Positions 1 through 64,000 of a DNA stretch of 64,000 bases are shown in pieces (position 1 is the first letter of the stretch; each line of letters begins with the position of its first letter). This stretch comes from Uranotaenia lowii (Eukaryota > Arthropoda > Insecta > Diptera > Culicidae). The stretch covers positions 22,985,639 through 23,049,638 of the forward strand of contig NC_073691.1 in NCBI RefSeq assembly GCF_029784155.1. The letters run 5' to 3'. The position numbers and the translations under genes are program-made. The notes under the pieces were generated by a model. The model was not told where the DNA came from and did not search any database. It worked only from the letters and a program-made list of their open reading frames with translations.

Positions 1-39
1 CTCGATCAATGATCTTCTGTAACCTTGATCGATGAAAAA

Positions 40-453
40 ATGCCAAATGAGTTAAACCTACAGGGGCGAGAAAAATCTATGAAATTGAAGTGGACTCAAA
101 ATATTACGAATGAGTCGTTGAGTCGCCAAGTTGCCTTAAAAATAAAAGGATCAAATAAAGAATTTTCCCTTAATGGTATGCAAACCATTGAAAACTGAGA
201 TCTTTCCTTGCAATCAATGGATATGAACAAAATTAAACGAGAAAATCCTCATTTGTCTAATATTGATATTTCTTCTTACTAACAGCCGACAATACTCATC
301 GGCTTAGAACATTCTCATTTGTTGCTTTCTTTAGAACAAAGAAATAATGAAAATAGCACTTTGTCTGCCGTGAGAACAAAGTTAGGTTGGTTTGATTTTG
401 GTAATGTAAATCAGAACACACTCGATCGCATTCCCTGTTATTTCAGGCTCTGA
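40..453 (+). pseudogene. BEL/Pao retrotransposon protease-region fragment
   Basis: The forward frame reads as the aspartic-protease/linker region of a BEL/Pao polyprotein. Visible blocks are ILIGLEHSHLL (about 291-325) and AVRTKLGW (about 368-391), which match the 'LIG.D...L' and 'V.T.LGW' signatures of the Pao-type peptidase (DUF1758) family. Two in-frame stops (after the residues IEN near 198, and TAA near 281) show it is dead. Reverse transcriptase and integrase are absent; the next DNA is an unrelated repeat. The family identity is inferred from motif memory, not from a search. Confidence 0.6.
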
Positions 454-548
454 AGCTATTTGAGACCATAGCGTGAATAGTGAGGAAGTTTTCGTTGGTA
501 ATTCAGAAATGATCGAGATAAATCACTATCTGAGAAAATGTTTTTGTG

Positions 549-745
549 AATAGTTAAATCAACTATATTTATTGTTGAATGCATAAAATCAATCATACAA
601 TTATAATTGAATCTATTATATTTATAGAAGATACTGTTTCAACAGTCTTGAAAGAGTACAAACTGTGCCGGGAAAAAATCAACTGACAATTTTTTTTGGA
701 ATGCTAGGCAAAATTACAGTGGTTTTTTGAAACAGTAAGTTACTT
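549..745 (+). repeat. Repeat A (LTR-like), partial copy 1
   Basis: This stretch shares the landmark GTGCCGGGAAAAAATCAAC and the following 'AAATTACAGTGG' block with copies near 1.5, 15.6, 27.0, 45.8, 48.1, 51.3 and 56.9 kb. It keeps only the middle of the unit; the longest copies are 26936-27620 and 45700-46395. No coding capacity is visible. Confidence 0.7.
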
Positions 746-1039
746 CGTGTTTTGAAGACAGACGAAATCATAAGTTCAATCAATCTCTTAGGTAGCCTAA
801 GATGACTCGACAGTAGTTTTTAATGAGATCAATATAGTTCGACTTTCAGACACCAGAGGAGTAAATTTTGGAACCCCAGAGGCAGACCTCAGAATCCTTT
901 TCAACACGATTATGAGCAGTATTTCGAGACTAAGAAACTATTTTATCGATAACCAGTAACAACTAACCAAGTAACAACCAGTAACAAAGCTACTGGGAAG
1001 TAATTTATTTTCATCAAAACAAAACAAAGCCTAGTCGTA
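746..1039. other. Spacer without recognisable feature
   Basis: I see no gene, splice pair or shared repeat here apart from a small tandem 'ACCAGTAACAA' duplication near 950-985. The right end runs into a short RT fragment. Confidence 0.4.
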
Positions 1040-1107
1040 ATGAATTCAGTATTCTTCCGTTTGGATTAAATATATCGTTAAATAGTTTCCAAGTCACTGC
1101 ACAAAGA
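1040..1107 (+). pseudogene. Ty3 RT fragment (PFG/FQ block)
   Basis: The forward translation includes SILPFGLNISLNSFQ, the conserved block of Ty3/gypsy reverse transcriptases just upstream of the YxDD box. Nothing before or after it continues as RT, so it is a scrap of about 20 codons. It is one of about 14 such isolated blocks in the window. Confidence 0.55.
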
Positions 1108-1344
1108 ATGACGAATAAAGCTAGACAACAATGGCACTCGAGTCAGATAAATGTCCAACGAAATGAACTCTCCTATTTGCTAAAAGCGGCCATGCGACCA
1201 CCCCCGTCAGCAGAAAATCTAATTGACACGCTTTCATCGTCAATGAAAGAGCAATACGTGTCAATCTTCGACGGACATAAAAAGAAAATGGCACAAACCT
1301 TTGAAATGCTAGATGAAATGATCTTAGGCCATTATAATTTCTAA
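1108..1344 (+). pseudogene. Coiled-coil C-terminal part of PHD-type retroelement protein
   Basis: A 78-codon open stretch in which the C-terminal segment KKKMAQTFEMLDEMILGH closely matches KKKMAENFEMLEEMILGH in the ORF at 38972. Both resemble the tail of the PHD-finger/coiled-coil proteins at 4021-4700 and 24876-25440. The PHD part is missing here. The initiator ATG lies at the junction with an RT scrap, so it is probably not an authentic start. Likely role in the intact element: structural or RNA-binding ORF1/gag-like protein (inference). Confidence 0.45.
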
Positions 1345-1431
1345 ATAGGTAAAATTACAGTGGCTGTTTGGCCTTCAAAAAAAAACTTCAATGATACTAG
1401 ATGTGAAGTTGAATTCCAAGAGCAGATCAGA

Positions 1432-1600
1432 GAGTTATAGTCAAATTAACTATATTTACAGTTGAATACACAGAATTGATCAGACAATGACAGTTGAATC
1501 TAACTACGGCAATAATGCTTTTTAGAACTACTATGACCATGTTAAAGTCAAACTTGCTAGTACTAACTGTGCCGGGAAACAATCAAGCGTTACAAGTCGT
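1432..1600 (+). repeat. Repeat A, degenerate copy 2
   Basis: Shares the 'CAACTATATTTA...TTGAATACA' and 'ACTGTGCCGGGAAACAATCAA' segments with repeat A. It is more diverged than copy 1 and has lost the 3' half. Confidence 0.55.
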
Positions 1601-1744
1601 TACGCATAGGGTCAAACTCCGGTGGATCAGTCGGCACCAAAAGACTTTACACTTTCAACGGGAGTACTCCTCGGAAAGGTGGTTTATTATGTCAATTGTT
1701 GCTCCGGCGACCCCGGTTGCAAAAACCGCATTGAGTGGCAAACA

Positions 1745-1860
1745 GTGACACTTTTGAGTTATCACCAATACCTTTCGGCTTGAGAAAGGACCCTGAAACC
1801 TTCCAGAGTGTCTTGATATCTTCCGTAAAGTTCATCTTAGAGATTCTCAAATAATCAGTT
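1745..1860 (+). pseudogene. Ty3 RT fragment (PFG/FQ block)
   Basis: Forward translation gives SPIPFGLRKDPETFQSVL, an RT fingers/palm block. It is followed after about 15 codons by a stop and no YxDD box. The surrounding 1600-2270 interval shows nothing else I can name. Confidence 0.5.
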
Positions 1861-2279
1861 AGACTACTTTTAACGCTGGAACGAACTGACTTGACAATCT
1901 GATGGGAGACAACATCGGTTCCAGCGAGACGTTCCAAGCTGACCTCACCAGTATGAATTAGATTGGTCAGGTTACCAGATGGTTGGAGGACCAGATCGTA
2001 TTCTGTTCCAATTGTGTAGTTGAATCGGTTAGATCGTTCTTACAATGTAAGTTGTGGTCTGTTCGGCTTTCAGACCCAATAAAGGTCCAAACAAAGTTTC
2101 TGGAGAGTAATTTTTGGATCCCCAGTGGACTAATCCGATAAACATTAACAATCCGATTGGACTACAAAATGTCCGGTGTTTTTTGTGGATGTCGGAGCCG
2201 AGATAGAGCGACATAATCTCGGTCAACCTTTTTTGTGACAAGACCACGTTTTAACTGTAGAATTTTTAATTATTTTAAT
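1861..2279. other. Unassigned interval
   Basis: No gene or repeat is recognised. Short open frames on the minus strand (1692-1937, 2029-2247) have no family motifs and I treat them as chance. Confidence 0.3.
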
Positions 2280-2935
2280 ACTAAAAAGCATCAATTTTTT
2301 ACCTACGACACTCAAAGTGATCGTTCTTACAAAATACTTTTGAGAGTAATTTGATCCATTTTAAAAAGGATCAGGTTCATAATTTGCAAATTCTTGAAAA
2401 GGCTCGTCCCATGTTTCATTGTCGAGTCAAATTTGAACCGTTTAGAAAATCATCTACCATTTTTTTTTTTTTTTCAAAATATAACTTCATAAAATACCAA
2501 CGAACGAGAAGGACATACAGAAGACTGCCTTCACCACAAAAAATGGCCATTACGAGTATCTTAGAATGTCATTTGGACTCAAAAATGCTCCGATCCCATT
2601 CCAAACGACTATGAACGCAGTTTTAACAGGACTAGCAGGAGTTATCTGCCTAGTCTATATGGACTATACTATTATTTTCAGTAACAGTCAACAACAATAA
2701 AAATTGTAGAATGAACGACAGATACAGCTTTGCGGCTCATTCGATCATGAAAAATCTAAATGCCTTTTTGGTGGTGATAAACCACAATTTGAATTATTCA
2801 AGTGTGGAAATTGCACAGGTAATCATTCCTCCAACTTCACAGATTGTCTTGTCCGGGCACAAATTATTGCTTCTAGGAAAAATCCCAAAGTTGTCAGAAA
2901 GATTTTCAAGAGGATTATTTGCTGAAATTTAATAC
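2280..2935 (+). pseudogene. Jockey-like LINE ORF1 (gag), split by an RT insertion
   Basis: The left part (about 2300-2495) reads like the PRE_C2HC-associated region of Jockey-clade ORF1 (SDRSYKILLR, then LIHFKKDQV, FHCRVKFEPF). The right part (about 2722-2933) carries two CCHC zinc knuckles: C-GSFD-H-EKSK-C and C-GN-C-TGN-H-SSNFTD-C. This protein would bind element RNA. The copy at 4840-5395 is the same family and lacks the insertion. A Ty3 RT fragment (2497-2697) sits between the two halves, and a one-base indel precedes the first knuckle. Confidence 0.65.
2497..2700 (+). pseudogene. Ty3 RT fragment inserted in Jockey ORF1
   Basis: The frame reads from a K-D-I-Q-K-T-A-F block through YLRMSFGLKNAPIPFQ to YMDYTIIFS. 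It covers the RT palm from motif 4 to motif 5. The catalytic box, normally Y-x-D-D, is Y-M-D-Y, so the second catalytic aspartate is lost. It ends in a stop at about 2698. It lies inside Jockey-like sequence and so was inserted or recombined later than that element. Confidence 0.65.
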
Positions 2936-3077
2936 TATCCGTGTGTAGGTTGTTATCCAGTTACTGCTTACAACATGTTAAAACTGAAGTCGATAGCAGA
3001 CTTAGACAACATCTAGAAAGTAAAATTTAAGCAATCAAAACCTGATTAATTTAAAAAATGAAAGTGAAGTAAAAAAT

Positions 3078-3222
3078 AGCAATAAACGGGTTTTCATGGT
3101 TTTATTAAGAAAACCTGGAAGGTGTTACAACCATGAACTTCATATTTTTGAGGTTCCAAATGTATGGAAATCGCCATTTCCTTCATGGTCACGCTGCATA
3201 ACAATGCTCCTTTTTGATAGGT
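3078..3222. repeat. Repeat C copy 1
   Basis: About 140 bp closely matching 36785-36930: both contain the TTTTCATGGTTTT start, the 'CAACCATGAACTTCATATTT' middle and the 'CGCTGCATAACAAT' end. The unit carries several TTCATGG/CCATGAA inverted copies and may fold. No coding potential. Possibly a small non-autonomous element. Confidence 0.65.
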
Positions 3223-3690
3223 GTTTAAACAGTTTTTAACAGTTACATAACCTAACAACACATTTAAAATATAAATTAAATATTTTAAAAAGATCATTAA
3301 GTAAAGATGACACGTATGAACTGTCCTCTTGTTTACGCCTTGCTATTCGAAATTACAGTCACGTGGTTTCTTTTGCAAGCAACCAGACAGCTCAATGGCT
3401 TTGGCTACGACGGTTTTCAAGTTCGAGCGGAAGCAGCTTCTATTTTCGAACCGAACAAGTAAACGAAGCTACTTTTTGGTCGATGGAGAGAACCCTCAGA
3501 CTTTTATAAAGACAAAGTAAGACTGGCAGATACAAATGGAAGACTAGCGAGCACTCCACAATGGGTAATCCAACATTCTAAGTTTCTAAGACTACCGTTT
3601 GGTGAAAAAGCTGTACCAACCACATTTCAGCGTGTTATCCAAAATGGACGTCACATCTGTTACGACTGCTACAACAACTAGAAGGTTTCA
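3222..3690 (+). repeat. Repeat B copy 1, with RT block
   Basis: Begins AACAGTTTTTAACAGTTACA and is shared with 13940-14372 over nearly its whole length, and in part with 5590-5990, 51780-52205 and 52915-53118. Its right end (about 3530-3645) encodes a Ty3 RT scrap containing KFLRLPFGEKAVPTTFQR. The upstream part is non-coding. No YxDD follows. The same start motif opens repeat A, so A and B may be related LTR families. Confidence 0.7.
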
Positions 3691-4020
3691 CGACATCAAA
3701 CTTTAATATTAAATAATAATGACACTTTTTAAATAAAGCAGAAAATAAAAATTGAAACCAGAAAGAAAACTTCAAAGTGAGTGTTTACAAAACAAGACAA
3801 ATGTTGTAGCATACGTAGTTACAACCAACATACTTTTACATACACATACCGGAATACCCAAATTCAGACTTCGGGCGCCAACGCGTTTGCGTTTCGCTCC
3901 GCAATTAATTTTTTTATATATTTTTTTTACGAACTGACAACGTCGCGAGTTCTTGACCATTCAAAGTAGGGTATCGCGTCGAATAATTATTTTACAAATC
4001 ATGCGGCGCGGTGTTAATTC
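3691..4020. other. AT-rich spacer
   Basis: No gene recognised. Part of it (about 3745-3800) resembles 49215-49275 ('GAAAATAAAAA...AAACCTGAAAG' then 'GAGTGTTTTCAAAACAAGACA'), so it is probably repeat-derived flank of repeat B. Confidence 0.4.
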
Positions 4021-4700
4021 GTGCTGAAGTTAACGACGACCGCATTCTCTGGAAGTGCGAATTCTGCAATTAAAAAATACCATGCTGCCTGTGTCGGAGT
4101 TCAAAGTCAACGGGAGCATTATGTCACCGCATTTATGGAACCAATGTGTGCCGACTGTCAACCAATTTTACGGAAGGAAGTGGACGTAAGAAAGTTGCTT
4201 TATCAACAGGAGCAACTAGTGGATGCAATCCATGCACAAACGGACGCTAACCATCGCATCGCTGCTGATCTAAAAAAAATCTGCTTAGTCTCATAATTAT
4301 TCGACAGCATTGAGCACTTGCTCAACGATGTAAAAGAAACGATGGCAAATGTAAATAAAAACAATTCAAACATGTGCAGCGCGGTCGGAAAGCACATTAA
4401 GGCGTGTGGCTCCCAGTAGAATACGACAATGACACGCATCAGCGAGTCAAACTTAACTTCGTCAGCCAACATAATTGCTCACTTGGACGAACGGCTAAAT
4501 GGACTTATGAACGAAATTGCAACACCAATGAAGGAAGCGGAGCAGTAAATTCCCCAAGGGACGGACAACAGCAAACTTCTTCAAATACTTGAGGAGGTAA
4601 AATTAGTATCAGAAGCTATTTCCAACTTCTAGATGCAATCTTAAGAGATCATAAAACTTCATCAGATGACGCTGGAAAAAGAATAAGCTGAAGTCAGCTA
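4021..4700 (+). pseudogene. PHD-finger/coiled-coil retroelement protein, degraded
   Basis: The N-terminal part has the second half of a PHD-like zinc finger: YHAACVGVQ (His then Cys) and MCADCQP (final Cys pair). The first Cys pair is lost or out of frame. A long charged, coil-forming region follows (RKLLYQQEQLVDAIHAQT; then LFDSIEHLLNDVKETMANV; then LDERLNGLMNEIATPM), interrupted by at least four stop codons. Related copies are at 24876-25440 and 38046-38212 plus 38972. PHD fingers occur in ORF1/gag-like proteins of some insect retroelements; assignment to a particular clade is not possible here. Confidence 0.55.
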
Positions 4701-4839
4701 ACAAAAGGGCACTGCCTAAAATGACCATACATCCCCTGGGTGGAGATTTTTGGATAACAAATGGCACTGAAAGCTGGACTTGTCATTTGTGAACTCAAGC
4801 CTAGCCCAAACATAAAACAATTAAACTAAAAACTATTTC

Positions 4840-5395
4840 AAAATTTAAGAAGTGATCGTCCTTTTAAAGTTGTACTTCGTGGTCTCACTGGCGATCAGAC
4901 ACCGGATTAGATCACAACTAAATTAAATTCTTTGTTAGGTTTTTCTCCAATTCAAGTAATTCAAAAGGGAAAAGAACAAACACGAATAATACCAGTAGTG
5001 TTGGTTTCGCCCCTGAGCTTTATTTGATCCATTTTAAAAAGGTTCAGGTTAATAATTTGAAAATTCTTGAAAAAGCTTGCCTTATGTTTCATTGTCGAAC
5101 CATATTTGGACCATTTAGAAAATCTTCTACCAATGTTCTTCAAAATATAACACAATGTCACCGTTGTGAAGCATTTTGTCACAGCTCTAAAAATGAATGA
5201 ATGCCAGATGCATGCTTTGCGGGTCATTCGATCATGAACAATCTAAATGCCTTTTTGGTGGAGATAAACCATAATCTGAATTATTCAAGTGTGCAAATTG
5301 CACAGATAATCATTCGTCCAATTCCATCGGCTGTTCCGTTAGGGAAAAGTGTTAAGTCAACGAGAGTTTGACATTTTAATTTCAGATTAAGCTGG
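4840..5395 (+). pseudogene. Jockey-like LINE ORF1 (gag), degraded
   Basis: Reads KVVLRGLTGDQTPD, then LLGFSPIQVIQKGKEQTRI, the fold preceding the zinc knuckles in Jockey-clade ORF1. It continues in a shifted frame as LIHFKKVQVNN and FHCRTIFGPF, then three zinc knuckle remains: C-HR-C-EAF-CH, C-ML-C-GSFD-H-EQSK-C and C-AN-C-TDN-H-SSNSIG-C. Several stops and frameshifts break it. Function in an intact element: nucleic-acid chaperone packaging LINE RNA. No ORF2 is seen downstream. Confidence 0.7.
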
Positions 5396-5589
5396 GGAAA
5401 ACATCTCAGTTCAAACCGCTGTAGAAGTCATCAACTATGCAACTACATCCGTAGCATCGAACAACATGGAAATTGCTCTCATCATCAAAATGCCAATGGC
5501 ATCAACATTTGAAACGGAGATTTTTCCTACTTCGATTTCTGAAAAGGAGAAAGACAGAATCAAATTTTTCACTTTCCCGTAACTTGGTC

Positions 5590-5990
5590 AGATATTTTCC
5601 TATGTATGTTACACGGGCTCTTAGAAATAACAGTGGCGTGTTTTTTTTTTCAAGCATCCAGACTATTCAATGGCTTTCGCTATGACTGTTTTCAAGTTCG
5701 AGCAAATGCAGATCCTATTTTCGAACCCAAAAAGTAAACAAAGTTACTTTTTGGTCGATGGAGAGAACTTTCAGACCTTTAAAAAGACAAAAAGACATCG
5801 GAAGATACGATTGGGAGACTAGCGAGCACTCCACAATGTGCAATCGGACATTCCAAGTTTCTACGAATACCGTTTGGTGAAAAAACTGTACCAACCAGGT
5901 TTCAGTGTAATGTCCAAAACGGACGTTACATCTTTTACAACTACCCCAATGAAAAAGATACGAAACTGTTTTATAATAACCCATCCCACA
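5590..5990 (+). repeat. Repeat B copy 2, with RT block
   Basis: Same family as 3222-3690; the central 'TTACTTTTTGGTCGATGGAG' segment and the terminal RT scrap (about 5840-5925) with its characteristic PFG...FQ order are present. The left end has diverged. Confidence 0.65.
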
Positions 5991-6169
5991 CTAAAGCACC
6001 ATCATCGTGCGGAACATTAAATAGGCTTACGCAAGAAACACGCCCATGTAGAAAATATTCAGCACACAATGGATAGAAAGAATTGCAGTTATGAATGAAA
6101 AATGTTAAGCGTGTATCAGAGGAACTTATTAAAACAGTTGAAAAGCAAAAGCAACTGTTTTGCTCATTT

Positions 6170-6460
6170 TTTATTATCGCTCAAGTTATTGTATCGTATC
6201 AAGTTTTAGTAATCTGTAAGTCCACTTATCTTTAAATATCTGGTTTTTCTGATCCAAATAAATCATGATGAACAAACAAATTGAGTTGAATCATCTTAAT
6301 AATGAGTAGATGGAATATGAATTTGCCTTGTGCCATGTTACAAATCTAGCCCAATGCTCTAAAAGAGTTAAAAGCCCTTGTCCCAGAAGACGCTCTCCGA
6401 GACACCGTATATGTAAATTCGGAACACGTTATATCGCCGGAGTTGAACATCTAGGTCTGC
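6170..6460 (+). pseudogene. Ty3 gag type 2, 5' leader and N-terminus
   Basis: A leader ('CGCTCAAGTT.TTGTATCGTA' to 'GATCCAAATAAAT') followed by codons for MNKQIELNHLN closely matches 27787-28080, where the protein start is MNKQIELYHLNDEEMEYE. Here an in-frame TAG replaces a Glu codon, and frameshifts follow before ALVPEDALRDTVYVNSEHV. The fragment ends by joining a different gag type at about 6465. Confidence 0.6.
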
Positions 6461-6464
6461 CAGA

Positions 6465-7345
6465 AGGCAGTTGTTGAATTGAGGAATCATTTTGCTAACA
6501 AGTACAAATTTACGAGACATTAAAAGCACAGATTAAAGACAGTTTGGAAATTTTAGACACTACAACAATCCTACCAAAAAAGGTACCTAATAAAACGAAT
6601 AATGTCAAAAGGGCTACCACATTTGACATCAAACCCGTCACGGCGCTAGTGCAGCCATATGACGGATCAGCAGACGGATTGGATGCGTTTTTAGGCGCAA
6701 CCAATCTATTGATTGAGCTAACCTCAGCAGCACATCAAGCAATCACAGTAAAATGTTTAAAGACTCGCCTCACTGGTAAAACCAGACTTGGCCTACCAGA
6801 AACAGCGACAACTCTCGCTGCAATTGCGGCTGATGTTAAGAAGAGGTGTGCCAGTAAGGTCACACCTGAAATAATCACAGCCAAATTAAAAGCTATCTAA
6901 CCAAAAGGGTCTACAGAAAACTTCTGTGAAGAAGTAGATACTATAACAAGCAAACTTAAAGCAGTCTATCTGCAAAACGAGATGCCTGAGGCAATAGCTA
7001 GCAAAATGGCAACCAAAGTGGGAGTGGATTCTCTAGCAAATGGAATCAATTCGCACGAAATTAAAACCATGGGTTCGGGACTTTGATGCTATCAAAGACG
7101 CAATAAGAAAGGTTTTAGAGCTTTCTATCTCTAGTAGTTAACCAAAATTCACAAAAATCACAAAACTACTTGCATTTAACCAAGATTCACGCCACAGAAC
7201 TCAACCAAGATTTCAGAATACACGTGGAAACACGCGTTACAATCGCAGAGACAGACAGCAGGTTAACCGCTATAGAAACAACACGTTTCACCAGCAGAAC
7301 CCTCAACAGCTTTATTTTAATAATAACCAAAATTATGAACAATTG
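6465..7345 (+). pseudogene. Ty3/gypsy gag type 1, degraded
   Basis: Contains FDIKPVTALVQPYDG followed by a helical capsid-like region (LKTRLTGKTRLGLPE, KRCASKVTPE, KLKAVYLQNEMPEAIASKM), homologous to the gag at 10971-11801. The C-terminus is Asn/Gln/Arg-rich (about 7215-7335; QQVNRYRNNTFHQQNPQQ), a likely RNA-binding tail, and recurs at 12778. A TAA at about 6898 and a frameshift near 7080 break it. Gag would form the particle core. Sequence changes abruptly to GC-rich LINE DNA at about 7345. Confidence 0.7.
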
Positions 7346-8660
7346 TCCTAATGCGTTTGGCAGGAGCGGGCTAAGGCGCTCGCCGGTTAGACAACCCGCC
7401 GAGCCGGCGAGGACGCCTGTGGATAGTGGCGAGAGCGGAGACCCCTTCTCCGAGGTTCAGCAGGCAGTCGAGGAACTCCTAAGCTCCCCGGAGCTTCAGG
7501 ACCCTGAGACTCCTGCTGAACTGGCCGTCGCGATGGCTGGGATGGAAGACCTCGTGGATTGTGTGAGGAAAAAGTCGAACATCCACAAAAACGTGATGGC
7601 CCTGTTTGTGAAAGCAAACAGGGCGGTGGTGAGCTTGCTCACTGCTCCGGAGTGCCAGACGAGGACGCTGCGACTTCCCTTCGGGCAGATACAACCCGCC
7701 CGAAGAAGGTCAGCGTCTGCGTGCAGACGGATGGCAGTGTAGAGGTGGCCGGAAACGGCAAGCGGAAAAGGTGGTCACCAGGCGAGACGAGGCCAGGAGC
7801 CCCAAGAAAGCGGGCCCGGGATCCTACGGTCCGGCAGGATCCGGGCGATGATAACGAGAGTGTAGGAAATGCGTGCGGCCAAGTTCCTGATGCGCCAACC
7901 GGGTGGCAGACGGTTGAGCGTAAGAGGAAAAAGACCACTAAGGCCAAACCCAAACCCAAGCCCAAGCCCAAATGAGTCAGGGACAAGGGGGAGGCTTTGG
8001 TGGTAAAGGCCCCCGAAGGCACCTACGCTGACGTCCTCCGGCAAATGAGAACGAGCGATAGGCTGGTGGGCCTTGGAGGGGATGTGAGGAGAATCAGCCG
8101 AACTCGTTCCGGCGAGATGATCCTCGAGCTCCAACGCGGCTCCCAGATAAAGAGCTCGGAATATAGCGCCCTCACGCAAGAGATAGTGGGGGAAGCACCA
8201 CGGTTACCGTCAGGGTGAAAAACCTTGACGAGATAGCCACGGATGTTGAGGTGCAGAATGCGCTGAGGGATCTGTGCAAGATCGGGACCGACCAGATCTC
8301 GGCCAGGATGCGAGAAGGCCCTCCCAGTTCTGGGACACAGGTGGCCTTCGTGAAGCTTCCAATTGCGGCAGCAAACGCCGCACTCAAGTGTGGGCGGCTA
8401 AAGGTGGGATGGTCTATCTGCCAGATAGCCATCCTCCAGCAACCGGAAAGGTGCTTCAGGTGTGTAGAATATGGGCACAAGTCTTTTGCTTGCAAGGGCG
8501 CAGACAGGAGCGGGTTGTGTTGGCGGTGTGGCGAAGCTGGCCATCAGGCGGCTAGCTGCACCAAAGACGCAAAGTGTCTCCACTGCGGTGGAGGACACAG
8601 GGCTGGCAACCCTAGGTGCCCCGCCTTTCAAAAGGCGTCGGCTGCACCTTCGCGGGGATA
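7345..8660 (+). pseudogene. R1-like LINE ORF1 (gag), copy 1
   Basis: GC-rich unlike its surroundings. It encodes an N-terminal helix region (about 7470-7640), a Lys/Arg/Pro linker with KPKPKPK (about 7945-7972), a central TYADVLRQM...EMILEL domain typical of ORF1 in R1/I/LOA-type LINEs, and three C-terminal zinc knuckles: C-FR-C-VEYG-H-KSFA-C, C-WR-C-GEAG-H-QAAS-C and C-LH-C-GGGH-x-C. Compared with the copy at 46735-47632 it has a 21-bp deletion near 7590, a premature TGA at about 7974 and a 22-bp deletion near 8199 that shifts the frame. The protein would coat LINE RNA. Copies also at 26150-26920. Confidence 0.75.
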
Positions 8661-8768
8661 GAAGAGGTTCAGCTCAATCTCAACCACTGCCACTCAGCAC
8701 ACCAGCTGTTGCGGCAGTTGGCATTTGAGGAAAAGTTGGACCTGGCGTTAGTAGCAGACCCAGACCAG
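8656..8768 (+). pseudogene. R1-like LINE ORF2, first codons of endonuclease domain
   Basis: Immediately after ORF1 the frame reads VQLNLNHCHSAHQLL and LDLALVADP, the start of the apurinic-like endonuclease domain of R1-clade ORF2. It stops abruptly at about 8768 where Ty3 RT sequence begins, so the rest of ORF2 was replaced or deleted. It confirms that the upstream ORF1 belongs to a two-ORF LINE. Confidence 0.6.
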
Positions 8769-9356
8769 AAGTGCACCGCAAGGAAATCACGGATCAAGAA
8801 AACAATATGGGAAAGGAAGGAATTATAAGAGCTTCCACGTCACCTTATAATTCTCCGATACTCCTAGTACCGAAGAAATCAACATCAGGCGACACTAAAT
8901 GGCGTTTAAATGTAAATTTAAGACAATTAAATAAAAAGATTACTGCAGATAAATTCCCATTACCTCGTATTGACGAGATATTGGATCACATTGGTCAAGC
9001 GAAGTACTTTACCACACTCGATTTGATGTCAAGATTTCATCAAATTGAGGTTGAAGGAAGTTCAAAGAAATTTACAACCTTTTCTAGCCAAGCAGGTAAC
9101 TATGAATTTATCAGACTTCCCTTTGGATTGTCCATCTCACCTAATAGTTTCCAAAGAATGATGACGATAGCTCTAAGTGGACTACCACAAAAGTGTGCAT
9201 TCCTTTATATAGACGATATAATCGCCATGGAATGTTCAATTAGTCATCATCTGAAAAATTTAGAATGCGTTTTTGAAAAACTCCAACTTCACAACTTAAA
9301 ATTAAATCCAGCGGAATGCAAACACTTTGGTCCCGACGTTACATATCTATTGTAGC
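8765..9356 (+). pseudogene. Ty3/gypsy reverse transcriptase, 3'-truncated
   Basis: About 195 open codons with RT motifs in order: SPYNSPILLVPKK; LNKKITADKFPLPRIDEI; TLDL (first catalytic Asp); RLPFGLSISPNSFQR; YIDDI (catalytic Asp pair). It would copy element RNA into DNA. The reading frame ends at VTYL, just before the usual LGH motif, exactly where an LTR-like sequence beginning TGTAGCATCC starts (9351). This looks like an LTR insertion into pol. Protease, RNase H and integrase are missing here. Confidence 0.85.
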
Positions 9357-9712
9357 ATCCATGCTAACTCCCAAGGGATTTTCCCAACAACAATCCCGAA
9401 TTTGTCTATCATTACTAATTAGGTAAAACCGGCAATCCGCCTAACGGAATGCCCAGCCATAAACATGCATTGTAGTCTGCTTCATGCGCGACCTTTACCG
9501 GCACGCAGAGGTAAACATTGGTTGCTTTCTTTTGAGCGACCCTCGCAAAGGTCTGCTGTGTTTTTAATAGAAAATCAACTCCGAAAGCGAAAATCCCGAC
9601 CTTTATCCACTTCCAACGAGGAGAAACATTGAACCCCGGTCCTAGTTCTGCTTCACCAAATGTGCCACGGCATCGAAAAAGGCCTTCAAATATTCCTGCG
9701 CTACCCCCGGTC
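9351..9712 (+). mobile_element. LTR fragment, first of two tandem copies
   Basis: Starts TGTAGCATCC and shares with the next interval the 'GCATCC.TGCTA.CTCCCA' start and a block around 9478-9560 ('GCGACCTTTACCG..GCG', 'AGGTCTGCT'). It truncates the RT at 9350. Probably a partial LTR of the element that begins at 9713. Confidence 0.55.
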
Positions 9713-10168
9713 TCTAGCATCCTTGCTATCTCCCATCAATTCCAAATTCCCAATCATAAAAGTCTTGTTAGTAAAAAAAACCCATGAGTCTGTTAAACGG
9801 ATTCCACGGTCATAAAACAAATAAGTATTTTGCTTCACGTGCGACCTTTACCGATGCGCGGAGGTAAGCATAGTTTGTTTTCCTTTACGTCGACTCACCG
9901 ATGAGGTCTGCTATGCTTTGGGGGCTTTGGGGGCTATGCTCTGTGGGGCGTCGTTTATTGTTGTTTTATACATGGGCTTTCCAAAGCGCTGCGTTATGTC
10001 TGACTGCCTGACTGCCTGACTACCATTGTAAACATAGTATTTAAGAAACTTGGAAATAAAGATTGACAATCATTTACCCAACTAGTAATCGAGGCGCACA
10101 GAGGTGCTGCCGGTTATTCATTCAGTTTTCATCCGAAATCATTAAAAACACTGAAGTGAAATACCAAA
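9713..10168 (+). mobile_element. 5' LTR of Ty3 element with small membrane ORF
   Basis: Repeats the start of the preceding interval, then has a polyadenylation signal (AATAAA near 10053) and ends directly at a tRNA-Arg-type primer-binding site. The order U3-like, AATAAA, PBS is that of a 5' LTR. No 3' partner LTR is identified in the window. Confidence 0.6.
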
Positions 10169-10188
10169 TGGCGACCGTGACAGGACTC
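10169..10188 (+). promoter_or_regulatory. Primer-binding site, tRNA-Arg type
   Basis: TGGCGACCGTGACAGGACTC is complementary to the 3' end of an insect tRNA-Arg(UCG) as I remember it (…GAGTCCTGTCACGGTCGCCA including the CCA). It primes minus-strand synthesis. Related sites: 15064, 50061, 35057 and 13511. Confidence 0.7.
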
Positions 10189-10276
10189 ACCAAGGAAAAG
10201 AAGTCTTGAAACAAAGTAAAAGTTCTTGAAACAAAGTAAAAGTGGAAAAGTGCAACTAAGAGTAAACTAGTGAAAC

Positions 10277-10477
10277 ATGGGCTGGTTCAGCACAGAAAAT
10301 TTTATCACAAATCAAGTGGCATCAAAGGAAACAGAACTGATCGCCACAGTGCTCATAATAATCACGTGTTTGCTGGTAGCCTATGCTGTGTTTAAGGCAT
10401 ACAACAGTCATCTTAAAACACACGTAAAAAATGTGGCAGCACGGGAAATCGTGCTGAGCAACGTACGCTCAGTATAG
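10277..10477 (+). CDS. Small single-pass membrane protein, MGWF family (copy 1)
   Basis: 66 codons, intact, start in strong context (A at -3, G at +4). It is the first ATG after the PBS 108 nt upstream. Residues 1-5 are MGWFS; a hydrophobic segment follows at about residues 20-42 (ELIATVLIIITCLLVAYAVF); the tail is basic and ends REIVLSNVRSV. Predicted topology: short N-terminus, one membrane helix, cytoplasmic-type basic tail. A Ty3 gag begins 494 nt downstream. Homologues sit downstream of PBS-like sites at 13606, 34125, 38711, 45172 and 50403. I do not recognise a named family. Possible roles, all inference: membrane anchor for gag, viroporin or small fusogen. Confidence 0.7.
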   Translation: MGWFSTENFITNQVASKETELIATVLIIITCLLVAYAVFKAYNSHLKTHVKNVAAREIVLSNVRSV

Positions 10478-10598
10478 TGACCAATCAGTGATGTATATGT
10501 ATAAACTAGCATGTGATGACATACCGTGTGAGGTGCCTTATATACAAACTCTTAGCTAAACAGTAAATAATAAAAGTGATAGAAGAACAATTTTTGCA

Positions 10599-10838
10599 AT
10601 GATAAAACTGGCATGTGGAGTTAAAGGATGCTGGCCAGTGCGAGTAAAGTTGGCAAGCGAAACAACAACGGTACCATCAGCAGAAATAATGGCGGTTCAC
10701 TCACCACAAGATCTAATCAGTGAAGTTATGGCGTGTGGTATACTCCTTGTATATCTAGTGATCCTGTAAGCAGTGTACATCCGACTGGGAGGCGTCCGGC
10801 GAGCGCTACAGAGAGCGCAGGAACCGCATCCGGCGTAA
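10599..10838 (+). pseudogene. Second small membrane ORF between MGWF ORF and gag
   Basis: 56 codons to a TAA at 10767, then 22 more in-frame codons to 10836. The first part has a hydrophobic stretch (EVMACGILLVYLVIL) interrupted by the stop; the read-through part is basic (RLGGVRRALQRAQ). Topology therefore resembles the MGWF proteins, and it may be a decayed relative or a second accessory membrane peptide. Nothing comparable is clearly retained at the same place in the 50-kb element, where a basic 53-codon ORF occupies the gap. Confidence 0.35.
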
Positions 10839-10970
10839 ACAACACATCAACACTTCAAGATAAGTAAATACTATTTACTACGTATTATCAAAAAAAAAAA
10901 AACAAACAACAAAAAAACCAACATATTGTTTAGTATAACTTAAGATTGAGTCGAAAAATAAATATTATCT

Positions 10971-11801
10971 ATGAATCGTCTCGAAGAAATCGAGTACTAC
11001 ATTGCAAAAGAACACGATAACTTAAAGAAAAGCGTCAATAATGTTAAAACGTTTGAACTTGTAAAAGCCAAAGAAGAAAAACTAAAAGTTAGTTTTAACG
11101 AGTATAAAGAATTAGTCCAATCAATTAAAAATTATTTCATTGAAACAGGAACTTGGGAAAAACAAGTGGAAAAATACCATTTACTAAAAGCTCGTTTTAA
11201 TCAATCTTTACAATTATTGGCTACTTCAATATTAAGTACCAAAAACACCAAAACTTCAAAAATAAAACTAAAAACTATTTCAAAGGTTGCGATAATACTC
11301 AGTCGGTATATAAAAATGCCAGCTTTCGATATCAAAACAGCCACGGCGCTGGTGCACCCCTATGACGGTGCCGCCGCTGGGCTGGAGTCATTCATCGACT
11401 CAGCAAACTTGCTGAATGAGATAGTATCGGCAGCTCACAAAGAGATTGCCGGAAAATTTTTGAGAACCAGACTTACTGGTAAAGCTAGGTTGGGTTTACC
11501 CGACTCGGCTAAATCTATCGAAACAATAGTGGCAAATGTCAAAGAACGTTGTCAGGATAAAATTACTCCCGACAGCATTTTGTCAAAAATGAAAAACGTA
11601 CGTCAAAATCAGTCACCACAAACACTGTGCGACGAAGTTGAAGGCTTAACTGCACAACTAAAAGCAGTTTATCTGGGAAGCAAAATACCTGACGATGTTG
11701 CGTCGACAATGGCAAATAAAGCTGGCGTCGATGCTTTGATAAACGTTGTAACAAACAACGACACCAAACTCATCTTGAAGGCTGGGACTTTTAACCACTG
11801 A
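10971..11801 (+). pseudogene. Ty3/gypsy gag type 1, 3'-truncated
   Basis: 276 open codons. Residues 1-115 are Lys/Glu-rich and likely coiled coil; from about residue 116 the protein has PAFDIKTATALVHPYDG and then the capsid-like helical region ending KLILKAG. It matches 6465-7345. The frame stops after TFNH where unrelated DNA (with a THAP exon) starts at about 11795. The Gln/Asn-rich C-terminal tail reappears at 12778. Gag is preceded by PBS, MGWF ORF and a second small ORF, giving the best view of this element's 5' order. Confidence 0.8.
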
Positions 11802-11945
11802 TAAGCTGATATAACTCTGGGCCCCATTCCCATCAACCAACGTATCAGTAGTAAGTGAATAAACCGTTGTTAGTGATAGCGTTAGTGTACTAGAAAAAGC
11901 TCGCATAGAAGCTTCGCACTTTATATGTTGCTAAGAATAAGCTCG

Positions 11946-11953
11946 TATAAAAG
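11946..11953 (+). promoter_or_regulatory. TATA box candidate for THAP exon
   Basis: TATAAAAG lies 63 bp upstream of the THAP start codon, a spacing that allows a short 5' UTR. One short upstream ATG (about 11974) opens a nine-codon frame. Confidence 0.4.
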
Positions 11954-12008
11954 CGTCGTATGTTATATGTTGCCATGGTGTTGAATGCGTTGTTTTCATT
12001 GTGAAAAA

Positions 12009-12097
12009 ATGAGTCGCAAGTGCGAAGTTATAGATTGTTATAACGCTAGAAATCGTTCTTCTAATTCGTTTTTTGCTTTCCCTCAAAATGTTGAAAG
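12009..12097 (+). pseudogene. THAP zinc-finger first exon, orphan
   Basis: The frame reads MSRKCEVIDCYNARN... with SFFAFP and ends at AG|GTAAGT, a consensus splice donor (GT at 12098). The C-x4-C pair and the F-x-F-P motif fit the start of a THAP DNA-binding domain (C2CH), found in host transcription regulators and in P-element-type transposases. The second half (Trp, C-x2-H, AVPTIF) is not found downstream; an LTR-like region and a different PBS begin within 300 bp. It may be a host exon carried in, or the remains of a THAP-type DNA transposon. Confidence 0.5.
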
Positions 12098-12189
12098 GTA
12101 AGTATTCTAACCATTGTAATATCTTATGATTTAAATACAATAATACTTATGCTATTTATCACGTATCGTGTATGTAAACACTAACGTAT

Positions 12190-12362
12190 GGATTAATAAT
12201 AAATAGCCGGGGTTTGGTAAGAGCGGGTCTCTTTACCATATACCTGCTTACACTACAACACATCAGTGGATTGATACTACCTGAGAGAATTCCCCTACCC
12301 CTTTAAAGGTTTGGCTGTCAGTCAGTTTCATCTTTGAGGCTGTAAAGAACGACGTTTTAGTT
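12190..12362 (+). mobile_element. LTR end of another Ty3 element
   Basis: Contains AATAAA-like sequence (near 12200), a TCAGTCAGTTTC initiator-like block (near 12320) and ends at a PBS-like TGGCGACGAG. The remaining body of this element is not recognisable; 12380-12720 holds nothing I can name. Confidence 0.4.
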
Positions 12363-12380
12363 TGGCGACGAGAAAAATTC
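12363..12380 (+). promoter_or_regulatory. PBS-like site
   Basis: TGGCGACGAGAAAAATTC follows the LTR-like end. The first seven bases match the tRNA-Arg-type PBS of this window, the rest does not. Primer unknown. Confidence 0.3.
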
Positions 12381-12777
12381 GGTAGCGCGGAAGTGATTAA
12401 GTAAGTTTTTTAAGTGTTTAAAGTAACTGCGACTGCGGAATAATTTTTCGAATCATGGTCGAGAGTGAATTATTTGTATAACAGTGCGATTTAACCCCGA
12501 CGGCAGGGAAAATTTCCGCATTAAAGTCGGTAAGAAAAGTTATCGCTTGAGTGGCGCTGCAGCTGGTTTTCGGACGGTGTTTCACCCGAAGGTTCATTTG
12601 CCTCGAAGATTTGTTGGCCCCGTTCCTGTGAACTGTAAGTAATAAAAAAAAAGCGGAATTGAAAAGGAAGAAATAGAACAATTAATCGGCATTCCATCAG
12701 GCAAAACGATTACTGCACATTGTTCAGATTGGCCATTTTGTAGTTGCAGTATTGTTCTTTTGTGATCTTTGAAACAC

Positions 12778-13075
12778 GTTTCACCAGCAGAACCCTCAAC
12801 AGCGTTATTTTAATGTTAACCAAAATTATGAACAACAATACCGTAGGCAGCAACATTTCGGTCAGGATAGAAGACCAACTCAACGACGTATCTCCGCAAC
12901 AAACATCTAACAAGAGCATATTAATTAACCAAACATGACCACTTTCGCTTATTCGCGACGTCTGCATATTAGCAACATTGTAGCCGATGCTGCTGTCAAC
13001 ATTCGACGCATAGCCAGATGACTTAAGATGAACGAGACCACCCAGTGAGATCATCCTACGGATCGTCGGGAATCG
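12778..13075 (+). pseudogene. C-terminal tail of Ty3 gag type 1
   Basis: Encodes FHQQNPQQRYFNVNQNYEQQ and an Arg/Gln-rich run, the same tail as in the gag at 6465-7345. It probably belongs to the gag broken at 11795, the gap being filled by about 980 bp of foreign sequence. In-frame stop after SATNI. The tail would bind RNA in the particle. Confidence 0.6.
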
Positions 13076-13099
13076 TACCAAAGGTAAACAATTAGATTG

Positions 13100-13204
13100 T
13101 TCCTATAGTCGTAAGTAATTAAGTCTCAAGTGAGAACTCAAATAAAGCAGAGCAGAGCTCTGAAAATTATATTTTTTGATCTTCTCGATAGAGAAAATCA
13201 TAAC
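13100..13204 (+). mobile_element. LTR 3' end with AATAAA
   Basis: AATAAA at about 13141 and a following R/U5-like stretch end exactly at a tRNA-Lys-type PBS. The upstream LTR part is missing or unrecognised. Confidence 0.45.
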
Positions 13205-13222
13205 TGGCGCCCGAATAGGGAC
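13205..13222 (+). promoter_or_regulatory. Primer-binding site, tRNA-Lys(UUU) type
   Basis: TGGCGCCCGAATAGGGAC differs at one position from the 18-nt complement of animal tRNA-Lys(UUU). A different primer from the Lys(CUU)-type sites at 37357 and 43513, so a different element family. Confidence 0.65.
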
Positions 13223-13267
13223 CAGCCGTGTGAAAGTATTTCAAAACTGTTAAGTATCACAGTTAAA

Positions 13268-13428
13268 AATCCCTCGTACCGAAGATCCTCAATCCATAAT
13301 TGACTCCGTTACCACAGTTAGAAATTTGCAAACAAACATGAAATACCTCAAAAGGGAGGAATATTTAAATGATCCACGATTGTTTCAAGAACTCGTGGCT
13401 AAACTTGAATCATTCATTCATCATACGT
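13268..13428 (+). pseudogene. Gag N-terminal fragment (third type)
   Basis: Open frame reading RTEDPQSIIDSVTTV and MKYLKREEYLNDPRLFQELV, ending at a TAA where the U5-like repeat begins. Its place just after a PBS and its charged helical look suggest gag, but no diagnostic motif is present. Confidence 0.35.
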
Positions 13429-13510
13429 AATTCGGTGCGGCGATATGTCGCTGGTGTTTTCATCAAACTAAAACTGTTCGATGCCCCTCACAAAGTTGAG
13501 GATAATTAGT
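13415..13510 (+). repeat. U5-like repeat D copy 1
   Basis: From 'CATTCATTC.TCATACGTAA' to the PBS-like TGGCGACC, matches 14962-15063 with few changes. Each copy ends at a TTGGCGACC PBS, so this is the 3' end of an LTR family. Confidence 0.6.
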
Positions 13511-13605
13511 TGGCGACCAGTGATTAGTTGACATACCGCGACAGTAGTAAACTGTTAACCGAAAGTGTTTTTTGTGTGAAACAAAAAAAAAAGTTAACAG
13601 TGAAA

Positions 13606-13794
13606 ATGAGTTGGTTTGGAGATAACATAGTAAATCACACCGAGGTAAGCACGACAGAAGTGCGAATTCTGTCCGGCGCTGCCGTGGTAGCTGTTGTGAT
13701 GCTTGTCATATACATGTGCGTGCCTACAAGCGCTTTCAAAATACACAAGGGCAAGCGCAAAAGAACAAGTTCAGCGCGAAGTGCGCTTGAATAA
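13606..13794 (+). pseudogene. Small membrane protein, MGWF family (copy 2, frameshifted)
   Basis: Starts MSWFGD (Gly2 replaced by Ser), 95 nt after the PBS-like site at 13511, and no ATG lies between. Residues 5-24 (FGDNIVNHTEVSTTEVRI) closely match copy 38711, then a hydrophobic helix (GAAVVAVVMLVIYMC). The annotated frame ends at 13794, but in another frame the codons from about 13761 give QREVRLNNLKVE, the family's tail motif, so one indel near 13750 separates the two. Start context has A at -3. Function unknown. Confidence 0.6.
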
Positions 13795-13939
13795 TCTCAA
13801 AGTTGAGATCTTAAAAGAAAAAAACTAAAGTGATGGGAAAGTGATGGGAACAATCCAACTGAAAGTATATGATCCCCGAGTTAATCGAAGAGACTTGTAA
13901 CTTTTAGAATAAGCTGATCTAAGTTTAGCAGCTTAAGAG

Positions 13940-14372
13940 ATTAATTGTAATAGTTTTTAACAGTTACATAACCTAACAACACTTTTAAAATAATAATAAA
14001 ATGTTTTAAAAGATCATTAAGTAAAGATAACACGTATGAACTGTCCTCTTATTTACGCAGTGCTATTCGAAATTACAGTGAAGTGGTTTCTTTTTCAAGC
14101 AACCAGACGGCCAAAGGCTTTCGCTACGGCGGTTTTTTAGTTCGAGCCGGAGCATCTCCAACTTTTGAACCCAACTAGTAAACAAAGTTTCTTTTTGGTC
14201 GATGAAGACAACCCTCAGACCTTTAAAAAGACAAAGATGGACAGGCAGATACGGTTGGAAGACTATCGGAGCATTCCACAATGTGCAAACCGACATTCTA
14301 AGTTTCTAAGACTACCGTTTGGTGGAAAAACTGTACCAACCAGGTTTCAGCGTGATATGCACGCCTAGTAAT
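13940..14372 (+). repeat. Repeat B copy 3, with RT block
   Basis: Collinear with 3222-3690, including the terminal KFLRLPFGGKTVPTRFQRD scrap. Directly follows the membrane-ORF element's leader. No YxDD. Confidence 0.7.
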
Positions 14373-14744
14373 TCCGTTACTAGTGCTTGCACGTTCGGTA
14401 TCGTATCCCGTGCTCGGGAAAATAAACTGCGTGTTCGTGTACGATTCTCGCGTGGGAGAAAAGCAGATGTAAGTGAAATCCATCTTCGGAACACGGGCAA
14501 AAAGGTGCTAGTGAAATCCTCTTGGGACTTCCGAAAAGAACACTGTGATTTGTGATTCAAGTGACAAAACTCGGACAAGTAGATCCTAATTGTGAACATT
14601 TGACCAGAGTGTCATAAGTGAGTATTATCACTAGAATATTGAATCGCGCGCTTAAGAAACGAGATCGAAGAGCTCCAGACAGTGAATTGGAAATTTTGAC
14701 CTCGTGAAGTGAAAACGCGGAACAACCTGAAGACATACAAGAAG
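14373..14744. other. Unassigned interval
   Basis: No named gene. A 78-codon forward frame and overlapping minus frames exist, without family motifs. It lies between repeat B and the mariner scrap and may include more of that transposon. Confidence 0.3.
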
Positions 14745-14960
14745 CAGAAAGTGTCCAAACAAAACCCGAGCCCGGAAGCTGTATCATCGGATTTTGCAAA
14801 AGCCAGATGCGTGCATTCTCATGGACGATGAAACTTATGTAAAAGAGGATTCCAGTACTCTTCCGGGACCACAAAAAAAAAGTTCTGCAATCCAGTAAAT
14901 GTGCAGACATTTCTATCATTAAAGAACATATTCTAGAACCTACGACGAACATATATACAA
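14745..14960 (+). pseudogene. Tc1/mariner transposase fragment
   Basis: One frame reads KPDACILMDDETYVKEDSS, then LPGPQKK. The motif 'MDDETY' with a following 'LPGP/Q' is typical of mariner-type transposases and includes the second catalytic aspartate region. A stop follows about 20 codons later. No inverted repeats are identified. The rest of the gene is missing. Confidence 0.65.
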
Positions 14961-14961
14961 A

Positions 14962-15063
14962 GCATTCATTCGTCATACGTAACTCGGTGCGGCGATATGC
15001 CGTTGGTGTTTTTCATAAAACTAAAACTGTCCGATGCCCCAACTTAAAGTAAGAAATATTAGT
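14962..15063 (+). repeat. U5-like repeat D copy 2 (LTR end)
   Basis: Matches 13415-13510 and ends at an 18-nt tRNA-Arg-type PBS. Taken together the two copies mark two insertions of one LTR family within 1.6 kb. Confidence 0.6.
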
Positions 15064-15081
15064 TGGCGACCGTGACAGGAC
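15064..15081 (+). promoter_or_regulatory. Primer-binding site, tRNA-Arg type
   Basis: TGGCGACCGTGACAGGAC, identical over 18 nt to the site at 10169. Confidence 0.7.
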
Positions 15082-15312
15082 GAGGAGGAAATGGTACCGG
15101 AGTAACCTAAATAAATAAATAAGTAATAAAAAAATCCAAAGGAAAATCCAAGGTAAGACGGAATGCATGTCTATAAATAAAAGAAGAAAAACATTTTTTT
15201 CCAGTTTATTTTGTTTCCGAATAAAATACTTTTATGCTTGTTTCCCCTCTGGATTTTCGAAACATCAAAAGCGAAGAGAGAGAAAAGAATTTAGAAATTT
15301 ATTCTGCTCTTA

Positions 15313-15530
15313 ATGGAATTTTTTGAAATCAAACTCGAGAGACTAAGAAAAATCGAGAGAAATCTTAAAAAGGCACCAGGTAGAATCTACACAAAGGTAT
15401 TCTTGGAGAAAATATTAAAAAAAACTCATAAATTAAGAAATGAGATCACAAATGAACTTGTTCTATATATTCAACTACAAAGATGGAGAAGTGACAACAG
15501 TGAGATTCCTTGCCTCTTTGCCCTAGCACT
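15313..15530 (+). pseudogene. Ty3 gag N-terminal fragment
   Basis: Opens 249 nt after the PBS with a Lys/Glu-rich helical region (MEFFEIKLERLRKIE, then LRNEITNELVLYI) that resembles the coiled N-terminus of the gag at 10971. It is cut at about 15530 by repeat A. No MGWF ORF is seen between this PBS and gag, so that ORF is either absent from this copy or deleted. Confidence 0.4.
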
Positions 15531-15539
15531 AGCGAAAAT

Positions 15540-15860
15540 TACAGTCATTGGTAGAGATTAAACGAAAAGTTAAATCAACTATATTTATTGCTGGATGCAT
15601 TAAATCGAACATACAATGATAGTTGAATCTACTATATTTGTAATCGAAACCACTATTCAGTCTTGAAAAAGTACAAACTGTGCCGGGAAAAAATCAACCG
15701 TTAATTTCGTCTCATTGCTAGGATAAGTTACAGTGGATGTATCACAGTCAGTGGCTTGGATGACCTAGTAGCTAACAACTAACATTAGCTTTAAAGCACA
15801 AAGAATCAATCCGACAATGATAGTCGAATCAACTGGATTTTCAGGTTGACCTGGGACTTT
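15540..15860 (+). repeat. Repeat A copy 3
   Basis: Carries both the 'CAACTATATTTATTG' and the GTGCCGGGAAAAAATCAAC blocks and inserts into gag. Similar in structure to the copy at 51212-51420, which also truncates a gag of the same type. Confidence 0.65.
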
Positions 15861-16178
15861 TCAATAAATTTTCTGAGACCGCTTAATAAAAAAATAAAAT
15901 CTTTCAACAAGACAGTCAGGTTCAACGTTAAAATGTGGTGTCAGATTCTAGAACGTCTTTTTTTTAATTTCAACGATGATTGTTTTGTTAGGAAAGGTGA
16001 ATATATTGATATGCACGACAAAAAAAAACCAATGAAAACCTTAAAAACAGATTTTTTGAAAGAAATTTCCAAATTTTCAATAAAAATTTCCTTGAAATTA
16101 CCAAAAAAAACTGGAACCTACTTAAAGCATTTCCGAGAGCTTTTTATGGCTATTATTCCCTTAAAGCAATTATGGTGA
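15846..16178 (+). CDS. Unrecognised 110-codon ORF
   Basis: An open frame with an aromatic/basic composition (DDCFVRKGEYIDMHD near the middle; ISLKLPKKTGTYLKHF toward the end). I recognise no family. The start codon lies in repeat A, so any true start is elsewhere. It may be a piece of a transposase, but I have no motif to prove it. Confidence 0.2.
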   Translation: MTWDFSINFLRPLNKKIKSFNKTVRFNVKMWCQILERLFFNFNDDCFVRKGEYIDMHDKKKPMKTLKTDFLKEISKFSIKISLKLPKKTGTYLKHFRELFMAIIPLKQLW

Positions 16179-17169
16179 AGGCAGCGTACGGTTTTGTGTT
16201 TAATGGGAAAGTTACAACAAATTATTTGATATAGTATTGTCGGCACTCGGAGTTTATCCTTTGTTTAGACCAAGGTACTTGAGGTTAAATGAAAAACTTT
16301 TTTGCGATAAATAACTATCTCATGTTCTCACTAAAAATACAAATTTGTATTTTTATGTAGAATAAGTTAAAACTTTTTTCACTGAACTCTAAGTAATGTT
16401 TGGTTAAACATTTTTTAATTTTCTTTACCATTAAAGTCTTTTTACAAATAAAAATCAAATTAAGAAATGGGAATACTATCGTAATACTCTGTTTTCGTTT
16501 TTTTTGCGTTAAATTTTGTCTTTCTGTCTGTCTGTGGTTTTTTTTTTCAATTTTTGTCATAACAGTAACATTTTTTTCCAATTTATTAATTTTGAGATTA
16601 TGATCATCTCTGTCATCTTAGTCAGTTTTGATAATTATGATATTCTGTCATTTTTTGTAACTTTTGTCTTGTTTTGGTAAAGTGAAATTCTTAGTTCATT
16701 TCAAACAGTTTTCATTGTCAATTTAAGTTAAACAACAAACAATCTCAGATCTGTTTGAAAAAAAAATTGAGAAAGAGAAATAATCAGAAACGAATGGCAT
16801 GTTTCAAAAATCTTAATCACTCAAAAACACACAAAACCTTTTTTGAAATGGGTTTGACACCATCCTCATACCTTCAAAAATGAGTATCAACAGTATGAGA
16901 ATTTCTAATCATTTCATTTCAGAAAGTGTCTACAATTTTGTGATCCAAAAAAACACCTCATCAGCACAATGAGAAGTAAGAAGTTGCAAGAAAATAAAAA
17001 ACCTCAACCAGTCTGAAGCTGACACTACCTGGTGTTGTTCACTTAACTATGCTTGGCCAAAATTTTGACTCATTCCGAACGGTTTGTTTAAACATTTTTC
17101 GATAAAACGGCGTTTTTGATCGTTTGGTATCACTTTTCTAAATGAATTAAATCAAAACGCCACGAACAG
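16179..17169. other. AT-rich spacer, no gene seen
   Basis: Long T- and A-runs and low-complexity sequence; a few degenerate TTTTTGTCA-like words near 16500-16680. Short open frames on both strands are compatible with chance. Confidence 0.5.
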
Positions 17170-18150
17170 ATCTTCACTACACTGTCAACAAAGCCGCCAA
17201 TTTGGCAAAACACCGGGTTTTTTCTGCCTTTCTTCTTTCTACAGACAGCTGCCAGTCTAGCACGGTTTTTTTTTGCTTCGTTTCAATTTCTTGAACCACC
17301 CCAGGTGAAAAATAAATTATAAACCCATCACAAAACCACATTCAACCTTATGGCGACGCAGTAGGCCATCAATGTGTGAAACTATTTTCACTTGCATCAG
17401 CTCTTCTTCTTGTGTTTATCACTCGTTCACTTCCTTGGTTTGTTGCGGTTTACAGTAATTTCACTTCAAAACGAAACACTTTTAACAAGCTTACCCAACG
17501 AGGTCCAACGAAAAGGCTCGAATTCGAGCAGACAGCTGCGCCTCGGTGGAATTCCATTCACTGCAGCTTGACTGTCATCTTCGGTGAGGTTAGGATTTGG
17601 TTTCCGGACCGTACCAACCGTGCCGGGAAAGTATAGCCTTCCTGAGATCGGAAACAGCAAAACAAAACCGATGCATTAGAGAACACACCTCCAATTATCA
17701 GTAAAATAGTAAATAATCTAATGAACATTGAACTTCCCAGCCGCATGGCGGCTTCTCTTGTCGTTGACGTCTTTTTCTGTTGTCGGTCGATGGTGGAATG
17801 GACGACGACTGCTTTGTTTTTGCTTGCCGGCTTTTTGCGAAGCTACACGATCACACAAAGATACTCAATTGTGGTCAATTTTCTACCTTTCAAAAAGTTT
17901 TCATTGGACATTTTTTTAAATTAATTTAATTTTTTGATTTTCAATTAAGTTTGCGTTGCTTCTTGACGGATGAACTCCATCGTTTACGTCTCGTTTGGAA
18001 GTTGTAGACAAACATTGTTAGGTGGTCTTTTTCAATGCCAGATAGGTAAGCATAAAGCTTCTCGAAACATTTTCTGATAGGGTGTAGGTAAGAAAAATAA
18101 CAGTTTGGTTTACAGGTCATGATAAAACAGGTTTTGATATTTACTAGCGA
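17170..18150 (-). other. Duplicated module, copy 1, with exon-like segment on minus strand
   Basis: Similar over about 900 bp to 57960-60075 (minus an insertion there). On the minus strand an AG acceptor (near 17637), a conserved segment of about 130 bp and a GT donor (minus-strand GTAAGC near 17495) occur in the same order as in the other copy. The minus frames share R-S-x-E-G-Y and Q-I-L-T-S. Neither copy has a long open frame. It could be a duplicated host 5' exon or an unrecognised transposon. Confidence 0.4.
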
Positions 18151-18602
18151 AAAATCATTGTCGACCGCCTGATGCAGGAATACTTAATCCCTCATCCGTC
18201 CCTAATTTTAATACCCGTTTAATGTTTTAGAAGTATTATTTGAAATTTATGTAACGCAACTCAAATATGATTTTCAGTTAAAATCATTTATATTTATATT
18301 AGCCAAGATCGAAGAAAACTAAATAGAAAAAAAAATGCGTCGGCAAAAGGCAGAAGATCAGTAAACAAATGCTAAGAATATCATTTACAATATCTTGAGC
18401 AAGATGAAGCTAGATTTTTGTGACAGATTGGTTTAAAAAAATTAAACCGATTCACGTGAAAGACATTCTGAAACGATTGTAAAGACATTTTAGAGTTATT
18501 TTTGTCATTTTTGGCTTCAAAAACATTTTTTAATAATACCTGTGTAATTAAAGAATTTTTGTCAATTTTTTTCCCATTTTCGTCCATTTTGTCAAATTTG
18601 TC
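18151..18602. other. AT-rich spacer
   Basis: No gene. The right part passes gradually into the 9-bp satellite through degenerate TTTTTGTCA-like units. Confidence 0.5.
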
Positions 18603-18812
18603 TATTTTAAAGTTAATGTTATTTTTGTCATTTTTGTCACTTTTGTCATTTTTGTCATTTTTGTCATTTTTGTCATTTTTGTCATTTTTGTCATTTTTGT
18701 CATTTTTGTCATTTTTGTCATTTTTGTCATTTTTGTCATTTTTGTCATTTTTGTCATTTTTGTCATTTTTGTCATTTTTGTCGTTTTTATCATTTTTGTA
18801 ATATTCGTCACG
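18603..18812 (+). repeat. TTTTTGTCA satellite, short array
   Basis: About 20 head-to-tail copies of the 9-mer TTTTTGTCA (TGACAAAAA on the other strand), nearly perfect. Same monomer as the large array at 60.8-63.8 kb. Because 9 is a multiple of 3, all six frames look open; these are not genes. Confidence 0.95.
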
Positions 18813-18867
18813 TTTCATCTTCCGTTTCTTATCTCTCTGGCTTCTGAACCGTACATACATAACATCC

Positions 18868-18935
18868 ATAAACTGGGGAGATACCATTTGGTTTGAAAAA
18901 TACTCCGGCAACCTTTCAAAGTGCGAGAAACAGAT
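18868..18935 (+). pseudogene. Ty3 RT fragment (PFG/FQ block)
   Basis: One frame reads IPFGLKNTPATFQSAR, an almost consensus RT block, with no RT sequence on either side. Confidence 0.55.
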
Positions 18936-21689
18936 ACTTACACAATGGGCCAATATGAAATTTTATCCAAATTTTGCTGACAATTATTGAACCAATTCTA
19001 ATGAACATTCATTTTTTTTTATTAAAATACCTACCTTTGGTCTCTTTACCGCACTTCCATTCAAATGATGACAAATACAAAGTTTCTGATAGTTTACGCA
19101 AATATTTGACGAAACAGACAAAACTCGACCAAAGGAAAATCTCCGAAAAGATGAAACATGAACCACGAATCGATGACAAATTAGATGAACCTGTAGGAAA
19201 TTTCGGATTGCATTGAAAGGAAAACGGAACACAAGAGGGATCAAGTTGAGTGTATGTTTATTCTGTAGATTCCTTCCGACGAAAAAACAAGTTACAGCAA
19301 CTGCAGATGATGAACTTCGATACTTGAGATACTTCTGGAGGACACTGTTGATCGCTGTTAGGAAATTTCCAAATGTGGTTTAGAGCTAGCAAAGGATTGA
19401 GTTTTCCAGCGTGTAGGACACAGTTTGAGTTAGATCTCGGCGAATTTCCGTGGATTTTGAAACATTTTTTTGGATCTTCTTCGATGAGGTATAAATGCTT
19501 TTCTTTGTCGCTCACATTCGTTGCCATGGTACCCATATTCGGGTGACGGGTGTATTTCCTGGGAGGCCTCGGCACATAGAAACGGGTGACGCTCTCTTGC
19601 TCAAGTTAGCCACTCAGTTCCACCACACGTTTTGAAATCTTGGAGTTTGCTCTCTTTATTTTCACGCTCTGATAATTTCTTTGGGCCCGCCATGTAATAC
19701 TACCAAAATTAGCTTGACGACGGACGTGTTAATGGCTTCAAGGTCTAAACTCCGGTTTTGAAACCTCATAGTTGCTTCAGTTTCTCAAACGTGATGTCCA
19801 GTCTTATCGATGAGCGAGTACCAGACACCTCGAGACTTATGAAACTTTGTTGGAAACCTCAATCCGATCTTGATTTACTTTTCCATTGTATACTTTGACA
19901 CATCGTTTCATCAATAAAACTTTTTTGAGATAATTTGCAACTGCAATAGCCATCTTACTCGAATGGTTTTGTTGGCACCTCTTGACCAAGCATCGACGAG
20001 ATCTCATTCAAATTAGTAGACAGCATCGTTGAAGTGTTTTAAATAGACTGACAGCATTTTCTTTATTTTGGCTAAGACTATGGTTATTTGTTTCAAACTG
20101 GCAGCATGTTCTTTGTCTGCTTCAATACATCCTGGCATCGTTGTTGATAGATTTTGCCGAACTGAGTGACGCATAAGCTTATGTTTGAAGAAACTGACAG
20201 CATCATTAATGTTTTAAAAAAAGCTGACAACCCGGTTGCCAGTTTTCAGTAACATATGTGAACGGTGTTTTTCATGCCGAAGCTACACTTACAGCTTTTG
20301 GGAGTGCTGTGAAGTTGACCCGCAACACTATCTAGTGTACTGCACTTCATTTTCTCTAGTCGTTGAACTCTTTGGTGCTTCACTGTATCTGCTTAGCTTC
20401 ATTGTTTTCTAAAATCAGCAGTAATCCAGAGATAGTTGATAAGTCTTGAAGTTTCGTCCGAGCCCATTTGTTTTACTCCATTGCACACCGTGTCCAGCCC
20501 GTTTTCGACGAACTCATAGCAGCAGCAATTAAGTTGATCAAGCAACATGATACCACACAATGCAATCAGTCCTATTCCGCAGTAATCTCTTCTGGTTCTG
20601 CCATACTCGATCCGACTTCCTCGATGAACTCCGACGATGACCGTGTCTCCATAAAACCGGGGGCTTATTGCTATAATAATCTATCGCTTTACTTTTATTG
20701 GAAAACTTTCGCTTAGAAGAAACTGATCTTGATTCAGCAATGATTTTTTTCTAAATTTTTACAAACACAACATTTCATTATAAATTGCTAACCTGATTTT
20801 GGTTTTTTTTTTCTTTTGAAGAACTTGTATTTTAAGTTCACCAGACTTGCTCAATTGGAAAAAAAATCAATAATCTATCTAACAATCAATCATAATATCC
20901 ATGTTATCGGAAAAATTTCCATTCTCAAATTGAATATCGTGTTATCATTTTAACTGAACTAAAGTTATTTAGCATAATTTCGAAATCCTACTATTTTATA
21001 AGAATTTTGATTAAAATCATTCATTCTAGTTTTGACACATTTCAGTGAATTTCGACAATTGGATGGAAACTTTCATGACACCTAATATTATCCTACGGGC
21101 AAACTTTTTTCTTGAATCCTAGCTGCGATAGAATTTACAATATTTTCTCAGATATATTTTCTTTTAAAACAGATCCTTCATATTTAAATCCTAATAGCCT
21201 TGAACACATCAAAATTCTACTGTTCTCATTTTTCTTGGATATCTCAAGCTTCATTCTTGCTTTGTGACATTTGAGAGATTATTTTTAGTTTTAAGTGTCT
21301 AATAGTTTATAAAAAAAATTGTTGTATTATTTTTGTTTGTTTCTTGTGAGTCTTCGTTTTACATTTTCTCTTTGAGTTGGTGAAATTTTTACATGTTTTA
21401 ACAATATTTCAAATTTTTTAATGTAATTCTACCTTCAAATGGCTGCCCTAGCTGTGTGTTTTTTTTTATTTGAAATACATTGTTTTTTCTAAGCCCTACA
21501 TTACAGAGTAGAACTACTAAAATCAATTACATAAGTTTCTATTCAGAAAATTATTTTTTATCCTATGGCAGTTGAATCAATGATCTTCTTTGGAAATATT
21601 TTAGAAACAATGCTTGTTCTTCATGAAAGTGGAATCTGAATATCTATATAAATATCTTTTGGTGTCACAAGTACACCAGCATCCTTACA
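18936..21689. other. Long interval without recognised gene
   Basis: I find no transposon or gene signature here. The longest frame is a minus-strand 105 codons (19258-19575; HPNMGTMATNVSDKEKHLY), without a family match and without a convincing start. 20468-20716 is a Ser/Asp-rich forward frame of 82 codons, also unrecognised. Composition is AT-rich from 20700 onward. Confidence 0.4.
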
Positions 21690-21869
21690 ACGAGTGATGA
21701 ATGCTGTCAGCAGCCTTCAACACTCCTTGAAGTGCTGTCGTTTCGTTTTTTTTTTTTTGACCACGTCGAGCAGAATGCTTGGAAATAATTATTTGCATCC
21801 AACAAATACCAATGTACCGGGAATAAGTTCGATTTCAAGCACCGAAAGTGATCATTTAAGCGCAAATTA

Positions 21870-21930
21870 CACAAATTGAATTCATTGGAATGCCCTATGG
21901 TCAGAAAAATGAACCGATCGCTTTCCAATG
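21870..21930 (+). pseudogene. Ty3 RT fragment (PFG/FQ block)
   Basis: Frame reads IEFIGMPYGQKNEPIAFQ then a stop. A weak but collinear version of the RT block. Confidence 0.4.
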
Positions 21931-22509
21931 AGATGTTTGTCAGAGGAGCAGTTTAGACAAGAATAATATCAAATTCGATAAAGAACTGTATAGTGGTTGC
22001 GGTTTTAATTGTCTCTGCACCAATTTTGAGTGTTTTGAACAAAGTTTTAAAAACATTCTACAGTTCTCAGACAAACGGTCGGAATTTTAAATCCCTAGAC
22101 AAACTCGCTCTCTCGACTTTATTGTGTATAAAATGTTTCGGGCTAGACAAGTTTGAGTTTAAAGAATATATGTAAATAAAGTTAATGCTCAGCTTGAGCG
22201 AGAATTTTATCAGCACTTATAAAGAAGTTGAGACATAAATATTGAAAAATTGAAACAACTTTACCTTTGAGACAAAATTTGTAGAAATTCTTGAAGAAGT
22301 GGAGTTTGTCTAGCCATTGAGAGAAATCGGCTTTTTCGGTAAACGAAACCGAGCGCCTTTTTATGTCCTATCTACATGACAAGGATTCATTGTTCTGCCA
22401 TGAAGAGATGACTGATACCAGTGCCAGGATTAACTCGGCTTCGGAAGGAGGACCAACACCAATTCATGAGCTCCGAAAAATATTTCTCAAGGTTCATCAG
22501 GAGTACAGC

Positions 22510-22730
22510 GTGCCAGAGGCCAGAAAAAGCATTTTAAAATTTTGATTCAGAATTTTTAAGGCATTCTAAAGGCCAGAAAATGCATATTAAAGTTGTGATC
22601 CCACAATCATCTCAAAATGCCGAAAACCTTTCTAAAGGCCAGAAAATGCATTTTCAAGTTGTGATTCCAAATTAAGCTCAAAATTCAGAAAAACGCTTCC
22701 AAAGTCCAGAAATGCGTTGTTATTTCTTTG
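22510..22730 (+). repeat. Tandem repeat, about 66-bp unit, four copies
   Basis: The word GGCCAGAAAATGCATTTTAA or close variants starts at 22518, 22571, 22637 and 22704 (GTCC in the last). Unit spacing is 53, 66 and 67 bp. Non-coding. Confidence 0.75.
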
Positions 22731-22924
22731 AGACACAGGTGTTGAAGTAAGTGAAAAGTATAAATGATAGTGCCACCAGCTATCTTTAAAGAGCTATATA
22801 AAACTACAGTCAGTGGATATCTAGAAGAAGTCTCAAACATTCATAATACTGCTTCAAGTGTCAGCAGACATAGCTCAAAAGTTCACATGAATCGATGACA
22901 TCGGTACGTAGTTATTGGACTTCC

Positions 22925-22985
22925 ATTTCTTCCGAAATGCCTTTTGGGCTGAAAAACGTACCGTCCTCTTTCAGCGTGAAATTCG
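22925..22985 (+). pseudogene. Ty3 RT fragment (PFG/FQ block)
   Basis: A frame with EMPFGLKNVPSS followed after a one-base shift by FQRE. Short and isolated. Confidence 0.5.
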
Positions 22986-23489
22986 TTTGGATACAAAAAA
23001 GAAATGCAAAAACTCGTAAACTTATTGCGTAAAAGTGAAAACCACCGGCATTAAACTTCAATAAAATGCTGATTAACTGTTGGATAAAGTTACTCAGGCC
23101 ATAGGCAGAAAACCTAGGTAGAAATTTTACTTCTATCTATACAAATAAATAAGAGCATTTTGTTGAAATATAATCAGTTGCTTCCAAAGATCAACGCTGT
23201 CAGTGATTTCACAAGTCTCTCACATTGGTGGTGGCTCCAAAGAGGAAAAGATTTGTTAAAAGCCTGTAAAGGAACAGGCGACTACATTTTTAAAAAGTGG
23301 AATTTTTAGACAAATTTTTAAAGATTTAGGCAAATAGCACACCCAGTTATCGTTCCTTCCTTATGTTTGGAGTACGCATCTCATCAGGAAATGTCCGTAC
23401 CCGGCGAGTAACTGTCCGAACTAGCACTATTTTAGCCACTCCAGAGGAGCTCGCTTAAGCCAAGTCGGCCAACCGAGTCCAATTTCCAA

Positions 23490-23665
23490 TTCGTGGAAGA
23501 GTGGGATATCGAAAAAACTGCATTTTCCATAAATATTGCAAAATACGAATTTAACAGAATGTCGATGGGTGTAAAGAATGCACCGACTTTTTTCCAGAGG
23601 GCTATGAATTTCCGCACACTAGAGTAGAACTTCTTGGGTACGTCCTAGAAGTACCGATAAATTTA
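23490..23665 (+). pseudogene. Ty3 RT fragment with internal deletion
   Basis: Reads EKTAFSINIAKYEFNRMSMGVKNAPTFFQRAMNF in sequence order across 23510-23615 (shown here as the motifs KTAFSIN, FNRMSMGVKNAPTFFQR). It then jumps to RVELLGYVLE, which in intact RT lies tens of residues further on. The part that would hold YxDD is missing between the two. Confidence 0.6.
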
Positions 23666-23734
23666 TTCAGGCATCAGGCCATCTTGAAAAACCAGGTGCC
23701 TTTGCCCCTTTGGCGGGGAAAATCCACAATAATT

Positions 23735-23810
23735 TCGACTGTTTGGGTGTGTGAATTGTACAGGTAGTCATTCCTCCAACTCCATCAACTGTCGTTTTTT
23801 TCGAGAAAAA
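23735..23810 (+). pseudogene. Jockey ORF1 zinc-knuckle fragment
   Basis: GCVNCTGSHSSNSINC matches the last zinc knuckle of the Jockey-like ORF1 copies at 2722-2933 and 4840-5395. Nothing else of the element remains. Confidence 0.55.
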
Positions 23811-23949
23811 AAACCATTTGCCTGATCGCAGTCAGCATCGGTCGAGCTTAGAATCGCGCTAGGAGTAATTCCCATGCTACCTGGGTTTATTCAGCGCAAC
23901 AGGCTCGTTGTTTGACCTTCTCAGAGATGGTTGAAAATGGGTTGCCTAC

Positions 23950-24700
23950 TACGGGTATAACTAAAATTTTATTTATATTATTTTTAAATCATTATCGTCG
24001 CCATAGAAAACATCGACTCATGCAAACAAAGCTTTCAAAGAAATGTCTACACGGTATTGGCTCTTGGAATGTCATCCCGGACACGCTCAGAGGTGGTGGT
24101 TTCACTTGGATTACTTTTAATCAGTTTTTGGTGTATTACTTCACCGTTGTCACTATTATTTACTATTTACCATTAAGTATGTGACCTTTTCAAGATTGAA
24201 ATTTTAATTCTCTGGATCCAATCTAGATTAAAATTTCGAAAATTTTGATTGGTTGAATTCTAAATAATCGAGTTTTATTTATATTATTTTCTAACCTACT
24301 ATCATCCCAATAGAAAACATCGACTCATGCAAACAAAGCTTTCAAGAAAATGTCCACACGTTACTGAATTTGGTGGAATGTCATCCCAGATATCGCATCC
24401 GGATCCTGGACACGCTCAGAGATGGTGGCTTCACTCGGATTACTTTTAATCAGTTTTCGGTGTAACACTTCAAAGTGGAAAGCAAGGTGAGTACCGTTGT
24501 CACAATTATTTACTACTAACTATTTACTATGTGATCTTTTCAAGATTTAAATTTTAATTCTTTTGGATCCAATCCATAGAATAGACAAAAAAAAATAGAA
24601 AACATCGACCCATGCAAACAAAGCTTCCAAGGAAATGTCCACACGGTACTGGCTCTGGTGAAATGTCATCACTGGCATCCCGGTGGCCCAGAAACAGTTC
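23950..24700 (+). repeat. Tandem repeat, about 300-bp unit, 2.4 copies
   Basis: The block 'AAAACATCGAC.CATGCAAAC' plus 'AAGCTTTCAA' recurs at about 24007, 24312 and 24600. The second unit contains an extra short segment with a donor-like AAGGTGAGTA (about 24485) that the first lacks. No known coding sequence. Confidence 0.7.
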
Positions 24701-24815
24701 GAAAAACCGTTCGGTTTCGGTCCGATATCGGTCAATCGTTTCGGATGGACGCTATGGCAATCGGCCCAGAAACGATTCGAAAATCCATTCGGTTTCGGTC
24801 CGATAATAAGGTTTC
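24688..24815 (+). repeat. Short tandem repeat, about 84-bp unit
   Basis: 'GGCCCAGAAAC.GTTCGAAAA' followed by 'CATTCGGTTTCGGTCCGATA' occurs twice in tandem. No gene. Confidence 0.6.
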
Positions 24816-24875
24816 AGATCGATCAAGCAGATGAACAGACATAAAACGGGCCGATTTCGGGCAATTTCTCCTGTC

Positions 24876-25440
24876 AGGGCGTGTACGGGTCCAAGTCATC
24901 GAAGATTTCACGCCAGCTGCATCGAAATGCAACGAAATTGCGAGGATTCTATAGGCAGTTTATACTGCCAGTCTGCTTTGACTGTCAGCCTTCAATAAAG
25001 GATCAGATAGATCTGTCGAGATTAATGCCTCGACAGAATGAAATAATGAAGCAACTAAAACTCCAAAAGCAGTTCCCAGGAGAAAATAAGTTCACAATTA
25101 GTGAAATTTACATGCCTGGAGACCTTGATTGAAGGTATAGATACGCTCTCAAATCAAATAAACGGTCTGAAAAAAGAGCTGTCATCGCTTAAAAAATTGG
25201 AACTGTCCAACACGGCGACAATACATGAAATTGTCCAGTCCTGCAACGAGGATAGTCGTTCGTTGAAAGCTGACTTCAGCCAGGCAGTATCAACAATATT
25301 AGCAGCCAGTCAATCACCAATAGACATACAAGCGGATTTTGATAGTTTAAGGCTGGAAATAGAGGAACAACATCGTGGCTGCTATGTTAATATTGAACAG
25401 GAGCTAGCAGAACTGAACGCATTGCGAACGCTACAGTGAG
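24876..25440 (+). pseudogene. PHD-finger/coiled-coil retroelement protein, second copy
   Basis: In one frame CTGPSHRRFHASCIEMQ gives the His-x-x-Cys half of a PHD-like finger; in the next frame LPVCFDCQPSI gives the last Cys pair. A coil-forming region follows (GIDTLSNQINGLKKELSSL; FDSLRLEIEEQHRGCYVNI; EQELAELNAL) to a TGA at 25437. At least two frameshifts. Its tail resembles 38972-39127. Probably a zinc-finger gag-like protein that oligomerises through the coil (inference). Confidence 0.55.
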
Positions 25441-26040
25441 TAATCTTGAAACAAAAAGGAAACAAGTACATACTGTATGATTGGTAGGTGAAATTTGAGT
25501 GGCTGTTTGACAGAAGTTTGCTTCCTTGAAATCGGTCCGATTTTTCGAAAACTAACCTTCGATTATCACGAGAACAGACGGAATCGGCCATCAGCTTAGT
25601 CGATAGCCTAAATGGCGATTAAAAAAGATTTCGTATGACCAATTAAGACGACAAATACTGTAAAATCAACTAAATTGTCTGTTGAATGTGTAGCGTTTGT
25701 TGAGGCAACCCCCGCTTTCCCACTAACTCATGCACCCCGTTACGATGAACTGTTGAACAAGTGATCACTAGTAAAATTGAATAGAAGCAGGAAAACTGCC
25801 TGGTGAAAACGATAGGGTCAATTGCAGAGCCGTGGGTAAAACTGCCCCATGGGGGGTATTTTGGTGACAACATTTTTTCTAAAACATTTTTGCTTGAAAA
25901 ATGCATACGTAAAGAATAATAAAAAATAAATGTGATTCTAAGAGTATCTAATTATTTGGATTTAAGTTCTTATAAATTAATAGTTATTCACTGCAGGTTT
26001 CCATACGCACCGATCTTGAGATGTGGTGCGTGAAAGTTGA
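25441..26040. other. Unassigned interval
   Basis: No gene recognised. A weak resemblance to repeat A (ATCGGTC, 'AATCAACTAAATTG') occurs at 25570-25690. Confidence 0.3.
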
Positions 26041-26049
26041 GATAAGCTT

Positions 26050-26920
26050 TAAGTTAAAGCGCAGCTCAACTACCAAGAACACGGAGTATAGAGCGCTTAC
26101 GCAAGAGATAGTCGGGGAAACTACGATAAACTTTTAATAAAAATTTTGGTGACCCGTACGAAGCCGTACACGAAGCGCTGAAAGAGCTACTAAGTTCCCC
26201 GGAACTTCAAGACCCGGGAACACCAGTGCAACACCAGGCTGACATTGCTGACCTTGCGGAATGTGTGAAGGGGAAGTCCAACATCCACTAGGAAATAAGC
26301 GTAAAGCTAGCCAGGGTGATGCAGCTTTTCATCGCAGCCAATAAAGCTGTGGTGAAACGTTTTGCAGAACCCGAGACCGAGACCTCTTTGGTGGGAGCCC
26401 GCATCGGACACCATCAGCCCGAAGAAGGTCAATGCCTTTGCCCAGACAGAAGGCGGACTGGTGTTTACCGGTTACGGCAAACGCTAGGAAGGGTCCTCAG
26501 GTGAGCTTAGACCCGGGGACCCAAAGAAAAGAGGCCAGGATCCGTCTGTCCGGCAGGATCCTGTGGCCAGCGCGAAAAGGAAGAAGAAGGCTCTGCAGGG
26601 AATACAGGTCAGCCTACGAGTGCGAATACCGGATGGAAGGGGAGGCCCAGTGATGCGAAGACGAAAAAATTCAAACCCCGATCCCAAAGAGGCAAACGTC
26701 GCGTCAGGGAGCGAAAAGAGGCGATTGTCGTCAAGGCATCCGAGGGCACGTACGCAGATATCCAAAGACAGATGCGTACAGACGTGAACTTCGCCAATCT
26801 CGGCAATAGCGTCCGGCGAATCCGTCGGATCCGCACCGGCGATATGATCCTGGAGCTAAAGCGTGGTGCGAGAAACTCAAGCGGAACCTTCACGGTTAAG
26901 GCGGCCGAAGTTCGTTTTTA
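26050..26920 (+). pseudogene. R1-like LINE ORF1 (gag), copy 3, badly decayed
   Basis: Fragments in order: TEYRALTQEIVGE (about 26083-26123, out of place, normally further downstream), EALKELLSSPELQDPGT and ADLAECVKGKSNIH (26165-26290), QLFIAANKAVVK (26320-26355) and, after frameshifts, GTYADIQRQMRTD and SVRRIRRIRTGDMILELKRG (26735-26870). No zinc knuckles remain. GC-rich like the other copies. More diverged than copies 1 and 2, so an older insertion or a sister family. Confidence 0.65.
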
Positions 26921-26935
26921 TATAATCGTGATAAA

Positions 26936-27620
26936 ATATCTCAACTGTTTGCAGAACAGTTCTTCCATACAAATGTTTTAACAGTTTTTAACAGTAACAT
27001 AACCTTATAGTTGCTTAATGACAATTTTTAAAAAGTACATACTGTGCCGGGAAAAAATCAACTGCCATTTTCTCTAAATGCTAGGTAAAATTACAGTGGC
27101 TGTTTGACGTGACCTACTCTACCGTTAAACATTCTTGAGAGCCTTCAATATTCACCAGAACGGACAGAATCGGTCATTCGGTTCAAACAATACTTCATAT
27201 GGGTCAAGATGATCCAGTGTTTTTTTTTTTGTCAAAATGGTCCCAATTCGGACTTCTTCAGCCTGATTAAAACCAGGGGGGATGTACCCATTTGATGTTA
27301 GATTTGAAACTAAAGACAAAGAATCAATCGGACAGTGATAGTTGAGTCAACTGTCGACCCGAAAACGCGGTAGAGTTTTAGTTTGTTTGTTTTCTTCAAT
27401 TCTTTCAAACCGTCATGGTTCCTTTCGTAAAGAGGATAACTTAAGAGATTAGTTGTTTAATAAAGATTAAGTATGGGCAAGTAGTTCCTGGTGCTTACTC
27501 ATCCGAAAGACTGGAAGAACTCGCCAAATAAACCTAAGAACCTTTTCGCTAACTCGAAGCTTGCGACGGTTTTCACGTCGGTGTCAACCTGAGATTTAGT
27601 ATAGAAGACAGGGGAAATTG
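26936..27620 (+). mobile_element. Repeat A, full-length copy: probable LTR
   Basis: About 685 bp shared with 45700-46395. Opens with the imperfect inverted word AACTGTTTGCAGAACAGTT, has GTGCCGGGAAAAAATCAAC near 27043, an AATAAA (about 27460) and a second AATAAA (about 27526). A PBS-like TGGCGCCCAAC follows at 27678, then a gag leader at 27787. The order supports a 5' LTR, but the 58-bp gap to the PBS leaves the exact end open. Confidence 0.55.
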
Positions 27621-27677
27621 CACTTAAGTTTATACTTACTTTAGAAGTCTTAAAAAAGTTAATACGATACGTGCGAA

Positions 27678-27688
27678 TGGCGCCCAAC
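27678..27688 (+). promoter_or_regulatory. PBS-like site, tRNA-Lys type (11 nt)
   Basis: TGGCGCCCAAC agrees with the first 11 nt of the tRNA-Lys(CUU)-type PBS at 37357 and then diverges. Confidence 0.4.
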
Positions 27689-27786
27689 TAAAACGAACCG
27701 CATTATTTAGTTCTTTAAATTAAAGTTTTAGTTTCGGTAATGATGTTATTATTATTGTAACAGTATTTAGTAAAAGCTGCTGTTAT

Positions 27787-28905
27787 GCTATTATTATTAT
27801 CGCTCAAGTTTTTGTATCGTATCAAGTTTATTGTTAATCTGTAAGTCCACTTATCTTAAAATATCTGGTTTTTGATCCAAATAAATAAGAATGAATAAAC
27901 AAATTGAGTTGTATCACCTTAATGATGAGGAGATGGAATATGAATTGGCCTTGCGAAATGTTATGAATGTAGCCCCATGCTCTAGAAGAGCTAGGGTGGT
28001 CAAGTTAGAAGCCCTTGTCCAAGAGGACACCCTTAGAGACACCATTTATGTAAATTCAGAACACGTAATGTAGAATTGAGGAATGATGTTGATTTAGCCC
28101 GCAGAATAGAAACGCCGATCAAATGGCTTGCGCGAAATCGAGGTTGTTCACTACCGGCAACGATAATCACTGATTCCAGTGGTCGCGAATTTAGAGGAAA
28201 CGCGTAGAGTCGTGTGTGAGCTTGTAGAGACGCTGCTAGCTCAGATAGAGTGTGTGAACAGTGCAGTTAATATGGTGCTAAGTGAAACAGAAAACACTAG
28301 CCCTTCAACTAGTGTCCCAACCATCCAGGCAGAGAACAGTAGCAGTAGGGATGCCTGCGATGCGTTAAAGATTCCACCGGGATGAAGGAGCACGGATGCA
28401 AGAAGCGGATGTTGAGCCGGCTTCTCTTCCATTCCAAGGAGGCAGACGAGGACATAGGGACTCGGAGGAAGTAATCATCCGGAGGTCGGGTAGTTCGGCT
28501 GGTCCAGCTGCTGTGAACGTTCTGGACGAACTGCGGCTCGACATTCAACAACGACAAAGGAGGCAGCAGCAGCTGAACGACAGCTTCACAAACCGAAGTG
28601 GTAGCAACTATGACAGGCGGATGCAGAAGGCGATTCACAATTGGCCTTTCAAGTTCCGAGGTGAAAGGGACACCACTTCCCTCCACATTTTCTTGGACCG
28701 GGTGGAGACGTTTGCCAGATCAGAGGGAATCGACGATCAGACACTTCTGGCTTCTAGACGCCCTCGACTGGTACTCCAGAGCACTTGCCCAACGTCACCT
28801 GTATTCCTGGCAAGCATTTAAACAAGAATTTCGACAGCGCTAGAGGCGAGCACGGTTGGGTCAAACGACGAGAGAGCGTCCGAAAGGGTCGTGCCGTGAT
28901 CAGTG
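27787..28905 (+). pseudogene. Ty3/gypsy gag type 2
   Basis: Leader and N-terminus (MNKQIELYHLNDEEMEYE, from 27891) as at 6170. After a stop at 28071 and frameshifts come VVCELVETLLAQIECVNSAV (28205-28265), a Gln-rich spacer, and a capsid-type block: WPFKFRGERDTTSLHIFLDR, ARSEGIDDQ, then in the neighbouring frame LDWYSRALAQRHLYSW and FKQEFRQR, the signature of the Retrotrans_gag domain. Arg-rich tandem repeats follow (28905 on). Gag builds the particle core; this copy cannot make one protein without frameshifts. Confidence 0.7.
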
Positions 28906-29082
28906 GCAGCCGCCCTCACGGGACAGTATCAGCAATCACCGTGGCAGGAGGAGAAAGTCGCGTGCCCTACGTGATATTGTCAGTGTCAACAACCACCGCA
29001 GGAGGCGAGAGCCGCGTGTACTGCGTGCTGGTTTGGGTGTCGGCGACAACCGCAGGAGGCGAAAGCCGCGTGGACTGCGAGA
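28905..29082 (+). repeat. 54-bp Arg-rich coding repeats, left of LINE
   Basis: About three units of a 54-bp (18-codon) repeat built around 'GCAGGAGGCGAAAGCCGCGT'. In the frame that continues gag it encodes NHRRRREPRVLRAGLGV-type units, a plausible basic RNA-binding domain in place of a zinc knuckle. The array is cut by the LINE at 29083 and a scrap resumes after it (31612-31670). A second array is at 35570-35880. Confidence 0.75.
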
Positions 29083-31611
29083 CTAAATTACATATTTATG
29101 GTGATTTTAACCAGAATTCCATTGATTTTATTGAAGATGTTGAAAACTCATCGATATTGCAACCGGTTATAGGTGAGAACGTAACATTACATTTTATTTT
29201 TGATAAAATAAGTGAACTAGGATTTCATCAAATTAATCATGTTCGCAACCAGCAAAACCGCTTTTTAGACCTATTGTTCACCAACTGCACGGAAGATTTT
29301 TGTATTGAAGAAGCTGCAGATCCATTATGGAAAAACGAAAAATTTCATACTGCCATAGAGTATTCACTTTTTACTGATCTATATAGACAGCGCCCTAGTG
29401 GTGCCGATTTTGAACTCGTATACGATTTTAAAAACCTGAATTATTCTGATTTTGATATGCGTTTCAATGATATTAATTGGCAAAATCTTTTGAAAGATGA
29501 ATCAGATATGAATGTAGCTGCTGGTTTATTTAGTAGTAATCTACATACAATTATTGACGAACTCGTGCCTAAGAGAAAGAAAAGAATACTGACAAGCTAT
29601 AAACATCCAGCATGGTACACACGTGATATAAAACAACTCAAAAATAAAAAGCAAAAAGCACATAAAGCCTATAAGAAAAATAAAAATTCGCACAATCTGA
29701 ACGCATACAAAGAAATTTGCAGAGTACTTGATGTAGAAATATCGCTAGCTTATAACAGTTACAACGCAAGAGTAGAGAGCAATATTAAATCCGATCCTAA
29801 AACCTTCTTTAGCTATGCAAATGAAAAAATGAAAACATCTAATTTTCCATCACGTATGCAGTTTGAAGACTTTGATGGATCTGACAGTGAAGAGATTTGT
29901 AACCAGTTTGCTCGTTTTTTTCAAAATATTTACAAAAAATCTAATGCTTCTCCAGACTTAAATTATTTTTCATATCTTCCTGAACGAGTAAATGACGTTA
30001 GTGTTGAAAATATTACTGTGCAAGAAATTTTAAGTTCCCTCAATAGTCTTGATGACAAAAAAGGTCCAGGTCCTGATCAAATACCTCCACTATTACTTAA
30101 AAAATTTGCTACTTCATTTGTTAATCCACTATTTTGGCTTTTCAATTTATCTCTTAAATCAGGAGTCTTTCCGATAGCCTGGAAAAAGTCATTTTTAATC
30201 CCAATATTTAAATCTGGTAAACGATCAGATATAAAAAATTATCGAGGCATTGCTATTATCTCATGTATCCCAAAGATGTTTGAGGCGATTGTGAATCAAA
30301 AGATGTTCAATCAAGTAAATAATCGCATCTCCAATAACCAACATGGCTTTTTCAAAGGTAGATCAACATCTACCAACCTATTAGAATTTGTGAACTTCTC
30401 GCTTGGAGCTATGGACAGATGTAATTTTGTTGAAACTTTATATACAGATTTTAGTAAGGCGTTTGATAGAGTTGACATTTCATTGCTACTTTTTAAACTA
30501 AAACGTATAGGATTATCAACTTCACTTTTAAAATGGATCGAGTCATATTTGTCGGATCGAACGCAGGTAGTCCGTTTTAAAGGAAAAATCTCGACAGAAA
30601 TACAGGTCACTTCTGGTGTTCCACAAGGATCTCACTTGGGCCCCTTGTTATTTATAATTTTTGTTGACGATATCAATTTAGTATTAAATAGCGTCAAAGT
30701 ACTCATTTATGCCGACGATATGAAACTGTACATGGAGATACGTAACAGAATGGATTTACAGCATTTTCAGGATGATATTGATATTTTTTACACTTGGTGT
30801 GCAAAAAGTCTGCTAGATCTCAATATTAAAAAGTGCAACATTATATCTTACTCTAGAAAACTGAACCATCATGATTTTAATTTTACTTTAGGGCAGCAGC
30901 AGATTGAAAGATGTAACAAAATTAGGGACCTAGGTGTAATACTGGACACCAAACTAACTTTTATTGAACATTTTAACACGATTATTAATAAAGCTTTCAG
31001 TATGTTAGGGTTTATCAAAAGATTCTGTTATCACTTTAAGGACCCTTATACAATAAAAACACTTTTCATATCGTATGTAAGATCTATACTCGAATATTGT
31101 AGTGTAGTTTGGTGCCCGTATCAGCCCACTCATGTTACAAGAATAGAATCGGTTCAAAAACAATTTCTACTGTTTGCACTAAGAAAGCTGGGCTGGAGTT
31201 CCACTTTAATTCTTCCATCATATGAAGCACGATGCATGTTAATCAATATTGAAACGCTTGAAAAACGAAGAGACGTTGCTATGATTTCCTTTGTAAACGA
31301 TATTATCTCCCAACGTGTAAAATCAGAATACTTGTTAGAAAACTTGAACTTTTACACACCCTCGCGCATACTAAGAACCAGAAACTTATTTCAAGCTGAG
31401 TCTCAACGAACCATGTACGCCAGCAACAAACCTGTGAACCAAATGATGAAAACTTATAATCAATATTGTGTACATATTGACATAACCATGTCCAGAGCTG
31501 CAATAAGAAAAGTGTTAAACAGAAGACATTTACAAAATAGTGGTTAAGACAATTTTTGTATGAGCAAATTGTAAACGTAGTCTACAACTGATTGACGAAA
31601 TAAATAAATAA
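29083..31611 (+). mobile_element. 5'-truncated LINE (Jockey/CR1-like) with open ORF2
   Basis: From about 29083 to 31547 the frame is open for about 820 codons with no stop, so the copy is young. It begins inside the endonuclease (IYGDFN, then the C-terminal SDH-region equivalent), followed by RT motifs: GPGPDQIPPLLLK; NYRGIAI; QHGFFKGRST; TDFSKAFDRVD (first catalytic Asp); GVPQGSHLGPLLF; YADDMKLY (catalytic pair, 30708 on). No RNase H follows. The 3' end is a short UTR and an AATA-type tail ('GAAATAAATAAATAAG'). The upstream gag repeat is in frame with ORF2, which artificially lengthens the ORF to 920 codons (from 28785). Inserted into the Arg-rich repeat of a Ty3 gag. Confidence 0.85.
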
Positions 31612-31675
31612 GAAGCAGGTGGCCAGGACGACTGCAGGAAGCAAAAAGCGCGTGTGCTGCGCTCGGCAACAATGA
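31612..31675 (+). repeat. Remnant of 54-bp repeat, right of LINE
   Basis: 'GACTGCAGGAAGCAAAAAGCGCGTGT' is a diverged unit of the array interrupted at 29083, marking the far side of the LINE insertion. Confidence 0.6.
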
Positions 31676-31679
31676 GTTA

Positions 31680-32000
31680 GCACGCCTACCCTATTCAGGA
31701 AATATAAAGATTAGGAAACGAACGCGACTTATGCTGTGCGCATTTATTTTGCTCGCGACAGCATAAAATCGCCACCCGGTCGGACGATAAACAAAACAGC
31801 GACCGAACGCGCATTTTGTTTCGTCTGTCTCAAATCTCTTAGCCCGTGGGAATCGTTATGCTTAATCATTCGCATAACATTCCGATGCTAAGCAATAAAA
31901 GGGCAGTCAGGAGAAAATACGCCATTCAGTCCGTCGTATAATCGTTCAGTGCAGTTCATTCCATTCAGTCCCGCGGATCGTTAATTAAGTTCGTTCGTTG
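31680..32000 (+). mobile_element. LTR-like region
   Basis: Contains GCGACTTATGCTGTGCGC (shared in part with the LTR at about 44688), AATAAA (about 31896) and repeated CAGT initiator-like words (31920-31965). No clear PBS follows before the next ORF; the candidate near 32100 (TTGGGATCATAG) is weak. Confidence 0.45.
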
Positions 32001-32128
32001 GTGCGTCGATCATCCTGATTTATTCAAGATATAAGTTATAAGTTACAAGTATAAGTTGTGTAAAGCTGATTATAAAACGTTAGTAGAAGTGTAACGCGTT
32101 GGGATCATAGTCTAAATCCCGTGTGAGA

Positions 32129-32220
32129 ACTATCTAAAGTGCTAAATGTAAGAGAGAAAGGTTCAATATAGTGAGAACTATCAAAAGTGCTAAATGTAAA
32201 AGAGAAAGGTTCAATATAGT
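32129..32220 (+). repeat. Tandem duplication, about 50 bp
   Basis: The word 'TGAGAACTATC..AAGTGCTA' and the 'GAGAAAGGTTCAATATAG' end occur twice head to tail. Confidence 0.85.
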
Positions 32221-32296
32221 TTAAATCCTTTAGTTAAAGGATAGAAAAAGTGTTTTGTCGACCTTTATAAATCATCCGAAACTCAACACAAGTCCA

Positions 32297-32407
32297 ATGA
32301 ATAGTAAAGAGTCCGCTAAAGGAGTAATATACCAGACAGATCCCGTATTTGAGAAAAGAAATCCACTGACCTGGTCTACTGGAAGTCCATTATTTTCTGG
32401 CTTTTAA
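32297..32407 (+). CDS. 36-codon ORF upstream of the 383-codon ORF
   Basis: Complete ATG-to-TAA frame (start MNSKESAKGVIYQ, end GSPLFSGF), stopping 12 nt before the next ATG. No family recognised. It could be a short upstream ORF or the end of a larger truncated protein. Its closeness to the next start suggests they belonged to one transcript. Confidence 0.3.
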   Translation: MNSKESAKGVIYQTDPVFEKRNPLTWSTGSPLFSGF

Positions 32408-32419
32408 GAAAGTGCGATC

Positions 32420-33571
32420 ATGTCGAAAGCCAAATCACAAGTTGGCAAACAGCCAAGTCCCGATCAACCAATTCCAGCCAAGAAACAAATTTTTAAGTTG
32501 TCAAAACTATCCCTGGCTGGAGTACAAGATACATTGAACTCCGGATGTCTTGATTATGGTACAAACCCTCTAGACACCAAATCCAAAGAGTTGACAAAGC
32601 CCCTTGTCATGTACAAGGAGGATGCTGACTTCTCTGTGTATCGTTCACCTAGTGCCCTTTCAGAAGAATCGGATTTAAGTGCGTCTTCCAACGGAACTGC
32701 TCCGTCTACCTCGGTAAAACAACAAAGTCAAATTAAGGAGTATGTATCTGAATTTTTGGAGGGGAATTTTGACGATGAACAGCATGAGATTAATGATGTC
32801 TCATCGGAGTTTCAACTACTCAAAATTAAAGATGATGATATTTCCCGCAGTACAGATAGACACACTCAAGAACTATCAGATCTTACAGTAGAAACGATGG
32901 CTGTAACAATCAATTCGATTTTGGATGACTATTTTTTGCAAGGTATGAACAAGATGATTAGATCAATACACATAGTGGATAAAAACCTAATTATTCACTT
33001 TGCAGATCATCCACTCGATTTGAAAAACAATCCATCCAGTGCGACACTTGTAAAGGCAGACACTAAAACGAAAGATGCAGCCGCGGGTACAGACTCAATG
33101 GCGTCCTCTTCTGACAGTTTAGACACAGACGAAGAACGTGCAGTTTTAGACAGGTATGCACCTGTATTTGCTACGGGTGAGTTTGCTCCAGGAACTGAAG
33201 TGAGAACCAGACCCTCAAAATCAAAAAGTAAATGTGAATCAAAGCCCATATACGTCACACCGATCGCTCAACCCCCTGCTGTCAAGCCACAATCCTCTGC
33301 CAGACAACCACCATTGAAGCCAACTCCGCCGCTCCAAAAATCTGCAGCAGCTCCCAAGTTAGGGAAAGAGGTGACTTACATGTACCTCCCTGGAAAGAAA
33401 GGCAAGTCCGCCAGAATGAAAATAGATGTAAAGAGATTCCCTTTTGCGAATAATGATAAGATACCAGTTTCCAAAAGAGTGACAGTAATCTTAGCGGGAA
33501 TGAAGCTATACAACGCATATGTAGAGCAGTATGACTTGACCAAGGCAACCATTCAAATTCAATTCTTATAA
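32420..33571 (+). CDS. Intact 383-codon ORF, unknown; possible viral phosphoprotein-like EVE
   Basis: The only long non-transposase ORF in the window without a break. Residues 1-90 are polar with a Ser-rich stretch; about 105-150 acidic; about 155-185 a helical segment (LTVETMAVTINSILDDYFL); 225-245 Ser/Asp-rich; 275-315 Pro/Ala/Lys linker (QPPLKPTPPLQK); the last 65 residues look folded (VTYMYLPGKKGK; KRVTVILAGMKLYNA). Acidic disordered part, central helix, basic/Pro linker and compact C-terminal domain is the layout of mononegavirus phosphoproteins, and insect genomes often hold such endogenous copies. No sequence motif proves this. An A-rich tract follows the stop (33590-33606), as in retrocopied mRNA. 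Alternative: an accessory ORF of an LTR element. Confidence 0.45.
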   Translation: MSKAKSQVGKQPSPDQPIPAKKQIFKLSKLSLAGVQDTLNSGCLDYGTNPLDTKSKELTKPLVMYKEDADFSVYRSPSALSEESDLSASSNGTAPSTSVKQQSQIKEYVSEFLEGNFDDEQHEINDVSSEFQLLKIKDDDISRSTDRHTQELSDLTVETMAVTINSILDDYFLQGMNKMIRSIHIVDKNLIIHFADHPLDLKNNPSSATLVKADTKTKDAAAGTDSMASSSDSLDTDEERAVLDRYAPVFATGEFAPGTEVRTRPSKSKSKCESKPIYVTPIAQPPAVKPQSSARQPPLKPTPPLQKSAAAPKLGKEVTYMYLPGKKGKSARMKIDVKRFPFANNDKIPVSKRVTVILAGMKLYNAYVEQYDLTKATIQIQFL

Positions 33572-33639
33572 ATAAACCGTAACATAAATACAAGAAAAAA
33601 AAAAACTCCCAGAAATCAAAACATTCTAAGTGACGATCG

Positions 33640-33775
33640 AATGGTTCTAACTGGCGCCCATAATTGGTCCCAGAGTGTAAAAACATTTTAACTGACACCT
33701 ATAATTGGTCCCAGTGTCGGAAAATCCTAACTGAGGCCTCGGTAGGAAACTAAATTAAGAATAAAGTTGTTCTGA
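33640..33775 (+). repeat. Triplicated LTR-end/PBS-like sequence
   Basis: Three head-to-tail versions of 'TAACTGGCGCCCATAATTGG' (33649), a diverged TAACTGACACCTATAATTGG (33693) and TAACTGAGGCCTCGG (33748). The phrase TGGTCCCAGAG-GTAAAA also occurs right before the PBS at 50061, so these look like reiterated U5-PBS junctions. Confidence 0.5.
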
Positions 33776-33785
33776 TCGTAACGTT

Positions 33786-33851
33786 ACTCGTGTGAAGTTG
33801 TATCTTAAAAAAGATATCACGGCTAATTTTGGGGATTTTTCGGACATAACA
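33786..33851 (+). repeat. 60-bp direct repeat, left copy (LTR end)
   Basis: 'GTGAAGTTGT.TCTTAAAAAA' through 'TTTTTCGGACATAA' is repeated at 34397-34460. The left copy ends at the PBS-like TGGCGATCC (33852). The pair brackets a membrane-protein ORF. Confidence 0.75.
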
Positions 33852-33868
33852 TGGCGATCCTAAGCCAG
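33852..33868 (+). promoter_or_regulatory. PBS-like site, second tRNA-Arg type
   Basis: TGGCGATCCTAAGCCAG resembles the complement of another insect tRNA-Arg 3' end (TGGCGATCCTGCCAGG as I recall it). The site at 44878 is of the same type. Confidence 0.45.
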
Positions 33869-34124
33869 TTTGAGTTTTAAGAACATAATTAGTGATAACG
33901 ATGGTGGGAGCAGTGAAGACTTTGTGAGATTTTTATTGTCCGTTCACCAGAGAAAAGTGCCATTTGCTCCGATTGAAATACCGGAGTAAGATAATGCGGT
34001 GAAGCGTCTCAATCAATTTTTCGTCGGAAAACGTAATGAACGGATTGAGCCCAGAGAAAAGTGCATATCAAATTTAATAATCCAGAATTTAAACGATTCG
34101 CGCGTGAATAAAAACTTTGGAACT

Positions 34125-34337
34125 ATGGGTTGGTTTTCGGCAGACGAAATCGTCGCCCCAATCATAAGCAATCAGTGCGAAGGCCACCGTACGGCCCAGA
34201 CAGTGGCGATTTGCGCGCTAGCATTAGCGGCGCTAAGTTACATTGCAATCCAAGGAATCGTTAAATTAAACAGGCACCAAATCGAGAGGGTAACAGCTCG
34301 AACGGTGAGAATGAACAATCTGAGTGCCGATGTGTAA
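34125..34337 (+). CDS. Small single-pass membrane protein, MGWF family (copy 3)
   Basis: 70 codons, intact, 273 nt after a PBS-like site; start context A at -3 and G at +4. MGWFSADEIVAP opens it; a hydrophobic Ala-rich helix covers about residues 25-47; the tail (KLNRHQIERVTARTVRMNNL) is strongly basic. By hand alignment about 42 of 70 positions are identical to the copy at 45172, and both keep QIERVT and RMNNLS. Such conservation between independently inserted copies argues for selection in the parent elements. No gag follows here; LTR sequences flank it. Confidence 0.7.
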   Translation: MGWFSADEIVAPIISNQCEGHRTAQTVAICALALAALSYIAIQGIVKLNRHQIERVTARTVRMNNLSADV

Positions 34338-34396
34338 GATAAAATCAGAAAGTCTAAAACTTTATCAGTGAACTAATCGAACCAGCCAGAAATTGC

Positions 34397-34460
34397 TCTG
34401 TGAAGTTGTGTCTTAAAAAAGATATCACGGCTAAGTTTGGGGGTTTTTCGGACATAAAAG
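34397..34460 (+). repeat. 60-bp direct repeat, right copy
   Basis: Second copy of the 33786-33851 sequence, downstream of the membrane ORF. Without a PBS after it. It could be the end of a second LTR after internal deletion. Confidence 0.7.
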
Positions 34461-34469
34461 TTTCTTATT

Positions 34470-35056
34470 GGCAAAGTATGGGTAAACAAAACTGAGCAGC
34501 TTAAAAGAGAAATAAAGAGAGAAGTGAACTTATGTTTGTTCAGAGTGAACTAAGTTCACTTCAGTTAGGGTATATATAAGAAAATTGATGATTAATAAAG
34601 TGGTTGTCAGAAGCAAGTCGAACAGAGTAATCAATCGGATGACAACGCGAACGCTACATTCTGGTGACAGCGGAAAAGTCACAGCAGTGTCGGTACCGCG
34701 TATTTCTGACTGGTATTACCAGTCGCCGGGAGGCCATACAGACCTGTTCATCGGAAGTGCGAATGATGACTGTTAACAAGCACATTCGGCTCATCCAAAA
34801 AGTGATTCACCGAAGCAGACACAGTATTTGGAGAGGTCCAAAAATTGTAGAATTTAAGGCTATAAAAGAGAAAGATGATCAATAAAGAAAATAGTTCAGA
34901 CTTGGAATCCAACGTTACTGGTCTTCTCCGGTACGAGTACCGGATAAACCACAAACAGGATCTTTCACTGTGATCCTGGTTGGATTTCTCCTTCCAGTGA
35001 CACCACACCCGAACGTTTCCTTTCTGAGTAAAAGTATTATACGAAAGTATCCTTAA
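34470..35056 (+). mobile_element. LTR-like region ending at PBS
   Basis: Has AATAAA words at about 34516, 34594 and 34880 and ends at a tRNA-Arg-type PBS. Sequences from 34880 on (R/U5-like) contain a short hairpin ('CCGGTACGAGTACCGG', about 34929). The 5' limit is not visible. Confidence 0.45.
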
Positions 35057-35067
35057 TGGCGACCGTG
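35057..35067 (+). promoter_or_regulatory. PBS, tRNA-Arg type (11 nt conserved)
   Basis: TGGCGACCGTG, then diverged. Followed 230 nt later by a gag-like frame. Confidence 0.5.
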
Positions 35068-35294
35068 TTTTAATCGTGCAGTCCTCGGAGTGAAAAGTTT
35101 CGGCGCGAAAGATCCGAGTGTGTATTATGGAAAAGTACTCTAGACAAACTGTTGCATTGAAGTTTAAATTAGATTATAGTTCTTAAAATAATATTATACG
35201 ATACGAGCGATTGGCAAAATTAACACATTGAAACCCATCCCCACGTCGAATATAATCAGCGTGTATGGAAAATTAAACCAATACTAGACAAAAA

Positions 35295-35910
35295 ATGCCA
35301 AGCGTGCAGGTTTGGGTTCAAGGCACCCAATTCGGGGAAAAGAAAACGGAGCGTGCAACAAAGGTTGTCCAAAATTGCCACGCGGAAAGGACGGTCATCG
35401 GCAAGACAGTGTGCGCTTCGGTCGTGCGACTCGAGTGGCGAAAATCCCGGAAAGCAGCAGCCGAGTCGGGTTGCCAAGGGGTGTGCATCTTCTGGCAGCA
35501 CATCTGTGCTCAAGGGTCCCAGGCAACATCCGGTAGGATCGGGGGCCGTGATCAGAGGCAGCCGCCGCTTACGGGACGCAGGGAAGCAGCCACCGCAGGA
35601 GGCGAAAGCCGCGTGTACTGCGGGTCGGTTTCGGTTCAGCGATCACCGCAGAAGGGGAGAACCGCATGTACTGCGTACTAGTGCCGGGGACAGCAACCAT
35701 TGCAGCAGGAGAAAGCCGCGTGTTCTGCGCGCTAGTGTCAGTGTCAGCAACCACCGCAGGAGGCGAAAGCCGCGTGTGCTGCGTGCTATTACAGGTGTCA
35801 GCAACCACCGCAGGAGGCGAGAGCCGCGTGTACTGCGTGCTGGTTTCGGTGTCGGCGACAACCGCAGGAGGCGCGACAGAGGTAGGGCGGAGACACCAAT
35901 CGACGAATAG
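35295..35910 (+). pseudogene. Ty3 gag type 2, C-terminal part with Arg-rich repeats
   Basis: Two overlapping frames are open. The 35353-35910 frame is rich in Arg/Ser and carries about five repeats of the form SNHRRRRKPRVLRA (35600-35890), as in 28905-29082. It has no capsid domain left. The nucleotide unit is 54 bp, so the other frames also stay open with repeats such as TAGGESRVYC; I prefer the basic frame because at 28860 it continues gag. Likely nucleocapsid-like RNA binding. Confidence 0.5.
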
Positions 35911-36070
35911 CAGCAGCCCCCTGGTAGACCCCAGGAGGCGCCACAAGTGTAGGGCGGAGGCACCAATCAACGAAAGCAGCAGCCCCCTGGTAGACCCCAG
36001 GAGGCGCCACAAGTGTAGGGCGGAGGCACTAAGCAACGAAAAGCAGCAGCCCCCTGGTAGACCCCAGGGA
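35884..36070 (+). repeat. Tandem repeat with hairpin, about 62-bp unit, three copies
   Basis: Each unit holds CCCCCTGGTAGACCCCAGG, which can pair with itself, then GCGCCACAAGTGTAGGGCGG. A single diverged unit occurs at 49397-49460. Confidence 0.75.
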
Positions 36071-36280
36071 CTCTGCCGTGAAGAAAAGTGGAGGTCTTCC
36101 GGCAGAGAGGGTCCACCAGGGAAAGAGAAAGTCGCAGCGTGCAACGGTGCTACCAATCGGCCCCGGTCGTAGAGCGGCCAAAGGCCGAGGAGCAGCTGAG
36201 AGGAGGTTCGAGCCCGAGTTCTCTAAAAGCGGTGATTACACGCTGATTCGGGGAAATGTGGGGGTGTTCTGCCAAAAACT

Positions 36281-36760
36281 ATGAAGCCATTATTTTTACT
36301 CATGTGGCATCGCCCACGATTAGCCTCCAGAACACTCCTTCTCTCCAGTCCAGTAGAACTTAATGCCTTAAGGGCAACTGTGCATAATCCTTCTGCAAAT
36401 GTGGACCTTATTGATGGACTACGATCCATTCACGACGCCGTTAGCGCGAAACCTGTCCTATCCCCACCTGCACCAGGGACGAACTTGGCCGAGGAGTTGA
36501 ACCCTAAAGATTTAGTAAATGCTGATAGTTCAGGATGGCGACTCTTAGGGACTACAAAAATTTGGAAAGCTGATTGGAGTGATTATGATGAACGAAAAAA
36601 GCGCCGCTTACTACAGCAAAAAATGGCAAATGCTGCAAAAATACAAAGAAACCAAAGAAAAAGGAGTAAAACAGCAGATCCTGGTGCGTACATTTTACCG
36701 TGCTGTAAATCGTGTCAAGAGTTTGTTCAGGCTAAGCTTGAAGTCAACTGTTTAATCTAG
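36281..36760 (+). pseudogene. Unknown retroelement-associated protein, GWRLLGT family
   Basis: 159 open codons. Landmarks: LIDGLRSIHDAVSAKP, a Pro-rich link, SSGWRLLGT, KIWKADWSDYDERKKRR and a basic end. The same landmarks occur in order, interrupted by about 400 bp, at 43800-44560 (LIDELRSIYDAVTAKP; SGWRLLGT; KVWKADWTEYDN), and SGWRPMGT occurs at about 52553. I do not know the family. It lies downstream of gag repeats, so it may be a later part of the same polyprotein. The nominal ATG is probably not the true start. Confidence 0.4.
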
Positions 36761-36784
36761 CAACAGGAGATCTTTGTTAAAACA

Positions 36785-36930
36785 ATGGAAATAAACGAGT
36801 TTTCATGGTTTTGTTATGAAAGGTGTAACAACCATGAACTTCATATTTTTGAGGTTTCCAATGTATGGGAAATCGCCAATTTTTTCATGGTAACGCTGCA
36901 TAACAATACTCTTTTTTCATGGTTATTTTC
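36785..36930. repeat. Repeat C copy 2
   Basis: Second copy of the 3078-3222 sequence, with small indels. Confidence 0.65.
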
Positions 36931-36959
36931 GTCAAAACGATGAAATGTATGGTCAAAAA

Positions 36960-37110
36960 CAATGAATTTCACGGAATATAGTGCGCTTACGCAAGAGATA
37001 CTCGGGGAAACTATGATCAATTCTCAATAGAAATTATGGTGATGGCCAAATTACAGGACTCAAATTACATAACGAGGTAACAAAAACCTATCCCAAACTT
37101 TGCATAAGAG
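36960..37110 (+). pseudogene. Chimeric scrap: LINE ORF1 then Ty3 gag type 3
   Basis: About 36970-37012 encodes EYSALTQEILGE (R1-like ORF1), and about 37033-37070 encodes YGDGQITGLKLHNE, matching the gag at 42931-43505 (YGDGQIKGLKLHN). A short junction joins two unrelated element types. Confidence 0.5.
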
Positions 37111-37119
37111 ATTCCTTCA

Positions 37120-37356
37120 ATTAAAAGTCTAATTCGAATAAGTCATTCGGTCCATACCTGTATATAACTAATCTGGGTCATCAAAGCTCACATTCTTGTT
37201 CACCCTACATGACAAATTATGAGAACAGAAGGGTTTGTTAACCATATCAAATCAGATTGGGACGAATGGCTACCTCATTACCAATTATCGCACTTTGGCA
37301 TTGGAACCAGTCATACAATAATGGCGATTTTTCCGTAATAAATGAGCTAGTAACAT
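37120..37356 (+). mobile_element. LTR-like region ending at tRNA-Lys PBS
   Basis: AATAAA (about 37338) lies just before the PBS. U3 not identifiable. Confidence 0.45.
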
Positions 37357-37374
37357 TGGCGCCCAACGTGGGGC
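37357..37374 (+). promoter_or_regulatory. Primer-binding site, tRNA-Lys(CUU) type
   Basis: TGGCGCCCAACGTGGGGC is the exact 18-nt complement of fly-type tRNA-Lys(CUU), used by gypsy-like elements. Complementarity appears to run on with few mismatches to about 37405. A second site is at 43513. Confidence 0.8.
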
Positions 37375-37405
37375 GCAAACCCACGACCCTAAGATTAACA
37401 GTGTA

Positions 37406-37783
37406 GTGTTCGTTGCTGACGTTTACGAAGTCCTAACCCACCAGCTCTTGTGTACACCCTGTATAAGGCCATTGGCAAACATTTTTTGGGTCCCAGACTG
37501 CTTAAAAGACGACACCATAGAAGAAATTACTAGCATGTCTGTAATACGGCACAAAACCATGTTTGATATAGCGTACAAAGACAAGCAAGAATGTACAAAC
37601 GCTTGGCATTTTAATGTATGTTGCGCTGGGAAAGGACCAGCTGCATTTAAATCTTCAACAACATTTAAAGACAAGCGATGTGTATGTAGTCAATCTGACC
37701 CTACCACTATAGACATATTTAAGGCAAAGATTTACATACTCAAAACTCCAGTTTTTTTTCCGCTGAGCATGTCGTGTTCTTAG
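37406..37783 (+). pseudogene. Cys-containing ORF of unknown function
   Basis: 125 codons, opening in a GTG-beginning frame right after the PBS region. Several Cys (LLCTPC, NVCCAGKG, RCVCSQ) but no named zinc-finger spacing. Not recognised; possibly the gag N-region of a PHD-type element. Confidence 0.2.
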
Positions 37784-38045
37784 TTATAGTCTTGTTGGTT
37801 GCAGTAGCTTACAGGCCAGCAGGGGTAATGTTGATGGTAGTCTATGTTGCGTAGATGATCACCAATGGAGAAGTGGCATGTAGCGTGGAGAACATGGTCC
37901 CAGTGGACTTCTCAACCAAAAGCTTAACGACAGATTGGGTCAGTGCCTTAAATTGGCGATTCAACCATAGAGATTGTGACCATACAGGCTCTACACCTAT
38001 ATAACTTTTTGCGCGTCATACCGTACCATATAACTACATAAAAAT

Positions 38046-38212
38046 CTAGAAACCACGTCTGGAAATGCAGCGGCAAGTGTGGTCGGGTATTCCACGCCGG
38101 GTGTATTGGTGCCAAACGAGACTGGGAGGACCACATCAGGCGTTTTATGCTGCCGTTATGCAAGGACTGTGAAGAAGGTGTAACATCCCTACTCATTATT
38201 CATACTTCCTAG
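38046..38212 (+). pseudogene. PHD-finger fragment
   Basis: KCSGKCGRVFHAGCIGAK, then LPLCKDCEE: Cys-x3-Cys, His-x2-Cys and the last Cys pair of a PHD-like finger, in one open frame. It is the clearest finger of the family seen at 4021 and 24876. The coil region follows only after a new PBS-like site and a membrane ORF (38972). Confidence 0.6.
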
Positions 38213-38602
38213 AAATGCAACCATTCACTTAAAAACATGCAGACTCAAAAACGACTGCATAAGCATTCTTTACTGGGTCATAAAATATAAACGCAAGGCC
38301 GTTTTGACACCCTTTTCGTATTTACATATTTTACCAAACAGCATGCGCGCTTTGCGTATGGGCTGTTCTTTCTCTTCCGCATGGGTAGCAACGCTTACGC
38401 AGCATTGCCCAATGCAACACATGGTTGACATTAAATTATTTTCAAAACATCGTTGGTGGCTTGAGTTTGGGTCGAGTAGGAAGTTTAGTTGTATGCTAGA
38501 TGGTAAGCCAGAATATAATAACATTAGCATTCATGAAGTAACCTTTGATGTGTTCATACTATCATCCGAAATCCACGTCTAACAATACTAGAGACGTTAT
38601 TT
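38213..38602. other. LTR-like or unassigned interval
   Basis: No coding family recognised. By position it should be the LTR preceding the PBS-like site at 38603, but there is no clear AATAAA or second copy. Confidence 0.3.
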
Positions 38603-38620
38603 GGCATACCGTGACAAGTG
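38603..38620 (+). promoter_or_regulatory. PBS-like site, diverged
   Basis: TGGCATACCGTGACAAGT resembles the tRNA-Arg-type site (TGGCGACCGTGACAGG) with a small insertion; TTGACATACCGCGACAG at 13528 is a similar variant. Confidence 0.4.
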
Positions 38621-38710
38621 AACCAAGTTCAGGAAAAGTGCTCATATGAAAAGCTAGTGAAGATAGAAAATAGTGAACAGTTATCTTTGACGAACAGTGA
38701 GTACTTAAAA

Positions 38711-38914
38711 ATGGGTTGGTTCGGAGATACAGTAATCAACCACTCCGAAGTGAGTACGACCGAAATACGAATTATGGCCGGGGCTGCCGTAGTTCTCGTA
38801 GTCATCGTAATGGCGTACCTGTGCTTACGAGTGCACGCAAAATACGCGAAAAGAGGCACACGACAACAAGTGCTACACGAAATGCGTTTAAACAACCTTA
38901 AAATCGAAGTTTAA
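38711..38914 (+). CDS. Small single-pass membrane protein, MGWF family (copy 4)
   Basis: 67 codons, intact, 108 nt after the PBS-like site, as at 10277; start context A at -3, G at +4. MGWFGDTVINHSEVSTTEIR opens it, then a long hydrophobic helix (residues about 24-42) and a basic tail ending VLHEMRLNNLKIEV. Copies 13606 and 50403 belong to the same subgroup. An in-frame upstream codon string extends to 38618 but has no ATG. The coiled-coil tail of a PHD-type protein follows 58 nt downstream, so this small ORF may precede either Ty3 gag or a PHD-type gag. Confidence 0.7.
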   Translation: MGWFGDTVINHSEVSTTEIRIMAGAAVVLVVIVMAYLCLRVHAKYAKRGTRQQVLHEMRLNNLKIEV

Positions 38915-38971
38915 TAACGTACAAGTGAACCATCTGAACTAAAAACTAAAACTGTTAGGCAGAGTGCAACT

Positions 38972-39127
38972 GTGAACAGCAAGAAAAAGATGGCTGAAAA
39001 TTTTGAAATGTTGGAGGAAATGATTCTTGGCCATCAAAATTGTTTAATGACCATGGTGGAGGAGCAGCATAAAAACTGCTTCTCTAACCTTGAACAGGAG
39101 CTCACTCCTACGCTCCAGTCAATCGCT
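38972..39127 (+). pseudogene. Coiled-coil tail of PHD-type protein
   Basis: KKKMAENFEMLEEMILGH, then MVEEQHKNCFSNLEQEL, homologous to 1108-1344 and to the end of 24876-25440. It is cut at about 39127 by a LINE 3' end. Confidence 0.5.
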
Positions 39128-39186
39128 AGGTTTAAGAATATATATGTAGCCTACGATGTTTGGCGAAATAAATAAATAAATAAATG
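39128..39186 (+). mobile_element. LINE 3' end fragment
   Basis: 'GTAGCCTACGATGTTTGGCG' followed by AAATAAATAAATAAATAAAT resembles the tail of the LINE at 31575-31611 ('GTAGTCTACAACTGATTGACG' and AAATAAATAAATAAG). A severely 5'-truncated insertion of the same family. Confidence 0.5.
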
Positions 39187-39496
39187 TGTCAGTTTTTTGA
39201 TTGGGGTTGCCCGGGTGGAAAATCCGACGGAGTCTTCAATGAGAACAGTGAGTGTTTTAATACTTTTGTTCCAGGACTAAGAGTGCAACGCCAGATGTCG
39301 GAATATGACTGAATAGGAGACCGTTGTTTCCTCAATGGAAGAGACGCTACTCGCCTTGATGGATGCTTTAGCTACGGTGAAGTTCCAAAGTTCGTTGAGT
39401 TGTACAATCGGATAAGTGGTATGCCACACATAACACTGACTATAAAATTCCATGGAGTAGGCTTCGAAAGTCTAGGCCATATTATTGGCTTCTTAA

Positions 39497-42400
39497 TATA
39501 AATATACAGAGCCAAATAATATCTTTACCTATAGAAGATAATACCAACAATGCCTTCACAATACCTGCAAGATGTGAAGTGATCAGAAAAGTCCCAAATT
39601 TAGTAGTAATGGAAGACGCTTAAGTGCTTTCACAGGAAATACAACCTGGTGTTTTCTGTGGAAATACGATAGTATCTTCAAATTCGAAGTTTGTAAAATT
39701 TGTAAATACGACAGAAAATCAAGCAGTAATGAGCAACTTCTGTCCCAAAGTAGATTTATTAAAAATGTATGATAAGAAAATTTTTAATTACACTAGTAAA
39801 AACAATGATACATGTAATAAAATACTTGACCAAATTAATTTTGAAAATGTACCCAACTATGTTAAGGTAAAATTAACAAATTTGATTAAAAATCATCAGG
39901 ATATTTTTAACTTACCTGACGAGCATTTAACAACCAATAATTTTTATTCACAAATTATAGAACTGGATAATAAAATGCCAGTTTATATACCAAACTACAA
40001 ACAAACACATTCCCAAGCTGAGGAAATTCAAACTCAAATAAAGAAAATGAAACGGATAATAATACTCGAAAATGGAGGTTGGTTGTCGCTTTTCGACAAC
40101 TTAATAAAATGATACTGGTAGATAAATTTCCACTGCCACGTATCGATTCAATTTTAGACCAGCTAGGAAGGGCTAAGTATTTTAGTACTCTAGACCTTAT
40201 GGCTGGGTTTCACCAAATACCTCTGGAGGAAGAATCAAGAAAATATACAGCTTTCTCTTTCCCAGATGGACATTTTCGGTTTAAAGGATTACCGTTTGGT
40301 TTGAATATCATTCCAAACAGTTTTCAAAGAATGATGAACATTGCCATGGCCGGATTAAGTCCAGAATGTGCATTAGTTTACATTGATGATATAGTGGTTA
40401 TTGGGTGTTCCACGAATCATCATCTACACAATCTAGAAAAAGTATTCAATCGTTTAAAATTATATTATTTAACACTTAATCCGCAAAAGTGTAAATTTTT
40501 TAGATCTGAGGTCACTTATTTAGGCCACAAGATAACGAACAATGGTATTTTACCGGACGATTCAAAATATAAAACAATTGAAAACCATCCAGAGCCTACA
40601 AACGTAGACGAAGTTCGTCGGTTTGCAGCGTTCTGCAATTATTATCGCAAATTAGTTCCAAATTTTGCGCATATAGCAAAACCATTAAATAGTTTGTTAA
40701 AAAAAGGGAGCTACTTTCATATGGAACAACGAACAACGGCAAAGCTTTTTCACACTGAAACATTGCCTTTTATCGCCTAAAATTCTTCAATATCCTGATT
40801 TCAGTAAAAAATTTATATTAACAACTGATGCGTCAGACGTTGCTTGTGGAGCAATTCTGTCACAACAGTATGGAAATGATGATTTACCAATTGCTTTTGT
40901 AAGCAAAATTTTCACAAAAGGCGGGAAAAAGAGTTGACTGCCATACATTGGGCTATCGACTACTTCAAATCTTATCTTTATGGTCGTCGATTTACGGTTA
41001 GAACTGACCACCGACCATTAGTTTATCTATTTGGCATGAAAAAGCCTACTTCAAAACTCACAAGAATGAGGCTTGATCTTGCTGAATATGATTTTGATAT
41101 TGAATATCTCCCTGGAAAAGCAAATGTTGGAGCAGACGCTCTTTCCCGGATCCCAACAAAATCAGAAGATCTCAAGTCATTAGTGCTTGTGGTTAATACA
41201 CGCTCAATGACACACAAACAAAACCTGAATAAAAATACCAGACGATTTGAGAAACCTGACAGAAAGATTGATCACCTAACTGTCTGGCGAACCGAAAATC
41301 CGTCTGAAGTCAATAAATTACTTAAAATCAGTTGTGAGGTGCACCACAATCTGTTAGAAATAAATTTATGTAACCATAATTATAAAAAAAAATTTAGGTA
41401 AAATTACAATACCATCTTCTCAAAATAATGAAAGTCGAACTTTAGAGTCCGCACTTCTAAAAATATCAAAATTGTTAGAAAAATATAAAAGGAACAAGAT
41501 AGCGCTATCAAAAGAAGCTTTACTGTTCCCATATATTTCCCTGCAAAGTCATTCCCAACTATCAAACCATTATTTTTAAACCGCCAAGCAGGAAGAGATT
41601 CAAGAAATCTTGACGCGTCACCATACGACTCCTACGGGAGGTCATATTGGTCAACACCAGTTATATTTAAAATTACGTGAAATTTATAAATGGAAAAATA
41701 TGAAATTTGACATAAGAAACTTCGTAGGAATGTGTGAAAAATGTAAAATTAACAAATTACTTCGACATACAAAAGAAGCGACAGTTGTGACGGCAACTCC
41801 TTCTAAACCATTTGAAGTGCTTTCTGCAGACACAGTAGGTCCTTTCACTAGAACAAGTAATGGTAATAGATATATACTTACTATACAATGTAATTTAACC
41901 AAATATGTTATTTTAGCACCAATTCCAACGAAAGAAGCGAGCGTAATCGTAAAAGCACTAGTTGAAAATTTTATATTAATCTATGGTAATTTTATGGAAT
42001 TGCGTACAGATCAAGGAACAGAATATCATAAGTTCTTGATCAAATATGCAAACTGTTAGAAATTAAACAGACTTTCTCTTCTCCATATCATCCACAAACA
42101 ATAGGGGCATTGGAAAGGAACCATAGATGCCTGAATGAGTATTTACGATCCTTCACCAATGCTCACCAAACTGATTGGGACGAATGGATTAAATTCCATT
42201 CTTTTACTTTCAACACAACAACGCATACTGAACACAACTTCACTCCTTATGAATTAGTGTTTGGTCGCAAAGCAATTCTACCACATGATTTAGAATCCAA
42301 CAGACCAACTTTAGAACCAATCTACAATTTAGAAGAGTATTATAATGAATTAAAATTGAGACTTCAAAACACAAATAAAATAGCTAATCAAAATCTAATT

Positions 42401-42625
42401 AACAGAAAAGAAGAAAGACAAATCACATTAAACAACAAAATAAATCCGATTGATATAAAAACAGGAGATCTTGTTAACATAAGCAACGAAAACAGACGTA
42501 AATTAGACCCTTTTTACATAGGTCCTTTCAAAATTATTGAATTACAAAATACAAATTGTGTAATTGAAAATATTAATACTCTTAAACGGAATATTATTCA
42601 CAAGAATAGAATTGTAAAAGCATAA
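39497..42625 (+). pseudogene. Ty3/gypsy pol: RT, RNase H, integrase
   Basis: Best pol of the window. 39497-40070: region after the protease. 40079-40780: RT with LPRIDSILDQLGRAKYFSTL, LPFGLNIIPNSFQR and YIDDI, then LGHKIT and the YYRK connection. 40790-41160: RNase H with TTDASD, ELTAIHWA and RTDHRPL, ending SRIP. 41580-42625: integrase with the HHCC finger (H-x5-HIGQ ... CEKCK), first Asp in LSADTVGPF, second in LRTDQGTEY, Glu in LERNH. Frameshifts or stops occur near 39619, 40075, 40780, 40935, 41400 and 42055. It would reverse-transcribe and integrate the element. No env ORF follows; a polypurine tract and LTR start come next. Confidence 0.9.
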
Positions 42626-42819
42626 AAACAGAACAAAATTATAAAAATTTTGGATCAAATGCCAAAAGTGAGAAACTCTATTAGTTTAGTATAAAAAAAA
42701 AGAAAAAAACTGTTAGGGAAGTTTTACTGGTCATATTATTGCTTTTTTTTTTACTTACATACAAAACAAACTGTTGACGAAAATTTAACGAATGCCTTCA
42801 CTCTGTTACGCCATCCTTC

Positions 42820-42833
42820 CAAAGGGGGAAGAT
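42820..42833 (+). promoter_or_regulatory. Polypurine tract
   Basis: AAAGGGGGAAGA directly precedes TGTAGTAAAATAATTC, a typical PPT and 3' LTR start about 200 bp after the end of integrase. Confidence 0.7.
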
Positions 42834-42930
42834 GTAGTAAAATAATTCATATCAAATTTCTCTCCCAGCTTCTTTAATTTACGAGCTGTGAAAAACGGTT
42901 CTCCAGAACCAAACTTTCCAAATTCCACTC
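42834..42930 (+). mobile_element. Start of 3' LTR
   Basis: Begins TGTAGT after the PPT and ends within about 100 bp, where gag of another copy begins. No poly(A) signal is included. Confidence 0.5.
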
Positions 42931-43505
42931 ATGCTGACTGCATGCACTGATGCAGAAAGTGTATCTGACCTTGTTAAAGGCTTACCAACATTTAATGGAG
43001 ACCCGCAACAACTTTGTAACTGGATCGATGATGCAGATAAAATAGTACTTATGAACAAACCCAGACAAGGGAACAATTCAATTGAAGTTCAAAATAAATT
43101 TTATGTAATTTGCCGGCTTATTAGAAGAAAAATTCAAGGCGAAGCTAACGATGCATTGGTAGCATCTAATGTAAACCTAAATTGGACATTGATAAAAACA
43201 ACTTTACTAACATATTATGGTGAAAAAAGAGATTTATCCTCTCTTGATTATCAGCTTATGAATTGTCTTCAGAAAGGCAGATCATTAGAATCATTTTACG
43301 ATAATATAAATAGACTACTATCACATATTGCAAATTTCATAAAAACCGACGTAAAATATTCTCATTACGAAGCACAAAAAGCTATGATAGATATTTATAA
43401 TGAAAAAGCTTTGGATGCTTTCACTCTTAATAGAAACTATGGTGATGGCCAAATTAAAGGATTGAAATTACATAACGTAAAAAATCTGTCATTGATAAAT
43501 CCTTA
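42931..43505 (+). pseudogene. Ty3/gypsy gag type 3, central part
   Basis: About 190 open codons: LPTFNGDPQQLCNWIDDADK, then YGEKRDLSSLDYQLMNCLQ, KGRSLESFYDNINRLLSHI, ALDAFTLNRNYGDGQI. The pattern fits the capsid region of gypsy-like gag. The C-terminal nucleic-acid-binding region is gone; a PBS begins 8 nt further on, and the ORF frame even reads through it. Same gag type as the scrap at 37033. Confidence 0.7.
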
Positions 43506-43512
43506 CCTCCGC

Positions 43513-43530
43513 TGGCGCCCAACGTGGGGC
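43513..43530 (+). promoter_or_regulatory. Primer-binding site, tRNA-Lys(CUU) type
   Basis: Identical 18-nt core to 37357, with the same extended similarity to about 43560. Unusually, gag sequence rather than an LTR precedes it. Confidence 0.75.
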
Positions 43531-43799
43531 GCAAACCCATGACCCTAAGATTAACAGTGAAGTGTTCGTTGAGCTGTACAATAAACTGAACTATCTCACG
43601 AACCCAAGCTCTCAATATTAAAACATAGAGATAGACAGCGCATGACCCAATCCTTAACATAACTGCTTATTTGCATTTCCTACTCAGTACGATAATGGTT
43701 TCATGCTTTCTACCCCAGGCGGTGTGAGGCTGGAGCTATAGCAAAACAATTGCTTCCTAATTCTGAACGAGAAATTTAAGAAAAGTAGCGATCTATCTG

Positions 43800-44560
43800 C
43801 TCAATATCTTCGGTTTCTCAAGACGAACTTAGAAAGTGGGACACGATTGCGGAGGAGACTCATCAATCAGCCCTTTCAGGTCCGGGCATTCAGTCTTCAA
43901 GGGAAATCCTAGATTTGATCGATGAGCTACGATCGATATACGACGCTGTTACCGCTAAACCTGTCGCTCCTCCACCAGAGCCAGGAACGAGCTTGGCCTC
44001 ACAGTTAGATCAAGAGATTGTATCAGGTTGGCGCCTTCTGGGCACTGTAGGGTATAAGATGATGTAATAATAAAATCGATGTCATTAATTTCTGTTGAAA
44101 AATAAATCTATCATCTCATTTCCGAAAATAAACATTCACAGTTTTGTTCCAGTGTATTGCGTCTGCATAATGGTTTCATGGAAGAGAAAGCTTCCTTTTG
44201 ACCTCTTTTGACGTGCTAGGTAATATGAGAAAATTCACCAATACACTGTCGATACATATTTGCTCGTTCTAACGCTCTCGGCTTGGAACCAAAAGAGAGG
44301 AAACTTAACGAACCAAAAGAGAGTAAGCTGGTGGATCGGAAAACCGCGGTGGATTTGATGATAGGATCAGTTTTGAGAGTAATGTTGAAATGACGAGTTG
44401 CATTTCGTCGTCGCGGAATAAAAGGCGAATAACATTCCGAAAGCGTAGAATACGACAGGCACCAGGAAGGTATGGAAAGCGGACTGGACAGAGTACGATA
44501 ATCGGCAGTTGCGCCGCAAAAAGCTGCAAGTAAAAGCTTATGGTGGATACGGGCCACTCT
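43800..44560 (+). pseudogene. GWRLLGT-family protein, interrupted
   Basis: LDLIDELRSIYDAVTAKP and VSGWRLLGT (43910-44060), then about 400 bp of unrelated DNA, then KVWKADWTEYDNRQLRRK (44463-44515). In 36281-36760 the two parts are contiguous, which identifies the 44060-44458 piece as an insertion. Function unknown. Confidence 0.45.
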
Positions 44561-44579
44561 AACCAAAACGAAAAAGATC

Positions 44580-44877
44580 CAGTCAGCATGTAGCGCGATT
44601 GAAGCGATATATGATGAAGAGGATAAAATAAACATACACAAGCATAAGGCGCGGCCGACTCGTTACGAAGTGCGATCGAGCGCGACTTATGCTGAGAAAG
44701 CAAAAAAGGTCACGTAGCCACAGCCCGATGGTAGGTTAGCGAGTAAGAGAACAATTTGAACAAATTCTTCTTGATCGGACTACAGCGGAGTGAAGTCAGT
44801 TCTGATCTTCAGGGAAAGTTACTTCTAAACAGAAACACAGAGCATAATATTATGGATTGAGAAGAACCATTATAACA
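44580..44877 (+). mobile_element. LTR end of element with MGWF copy 5
   Basis: Includes GCGACTTATGCTG (shared with 31740), a TCAGTTCTGATC initiator-like word (about 44798) and ends at a PBS. Confidence 0.45.
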
Positions 44878-44895
44878 TGGTGATCCTGGCCATTT
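44878..44895 (+). promoter_or_regulatory. Primer-binding site, second tRNA-Arg type
   Basis: TGGTGATCCTGGCCATTT and the following TCGAACCT...GGAAT resemble the complement of a tRNA-Arg 3' end and T-arm. One mismatch in the first nine bases. Confidence 0.5.
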
Positions 44896-45171
44896 CGAAC
44901 CTCTGGAATTGTGAAAAATCGCGAAAATGAGTGTACATTATTCAGTGCTGGAAAAATCTCATACAAAACGGAAACGAGCTGTAAATGTGCTAGAAGAAAG
45001 TGCACACGTCAGAGGAGAGACTCGTGTGTGACAAGGGTGTATAGTGCATATACTGAAGCACACCATCTGCTAAGTGAAAAACGATTTAAGAAACAACTGG
45101 AAAAGTCGAAAATTGTAAACAGTCAATCAATTTTATAAGGACAATTTTGAAAGGACTAAGTGATATCAAAA

Positions 45172-45378
45172 ATGGGTTGGTTCTCGACCGACGAAATTGT
45201 CGCGCCAGTTGCTAGTGGCGATAGTGAAAATAAGGCTACCCAAAGCATCGCCATATGTGTACTAGCCGTAGCTGCAGTGGGGTACATCGCCGCAAAATTG
45301 CTGACGAAACTCCATCGCCAGCAAATAGAACGTGTTACCAACCGCACCATTAGAATGAACAATCTGAGCAACGTGTAA
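45172..45378 (+). CDS. Small single-pass membrane protein, MGWF family (copy 5)
   Basis: 68 codons, intact, 294 nt after the PBS, start context A at -3 and G at +4. MGWFSTDEIVAP, then an Ala/Val/Ile helix (about residues 25-46), then a tail with QIERVTNRTIRMNNLSNV. Close relative of 34125. A four-codon in-frame extension (from 45160) has no ATG in front, so the MGWF start is preferred. A 34-codon upstream ORF starts at about 44927. Confidence 0.7.
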   Translation: MGWFSTDEIVAPVASGDSENKATQSIAICVLAVAAVGYIAAKLLTKLHRQQIERVTNRTIRMNNLSNV

Positions 45379-45403
45379 AGCCAAGCAAATGGTGAGCTGA
45401 AAA

Positions 45404-45499
45404 ATGATGGATTTAAACGAATACGACGTGAATGCAGCCCTGTTTCGAATTTGCAACGAGCAATTAACGGTACTGGAGGACAAGCTGAGGGAAATATAA
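45404..45499 (+). CDS. 31-codon ORF after MGWF copy 5
   Basis: MMDLNEYDVNAALF... ends LEDKLREI; acidic and helical, 25 nt after the membrane ORF. After the stop the frame continues with a Cys pair (CAVCRK), which might be the start of a zinc finger. Not recognised. Possibly the N-terminus of the element's gag-like protein. Confidence 0.25.
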   Translation: MMDLNEYDVNAALFRICNEQLTVLEDKLREI

Positions 45500-45699
45500 T
45501 CATCGTTTGGCGATGGCGACGAAATGTGCGCCGTCTGCAGAAAATGGAAGAATTGGCGGCACGGCTCGCTCGGGAACGAGCCTCGAGTGATGTGTGAAAG
45601 AAACGAATAAAATCAGTTCCAAGTTGTAACTCATGTCATTCACTTTGATGACAAACCCTGTGTGCAAATCCCGTGTTATGTTAACATTTAACAAATATG

Positions 45700-46395
45700 T
45701 TTTCCACGAACGGTTTTTAGACGTTATCTCAACTGTTTGCAGAACAGTTCTTCCATACAAGTGTTTTAACAGTTTTTAACAGTAACATAACCTTACAGTT
45801 ACTAAATGACAATTTCCAAAAAGTACATATTGTGCCGGGAAAAAATCAACTGCCAATTTCCTCCAATTGCTAGGTAAAATCACAGTGGCTGTTTGACGTG
45901 AAACATTCTTGGTGGCCTTCAATGCACGGACAGGACGGACGGAATCGGTCATTCGGTTCAAACCATACTTTAGATGGGCTAAGATTATCCAGTGTTTTTC
46001 GTTTGGCAAAAATAGCCCCAATTCGGGCTCATTCAGCCCGATTCAAACCAGTAGGGATGTACCCAGTGGATGTTTGATTTGGAGCTAAAGACAAATAATC
46101 AATCAGACATCGATAGTTGAATCAACTGTCGACCCGAAAACGCAGTAGAGTTTTAGTTAGTTGGTTTTCTTCAAATCTTTCGAACCGTCATGGTTCCTTT
46201 AGTAGAGAGGATAACTTAAGAGTTAAGTTGTTTAATAAAGATTAAGTATGGGCAAGAAGTTCGTGGTGCTTACTCATCCGGAAGACTGGAAGAACTCGCC
46301 AAATAAACCTAAGAACCTTTTCGCTTACCCGAAGCTTGCGACGGTTTTCACGTCGGTGTCAACCTGAGATTTACAGATTTAGTATAGAAGACAAG
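45700..46395 (+). mobile_element. Repeat A, full-length copy 5 (LTR-like)
   Basis: Collinear with 26936-27620, including both AATAAA words and the CGACGGTTTTCACGTCGGTG stem near the end. No PBS follows. Between here and the next LINE (46400-46730) I see no gene. Confidence 0.6.
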
Positions 46396-46734
46396 GAAAA
46401 TAAAGTTACAGTTAAAGACAAAAGCACACAGTGGTTTTTAGTAACTTTAATCCAAAAATGGAAAATTTGGAAGTGTGAAAACCCACAGATTTTGGTTAAC
46501 TGACATGGGGTGCGAATCAAGACAATCCCCAGAGGAACTGGGAAAACTGAATGCTCTAACAGAAGTCACAGACACCGATCGGCAAGAGCTTGATTGCTCG
46601 CACTAACGAAAATATACGAATATATTTTAAGTAGGGCGCCAGAGTGTCTACTTTAATATAGATGAATTAACTAAAATGCTTGCGTCATCATGACTCAGCC
46701 CAGTCCTGTCACATTCTAGTGAAGATGTCCTGGA

Positions 46735-47632
46735 GGAACATGTCGCTGAACTGGCCGTAGCGATGGCGGGGATGCAAGACCTCGTAGACTGTGTGCGAAA
46801 GAAGTCAAACATCCACAAAGAGGTGCGAGAGAAGCTCGCAAACGTAATGGCCCTGTTTGTGAAAGCAAACAGGGCGGTGGTGAGTCTGCTCACTGCTCCG
46901 GAATGCCGGACGAGGGCACGTGAGGACGCTGCCACTCCCCTTCGGGCAGATACAACCCGCCCGAAGAAGGTCAGCGTCTGCGTGCAGACAGATGGCAGTG
47001 TAGAGGTGGCCGGAAACGGCAAGCGGAAAAGGGGGTCACCGGGCGAGACGAGGCCAGGAGCCCCAAAAAAGCGGACCCGGGATCCTACGGTCCGGCAGGA
47101 TCCGGGCGGAAATGAGACAGAGGGTGGAGGAAATGCGAACGGCCAAGTTCCTGATGCGCAAACCGGGTGGCAGACGATTGAGCGCAAGAGGAAAAAGACC
47201 ACTAAGGCCAAACCCAAACCCAAGCCCAAGCCCAAACGGGTCAGGGACAAGGGGGAGGCTTTGGTGATAAAGGCCCCCGATGGCACCTACGCTGACGTCC
47301 TCCGGCAAATGAGAACGAGCGATAGGCTGGTGGGCCTTGGAGGGGATGTGAGGAGAATCCGTCGAACTCGTTCCGGCGAGATGATCCTCGAGCTCCGACG
47401 CGGCTCCCAGATAAAGAGCTCGGAATATAGCGCCCTCACGCAAGAGATAGTGGGGGAAGCTGCAGAAATTCGTGCCCTCAGCACCACGGTTACCGTCAGG
47501 GTGAAAAACCTTGACGAAATAGCCACGGATGTTGAGGTGCAGAATGCGCTGAGGGATCTGTGCAAGATCGGGACTGACCAGCAACCGGAAAGGTGCTTCA
47601 GGTGCGTAGAATATGGGCACAAGTCACTGCGA
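46735..47632 (+). pseudogene. R1-like LINE ORF1 (gag), copy 2, nearly intact
   Basis: About 290 open codons in one frame, collinear with copy 1 at 7345: N-terminal helical region, KPKPKPKPK linker, TYADVLRQM domain, RRIRRTRSGEMILEL, and one zinc knuckle start (C-FR-C-VEYG-H). A 150-bp in-frame deletion removes the domain after KIGTDQ, joining it to QPERCF. The knuckle region breaks at about 47622 into a sequence encoding a different membrane peptide. Would bind LINE RNA. Confidence 0.75.
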
Positions 47633-47639
47633 AGACAGT

Positions 47640-47796
47640 GGGAGACCAAACGGTCACCATAGTGGAGAATCAAGAAGTGCATACAGAAGCTCACATGGAG
47701 CATGCATTCAAATTGAACATTATGATTGCGCTACTTTTAGTGCAAATAATCGGTGTGATTATCAAACATGCGATCAGCGCAGCAAAAAAGACCTAG
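47640..47796 (+). pseudogene. Divergent small membrane protein (possible MGWF relative), 5'-truncated
   Basis: The frame GDQTVTIVENQEVHTEAHME leads into a hydrophobic helix (LNIMIALLLVQIIGVIIKH) and a basic end AISAAKKT. Its N-terminus is lost at the LINE junction. After the TAG the same frame continues AKAATKAALVQQV to a second stop (47839). Size and topology fit the MGWF proteins, but the MGWF start and NN-L motif are not seen, so homology is uncertain. Confidence 0.4.
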
Positions 47797-47984
47797 GCTA
47801 AAGCAGCCACAAAAGCTGCGTTAGTGCAGCAGGTCTAACTGCACATTAATGGTGAAGAAAAAAAAATATTTTGACAGGAAAAAGAGCAGTTAAATAGTGA
47901 ATCCGTGAATAGTAGAGTCGTGTGAATATTTTGGTACTGAAATAATGATTGCTTCGATGGAATTATCGTTAACGTTAACGTTAA

Positions 47985-48258
47985 AGATAACGTTTTCCAC
48001 AAACGGTTTTTGGACGGGATCTCAACTGTTTGCAGAACAGTTCTTCCATATAAGTGTTTTAACAGTTTTTAACAGTAACATAACCTTATAGTTACTGAAT
48101 GACAATTTTTAGAAAGTACATACTGTGCCGGGAAAAAATCAACTGCCAATTTTCTTTAAATGCTAGGTAGAATTACAGTGACTGTTTGACGTAAAACATT
48201 CTTGAGAGCCTTCAATGATCTCGAGAACGGACAGAATCGGTCATTTGGTTCAAACAAG
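47985..48258 (+). repeat. Repeat A copy 6, 3'-truncated
   Basis: Starts AACGTTTTCCACAAACGG and runs to GGTCATTTGGTTCAAACAA, then is cut. Confidence 0.7.
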
Positions 48259-49039
48259 TGAGCACTAAGGTGTGCTTAGTTCTGATTGTCCCGAAGTGAA
48301 GGTGTTTACAGTCCACCATAGTTGAAGTGGGTCGATCCAGAAAATTTGGTCCTTCGAGCCGGAATCGGGCCTTGCCTAAAATTAGAAGACCAACACTAGG
48401 AAAATCAGCACAACACTGCTTGGTGTTTTTATTCTGGTACAGCGGGCAGGATATCGATGGTACATTGGGAGGTGCTCGCATTCTGGGTTCAAACGCCATG
48501 GCTGCCCGATCCTGTGTTTGGTGATGAGGAAAACACTCCTATAAGAGTCCGGAGCCTGGTAAAGGAAGATAAATGGCGATTTGCATCTGAGGAAAATTCG
48601 AAAACAATGGGAAGAGCACAATTTGGAGACCAGACATATACAATCTCTGTACGCGAAAGCTTTGCTTGGCTTAATTATTATGTAACTAAGTTGACTCTGT
48701 CTGAAGATTCTTACAATGTTCGCAACAAAACAGATGGCAGTGAACCATATTTGCTTTGTTATGATAATCTGTGTACGTTTAATGACTAAAAATCCAAAAA
48801 ACGTTGCCAACCACATACAGTCCCAAATGAAGACGCAACTTTCAACTCTTTTTGACTACCCTCTCACTCTACGATTTCTGGAGAAGTCCGAACATTTGAC
48901 AGTCATAATTTGCAAAGGGTATGATCAGCCTGAAGATCTCAGGTGCATGGGGAGGGCTGGGTGTGCCCTCTCCCTATTTAAAAATTGCAGTGAAGCGGTT
49001 ATTGGCACAAACGACTGCAAAACTAGCACACCACAATCT
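48259..49039 (+). other. Unassigned interval with 110-codon ORF
   Basis: 48457-48789 is an open frame (DPVFGDEENTPIRVRSLVKE; ESFAWLNYYVTKLTLS) without recognised domains or a supported start. It may be part of a polyprotein. Nothing else is seen. Confidence 0.25.
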
Positions 49040-49170
49040 GCAATTCGACAACATATTAAGCTCCTGCGAATACCGTTTGGTGCAAAAAGTATTCCAACCA
49101 CGTTTCAGCGTGATATACAAAACTAACGTTCCATCTGTCACACCTACCCCAATTTCTTCAGACAACTCTA
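49040..49170 (+). pseudogene. Ty3 RT fragment (PFG/FQ block)
   Basis: Encodes LLRIPFGAKSIPTTFQRDIQ, the ending of repeat B without its left part. Confidence 0.6.
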
Positions 49171-49396
49171 TTTTGCCTATATCGGTTCTGGTGGAGGTTT
49201 CAATAATGGAAGAAACAGAAAATAAAAAAGGAAACCTGAAAGAATACTTTTAATTGAGTGTTTTCAAAACAAGACAAAAAGGGCAAAAAGGTTTTTTACT
49301 CATTCTGATGCTGATGACAAACAGTCGGCCACCATATGTGAGCAAGGCCCCTTTTTGGAGATTGATTCCCTCATCACTCCTGGAACCGAACCGCCG

Positions 49397-49460
49397 GAAA
49401 CAAAAAAAAAAGCAGCCTCCTGGTAGTCCCCAGGAGGTGCCACAAGCGTAGGAAGGCTGA
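49397..49460 (+). repeat. Single hairpin-repeat unit
   Basis: 'CCTCCTGGTAGTCCCCAGG' and GTGCCACAAGCGTAGG match the units at 35884-36070. Confidence 0.6.
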
Positions 49461-49659
49461 CTATTGTAAGCGGATTGAAGCAGTAGCGGGTGCAACCTCG
49501 CTTTCCGCAAAACGGTGCTCCGGCTACAGCCAGCGGAAGCTGGACAGACACAGCTAGCATGCTGATGCAGGGCAGTCGAATCACCGAACAGCTCCGAACA
49601 GTGACGTTAAAAACATATTTAAAACGCTGTGAATCTTGTCAAGACTAAGGGAAAACTGA

Positions 49660-49770
49660 TTCTGAAAGTTTCAAGTTTCTGCGAATACCGTTTGGTGCAG
49701 AAAATGTGCCAACTACGTTTCAGCGTGATATCCCAAATAGGCGTTACATCTATTACAACTGCTCCAATTT
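49660..49770 (+). pseudogene. Ty3 RT fragment (PFG/FQ block)
   Basis: One frame encodes KFLRIPFGAENVPTTFQRDI, again as the end of a repeat B-like segment. A possible small zinc-finger scrap (CIGCRVGFKISDHLK) follows at about 49812. Confidence 0.55.
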
Positions 49771-49879
49771 CTTCGATTGTTATCCGTCAAAAAGGAGGAG
49801 CCAGACTTTGCCTGCATCGGTTGCAGAGTAGGTTTTAAGATATCAGACCATCTTAAAAGCATAGCATAGCATAGGTTTA

Positions 49880-50060
49880 TGATTTACTCTGGTGCTGTTG
49901 ACAAACAGTTGGCCACCAGATGTTATCGTGAGGATAGGGTAGATTTAGTATAAAAGATCAGAAGAATAAAGTGACAATCGTCAGTTGAGGATGAGAGTTG
50001 AAACTTGGTACTACAATTCCTTTCAATCCAAAACTGGTCCCAGAGGGTAAAACCTCTATT
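49880..50060 (+). mobile_element. LTR end of element with MGWF copy 6
   Basis: AATAAA at about 49966, then R/U5-like sequence with TGGTCCCAGAGGGTAAAA, ending at the PBS. Confidence 0.5.
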
Positions 50061-50073
50061 TGGCGACCGTGAC
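50061..50073 (+). promoter_or_regulatory. PBS, tRNA-Arg type (13 nt)
   Basis: TGGCGACCGTGAC, agreeing with 10169 and 15064 and then diverging. Confidence 0.6.
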
Positions 50074-50402
50074 GAAGAGCCACACTCTTCGATCCGAAGT
50101 CCAATAAAAAGCCGGAAAGAAGGCACAGGAACATCCAAAGGAAGAAGGTCCAAACTGGTCCAAGAAACACCCCGAGGAAGAAGGTCCCTTAAGTAACATA
50201 CTCAAAGAAGGTACAACTGCCCGAAAACACCCCGAGGAAGTAGGTTCAAACTCGCAAAGCGGAAAGGTCCTCAGAAAAAACCAGGTTGCAGAAAGGTCCC
50301 AAGAAGAGGGTCCACTTTAAGCAGCATTAGACAACTACCAAAAAGCGGAAGGAAACATCCAGGAGTCATCATCATCAAAAAACTTATATATCACATAGGA
50401 GC

Positions 50403-50612
50403 ATGGGATGGTTCACTGGAGACACCATCATCACGCACACTCATCATTTGGCACCAACGGAATAACGATTCATTGCGGGAGCCATCATCATCTTCGTTGC
50501 TAGTGTCCTATGCTATTTTTGCTTAAGGACACACAGCAAATGCCAGAAAGCGAGGATCCAACAGGCGGCACAGCGAGAGGTACAACTGAATAACATCAAA
50601 GTCTGCCAATAA
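50403..50612 (+). pseudogene. Small membrane protein, MGWF family (copy 6, one stop)
   Basis: 69 sense codons plus one internal TAA at codon 21. MGWFTGDTIITH opens it; after the stop the helix (AGAIIIFVASVLCYFCL) and a basic tail with QREVQLNNIKV follow in the same frame. The stop falls where related copies have Ile or Val. No ATG occurs in the 342 nt between PBS and this start; A at -3, G at +4. The gag of the element starts at 50928. Confidence 0.65.
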
Positions 50613-50613
50613 G

Positions 50614-50775
50614 ATGTGGGGCGAGCGGAAGGTCCCGGATATCGAACACATCAAGAAGATGGCGGCAGCGCTAAAGGCAACTGGCGAAAAGAAAAAAAAG
50701 AACTCCAGCAGAAGAATCCGGCCGGCAACGTTTATAGGTCAACGGAATAGCAGAATCGAAGGCGATAAAAAATAA
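50614..50775 (+). CDS. 53-codon basic ORF between MGWF copy 6 and gag
   Basis: Starts one nucleotide after the TAA of the membrane ORF (TAAGATG). Lys/Arg-rich (KKMAAALKATGEKKKK; SSRRIRPATF). Unrecognised. The tight stop-start arrangement could allow reinitiation. Not conserved in sequence in the 10-kb element. Confidence 0.3.
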   Translation: MWGERKVPDIEHIKKMAAALKATGEKKKKNSSRRIRPATFIGQRNSRIEGDKK

Positions 50776-50927
50776 ATTTTCCAAGTAAGTTAAAAGTAGA
50801 AAAATAGCAAAAAAAAATTTTTTTTAATTAGGGTAAGGATATGGAAAAAACAGTAAATGAATATAACTACTTGATTTAAAACCTTGAATAGTTTACTCTC
50901 TAATTTAAAAAAGGCTCCAAATAGGAG

Positions 50928-51212
50928 ATGTCTTGCATCAACACTAGTAAAAAAAAACTCAATGAGGGCAAAAAGACATATAATTTACTGGTCGATTTGA
51001 TCGAAAAAATCGATATAGAAAAAGACCAAAATTTTGCGTTCAAAGCTTTGCACCAAGTGTACGGCGAATTCTTGGTTATCGTTAGACAAAAACTAGACGA
51101 TAAAAGAAAATTAATAAGTCTAAGAAATTTAGCGAAAATTATCATAGCACCTAACAAGCTATATCAATCCAACACAATGACATTCGATATCAAACAAGCC
51201 ACAGGGATTAAT
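50928..51212 (+). pseudogene. Ty3 gag type 1, N-terminal part
   Basis: Lys/Asp-rich coil (LVDLIEKIDIEKDQNFAF; VIVRQKLDDKRKLI) and then MTFDIKQAT, which corresponds to PAFDIKTAT in the gag at 10971. It is cut right there by repeat A, as the gag at 15313 is cut by another repeat A copy. The order LTR-PBS-MGWF-gag is the same as at 9713-11801. Confidence 0.65.
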
Positions 51213-51420
51213 CGAATAGTTAAATCAACTATATTTATTGCTGAATGCATAAAATCGATCATACAATGATAATTGAATCTATTATACTTGTTGTCAATAC
51301 TACTATTCCGTCTTAAAAAAGAGTACAAATCGTGCCGGGAAAAAATCAACCGTTAATTTCTTTTTATTGCTTGGAAAAATTATAGTGGATGTATCCCACT
51401 CAGTGACTTAAGTGACCATG
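51212..51420 (+). repeat. Repeat A copy 7
   Basis: Contains the CAACTATATTTATTG and GTGCCGGGAAAAAATCAAC blocks; interrupts gag. Confidence 0.65.
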
Positions 51421-51779
51421 GTTAAAACCTGGATTTTCTTGGTTATACGATTTCAAACTGACTGTGGTAATTCTGTAATGAAATGACGAACATAGTGCGA
51501 ATTTTGCAAAAAAGAACCGGTACTAGTTCTCCGGTGATTATTCGAGTGACAGCACAATCGGCAGAGCACTTTTTGCATATTCTGGAAGCAAACAGATACA
51601 TGTCAATCATAAAAATACAGAACAGAAATCACACTGTAAAAAACCGAAGTTATGACTCGGATCATTATCGGGAACAACCAATCAGAGAGATGCGAAAAAA
51701 ATCGAAGCACACGCGTTGAAAGTGTTACCAAGAAGAGGATTCCAAGAGAACTTAAAGAATAACTGTAACAAAAACAGAT
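51421..51779. other. Unassigned interval
   Basis: A 78-codon frame (51483-51719) shows no family motif. No repeat recognised. Confidence 0.3.
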
Positions 51780-52205
51780 TGATGACCAAAAAATTGTTTT
51801 CCACAAACGGTTTTTGGGCCGTTGTTTCAACTGTTTGCAGAACTGTTCTTCCATACAAGTGTTTTAACAGTTTTTAACAGTTACAGTTTAACTGTAAATT
51901 TATATAACAAAAATTACAGTGAAGCGGCTTTTTTTTCAGACAACCACACCGCTGTTTGGCTTCCGCAACAACTGTTTTCAAGTTTGATCAAAAGCACATC
52001 CAATTTTCGAGCCCAACCGGTGAACACACAACCCTCAGAACTTAAATAAGACAGTGGAAAGTTGACAGATACGATTGCATGAAAAGCGAGCCCACCATAA
52101 TCGGCAATTTGACATTTCAAATTTCTCCGAGTACCGTTCGGTGCCAAAAATGTACCAACCACGTTTCAGCGTGATATCCAAAATCGACGTTCCATCTGTC
52201 ACAAA
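51780..52205 (+). repeat. Repeat B copy, with RT block
   Basis: Begins with a repeat A-like start ('TTTTCCACAAACGGTTTTTGG', 'CTGTTTGCAGAAC'), then becomes repeat B and ends in FKFLRVPFGAKNVPTTFQR. It is the clearest sign that repeats A and B share their 5' end. Confidence 0.65.
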
Positions 52206-52680
52206 TAAATAGAACAAAAACAGTAACAAAAAACAGAAAATAGATTCTCTCCATTGAACATTCTACGGACAGGAGGGATGTACATTAATCCCGTGACAAT
52301 TGTGAATGGTGTGGTCAGTAAGCTAGACTTCATTGAGCCATTCCAAAAAAATCCTTTCAGGAAAAACGTGTTGTTACGCTGATTACATCGAAGACTTCTC
52401 TGCCACAGAACTGATCGAAATTTATTGGATTAATCCTCCTGGTGTACAAGAAGTTTTAACCAACCCGTCTCAGAAGCCTATCAAAAAAGTGTTTGGGACT
52501 ATGAAGCCTAGCAATTGGACTCAACTCGTGAAGGTTTTTTAAGTGTGACTCAGGTTGGCGCCCTATGGGCACCAGTGTTCCATTTTAGTTTTATTAGTCC
52601 TAAATATAATAAAATACGAGCGATTGGCAATAGTAACACATAAAATCCATCCTCATACTGATTGAAATTAGCCTGTTGCT
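52206..52680 (+). other. Unassigned interval with short frames
   Basis: 52333-52542 is a 69-codon frame (IDYINPP-like; NPSQKPIKKVFGTMKPSNW) not recognised. SGWRPMGTS at about 52548-52575 recalls the GWRLLGT family. Confidence 0.25.
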
Positions 52681-52689
52681 AATATGAAA

Positions 52690-52915
52690 CCCCTATTCTG
52701 AGAAAAAGAAACTGTCAAACCGTACATGCCGAGTAAAAAACGCCATTTTGTTTCGGATCGTTGGCGTGAGCGGTCGCGGAAAAAGTGTGTGCCCTGAAAC
52801 TGGCCACAAGTGCCATGGGAAAAAGCGGGTTTACCGGAAGGTTCTGCAAATACATACATCCCGACTACAATATGAATTTGAACAACGACATCGCTCTTAT
52901 ACGTGTTAACAACAC
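52690..52915 (+). pseudogene. Serine-protease-like exon scrap, copy 1
   Basis: Near the end the frame reads YIHPDYNMNLNNDIALIRVN (52851-52910), the region around the catalytic Asp of trypsin-like (S1) proteases. The upstream His motif (TAAHC) and the downstream GDSGGP are absent. The whole interval is duplicated at 53160-53415. It then runs into repeat B. Confidence 0.5.
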
Positions 52916-53118
52916 ACTGTTTTCAAGTTTGATCAAAAGCACTTCCAATTTTCGAGCCCAACAAGTGAACACGCAACCCTCAGAACTCGAATAAGACAGT
53001 GGAAGGTTGGCAGATACGATTGCATAACAAGCGAGCCCGCTATAATCGGCGATTCGACATTTCAAATTTCTTCGAGTACCGTTTGGTGCCAAAAAATGTA
53101 CCAACCACGTTTCAGGTG
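52915..53118 (+). repeat. Repeat B copy, partial, with RT block
   Basis: Starts inside repeat B ('TTTTCAAGTTTGATCAAAAG') and ends with the FLRVPFGAK...F block. Confidence 0.65.
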
Positions 53119-53159
53119 TCTTTTCAGGAAAAACGTTTTGTTACGCTGATAACATCAAA

Positions 53160-53415
53160 CTGAGAAAAAGAAAGGGAGCGTATATTGAAGCTGTCAAACC
53201 GTCCACGCAGAGAAGAAACGCCATTTTGTTTTGGATCGTTGGCGTGAATGGTCGCGCCCTGAAACTAGCCACAAGTGCCGTGAGAAAAAGCGGATTTTAC
53301 CGGTGGGTTCTGTAGAGGCAACAAAGGGAACCAAGTATATTTCCCAGGAAAAATACATACATCCTACCTACAATATGAATTTGAACAACGACATCGCTCT
53401 TATCGAAGGCAGAGG
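53160..53415 (+). pseudogene. Serine-protease-like exon scrap, copy 2
   Basis: One open frame reads LPVGSVEATKGTKY and then KYIHPTYNMNLNNDIALIE, consistent with about 45 residues around the catalytic Asp of an S1 protease. Compared with copy 1 it keeps a 60-bp stretch that copy 1 has lost. No His or Ser box. Probably a captured or decayed host exon. Confidence 0.55.
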
Positions 53416-53739
53416 TACCAATAGTGCCATCCAATCGGCATCCCAGGCGTAGGGCGGCTGACTATCGAAGCACAACCATTTTAAGAAATAGGTTGATAGT
53501 TGCACAGATAGACGCGCAAGGTGCCGGGCCGATCCGAGCGGTAGACGAACCACCAAAAATACCAACAATTGCACGGGGCGCACATCAAGAAATCTGATGC
53601 CCACTAGAGCAAAGTTCGAACGAGTTATCTTGATCGGCATTGGAAAGGGATAAGAAGTCATCAGTTTTTAAAATTTATCGCTAAGTGTTACACAAGTGAT
53701 GAACCAGTTATCATTATCAGATCGGTTCGATTTGTTTCC

Positions 53740-53945
53740 CTGTGCGTGGCAATGCTCTGGAAACGCCTCACCTTCGTCCAAACTGTGCGAGGCGACACAG
53801 TTAATGAATTCGAGACTCTGAAACGGAAACTTCCTCCGATGTCAATCCCGGACGAAGTAGGATACTACCTCGACGGCATCCCAAGTAACAATTTTAGCTT
53901 TATTATGGTCAGCAAAATATCGTTTGGACTATCGCATAAATCTTC
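53740..53945 (+). pseudogene. Gag-like fragment
   Basis: Frame with LTFVQTVRGDTVNEFETL and IPDEVGYYLDGIPSNNF, resembling the capsid C-terminal region ('GES/T-x-x-EF ... GLP/IP') of Ty3 gags. Isolated. Confidence 0.4.
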
Positions 53946-54690
53946 ATAAAAAGCTAAAGCGCATTTTATAACATCATCTGGACTCTAATAAAGCCAAAAT
54001 CAGGCTATTTGGCCCTACCCTAGAAACGTCATCAAGACATATAATTGTTGGTCATCAATGTTGGTCACCAAAGCTTTTAAAAAGCTATTATAAAATTTTA
54101 GAAAAAATTATAGAAATTTTTGTTTTTTTTTTCGGTTCTGTCAGTTCCCGGAGTTTTTTTTTTATTTTTTTCCAGCAACCATAATGGTTGATGAATGATG
54201 ATTGCATTATTCAGATATGATCTGGTAAAATTAATAGCTAAAAAAACCAATGTTTTAACCATATATTGAGCTTCTTTTCTACTGCCAGTCAAGATTTTAG
54301 GTAAAATGTATGTGAAATAGTATCTTAAAATAAATGCGCCTCGTCAAATCTGATGGTTAATCATGATGGAATTGATGGAAAAAGGCCTGGAAAAATATTT
54401 TCCAATGCTTGCATTGTGAATCCATCAACATGGCGTCATTTTGTGCCCTTCGATTTTGCAACCAACATGGCGTGAGTCAATTCATAGTTTTATTATGGTT
54501 TAATGATGACCCCAAAAAAAGCTACGATTTGACGTTTCTCTCGCAAGCCAACCAATTACACGCTAAGGTTGAGTTCCTCATTTCTGAGTTGTTAATCATT
54601 AGTACAGTAAATGAGGACAGACTTTTTGAATGCAAAGGGATTGGTTTTGAATGACCCGTGGAATAAATCATGAGTTGAAGTCAAATTTTG
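53946..54690. other. Interval without recognised gene
   Basis: AT-rich. ATGGCG words at 54433 and 54466 foreshadow the palindromic array. Nothing else seen. Confidence 0.4.
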
Positions 54691-54696
54691 TTGTCT

Positions 54697-56100
54697 GACG
54701 CCATCTTGAAATCCAAGATGGCGGCTTCCGCTAAACTTTAAAATGGTGTAAATGACTTGAAATCGCATGAAACCCCAACAAAATGGGTATCGGGTGAAAG
54801 GGCTAAACGAGTAGAAGTTGAATTTCGCTATCAGACGCCATCTTGAAATCCAAAATGGCGGCATCCGCTCAACTTTTAATGCTTAATGCTGACAAAAAGT
54901 CGCATTAAACCACCACTATACGGGTATTGGGTGAAAGGGCTAAACTAGAAGTCGATTTTTTTTCTTTCCGACGCCATCTTGAAATCCAAGATGGCAGCTT
55001 CCACTGAATTTAAAATACTGTTAATCAATGAAAATCGCTTGAACACAACTTTTTTCACGTAATACTACATTAAAACTACTATTTTAAGACAATTTAGATC
55101 ATTTTAAATCACTTTTATTATTTTTCCATTATGTTTCTAATGCATTTAGCACTTTTCTTGTTTTGTTTATAGTTTTTGTTTTTTTTTTTGCCATTTATGT
55201 AACTCTATTATTCCTATCTTGCTTTTATGTTTAAATTGTATTGGTCTTATTCTTGCGAAAACTATAAGGTTATGTTGTTTCTGTTAACCGTCTGATTTAG
55301 GCACATGTGCCAAATTCGATGTTGCCAAAATCGAATGTTGCCAAAAACGAACGGGGTCTGTATTGTGGTGGTTTTTGTGGGATTTTCAGTCACTTACAGA
55401 TTTTCAGAGAAACGCGAAAACAGATATTTGACTTCTATCATTTAGCCTTAGCACCCAATATAATAAATTTGGGAGTTTCATGCTATTTTCATTCATTTAC
55501 AGTATTTTTAAGTTCAGCTGAAGCCACCATCTTGGATTTCACGATAGCGTCAGAATGCAAAAATAAACTTTTTAAGCTTATCCCAATTGACAAACACCCA
55601 TACTTGGAGGTTTCATGCGATATTCAATGATTTAAAGCATTTTTAAAGTTTATAGAAAGCTGCCATCTTGGATTTCAAGATGGCGTAAGATAGCAATATT
55701 CGACTTCTACTCGTTAAGCCCTTCCACCCAATACCACCTGGGTTTCATGTCATTTTAAGTCATTTACTACATTTTAAAGTTTAGCGGAAGCCGCCATCTT
55801 GGATTTCAAGATGGCGTCTGATAGCGAAATTCAACTTCTACCGGTTGATTTCTTTCAACTTATACCCCTATAATATAGGTTTTATGCGACTTTCAGTCAT
55901 TTACAGTATTTTCAAGTTGAGTGGTAGCCGCCATCTTGGATTTAAGATGGCGACGGGCAACGAAATTTGACTTCTACTCTTATTCTACTCTCTTATTACT
56001 TTCACCTAATAACCATATTGTGAAGGTTTCACGATATTTTCAGTAATGTACAGCTTTGAAAATAAAAGCGGAAGCCGCCATCTTGAATTAATGATGGCGT
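54697..56100. mobile_element. Inverted tandem array of palindromes (foldback-like)
   Basis: Eight imperfect palindromes of the form CCATCTTG-gattt-CAAGATGG at about 54697, 54837, 54971, 55523, 55659, 55789, 55928 and 56074. They lie in units of 130-146 bp. The three left units run in one direction, the five right units in the opposite one, around a centre of about 500 bp (55000-55510). Long inverted repeats made of tandem subunits are the architecture of foldback transposons. The half-site AAGATGGCGGC equals the YY1 consensus. No transposase is present. Confidence 0.65.
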
Positions 56101-56340
56101 CAAGCAACAATTTTTTTTCCTACTCCTACTTTTTCCCTTTCACTTAATACTCATATTGTAAAGATATTCATACCACTTTCGGTGATTTCAAGTTTTCAAA
56201 GATGAATTTTTTTAATTTTAACTCAAAACCAACACGCATAGCTTACCAAAAATGTGTAAAAATGGGAGTTCCAATTCAAATATGTGCTATCTAATCTGAG
56301 CGTGTCCTGTTTTGACATCTTGATCGAGAACTGTCACTAA

Positions 56341-56584
56341 GTTTTATGGCGGTTTAATAATCATGCACTGAGTGCTATTATAAAACATGCAAAAGAAAGC
56401 TTGGAGCAAACTTCTAGGTTTGTGTTTTATTACAGTTTAAAAAAAGCATTCACAACTCTTTCAAAATAACTAAAACAGCATGTTTAATAAAAGTTTTATT
56501 AACGTTTTCAAAACCATCTGAAAACATATGGTCGTAAAAAAATTATAAGCATTCTGCATGACCATAATAAAACCGCCATAAAAC
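56341..56584. mobile_element. Small inverted-repeat element
   Basis: GTTTTATGGCGGTTTAATAA (56341) is matched in inverse at 56556-56584 (ACCATAATAAAACCGCCATA). About 244 bp, no coding. Target duplication not established. Perhaps a MITE. Confidence 0.5.
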
Positions 56585-56794
56585 GAGCTGCACAAAAAAA
56601 TGCCATAATTAAACCATGATAAAACTTCCTAATGCTAGTTGGCATAATCTGTGTTACTTGGGATGGGAACCGTATCTGAGGCTCATCTACGCGTTCTCGG
56701 AATCCCCGGACATTATGGCAGGGTAATAAAAAATTAAAGAAACAGAAATAGAACGTGCAAATCCAAGCCGTATAATAAAGGCTGGGGCACGGAA

Positions 56795-57220
56795 AATTAA
56801 TGCATAAAATCAATCATAAAAGTATAGTTGAATCTATTATACTTCTTATTCGCCAATTCACGGTCTTCTAAAAGTACAAATTGTTCCGGGAAAAAATCAA
56901 CGGACAATTTCCTCTTATTACTAAGTAAAATAACAGTGGCTGTTTTTTGAAGGATACTTCTCCTAAACATTCTCGAGAGCCTTCAATAGTTACGAGAATA
57001 GACAGAATCGGTCATCCGGTTCATTCAATATTTTAGACGGGCTAAGATGACCCAGATTTTTTGCTTGTCAAAAATAGACCAAACTTGGGTTCATTCCGCC
57101 TAAACAAAACCTCTGGGAAAGTTAATAGTTGAGAGAACATTTCAAGGTAAAGACAAAGCATTAATCAGACAAAGATTACACTACGGTTTACATTTTTAGT
57201 CAGAGGGAAGTCCAGTCTGG
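56795..57220 (+). repeat. Repeat A copy 8
   Basis: Long but diverged copy (TTGTTCCGGGAAAAAATCAA near 56879; CCTTCAATAG...ATCGGTCAT near 56982). Confidence 0.6.
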
Positions 57221-57949
57221 AGTAAAGATCTGAAACGTTCCAATAAGTATACTGGATCCTAGGTTTACCAAAAACAAACAAAAATAAAACGACGATTGTG
57301 TTGGATAAAAGCTCTCAAACCGACTTTTGATTTTTCAACAACGAAATCTTGTTCAAAATTTAGACCTGGTGTCATATTTGATCTATCAGCTGTAATTTTT
57401 GTGATCTGGCGATTCTAACGCAAAAATGTCAGTTTTGATTTGCGTAGAACAAAAATTTATATATTTAAAAACCAGTAGTGGTTTCAAACATAAATATGTG
57501 GCCTTCCCCTTTCAAAAACTCCTTTTGCAAAAAACAAAATCCATCGTTAAACCTAGTACACTTTTTTTAAAGATTAAAGGTGATAATTTATCTTGACTTA
57601 GTGTCATTCATTTACAGTGTCTTTTAAATCAATTTATGTAGATAAATAGGCATTTTGTAATGTGCCAAATACTTTTGTCCAACGAAAAGTGGGGAATTTA
57701 AACGTTCTCTTTCCTTCTTGTTGTGGCAGCAGAGTGATCAACATTGTGAATTTCGTGTGCATAGAAAGAAAAAATAGCACAGAAATTATCCAGACAGAAA
57801 ATTATTTGAATATCACCTTCGATTAAGAGTTACGTTTAATAAATGCGATTAGTTATTTTATGCCGAGTTTTTTTGTCCTGCAGGGTGCTTAACTGTTTAC
57901 TTAACAATCCGTTGCCAAAATGTCAACACACAAACGGGTAGTTTTTAAC
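57221..57949. other. Interval without recognised gene
   Basis: No open frame longer than about 60 codons with any family motif, no shared repeat noted. Confidence 0.4.
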
Positions 57950-60075
57950 CTTGTTTTGGTAAACAAAACTCGTTGTTTTGTTCAACATTTCACTGTTGAA
58001 ACAAATTCAAACAAACTTTCTTCTTCCGGCTGACGACTGCAATTTTAGCACGATATTTTCGATTTCTTGAAGCACCCAAGTTCTGATCCCTGCTCACCAT
58101 TCCCCAAACAAATCCACCGTAGTTAACGAAATAAACACACTCGGTGCATCGAATTATTTTCTTCCACTCTCCAGAATCACATTCAACTTTACGCCGACGA
58201 AGTAGGCCACCACTGTGTGAAAATATTTTCAACCGGCTTGACATTCAAAAAAGAAAAAAAAAACTAACTAGCGGCACCCATTTTTTCGATGTTTATCACT
58301 CGTTCACCCCTTTTAATGTGTCACGGTTTTTAGCAATTTCACTTCAAAATGAATCACTTTTAAAGGGCTTACCCATCAAGATCCAACGACTAGCCCCCGG
58401 ATTATGGCGGCAGACAGCTGCGATGGATTCCCGTTTGCTGCAGGCTTGCCATCAAGAGTGAGGTTAGGATTTGGTCCCATGTCTGCCGGATGTCCGGGTC
58501 GGTCATCTCCGGCACACCGGGAAAGTAACCTTCCAGCGATCGAAAAAAGAAAAACAAAAGCGATCCATTAGAAAGATTATAACACAAGTAAATATCAGTG
58601 GAAAAATTAATCTATTAAATGAAACTCACCAGCCACGTGGCGGCACAAACTCATAACGCGTCCTAGTCAGCAGCTGGTCGATAGTGGAATGGACGATTGT
58701 GTTGTTTTTTTTCTTTCTTCTGCCGCGACTTTGTGGGTCTACCTAGCTACACTCTTAGGCGGAGATACTCAATTGTGGTAATAATTTCTACCCATAAGAG
58801 AGATTTCATCAGATTCATTTTTAAATCGAATTTCCGTTCTAGAATGCAATGAAAGTCGTTTGTTCTTCGATGGTGATTATTTGATATTGTAACGACTTTG
58901 TGACCTCGGTCACCCGCGTCTTGTTTGCCAATTGTAGACAAATATTGAAATGTGGCTTTTTCAGTGTCAGATAGGTAAGCAGAAAGTTCATCGAAACATT
59001 TCCTTGAGGGGTGTAGGTTAGGGTTACCATATCGCGCAATGCTAAAAAGAGTACAATGATAAAAAAAAAATCGAAAAAAGTAAGATAAACGCTAAGAAAA
59101 TCAAAATGAAACCGATTTATTCAAAGTCTTTCAAATGCTGTCAATTTGTTGGGAGTAAAAGGTAAGATTTACCATTCCAGATTGCCTGCTTTTTGCAAAC
59201 AAATAAATAAAGCCCGATCCGGTTCGGTTTCCCAGATATCTACACTACACTTTCTTACATAGTGCATGATTTTTGAACTTGTTTAATCGAAAGACACGTG
59301 CAAACATTTTTTTTAGAAATGGAAATTTAAACTGAGTATCACTGACTTTTTCTCTTGAATTTTCATAAGAAAAGCATGGAGTTTGTTCAGACTTGCCCGG
59401 TTTTTTAACTGAAAATTTTAAAATCCAATGCCCGAATTTTGCAAGAGTTCTGGGTAGAAATTCCTGGATTTGCTCGACTAGAAAACGCTAAGAAAATATT
59501 CTGAGAAAATTAGGTATGACGTATATGATAATTATAAATTTTCTGATAAACTTTTTTCAACTAATGAAAAGAGAAAAGTCAGGGTCTGAATATTCCTATT
59601 TGGATTCTTCGAAGCAAAATTTTTAGATGTTATGCTGACAAACCACACCAAACCCAATAAAAAATTGGTTTCAAAATGAGATTTTAGGCGCGTATATTTC
59701 CATTGCCCAAACTAAACGTAAGATTTGTGCGCTTCGAAGCATTTCAGTATAATGCTTTAGTCCTCTTTGATAACTGTTTGGGGGTTTATTGCATACTCAA
59801 AGGTGCTTTTTGTTTGTTTTGTTTGTTTACCACTTTAAAAGGTGATAAACAGACTTCAAATATTGAAAAAATAAGTTCATTTTTCTGAGTTAATAGCTCT
59901 CATTAAAAAAGAGTACATTTCGTAAAATTTCACAAAAAGAAGAGTACGCCCATTTTTCGATCGAAAAAGAGTACATGTACTCTTGAAAGAGTACGTATGG
60001 TAACCCTAGTGTAGGTTAGACAAATAACGAAATTGTTTACAGGTAAGTATATCTGCACATAAAATAGGTTTTGGA
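57950..60075 (-). other. Duplicated module, copy 2, split by a hAT-like element
   Basis: Collinear with 17170-18150: shared landmarks include 'TTTATCACTCGTTCAC', 'GTGAGGTTAGGATTTGG', 'CCGGGAAAGTA', 'TGGAATGGACGA' and GGTGTAGGT. On the minus strand an exon-like segment (58545 down to 58415) ends in the same GTAAGC donor; its acceptor AG seems mutated. The insertion 59019-60008 interrupts it. Gene identity unknown. Confidence 0.4.
59019..60008. mobile_element. hAT-like non-autonomous DNA transposon (990 bp)
   Basis: Perfect 13-bp terminal inverted repeats TAGGGTTACCATA / TATGGTAACCCTA, flanked by the 8-bp direct repeat GTGTAGGT (59011-59018 and 60009-60016). An 8-bp duplication is typical of the hAT superfamily. 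Several AAGAGTAC words lie close to both ends (for example 59048, 59917, 59941, 59967, 59987), like subterminal transposase sites. No transposase ORF. The unoccupied site is preserved in the paralogous module at 18082-18089. Confidence 0.85.
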
Positions 60076-60830
60076 ATTTCCATTCCGAAGAAGCGTGAAA
60101 ACCATAATGGAACGGCTAATTATTTTAGGTAGAAATGCATAAGTGATGTACACGTACATTTTTTTCTCTAATATTTTTGCTCAAACAATACATGAGTAAA
60201 AAAAACTTTAAACTAATTATTTTTTGAACTATTTGATTATTGATTTTGAAGTTTTTTTTCCATTAATATATTATGGTATTGAATTGTAACTTTTACGTTT
60301 TTACAATTTAATACGAAAAAGTAAAAAAGTAAAATCCGTGATGAAATCTATAAAATGGTAAGCTCTTTTTTGAATGAAGCCTCAAGAAACAAAAAAAGTA
60401 AAGTCACTTTCACCGATGGTTTAAATCTTTTAATATGCAGAAGAGCCTGGAAAATTAAGATTATTTAATTAAAGCAGAGTATAAGTTTTTTAAGAAAGCC
60501 ATCATTAAAAAAAAACAAATTCTATGCTCAAATCCAATAAACTTGAGCTACTAAACTCTTGAGCCAATTCAAAGAATTCAACCATCTAGGAAAATATAAA
60601 AAAAAAGTGAAAGCAGTAAATTATGCTATCCAAATCTAATTTATCCAACTTTAATATTTTAGCTTAAAATTTGACTTTTTGAAAAATTAGAGCATATAAT
60701 AAATCATTGATCTGAATTTGAATATTATTTTTATATCTGATTTCTGAACCTGGATTTCAATTCAAAATTTTGAATCTACTACCGAATTTTGATACGATTG
60801 GAGAATCTAAATTCTAGATCAGAATTTTAA
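60076..60830. other. AT-rich spacer
   Basis: No gene or repeat recognised before the satellite edge. Confidence 0.5.
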
Positions 60831-63830
60831 ATTAGTCATTTTTGTTTCATTTTTATCATTTCTGTCATTTTTGTCATTTTTGTCATTTTTTGCAATTCTG
60901 TCATTTTTGTGTCACATCTGTGTTATTTTTGTGACGTTTTTCTGTCATTTTTTGTGTCATTTTAGTATCAGTTTATATCATTTTTGAAAGTCATTTTTAT
61001 TATTTTCGTAATTTTTGCCAATTTTGTCATTTCTGTCACATTTGTCACTTTTGTCATTTTTTTTCATTTTTGTCATTTTTGTGCCTTTTTTCTGTTATTT
61101 ATTGTGTCATTTTTTGTGTCATTTTTGTGTCATTTTTAAGCAATTTTTGAGTCATTTTTTGTGTCATTTTGGTGTCAGTTAATATCATTTTTGAAAGTCA
61201 TTTTTGTCATTTTTGTCATTATTGTCACTTTGTTACTTTTGTCATTTTTGTCATTTTTGTCATTTTTGTCATTTTTGTCATTTTTGTCATTTTTGTCATT
61301 TTTGTCATTTTTGTCATTTTTGTCATTTTTGTCATTTTTGTCATTTTTGTCATTTTTGTCATTTTTGTCATTTTTGTCATTTTTGTCATTTTTGTCATTT
61401 TTGTCATTTTTGTCATTTTTGTCATTTTTGTCATTTTTGTCATTTTTGTCATTTTTGTCATTTTTGTCATTTTTGTCATTTTTGTCATTTTTGTCATTTT
61501 TGTCATTTTTATCATTTTTGTCATTTTTGTCATTTTTGTCATTTTTGTCATTTTTGTCATTTTTGTCATTTTTGTCATTTTTGTCATTTTTGTCATTTTT
61601 GTCATTTTTGTCATTTTTGTCATTTTTGTAATTTTTGTCATTTTTGTCATTTTTGTCATTTTTGTCATTTTTGTCATTTTTGTCATTTTTGTCATTTTTG
61701 TCATTTTTGTCATTTTTGTAATTTCTGTAATTTTTGTAATTTTTGTAATTTATGAAATTTATGAAATTTTTGTAACTTTTGTCATTTTTGTCATTTTTGT
61801 AATTTTTGTCATTTTTGTCATTTTTGTCATTTTTGTAATTTTTGTAATTTTTGTCATTTTTGTAATTTTTGTAATTTTTGTAATTTTTGTAATTTTTGTA
61901 ATTTTTGTAATTTTTGTAATTTTTGTAATTTTTGTAATTTTTGTAATTTTTGTAATTTTTGTAATTTTTGTAATTTTTGTAATTTTTGTAATTTTTGTAA
62001 TTTTTGTAATTTTTGTAATTTTTGTAATTTTTGTAGTTTTTGTAATTTTTGTAATTTTTGTAATTTTTGTAATTTTTGTAATTTTTGTAATTTTTGTAAT
62101 TTTTGTAATTTTTGTAATTTTTGTAATTTTTGTAATTTTTGTAATTTTTGTAATTTTTGTAATTTTTGTAATTTTTGTAATTTTTGTAATTTTTGTAATT
62201 TTTGTAATTTTTGTAATTTTTGTAATTTTTGTAATTTTTGTAATTTTTGTAATTTTTGTAATTTTTGTAGTTTTTGTAGTTTTTGTAATTTTTGTGTCAT
62301 TTTTGTAATTTTTGTCATTTTTGTCATTTTTGTCATTTTTGTCATTTTTGTCATTTTTGTCATTTTTGTCATTTTTGTCATTTTTGTCATTTTTGTCATT
62401 TTTGTCATTTTTGTCATTTTTGTCATTTTTGTCATTTTTGTCATTTTTGTCATTTTTGTCATTTTTGTCATTTTTGTCATTTTTGTCATTTTTGTCATTT
62501 TTGTCATTTTTGTCATTTTTGTCATTTTTGTCATTTTTGTCATTTTTGTCATTTTTGTCATTTTTGTCATTTTTGTCATTTTTGTCATTTTTGTCATTTT
62601 TGTCATTTTTGTCATTTTTGTCATTTTTGTCATTTTTGTCATTTTTGTCATTTTTGTCATTTTTGTCATTTTTGTCATTTTTGTCATTTTTGTCATTTTT
62701 GTCATTTTTGTCATTTTTGTCATTTTTGTCATTTTTGTCATTTTTGTCATTTTTGTCATTTTTGTCATTTTTGTCATTTTTGTCATTTTTGTCATTTTTG
62801 TCATTTTTGTCATTTTTGTCATTTTTGTCATTTTTGTCATTTGTGTCATTTTTGTCATTTTTGTCATTTTTGTCATTTTTGTCATTTTTGATCTTTTTGT
62901 CATTTCTGTCATTTCTTTCATTTTTGTCAATTTTGTCATTTTTGTAATTTTTCAGTCATTTCTGTGTCATTTTTGTTATTTATTGTGTAAATTTTGTTCA
63001 TTTCGTTTCATTTTTGTCATTTTTGTATCATTTTTGTGTCATCTTCGTGTCATTTTTGTGTCATTTTTGAGTCATTTTTGTGTCATCTTTGCGTCAATTT
63101 TGTATCATTTTTGTGTCATTTCGTTTATTTTGTGGCATTTTTGTTTTTTGGGTCATTTTTGTATTTTTTTTTTTTATTTTTTTTTCATTTTGTAATTTTT
63201 GTTATTTTTTTCAATTGTGTATTTTTTTTGTCTTTTTGGTGTCACTTGTGAATCATTTTTTGTATTATTTTTGTATCGTTTTCTTATCATTTTTGTATCA
63301 TTTTTGTGTGATTTTTATGTCATTTTTGTGTCGTTTTTTTGTGTCATATTTGTGTCATTTTTGTGTCATTTTCGTGTCATTTTAGTGTAGTTATTTGGTC
63401 ATATTTGTGTTATTAATGTGTTATTTTTTGTAACTTATTTATGTCTTTTTTTCATTTTTCTGTCATTTTTGTATCATTTTAGTATCCTGTTTTTTTTTCA
63501 TTTTTCTTGTCATTTTTGTGTCATATTTGTGTTATTTTTTGTCTAATTTTAGGTCTAATCCCTGAAAATTTCATCTAAGTTGGATTCATTTCCCTACAAA
63601 AAAAAAATTTTGTGAAATTTTCGTTTCATTTTGTGTCATTTTTGCCTCATTAATATTGTGCCGTTTTGTAACATTTTTGTTTTTCAGGTTTGCGTCATTT
63701 TGGTGTCACTTGTGTCAATTTTTACTCACTTTTTTGTCTTTTTATGTCTTTTTTGTGTGAGTTTTGTGTTGTTTTTGTTTCAATTTTGTATTATTGCGTC
63801 AATTTTAATTTTAATTAATCCATATCAATT
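60831..63830 (+). repeat. TTTTTGTCA satellite, large array
   Basis: Core of near-perfect 9-mers TTTTTGTCA at about 61235-61720 and 62310-62905, separated by a block (about 61855-62290) of the variant TTTTTGTAA. The flanks (60831-61230; 62940-63830) are degenerate and rich in 11-bp versions such as TTTTTGTGTCA and TTTTTGTATCA. The open frames of up to 379 codons across it are repeat artefacts. The same monomer forms the small array at 18.6 kb. Confidence 0.95.
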
Positions 63831-64000
63831 TTAAACCATTATGCAACAGCTTTACCATCATTAGATGTCTTCAGCTCGAGAAATAGAAAAATGAAGTTAT
63901 TGTTTTGCAAAATAATGGAGGGTAGGCAAAAACTAAACACGGTGCTGCAACAAACAAACCCGAACTGACTTGTCGTGACCCAGATTAACAGGTTGAGCCG
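63831..64000. other. Window end, no feature
   Basis: Non-repetitive DNA after the satellite; nothing recognised. Confidence 0.4.

Follow-up and report, generated by a model that had tools for sequence, protein, structure and literature searches.

Short membrane-protein ORFs ahead of gag in a Uranotaenia lowii locus: probable sORF2 genes of MDG1-like Ty3 retrotransposons in same-orientation arrays

A 64-kb stretch of the Uranotaenia lowii genome (C1:22985639-23049638, hereafter the window) raises the question of what the short open reading frames (ORFs) starting with M(G/S)WF ahead of retrotransposon gag genes are, and what they might do for the elements that carry them. Based on their position and anatomy, we assign them with high confidence as sORF2 genes of MDG1-like Ty3 (Metaviridae) LTR retrotransposons, and they are called sORF2 below. 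The six starts given in the preliminary description, at 10277, 13606, 34125, 38711, 45172 and 50403, are all present on the plus strand, with A at -3 in every case and G at +4 in five of the six, and no further M-x-W-F was found in the six frames of the 64-kb window. The length of 66-70 residues reported for the peptides holds for 10277..10477 (copy 1, 66 aa), 34125..34337 (70 aa), 38711..38914 (67 aa, with a 100% identical protein encoded at C1:188639628) and 45172..45378 (68 aa). It does not hold for 13606..13794, an sORF2-like ORF of 62 aa whose tail is out of frame relative to its relatives, nor for 50403..50465, which is regarded as a broken sORF2 because its frame stops after 20 codons while the homology extends beyond the in-frame stop. 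A tail of the form (R/Q)-x-NN-(L/I), ascribed to five copies, lies in the open frame of 34125, 38711 and 45172 only; in 13606 and 50403 it is found in another frame or past the stop.

The order of features was established for copy 1, all on the plus strand. The 5' LTR (9715..10168) was delimited by the point where similarity to loci L002, L003, L004 and L005 begins and by the primer binding site (PBS) at its end. It is followed by the PBS (10169..10188), complementary to the 3' end of tRNA-Arg(TCG) plus CCA, by the intact sORF2 (10277..10477), for which three 98% identical relatives show the same ORF order, by a second small ORF designated sORF-T (10599..10769), and by a truncated gag of 276 aa (10971..11801). 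The sORF-T of copy 1, which the earlier reading of this copy had omitted, is shortened to 56 aa by a premature in-frame stop; in other loci the ORF is intact, with 77-100 aa. The second gag reported behind one of the six frames was also recovered, at 50928..51269 (+); it is the N-terminal part (113 aa) of the gag of the 50403 element, resembles the L083 gag by eye and lies in a region whose DNA is similar to L083.

PBS-like TGG sites had been placed 95-342 nt upstream of the six starts, and we found them at 108, 95, 273, 109, 294 and 342 nt, in coordinate order (among them 13511 for 13606, 33852 for 34125 and 44878 for 45172). Copy 1 is the only one of the six with a clean PBS, which agrees with the 3' end of tRNA-Arg(TCG) at 20/20 bases by reading and at 18/18 in a scored 18-base comparison. 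The corresponding tRNA-end pattern matched 12 places in the genome, ten of them with the exact end, and ARAGORN detected tRNA-Arg(tcg) in five of six scanned loci. A tRNA-Arg primer is a trait of the MDG1 group, and the match between its PBS and the tRNA-Arg(TCG) genes of this genome indicates that copy 1 has this trait. The best 18-base match of 50403 to the same tRNA is 13/18, reached by a fraction of 0.013 of 300 random stretches, and that of 13606 is 12/18, at 13205 and off its named PBS-like site (random fraction 0.077); matches of 34125, 38711 and 45172 are at chance level (random fractions 0.68, 0.27 and 0.28; 300 stretches). At 34125 and 45172, the PBS-like sites are similar to a second PBS type seen in genome relatives (TGGCGATCC...). 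This second type (TGGCGATCCTGCC...) dominates the 45172-like families, and we suspect that it pairs with tRNA-Arg(ACG).

The arrangement had been presented as a new accessory-ORF architecture in Ty3 elements. This was rejected, as PMC11952523 already describes sORF2 ahead of gag in the MDG1 group. There, an ORF of ~70 aa that precedes gag in MDG1-group Metaviridae is named sORF2, and its product is proposed to be a FAST-like cell-cell fusogen through which elements pass from soma to oocyte without Envelope (Voichek et al. 2025, PMC11952523). Because that class has been described, the window ORFs are regarded as further members of it. Similar to the sORF2 of Drosophila MDG1-group elements (412, Mdg1, Stalker1/2, Tabor and a Blood variant), they lie upstream of gag and encode ~70 aa with one transmembrane (TM) helix, a basic tail, a Tyr at the helix end and, in most cases, an MG start; in Drosophila the helix is central and an N-myristoylation motif occurs in four of six (PMC11952523). 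The U. lowii elements differ from them in three respects: most of their proteins lack the strict N-myristoylation motif, some families carry an extra small ORF between sORF2 and gag, and there is no sORF1, a nuclear protein of ~110 aa encoded upstream of sORF2 in Drosophila (PMC11952523). No sORF1 counterpart was found between PBS and sORF2, where the ORFs that start have at most 51 codons, except for one of 113 codons in L058 that runs into sORF2. The same source reports 105 sORF2/FAST-like consensus ORFs across 29 arthropods, Aedes aegypti having 33 consensus ORFs and 306 insertions. Compared by description, these and the U. lowii ORFs probably represent one family in related hosts, with the reservation that the Ae. 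aegypti set was filtered for a predicted N-myristoylation motif (PMC11952523), whereas 40 of the 50 distinct proteins found here lack strict MGxxxS/T.

To place the window copies in the genome (1.08 Gb searched; of its 2009 contigs, the three large ones have 216, 437 and 370 Mb), we used three of their proteins as queries. The copy-1 protein matched at least 31 places, 30 without internal stop, the 45172 protein at least 77 (75 without stop) and the 38711 protein at least 19 (15 without stop). Reading of 84 loci plus the window gave 82 entries, in which the 45172 copy is counted twice (window and L009), and 50 distinct proteins of 62-71 aa; at most 84 of 123 sORF2 places were read as loci, and the start-motif pattern could miss divergent copies. 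With this extraction no sORF2 was obtained in L007, L060, L064, L068, L069 and L070. The 50 proteins fit the traits of the class, which are a length of about 63-107 aa, a single TM helix, charges arranged as for N-out/C-in and a basic tail, the helix being judged by hydropathy. Gly2 is present in 49 of them, a hydrophobic 19-residue window (KD19 >= 1.6, hydropathy only) in 49, and a positively charged tail and a neutral or negative ectodomain in all 50. A Tyr near the inner end of the helix occurs in 49, and its column is almost invariant in the alignment. The strict myristoylation motif MGxxxS/T was found in 10/50 and its relaxed form, MGxxx[STAGCN], in 44/50. A structure model of sORF2 consists of one helix, residues 17-67, at modest confidence (pLDDT 70, pTM 0.36). 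Eight outside proteins share 55-70% identity with the 45172 protein, and Pfam scans of the small ORFs gave nothing above the cut-off.

The coding sequences show the mark of amino acid constraint. The dN/dS ratio, which the preliminary description had proposed to measure, was calculated for 1485 pairs from 55 distinct coding sequences and is mostly below 1, where a value near 1 between copies had been named as evidence against the proposal: the median is 0.29 in the 74 usable pairs (dS 0.05-1.2), and 53 of these are below 0.5. Ratios above 1 appear in 12/74 pairs, all of them cross-family comparisons of L001, L002 or L005 with L051-L054. The 12 closest disjoint pairs differ at codon positions 1/2/3 by 26/10/69, and the pooled pN/pS is 0.53 over 25 disjoint pairs, about half of which have a dS above 1; the disjoint pairs leave out L005, L055 and L057. 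The membrane anatomy is kept between window copies whose identity falls to 16-25%. Of 30 other 60-75-aa ATG ORFs in the six frames of the window, taken as a chance control, one has a comparable hydrophobic stretch and basic tail; chance ORFs as the source of the M(G/S)WF frames were ruled out by constraint and by anatomy relative to these controls. By sequence comparison, sORF2 is a real leading gene under purifying selection, lying between PBS and gag and coding for a predicted one-helix membrane peptide. We also observed ORFs that depart from the common pattern. The sORF2 of L055 is by eye a mosaic, with an N-terminal half like the L015 family and a C-terminal half like L057, which suggests template switching near the helix, and L074 has a 65-aa sORF2-like ORF starting MWPFGG (L074:1587-1784) in addition to an MGFF sORF2.

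The position ahead of gag extends from the window to the genome. Same-strand gag homology lies behind an intact sORF2 in 64 of 78 loci, in agreement with the order proposed for the window, and begins 135-1475 nt past the sORF2 stop; gag queries were drawn from 16 loci, and queries from other loci alone give 64 again. Gag homology upstream of or antisense to sORF2 was found in none of the 78 loci within the stretches examined, and gag homology was absent in 14, each with 0.7-1.7 kb examined downstream. On the other side, a PBS-like 8-base site lies within 450 nt upstream of sORF2 in 70/78 loci (about 5% by chance, by our own arithmetic), at a distance of 40-446 nt.

An anchor, a viroporin or a FAST-like fusogen had been offered as functions of the peptide. 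The last is the reading favoured in PMC11952523, with fusion unproven, and the need for sORF2 not shown genetically, even there. The protein is predicted to pass the membrane once: a short N-terminal ectodomain, neutral or acidic and bearing Gly2, leads into one helix with a Tyr where it ends on the inner side, and a basic tail follows. Its translation presumably takes place on the full-length RNA, ahead of that of gag. If the example of Drosophila 412 holds, sORF2 would most likely assemble together with Gag capsids at the plasma membrane in somatic cells of the ovary and drive local fusion with the oocyte, and an element without env would in this way reach the germline. The localisation, the capsid association and the transfer are taken over from PMC11952523, in which 412 RNA, Gag and sORF2 get from follicle cells into the oocyte without env. 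We consider a role of sORF2 in soma-to-oocyte transfer moderately probable. If it is true, the spread of sORF2 through this large genome is a measure of how often retrotransposons that were supposed to be cell-bound may behave like infectious agents. Like reoviral FAST proteins, as PMC11952523 describes them, sORF2 is small, has a single membrane pass and carries a basic patch; it differs in having no sequence homology to FAST proteins, and the cell-cell fusion activity that marks them is for sORF2 a proposal.

A rather unlikely alternative is that sORF2 plays no part in cell-cell fusion and works within the cell that expresses it, either as a viroporin or by anchoring Gag assembly to the membrane. 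One helix, a basic tail and Gly2 fit a membrane anchor equally well, and in PMC11952523 fusion by sORF2 was not reproduced in minimal assays. Against this, the same paper places Drosophila sORF2 together with capsids at invasive protrusions that enter the oocyte, and the position and class of the ORFs described here match Drosophila sORF2. In 65 of the 70 loci with a PBS-like site, the TGG of that site shares bases with an ATG (for example at window 10168), which opens a short frame; exactly one ATG stands ahead of sORF2 in 51/70 loci, and its frame of 3-25 codons closes before sORF2 in 50 of these 51. Even with short upstream ORFs (uORFs) this common, it is extremely unlikely that sORF2 itself is a uORF that tunes gag translation through a functionless peptide, given the amino acid constraint, the anatomy preserved among the divergent window copies and the sORF2 peptides found by mass spectrometry in Drosophila (PMC11952523).

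In the family of copy 1, sORF-T forms a second membrane ORF between sORF2 and gag. It has 79 aa in L002-L004, 100 aa in L006, L008 and L070, 83 aa in L007 and 77 aa in L068 and L069, and its start is lost in L005. Most copies begin with M(I/Y)KLACG..GCWP(V/I), and the alignment of six members contains nine invariant columns (M, A, C, G, G, C, W, P and one Thr). Beyond this start, a hydrophobic window with a KD19 of 2.03-3.29 is followed by a positive tail (+2 to +5); an N-out/C-in orientation is poorly supported because the charge before the helix is 0 to +4. The outside proteins P0009 and P0010 share sORF-T, and P0010 clearly has both a hydrophobic stretch and a tail rich in lysine. Genome matches to sORF-T were found at 11 places, ten of them directly behind an sORF2 place found with the copy-1 protein. 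Over the first 17 codons, differences at positions 1/2/3 are 4/3/12 between L002 and L006 and 3/4/11 between L002 and L007, and 5/3/5, with no third-position excess, between L006 and L007. In the comparison of L001 with L002, the sORF2, the sORF-T region and the gag part have no gap columns, and there are 22 in the LTR, one in the UTR and nine in each of two spacers. The whole-ORF dN/dS is 0.60-0.68 in moderately diverged pairs (L007-L068, L006-L069, L069-L070) and 0.29-0.76 in those more diverged pairs that give a value, and constraint outside the N-terminus is for this reason regarded as weak. The possibility that sORF-T is a recognisable duplicate of sORF2 was discarded, with no BLASTP alignment and no profile match. 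We tentatively suggest, as speculation that we think more likely wrong than right, that sORF-T acts as a partner of sORF2. It offers a handle on the failure of sORF2 to fuse cells in minimal assays, for which a missing partner is one possible reason.

A different ORF, sORF-S, occupies the interval between sORF2 and gag in 45172-like families. It has 71-114 aa, was found by its start pattern in 22 of the first 78 loci, and its carriers include L011-L014, L016, L055 and L057. It is regarded as soluble, without a TM-like helix, because its KD19 is only 0.45-1.48. The alignment of four members has 15 invariant columns, and the median dN/dS is 0.43 (nine usable pairs). The structure predicted for one member has three helices (pLDDT 84.5, with four sequences as input), and a fold search of the PDB with this model gave no matches at E <= 0.001. 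As a candidate, sORF-S may correspond to sORF1 in swapped order. The 38711-like loci L080-L082 have neither sORF-T nor sORF-S. No description of either ORF was found in the text of PMC11952523 covered here, and searches of the openly accessible literature for the term sORF2 pointed to no further paper among those listed.

The orientation of the elements is the second feature of this locus. All 18 retroelement coding blocks detected by tblastn, with Pfam domains, between 2485 and 47671 (gag, RT, RNase H, integrase and related ORFs) are on the plus strand; as the tblastn queries were Ty3-type and related ORFs, other kinds of elements could be missed. For the whole genome, 127 result rows were reduced to 123 sORF2 places, one overlapping fragment and three duplicates being left out. 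These form 21 neighbour pairs within 100 kb, compared with a mean of 1.24 and a maximum of 6 pairs when the 115 places that lie on the three large contigs were positioned at random (2000 trials). The orientation agrees in 20 of the 21 pairs, though 65 of the 123 places are on the plus strand. Three loci hold six sORF2 places each, all on the plus strand: the window, C1:96.73-96.78 Mb and C2:14.82-14.94 Mb.

In Drosophila, the LTR elements within flamenco and flam-like clusters share one orientation (PMC10643416), and flamenco is enriched in MDG1 elements (PMC11952523); Aedes, too, has flamenco-like loci (PMC7919454). The arrays described here resemble the unistrand piRNA clusters of PMC10643416 in that LTR elements of several families are piled up in one orientation, and differ from the mosquito flamenco-like loci of PMC7919454, for which a lower transposon density is reported. 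The window is regarded as a candidate unistrand (flamenco-like) piRNA locus. It is quite unlikely that such arrays arose by local duplication, or by the nesting of copies of a single element, and are not selected antisense traps. Two two-copy clusters on C3 do look like one inverted segmental duplicate, with equal scores and spacing, and in the C1:96.7 Mb array the L042 protein shares 86% identity with that of L048. Without the two C3 pairs, orientation still agrees in 18 of 19 neighbour pairs, and similarity between L021 and L022 sets in only at about base 1100, the start of their shared element. The 5' parts of the window copies share almost no DNA: since 14 of 15 blastn comparisons were empty and one gave only 36 nt, these copies represent separate insertions of different families. 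The candidate unistrand loci, which we did not see described in the literature searched on sORF2 elements, are named places for testing a somatic piRNA defence against env-less elements outside Drosophila.

For the family of copy 1, a doubtful but specific scheme can be drawn in which sORF2 and sORF-T would act in Envelope-free transfer as a split fusogen, the Cys-flanked N-terminal segment ACGxxGCWP inserting into the target membrane, and the host would answer with flamenco-like unistrand loci that collect many sORF2 families in one orientation.

Other features were noted beside the sORF2 elements. Within the C1:96.7 Mb same-orientation array, L048:1881-2120 holds a 79-aa ORF that starts MGNTKSS and has one hydrophobic helix and a basic tail, unlike the MGWF family. 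In the window, an open reverse transcriptase ORF of 920 codons (28785-31547, plus strand; Pfam RVT_1) apparently belongs to a non-LTR element, satellite arrays with a 9-bp period occupy 18415-18966 and the region from about 60760 onward, and a complex of direct and inverted repeats extends over 54672-56163.
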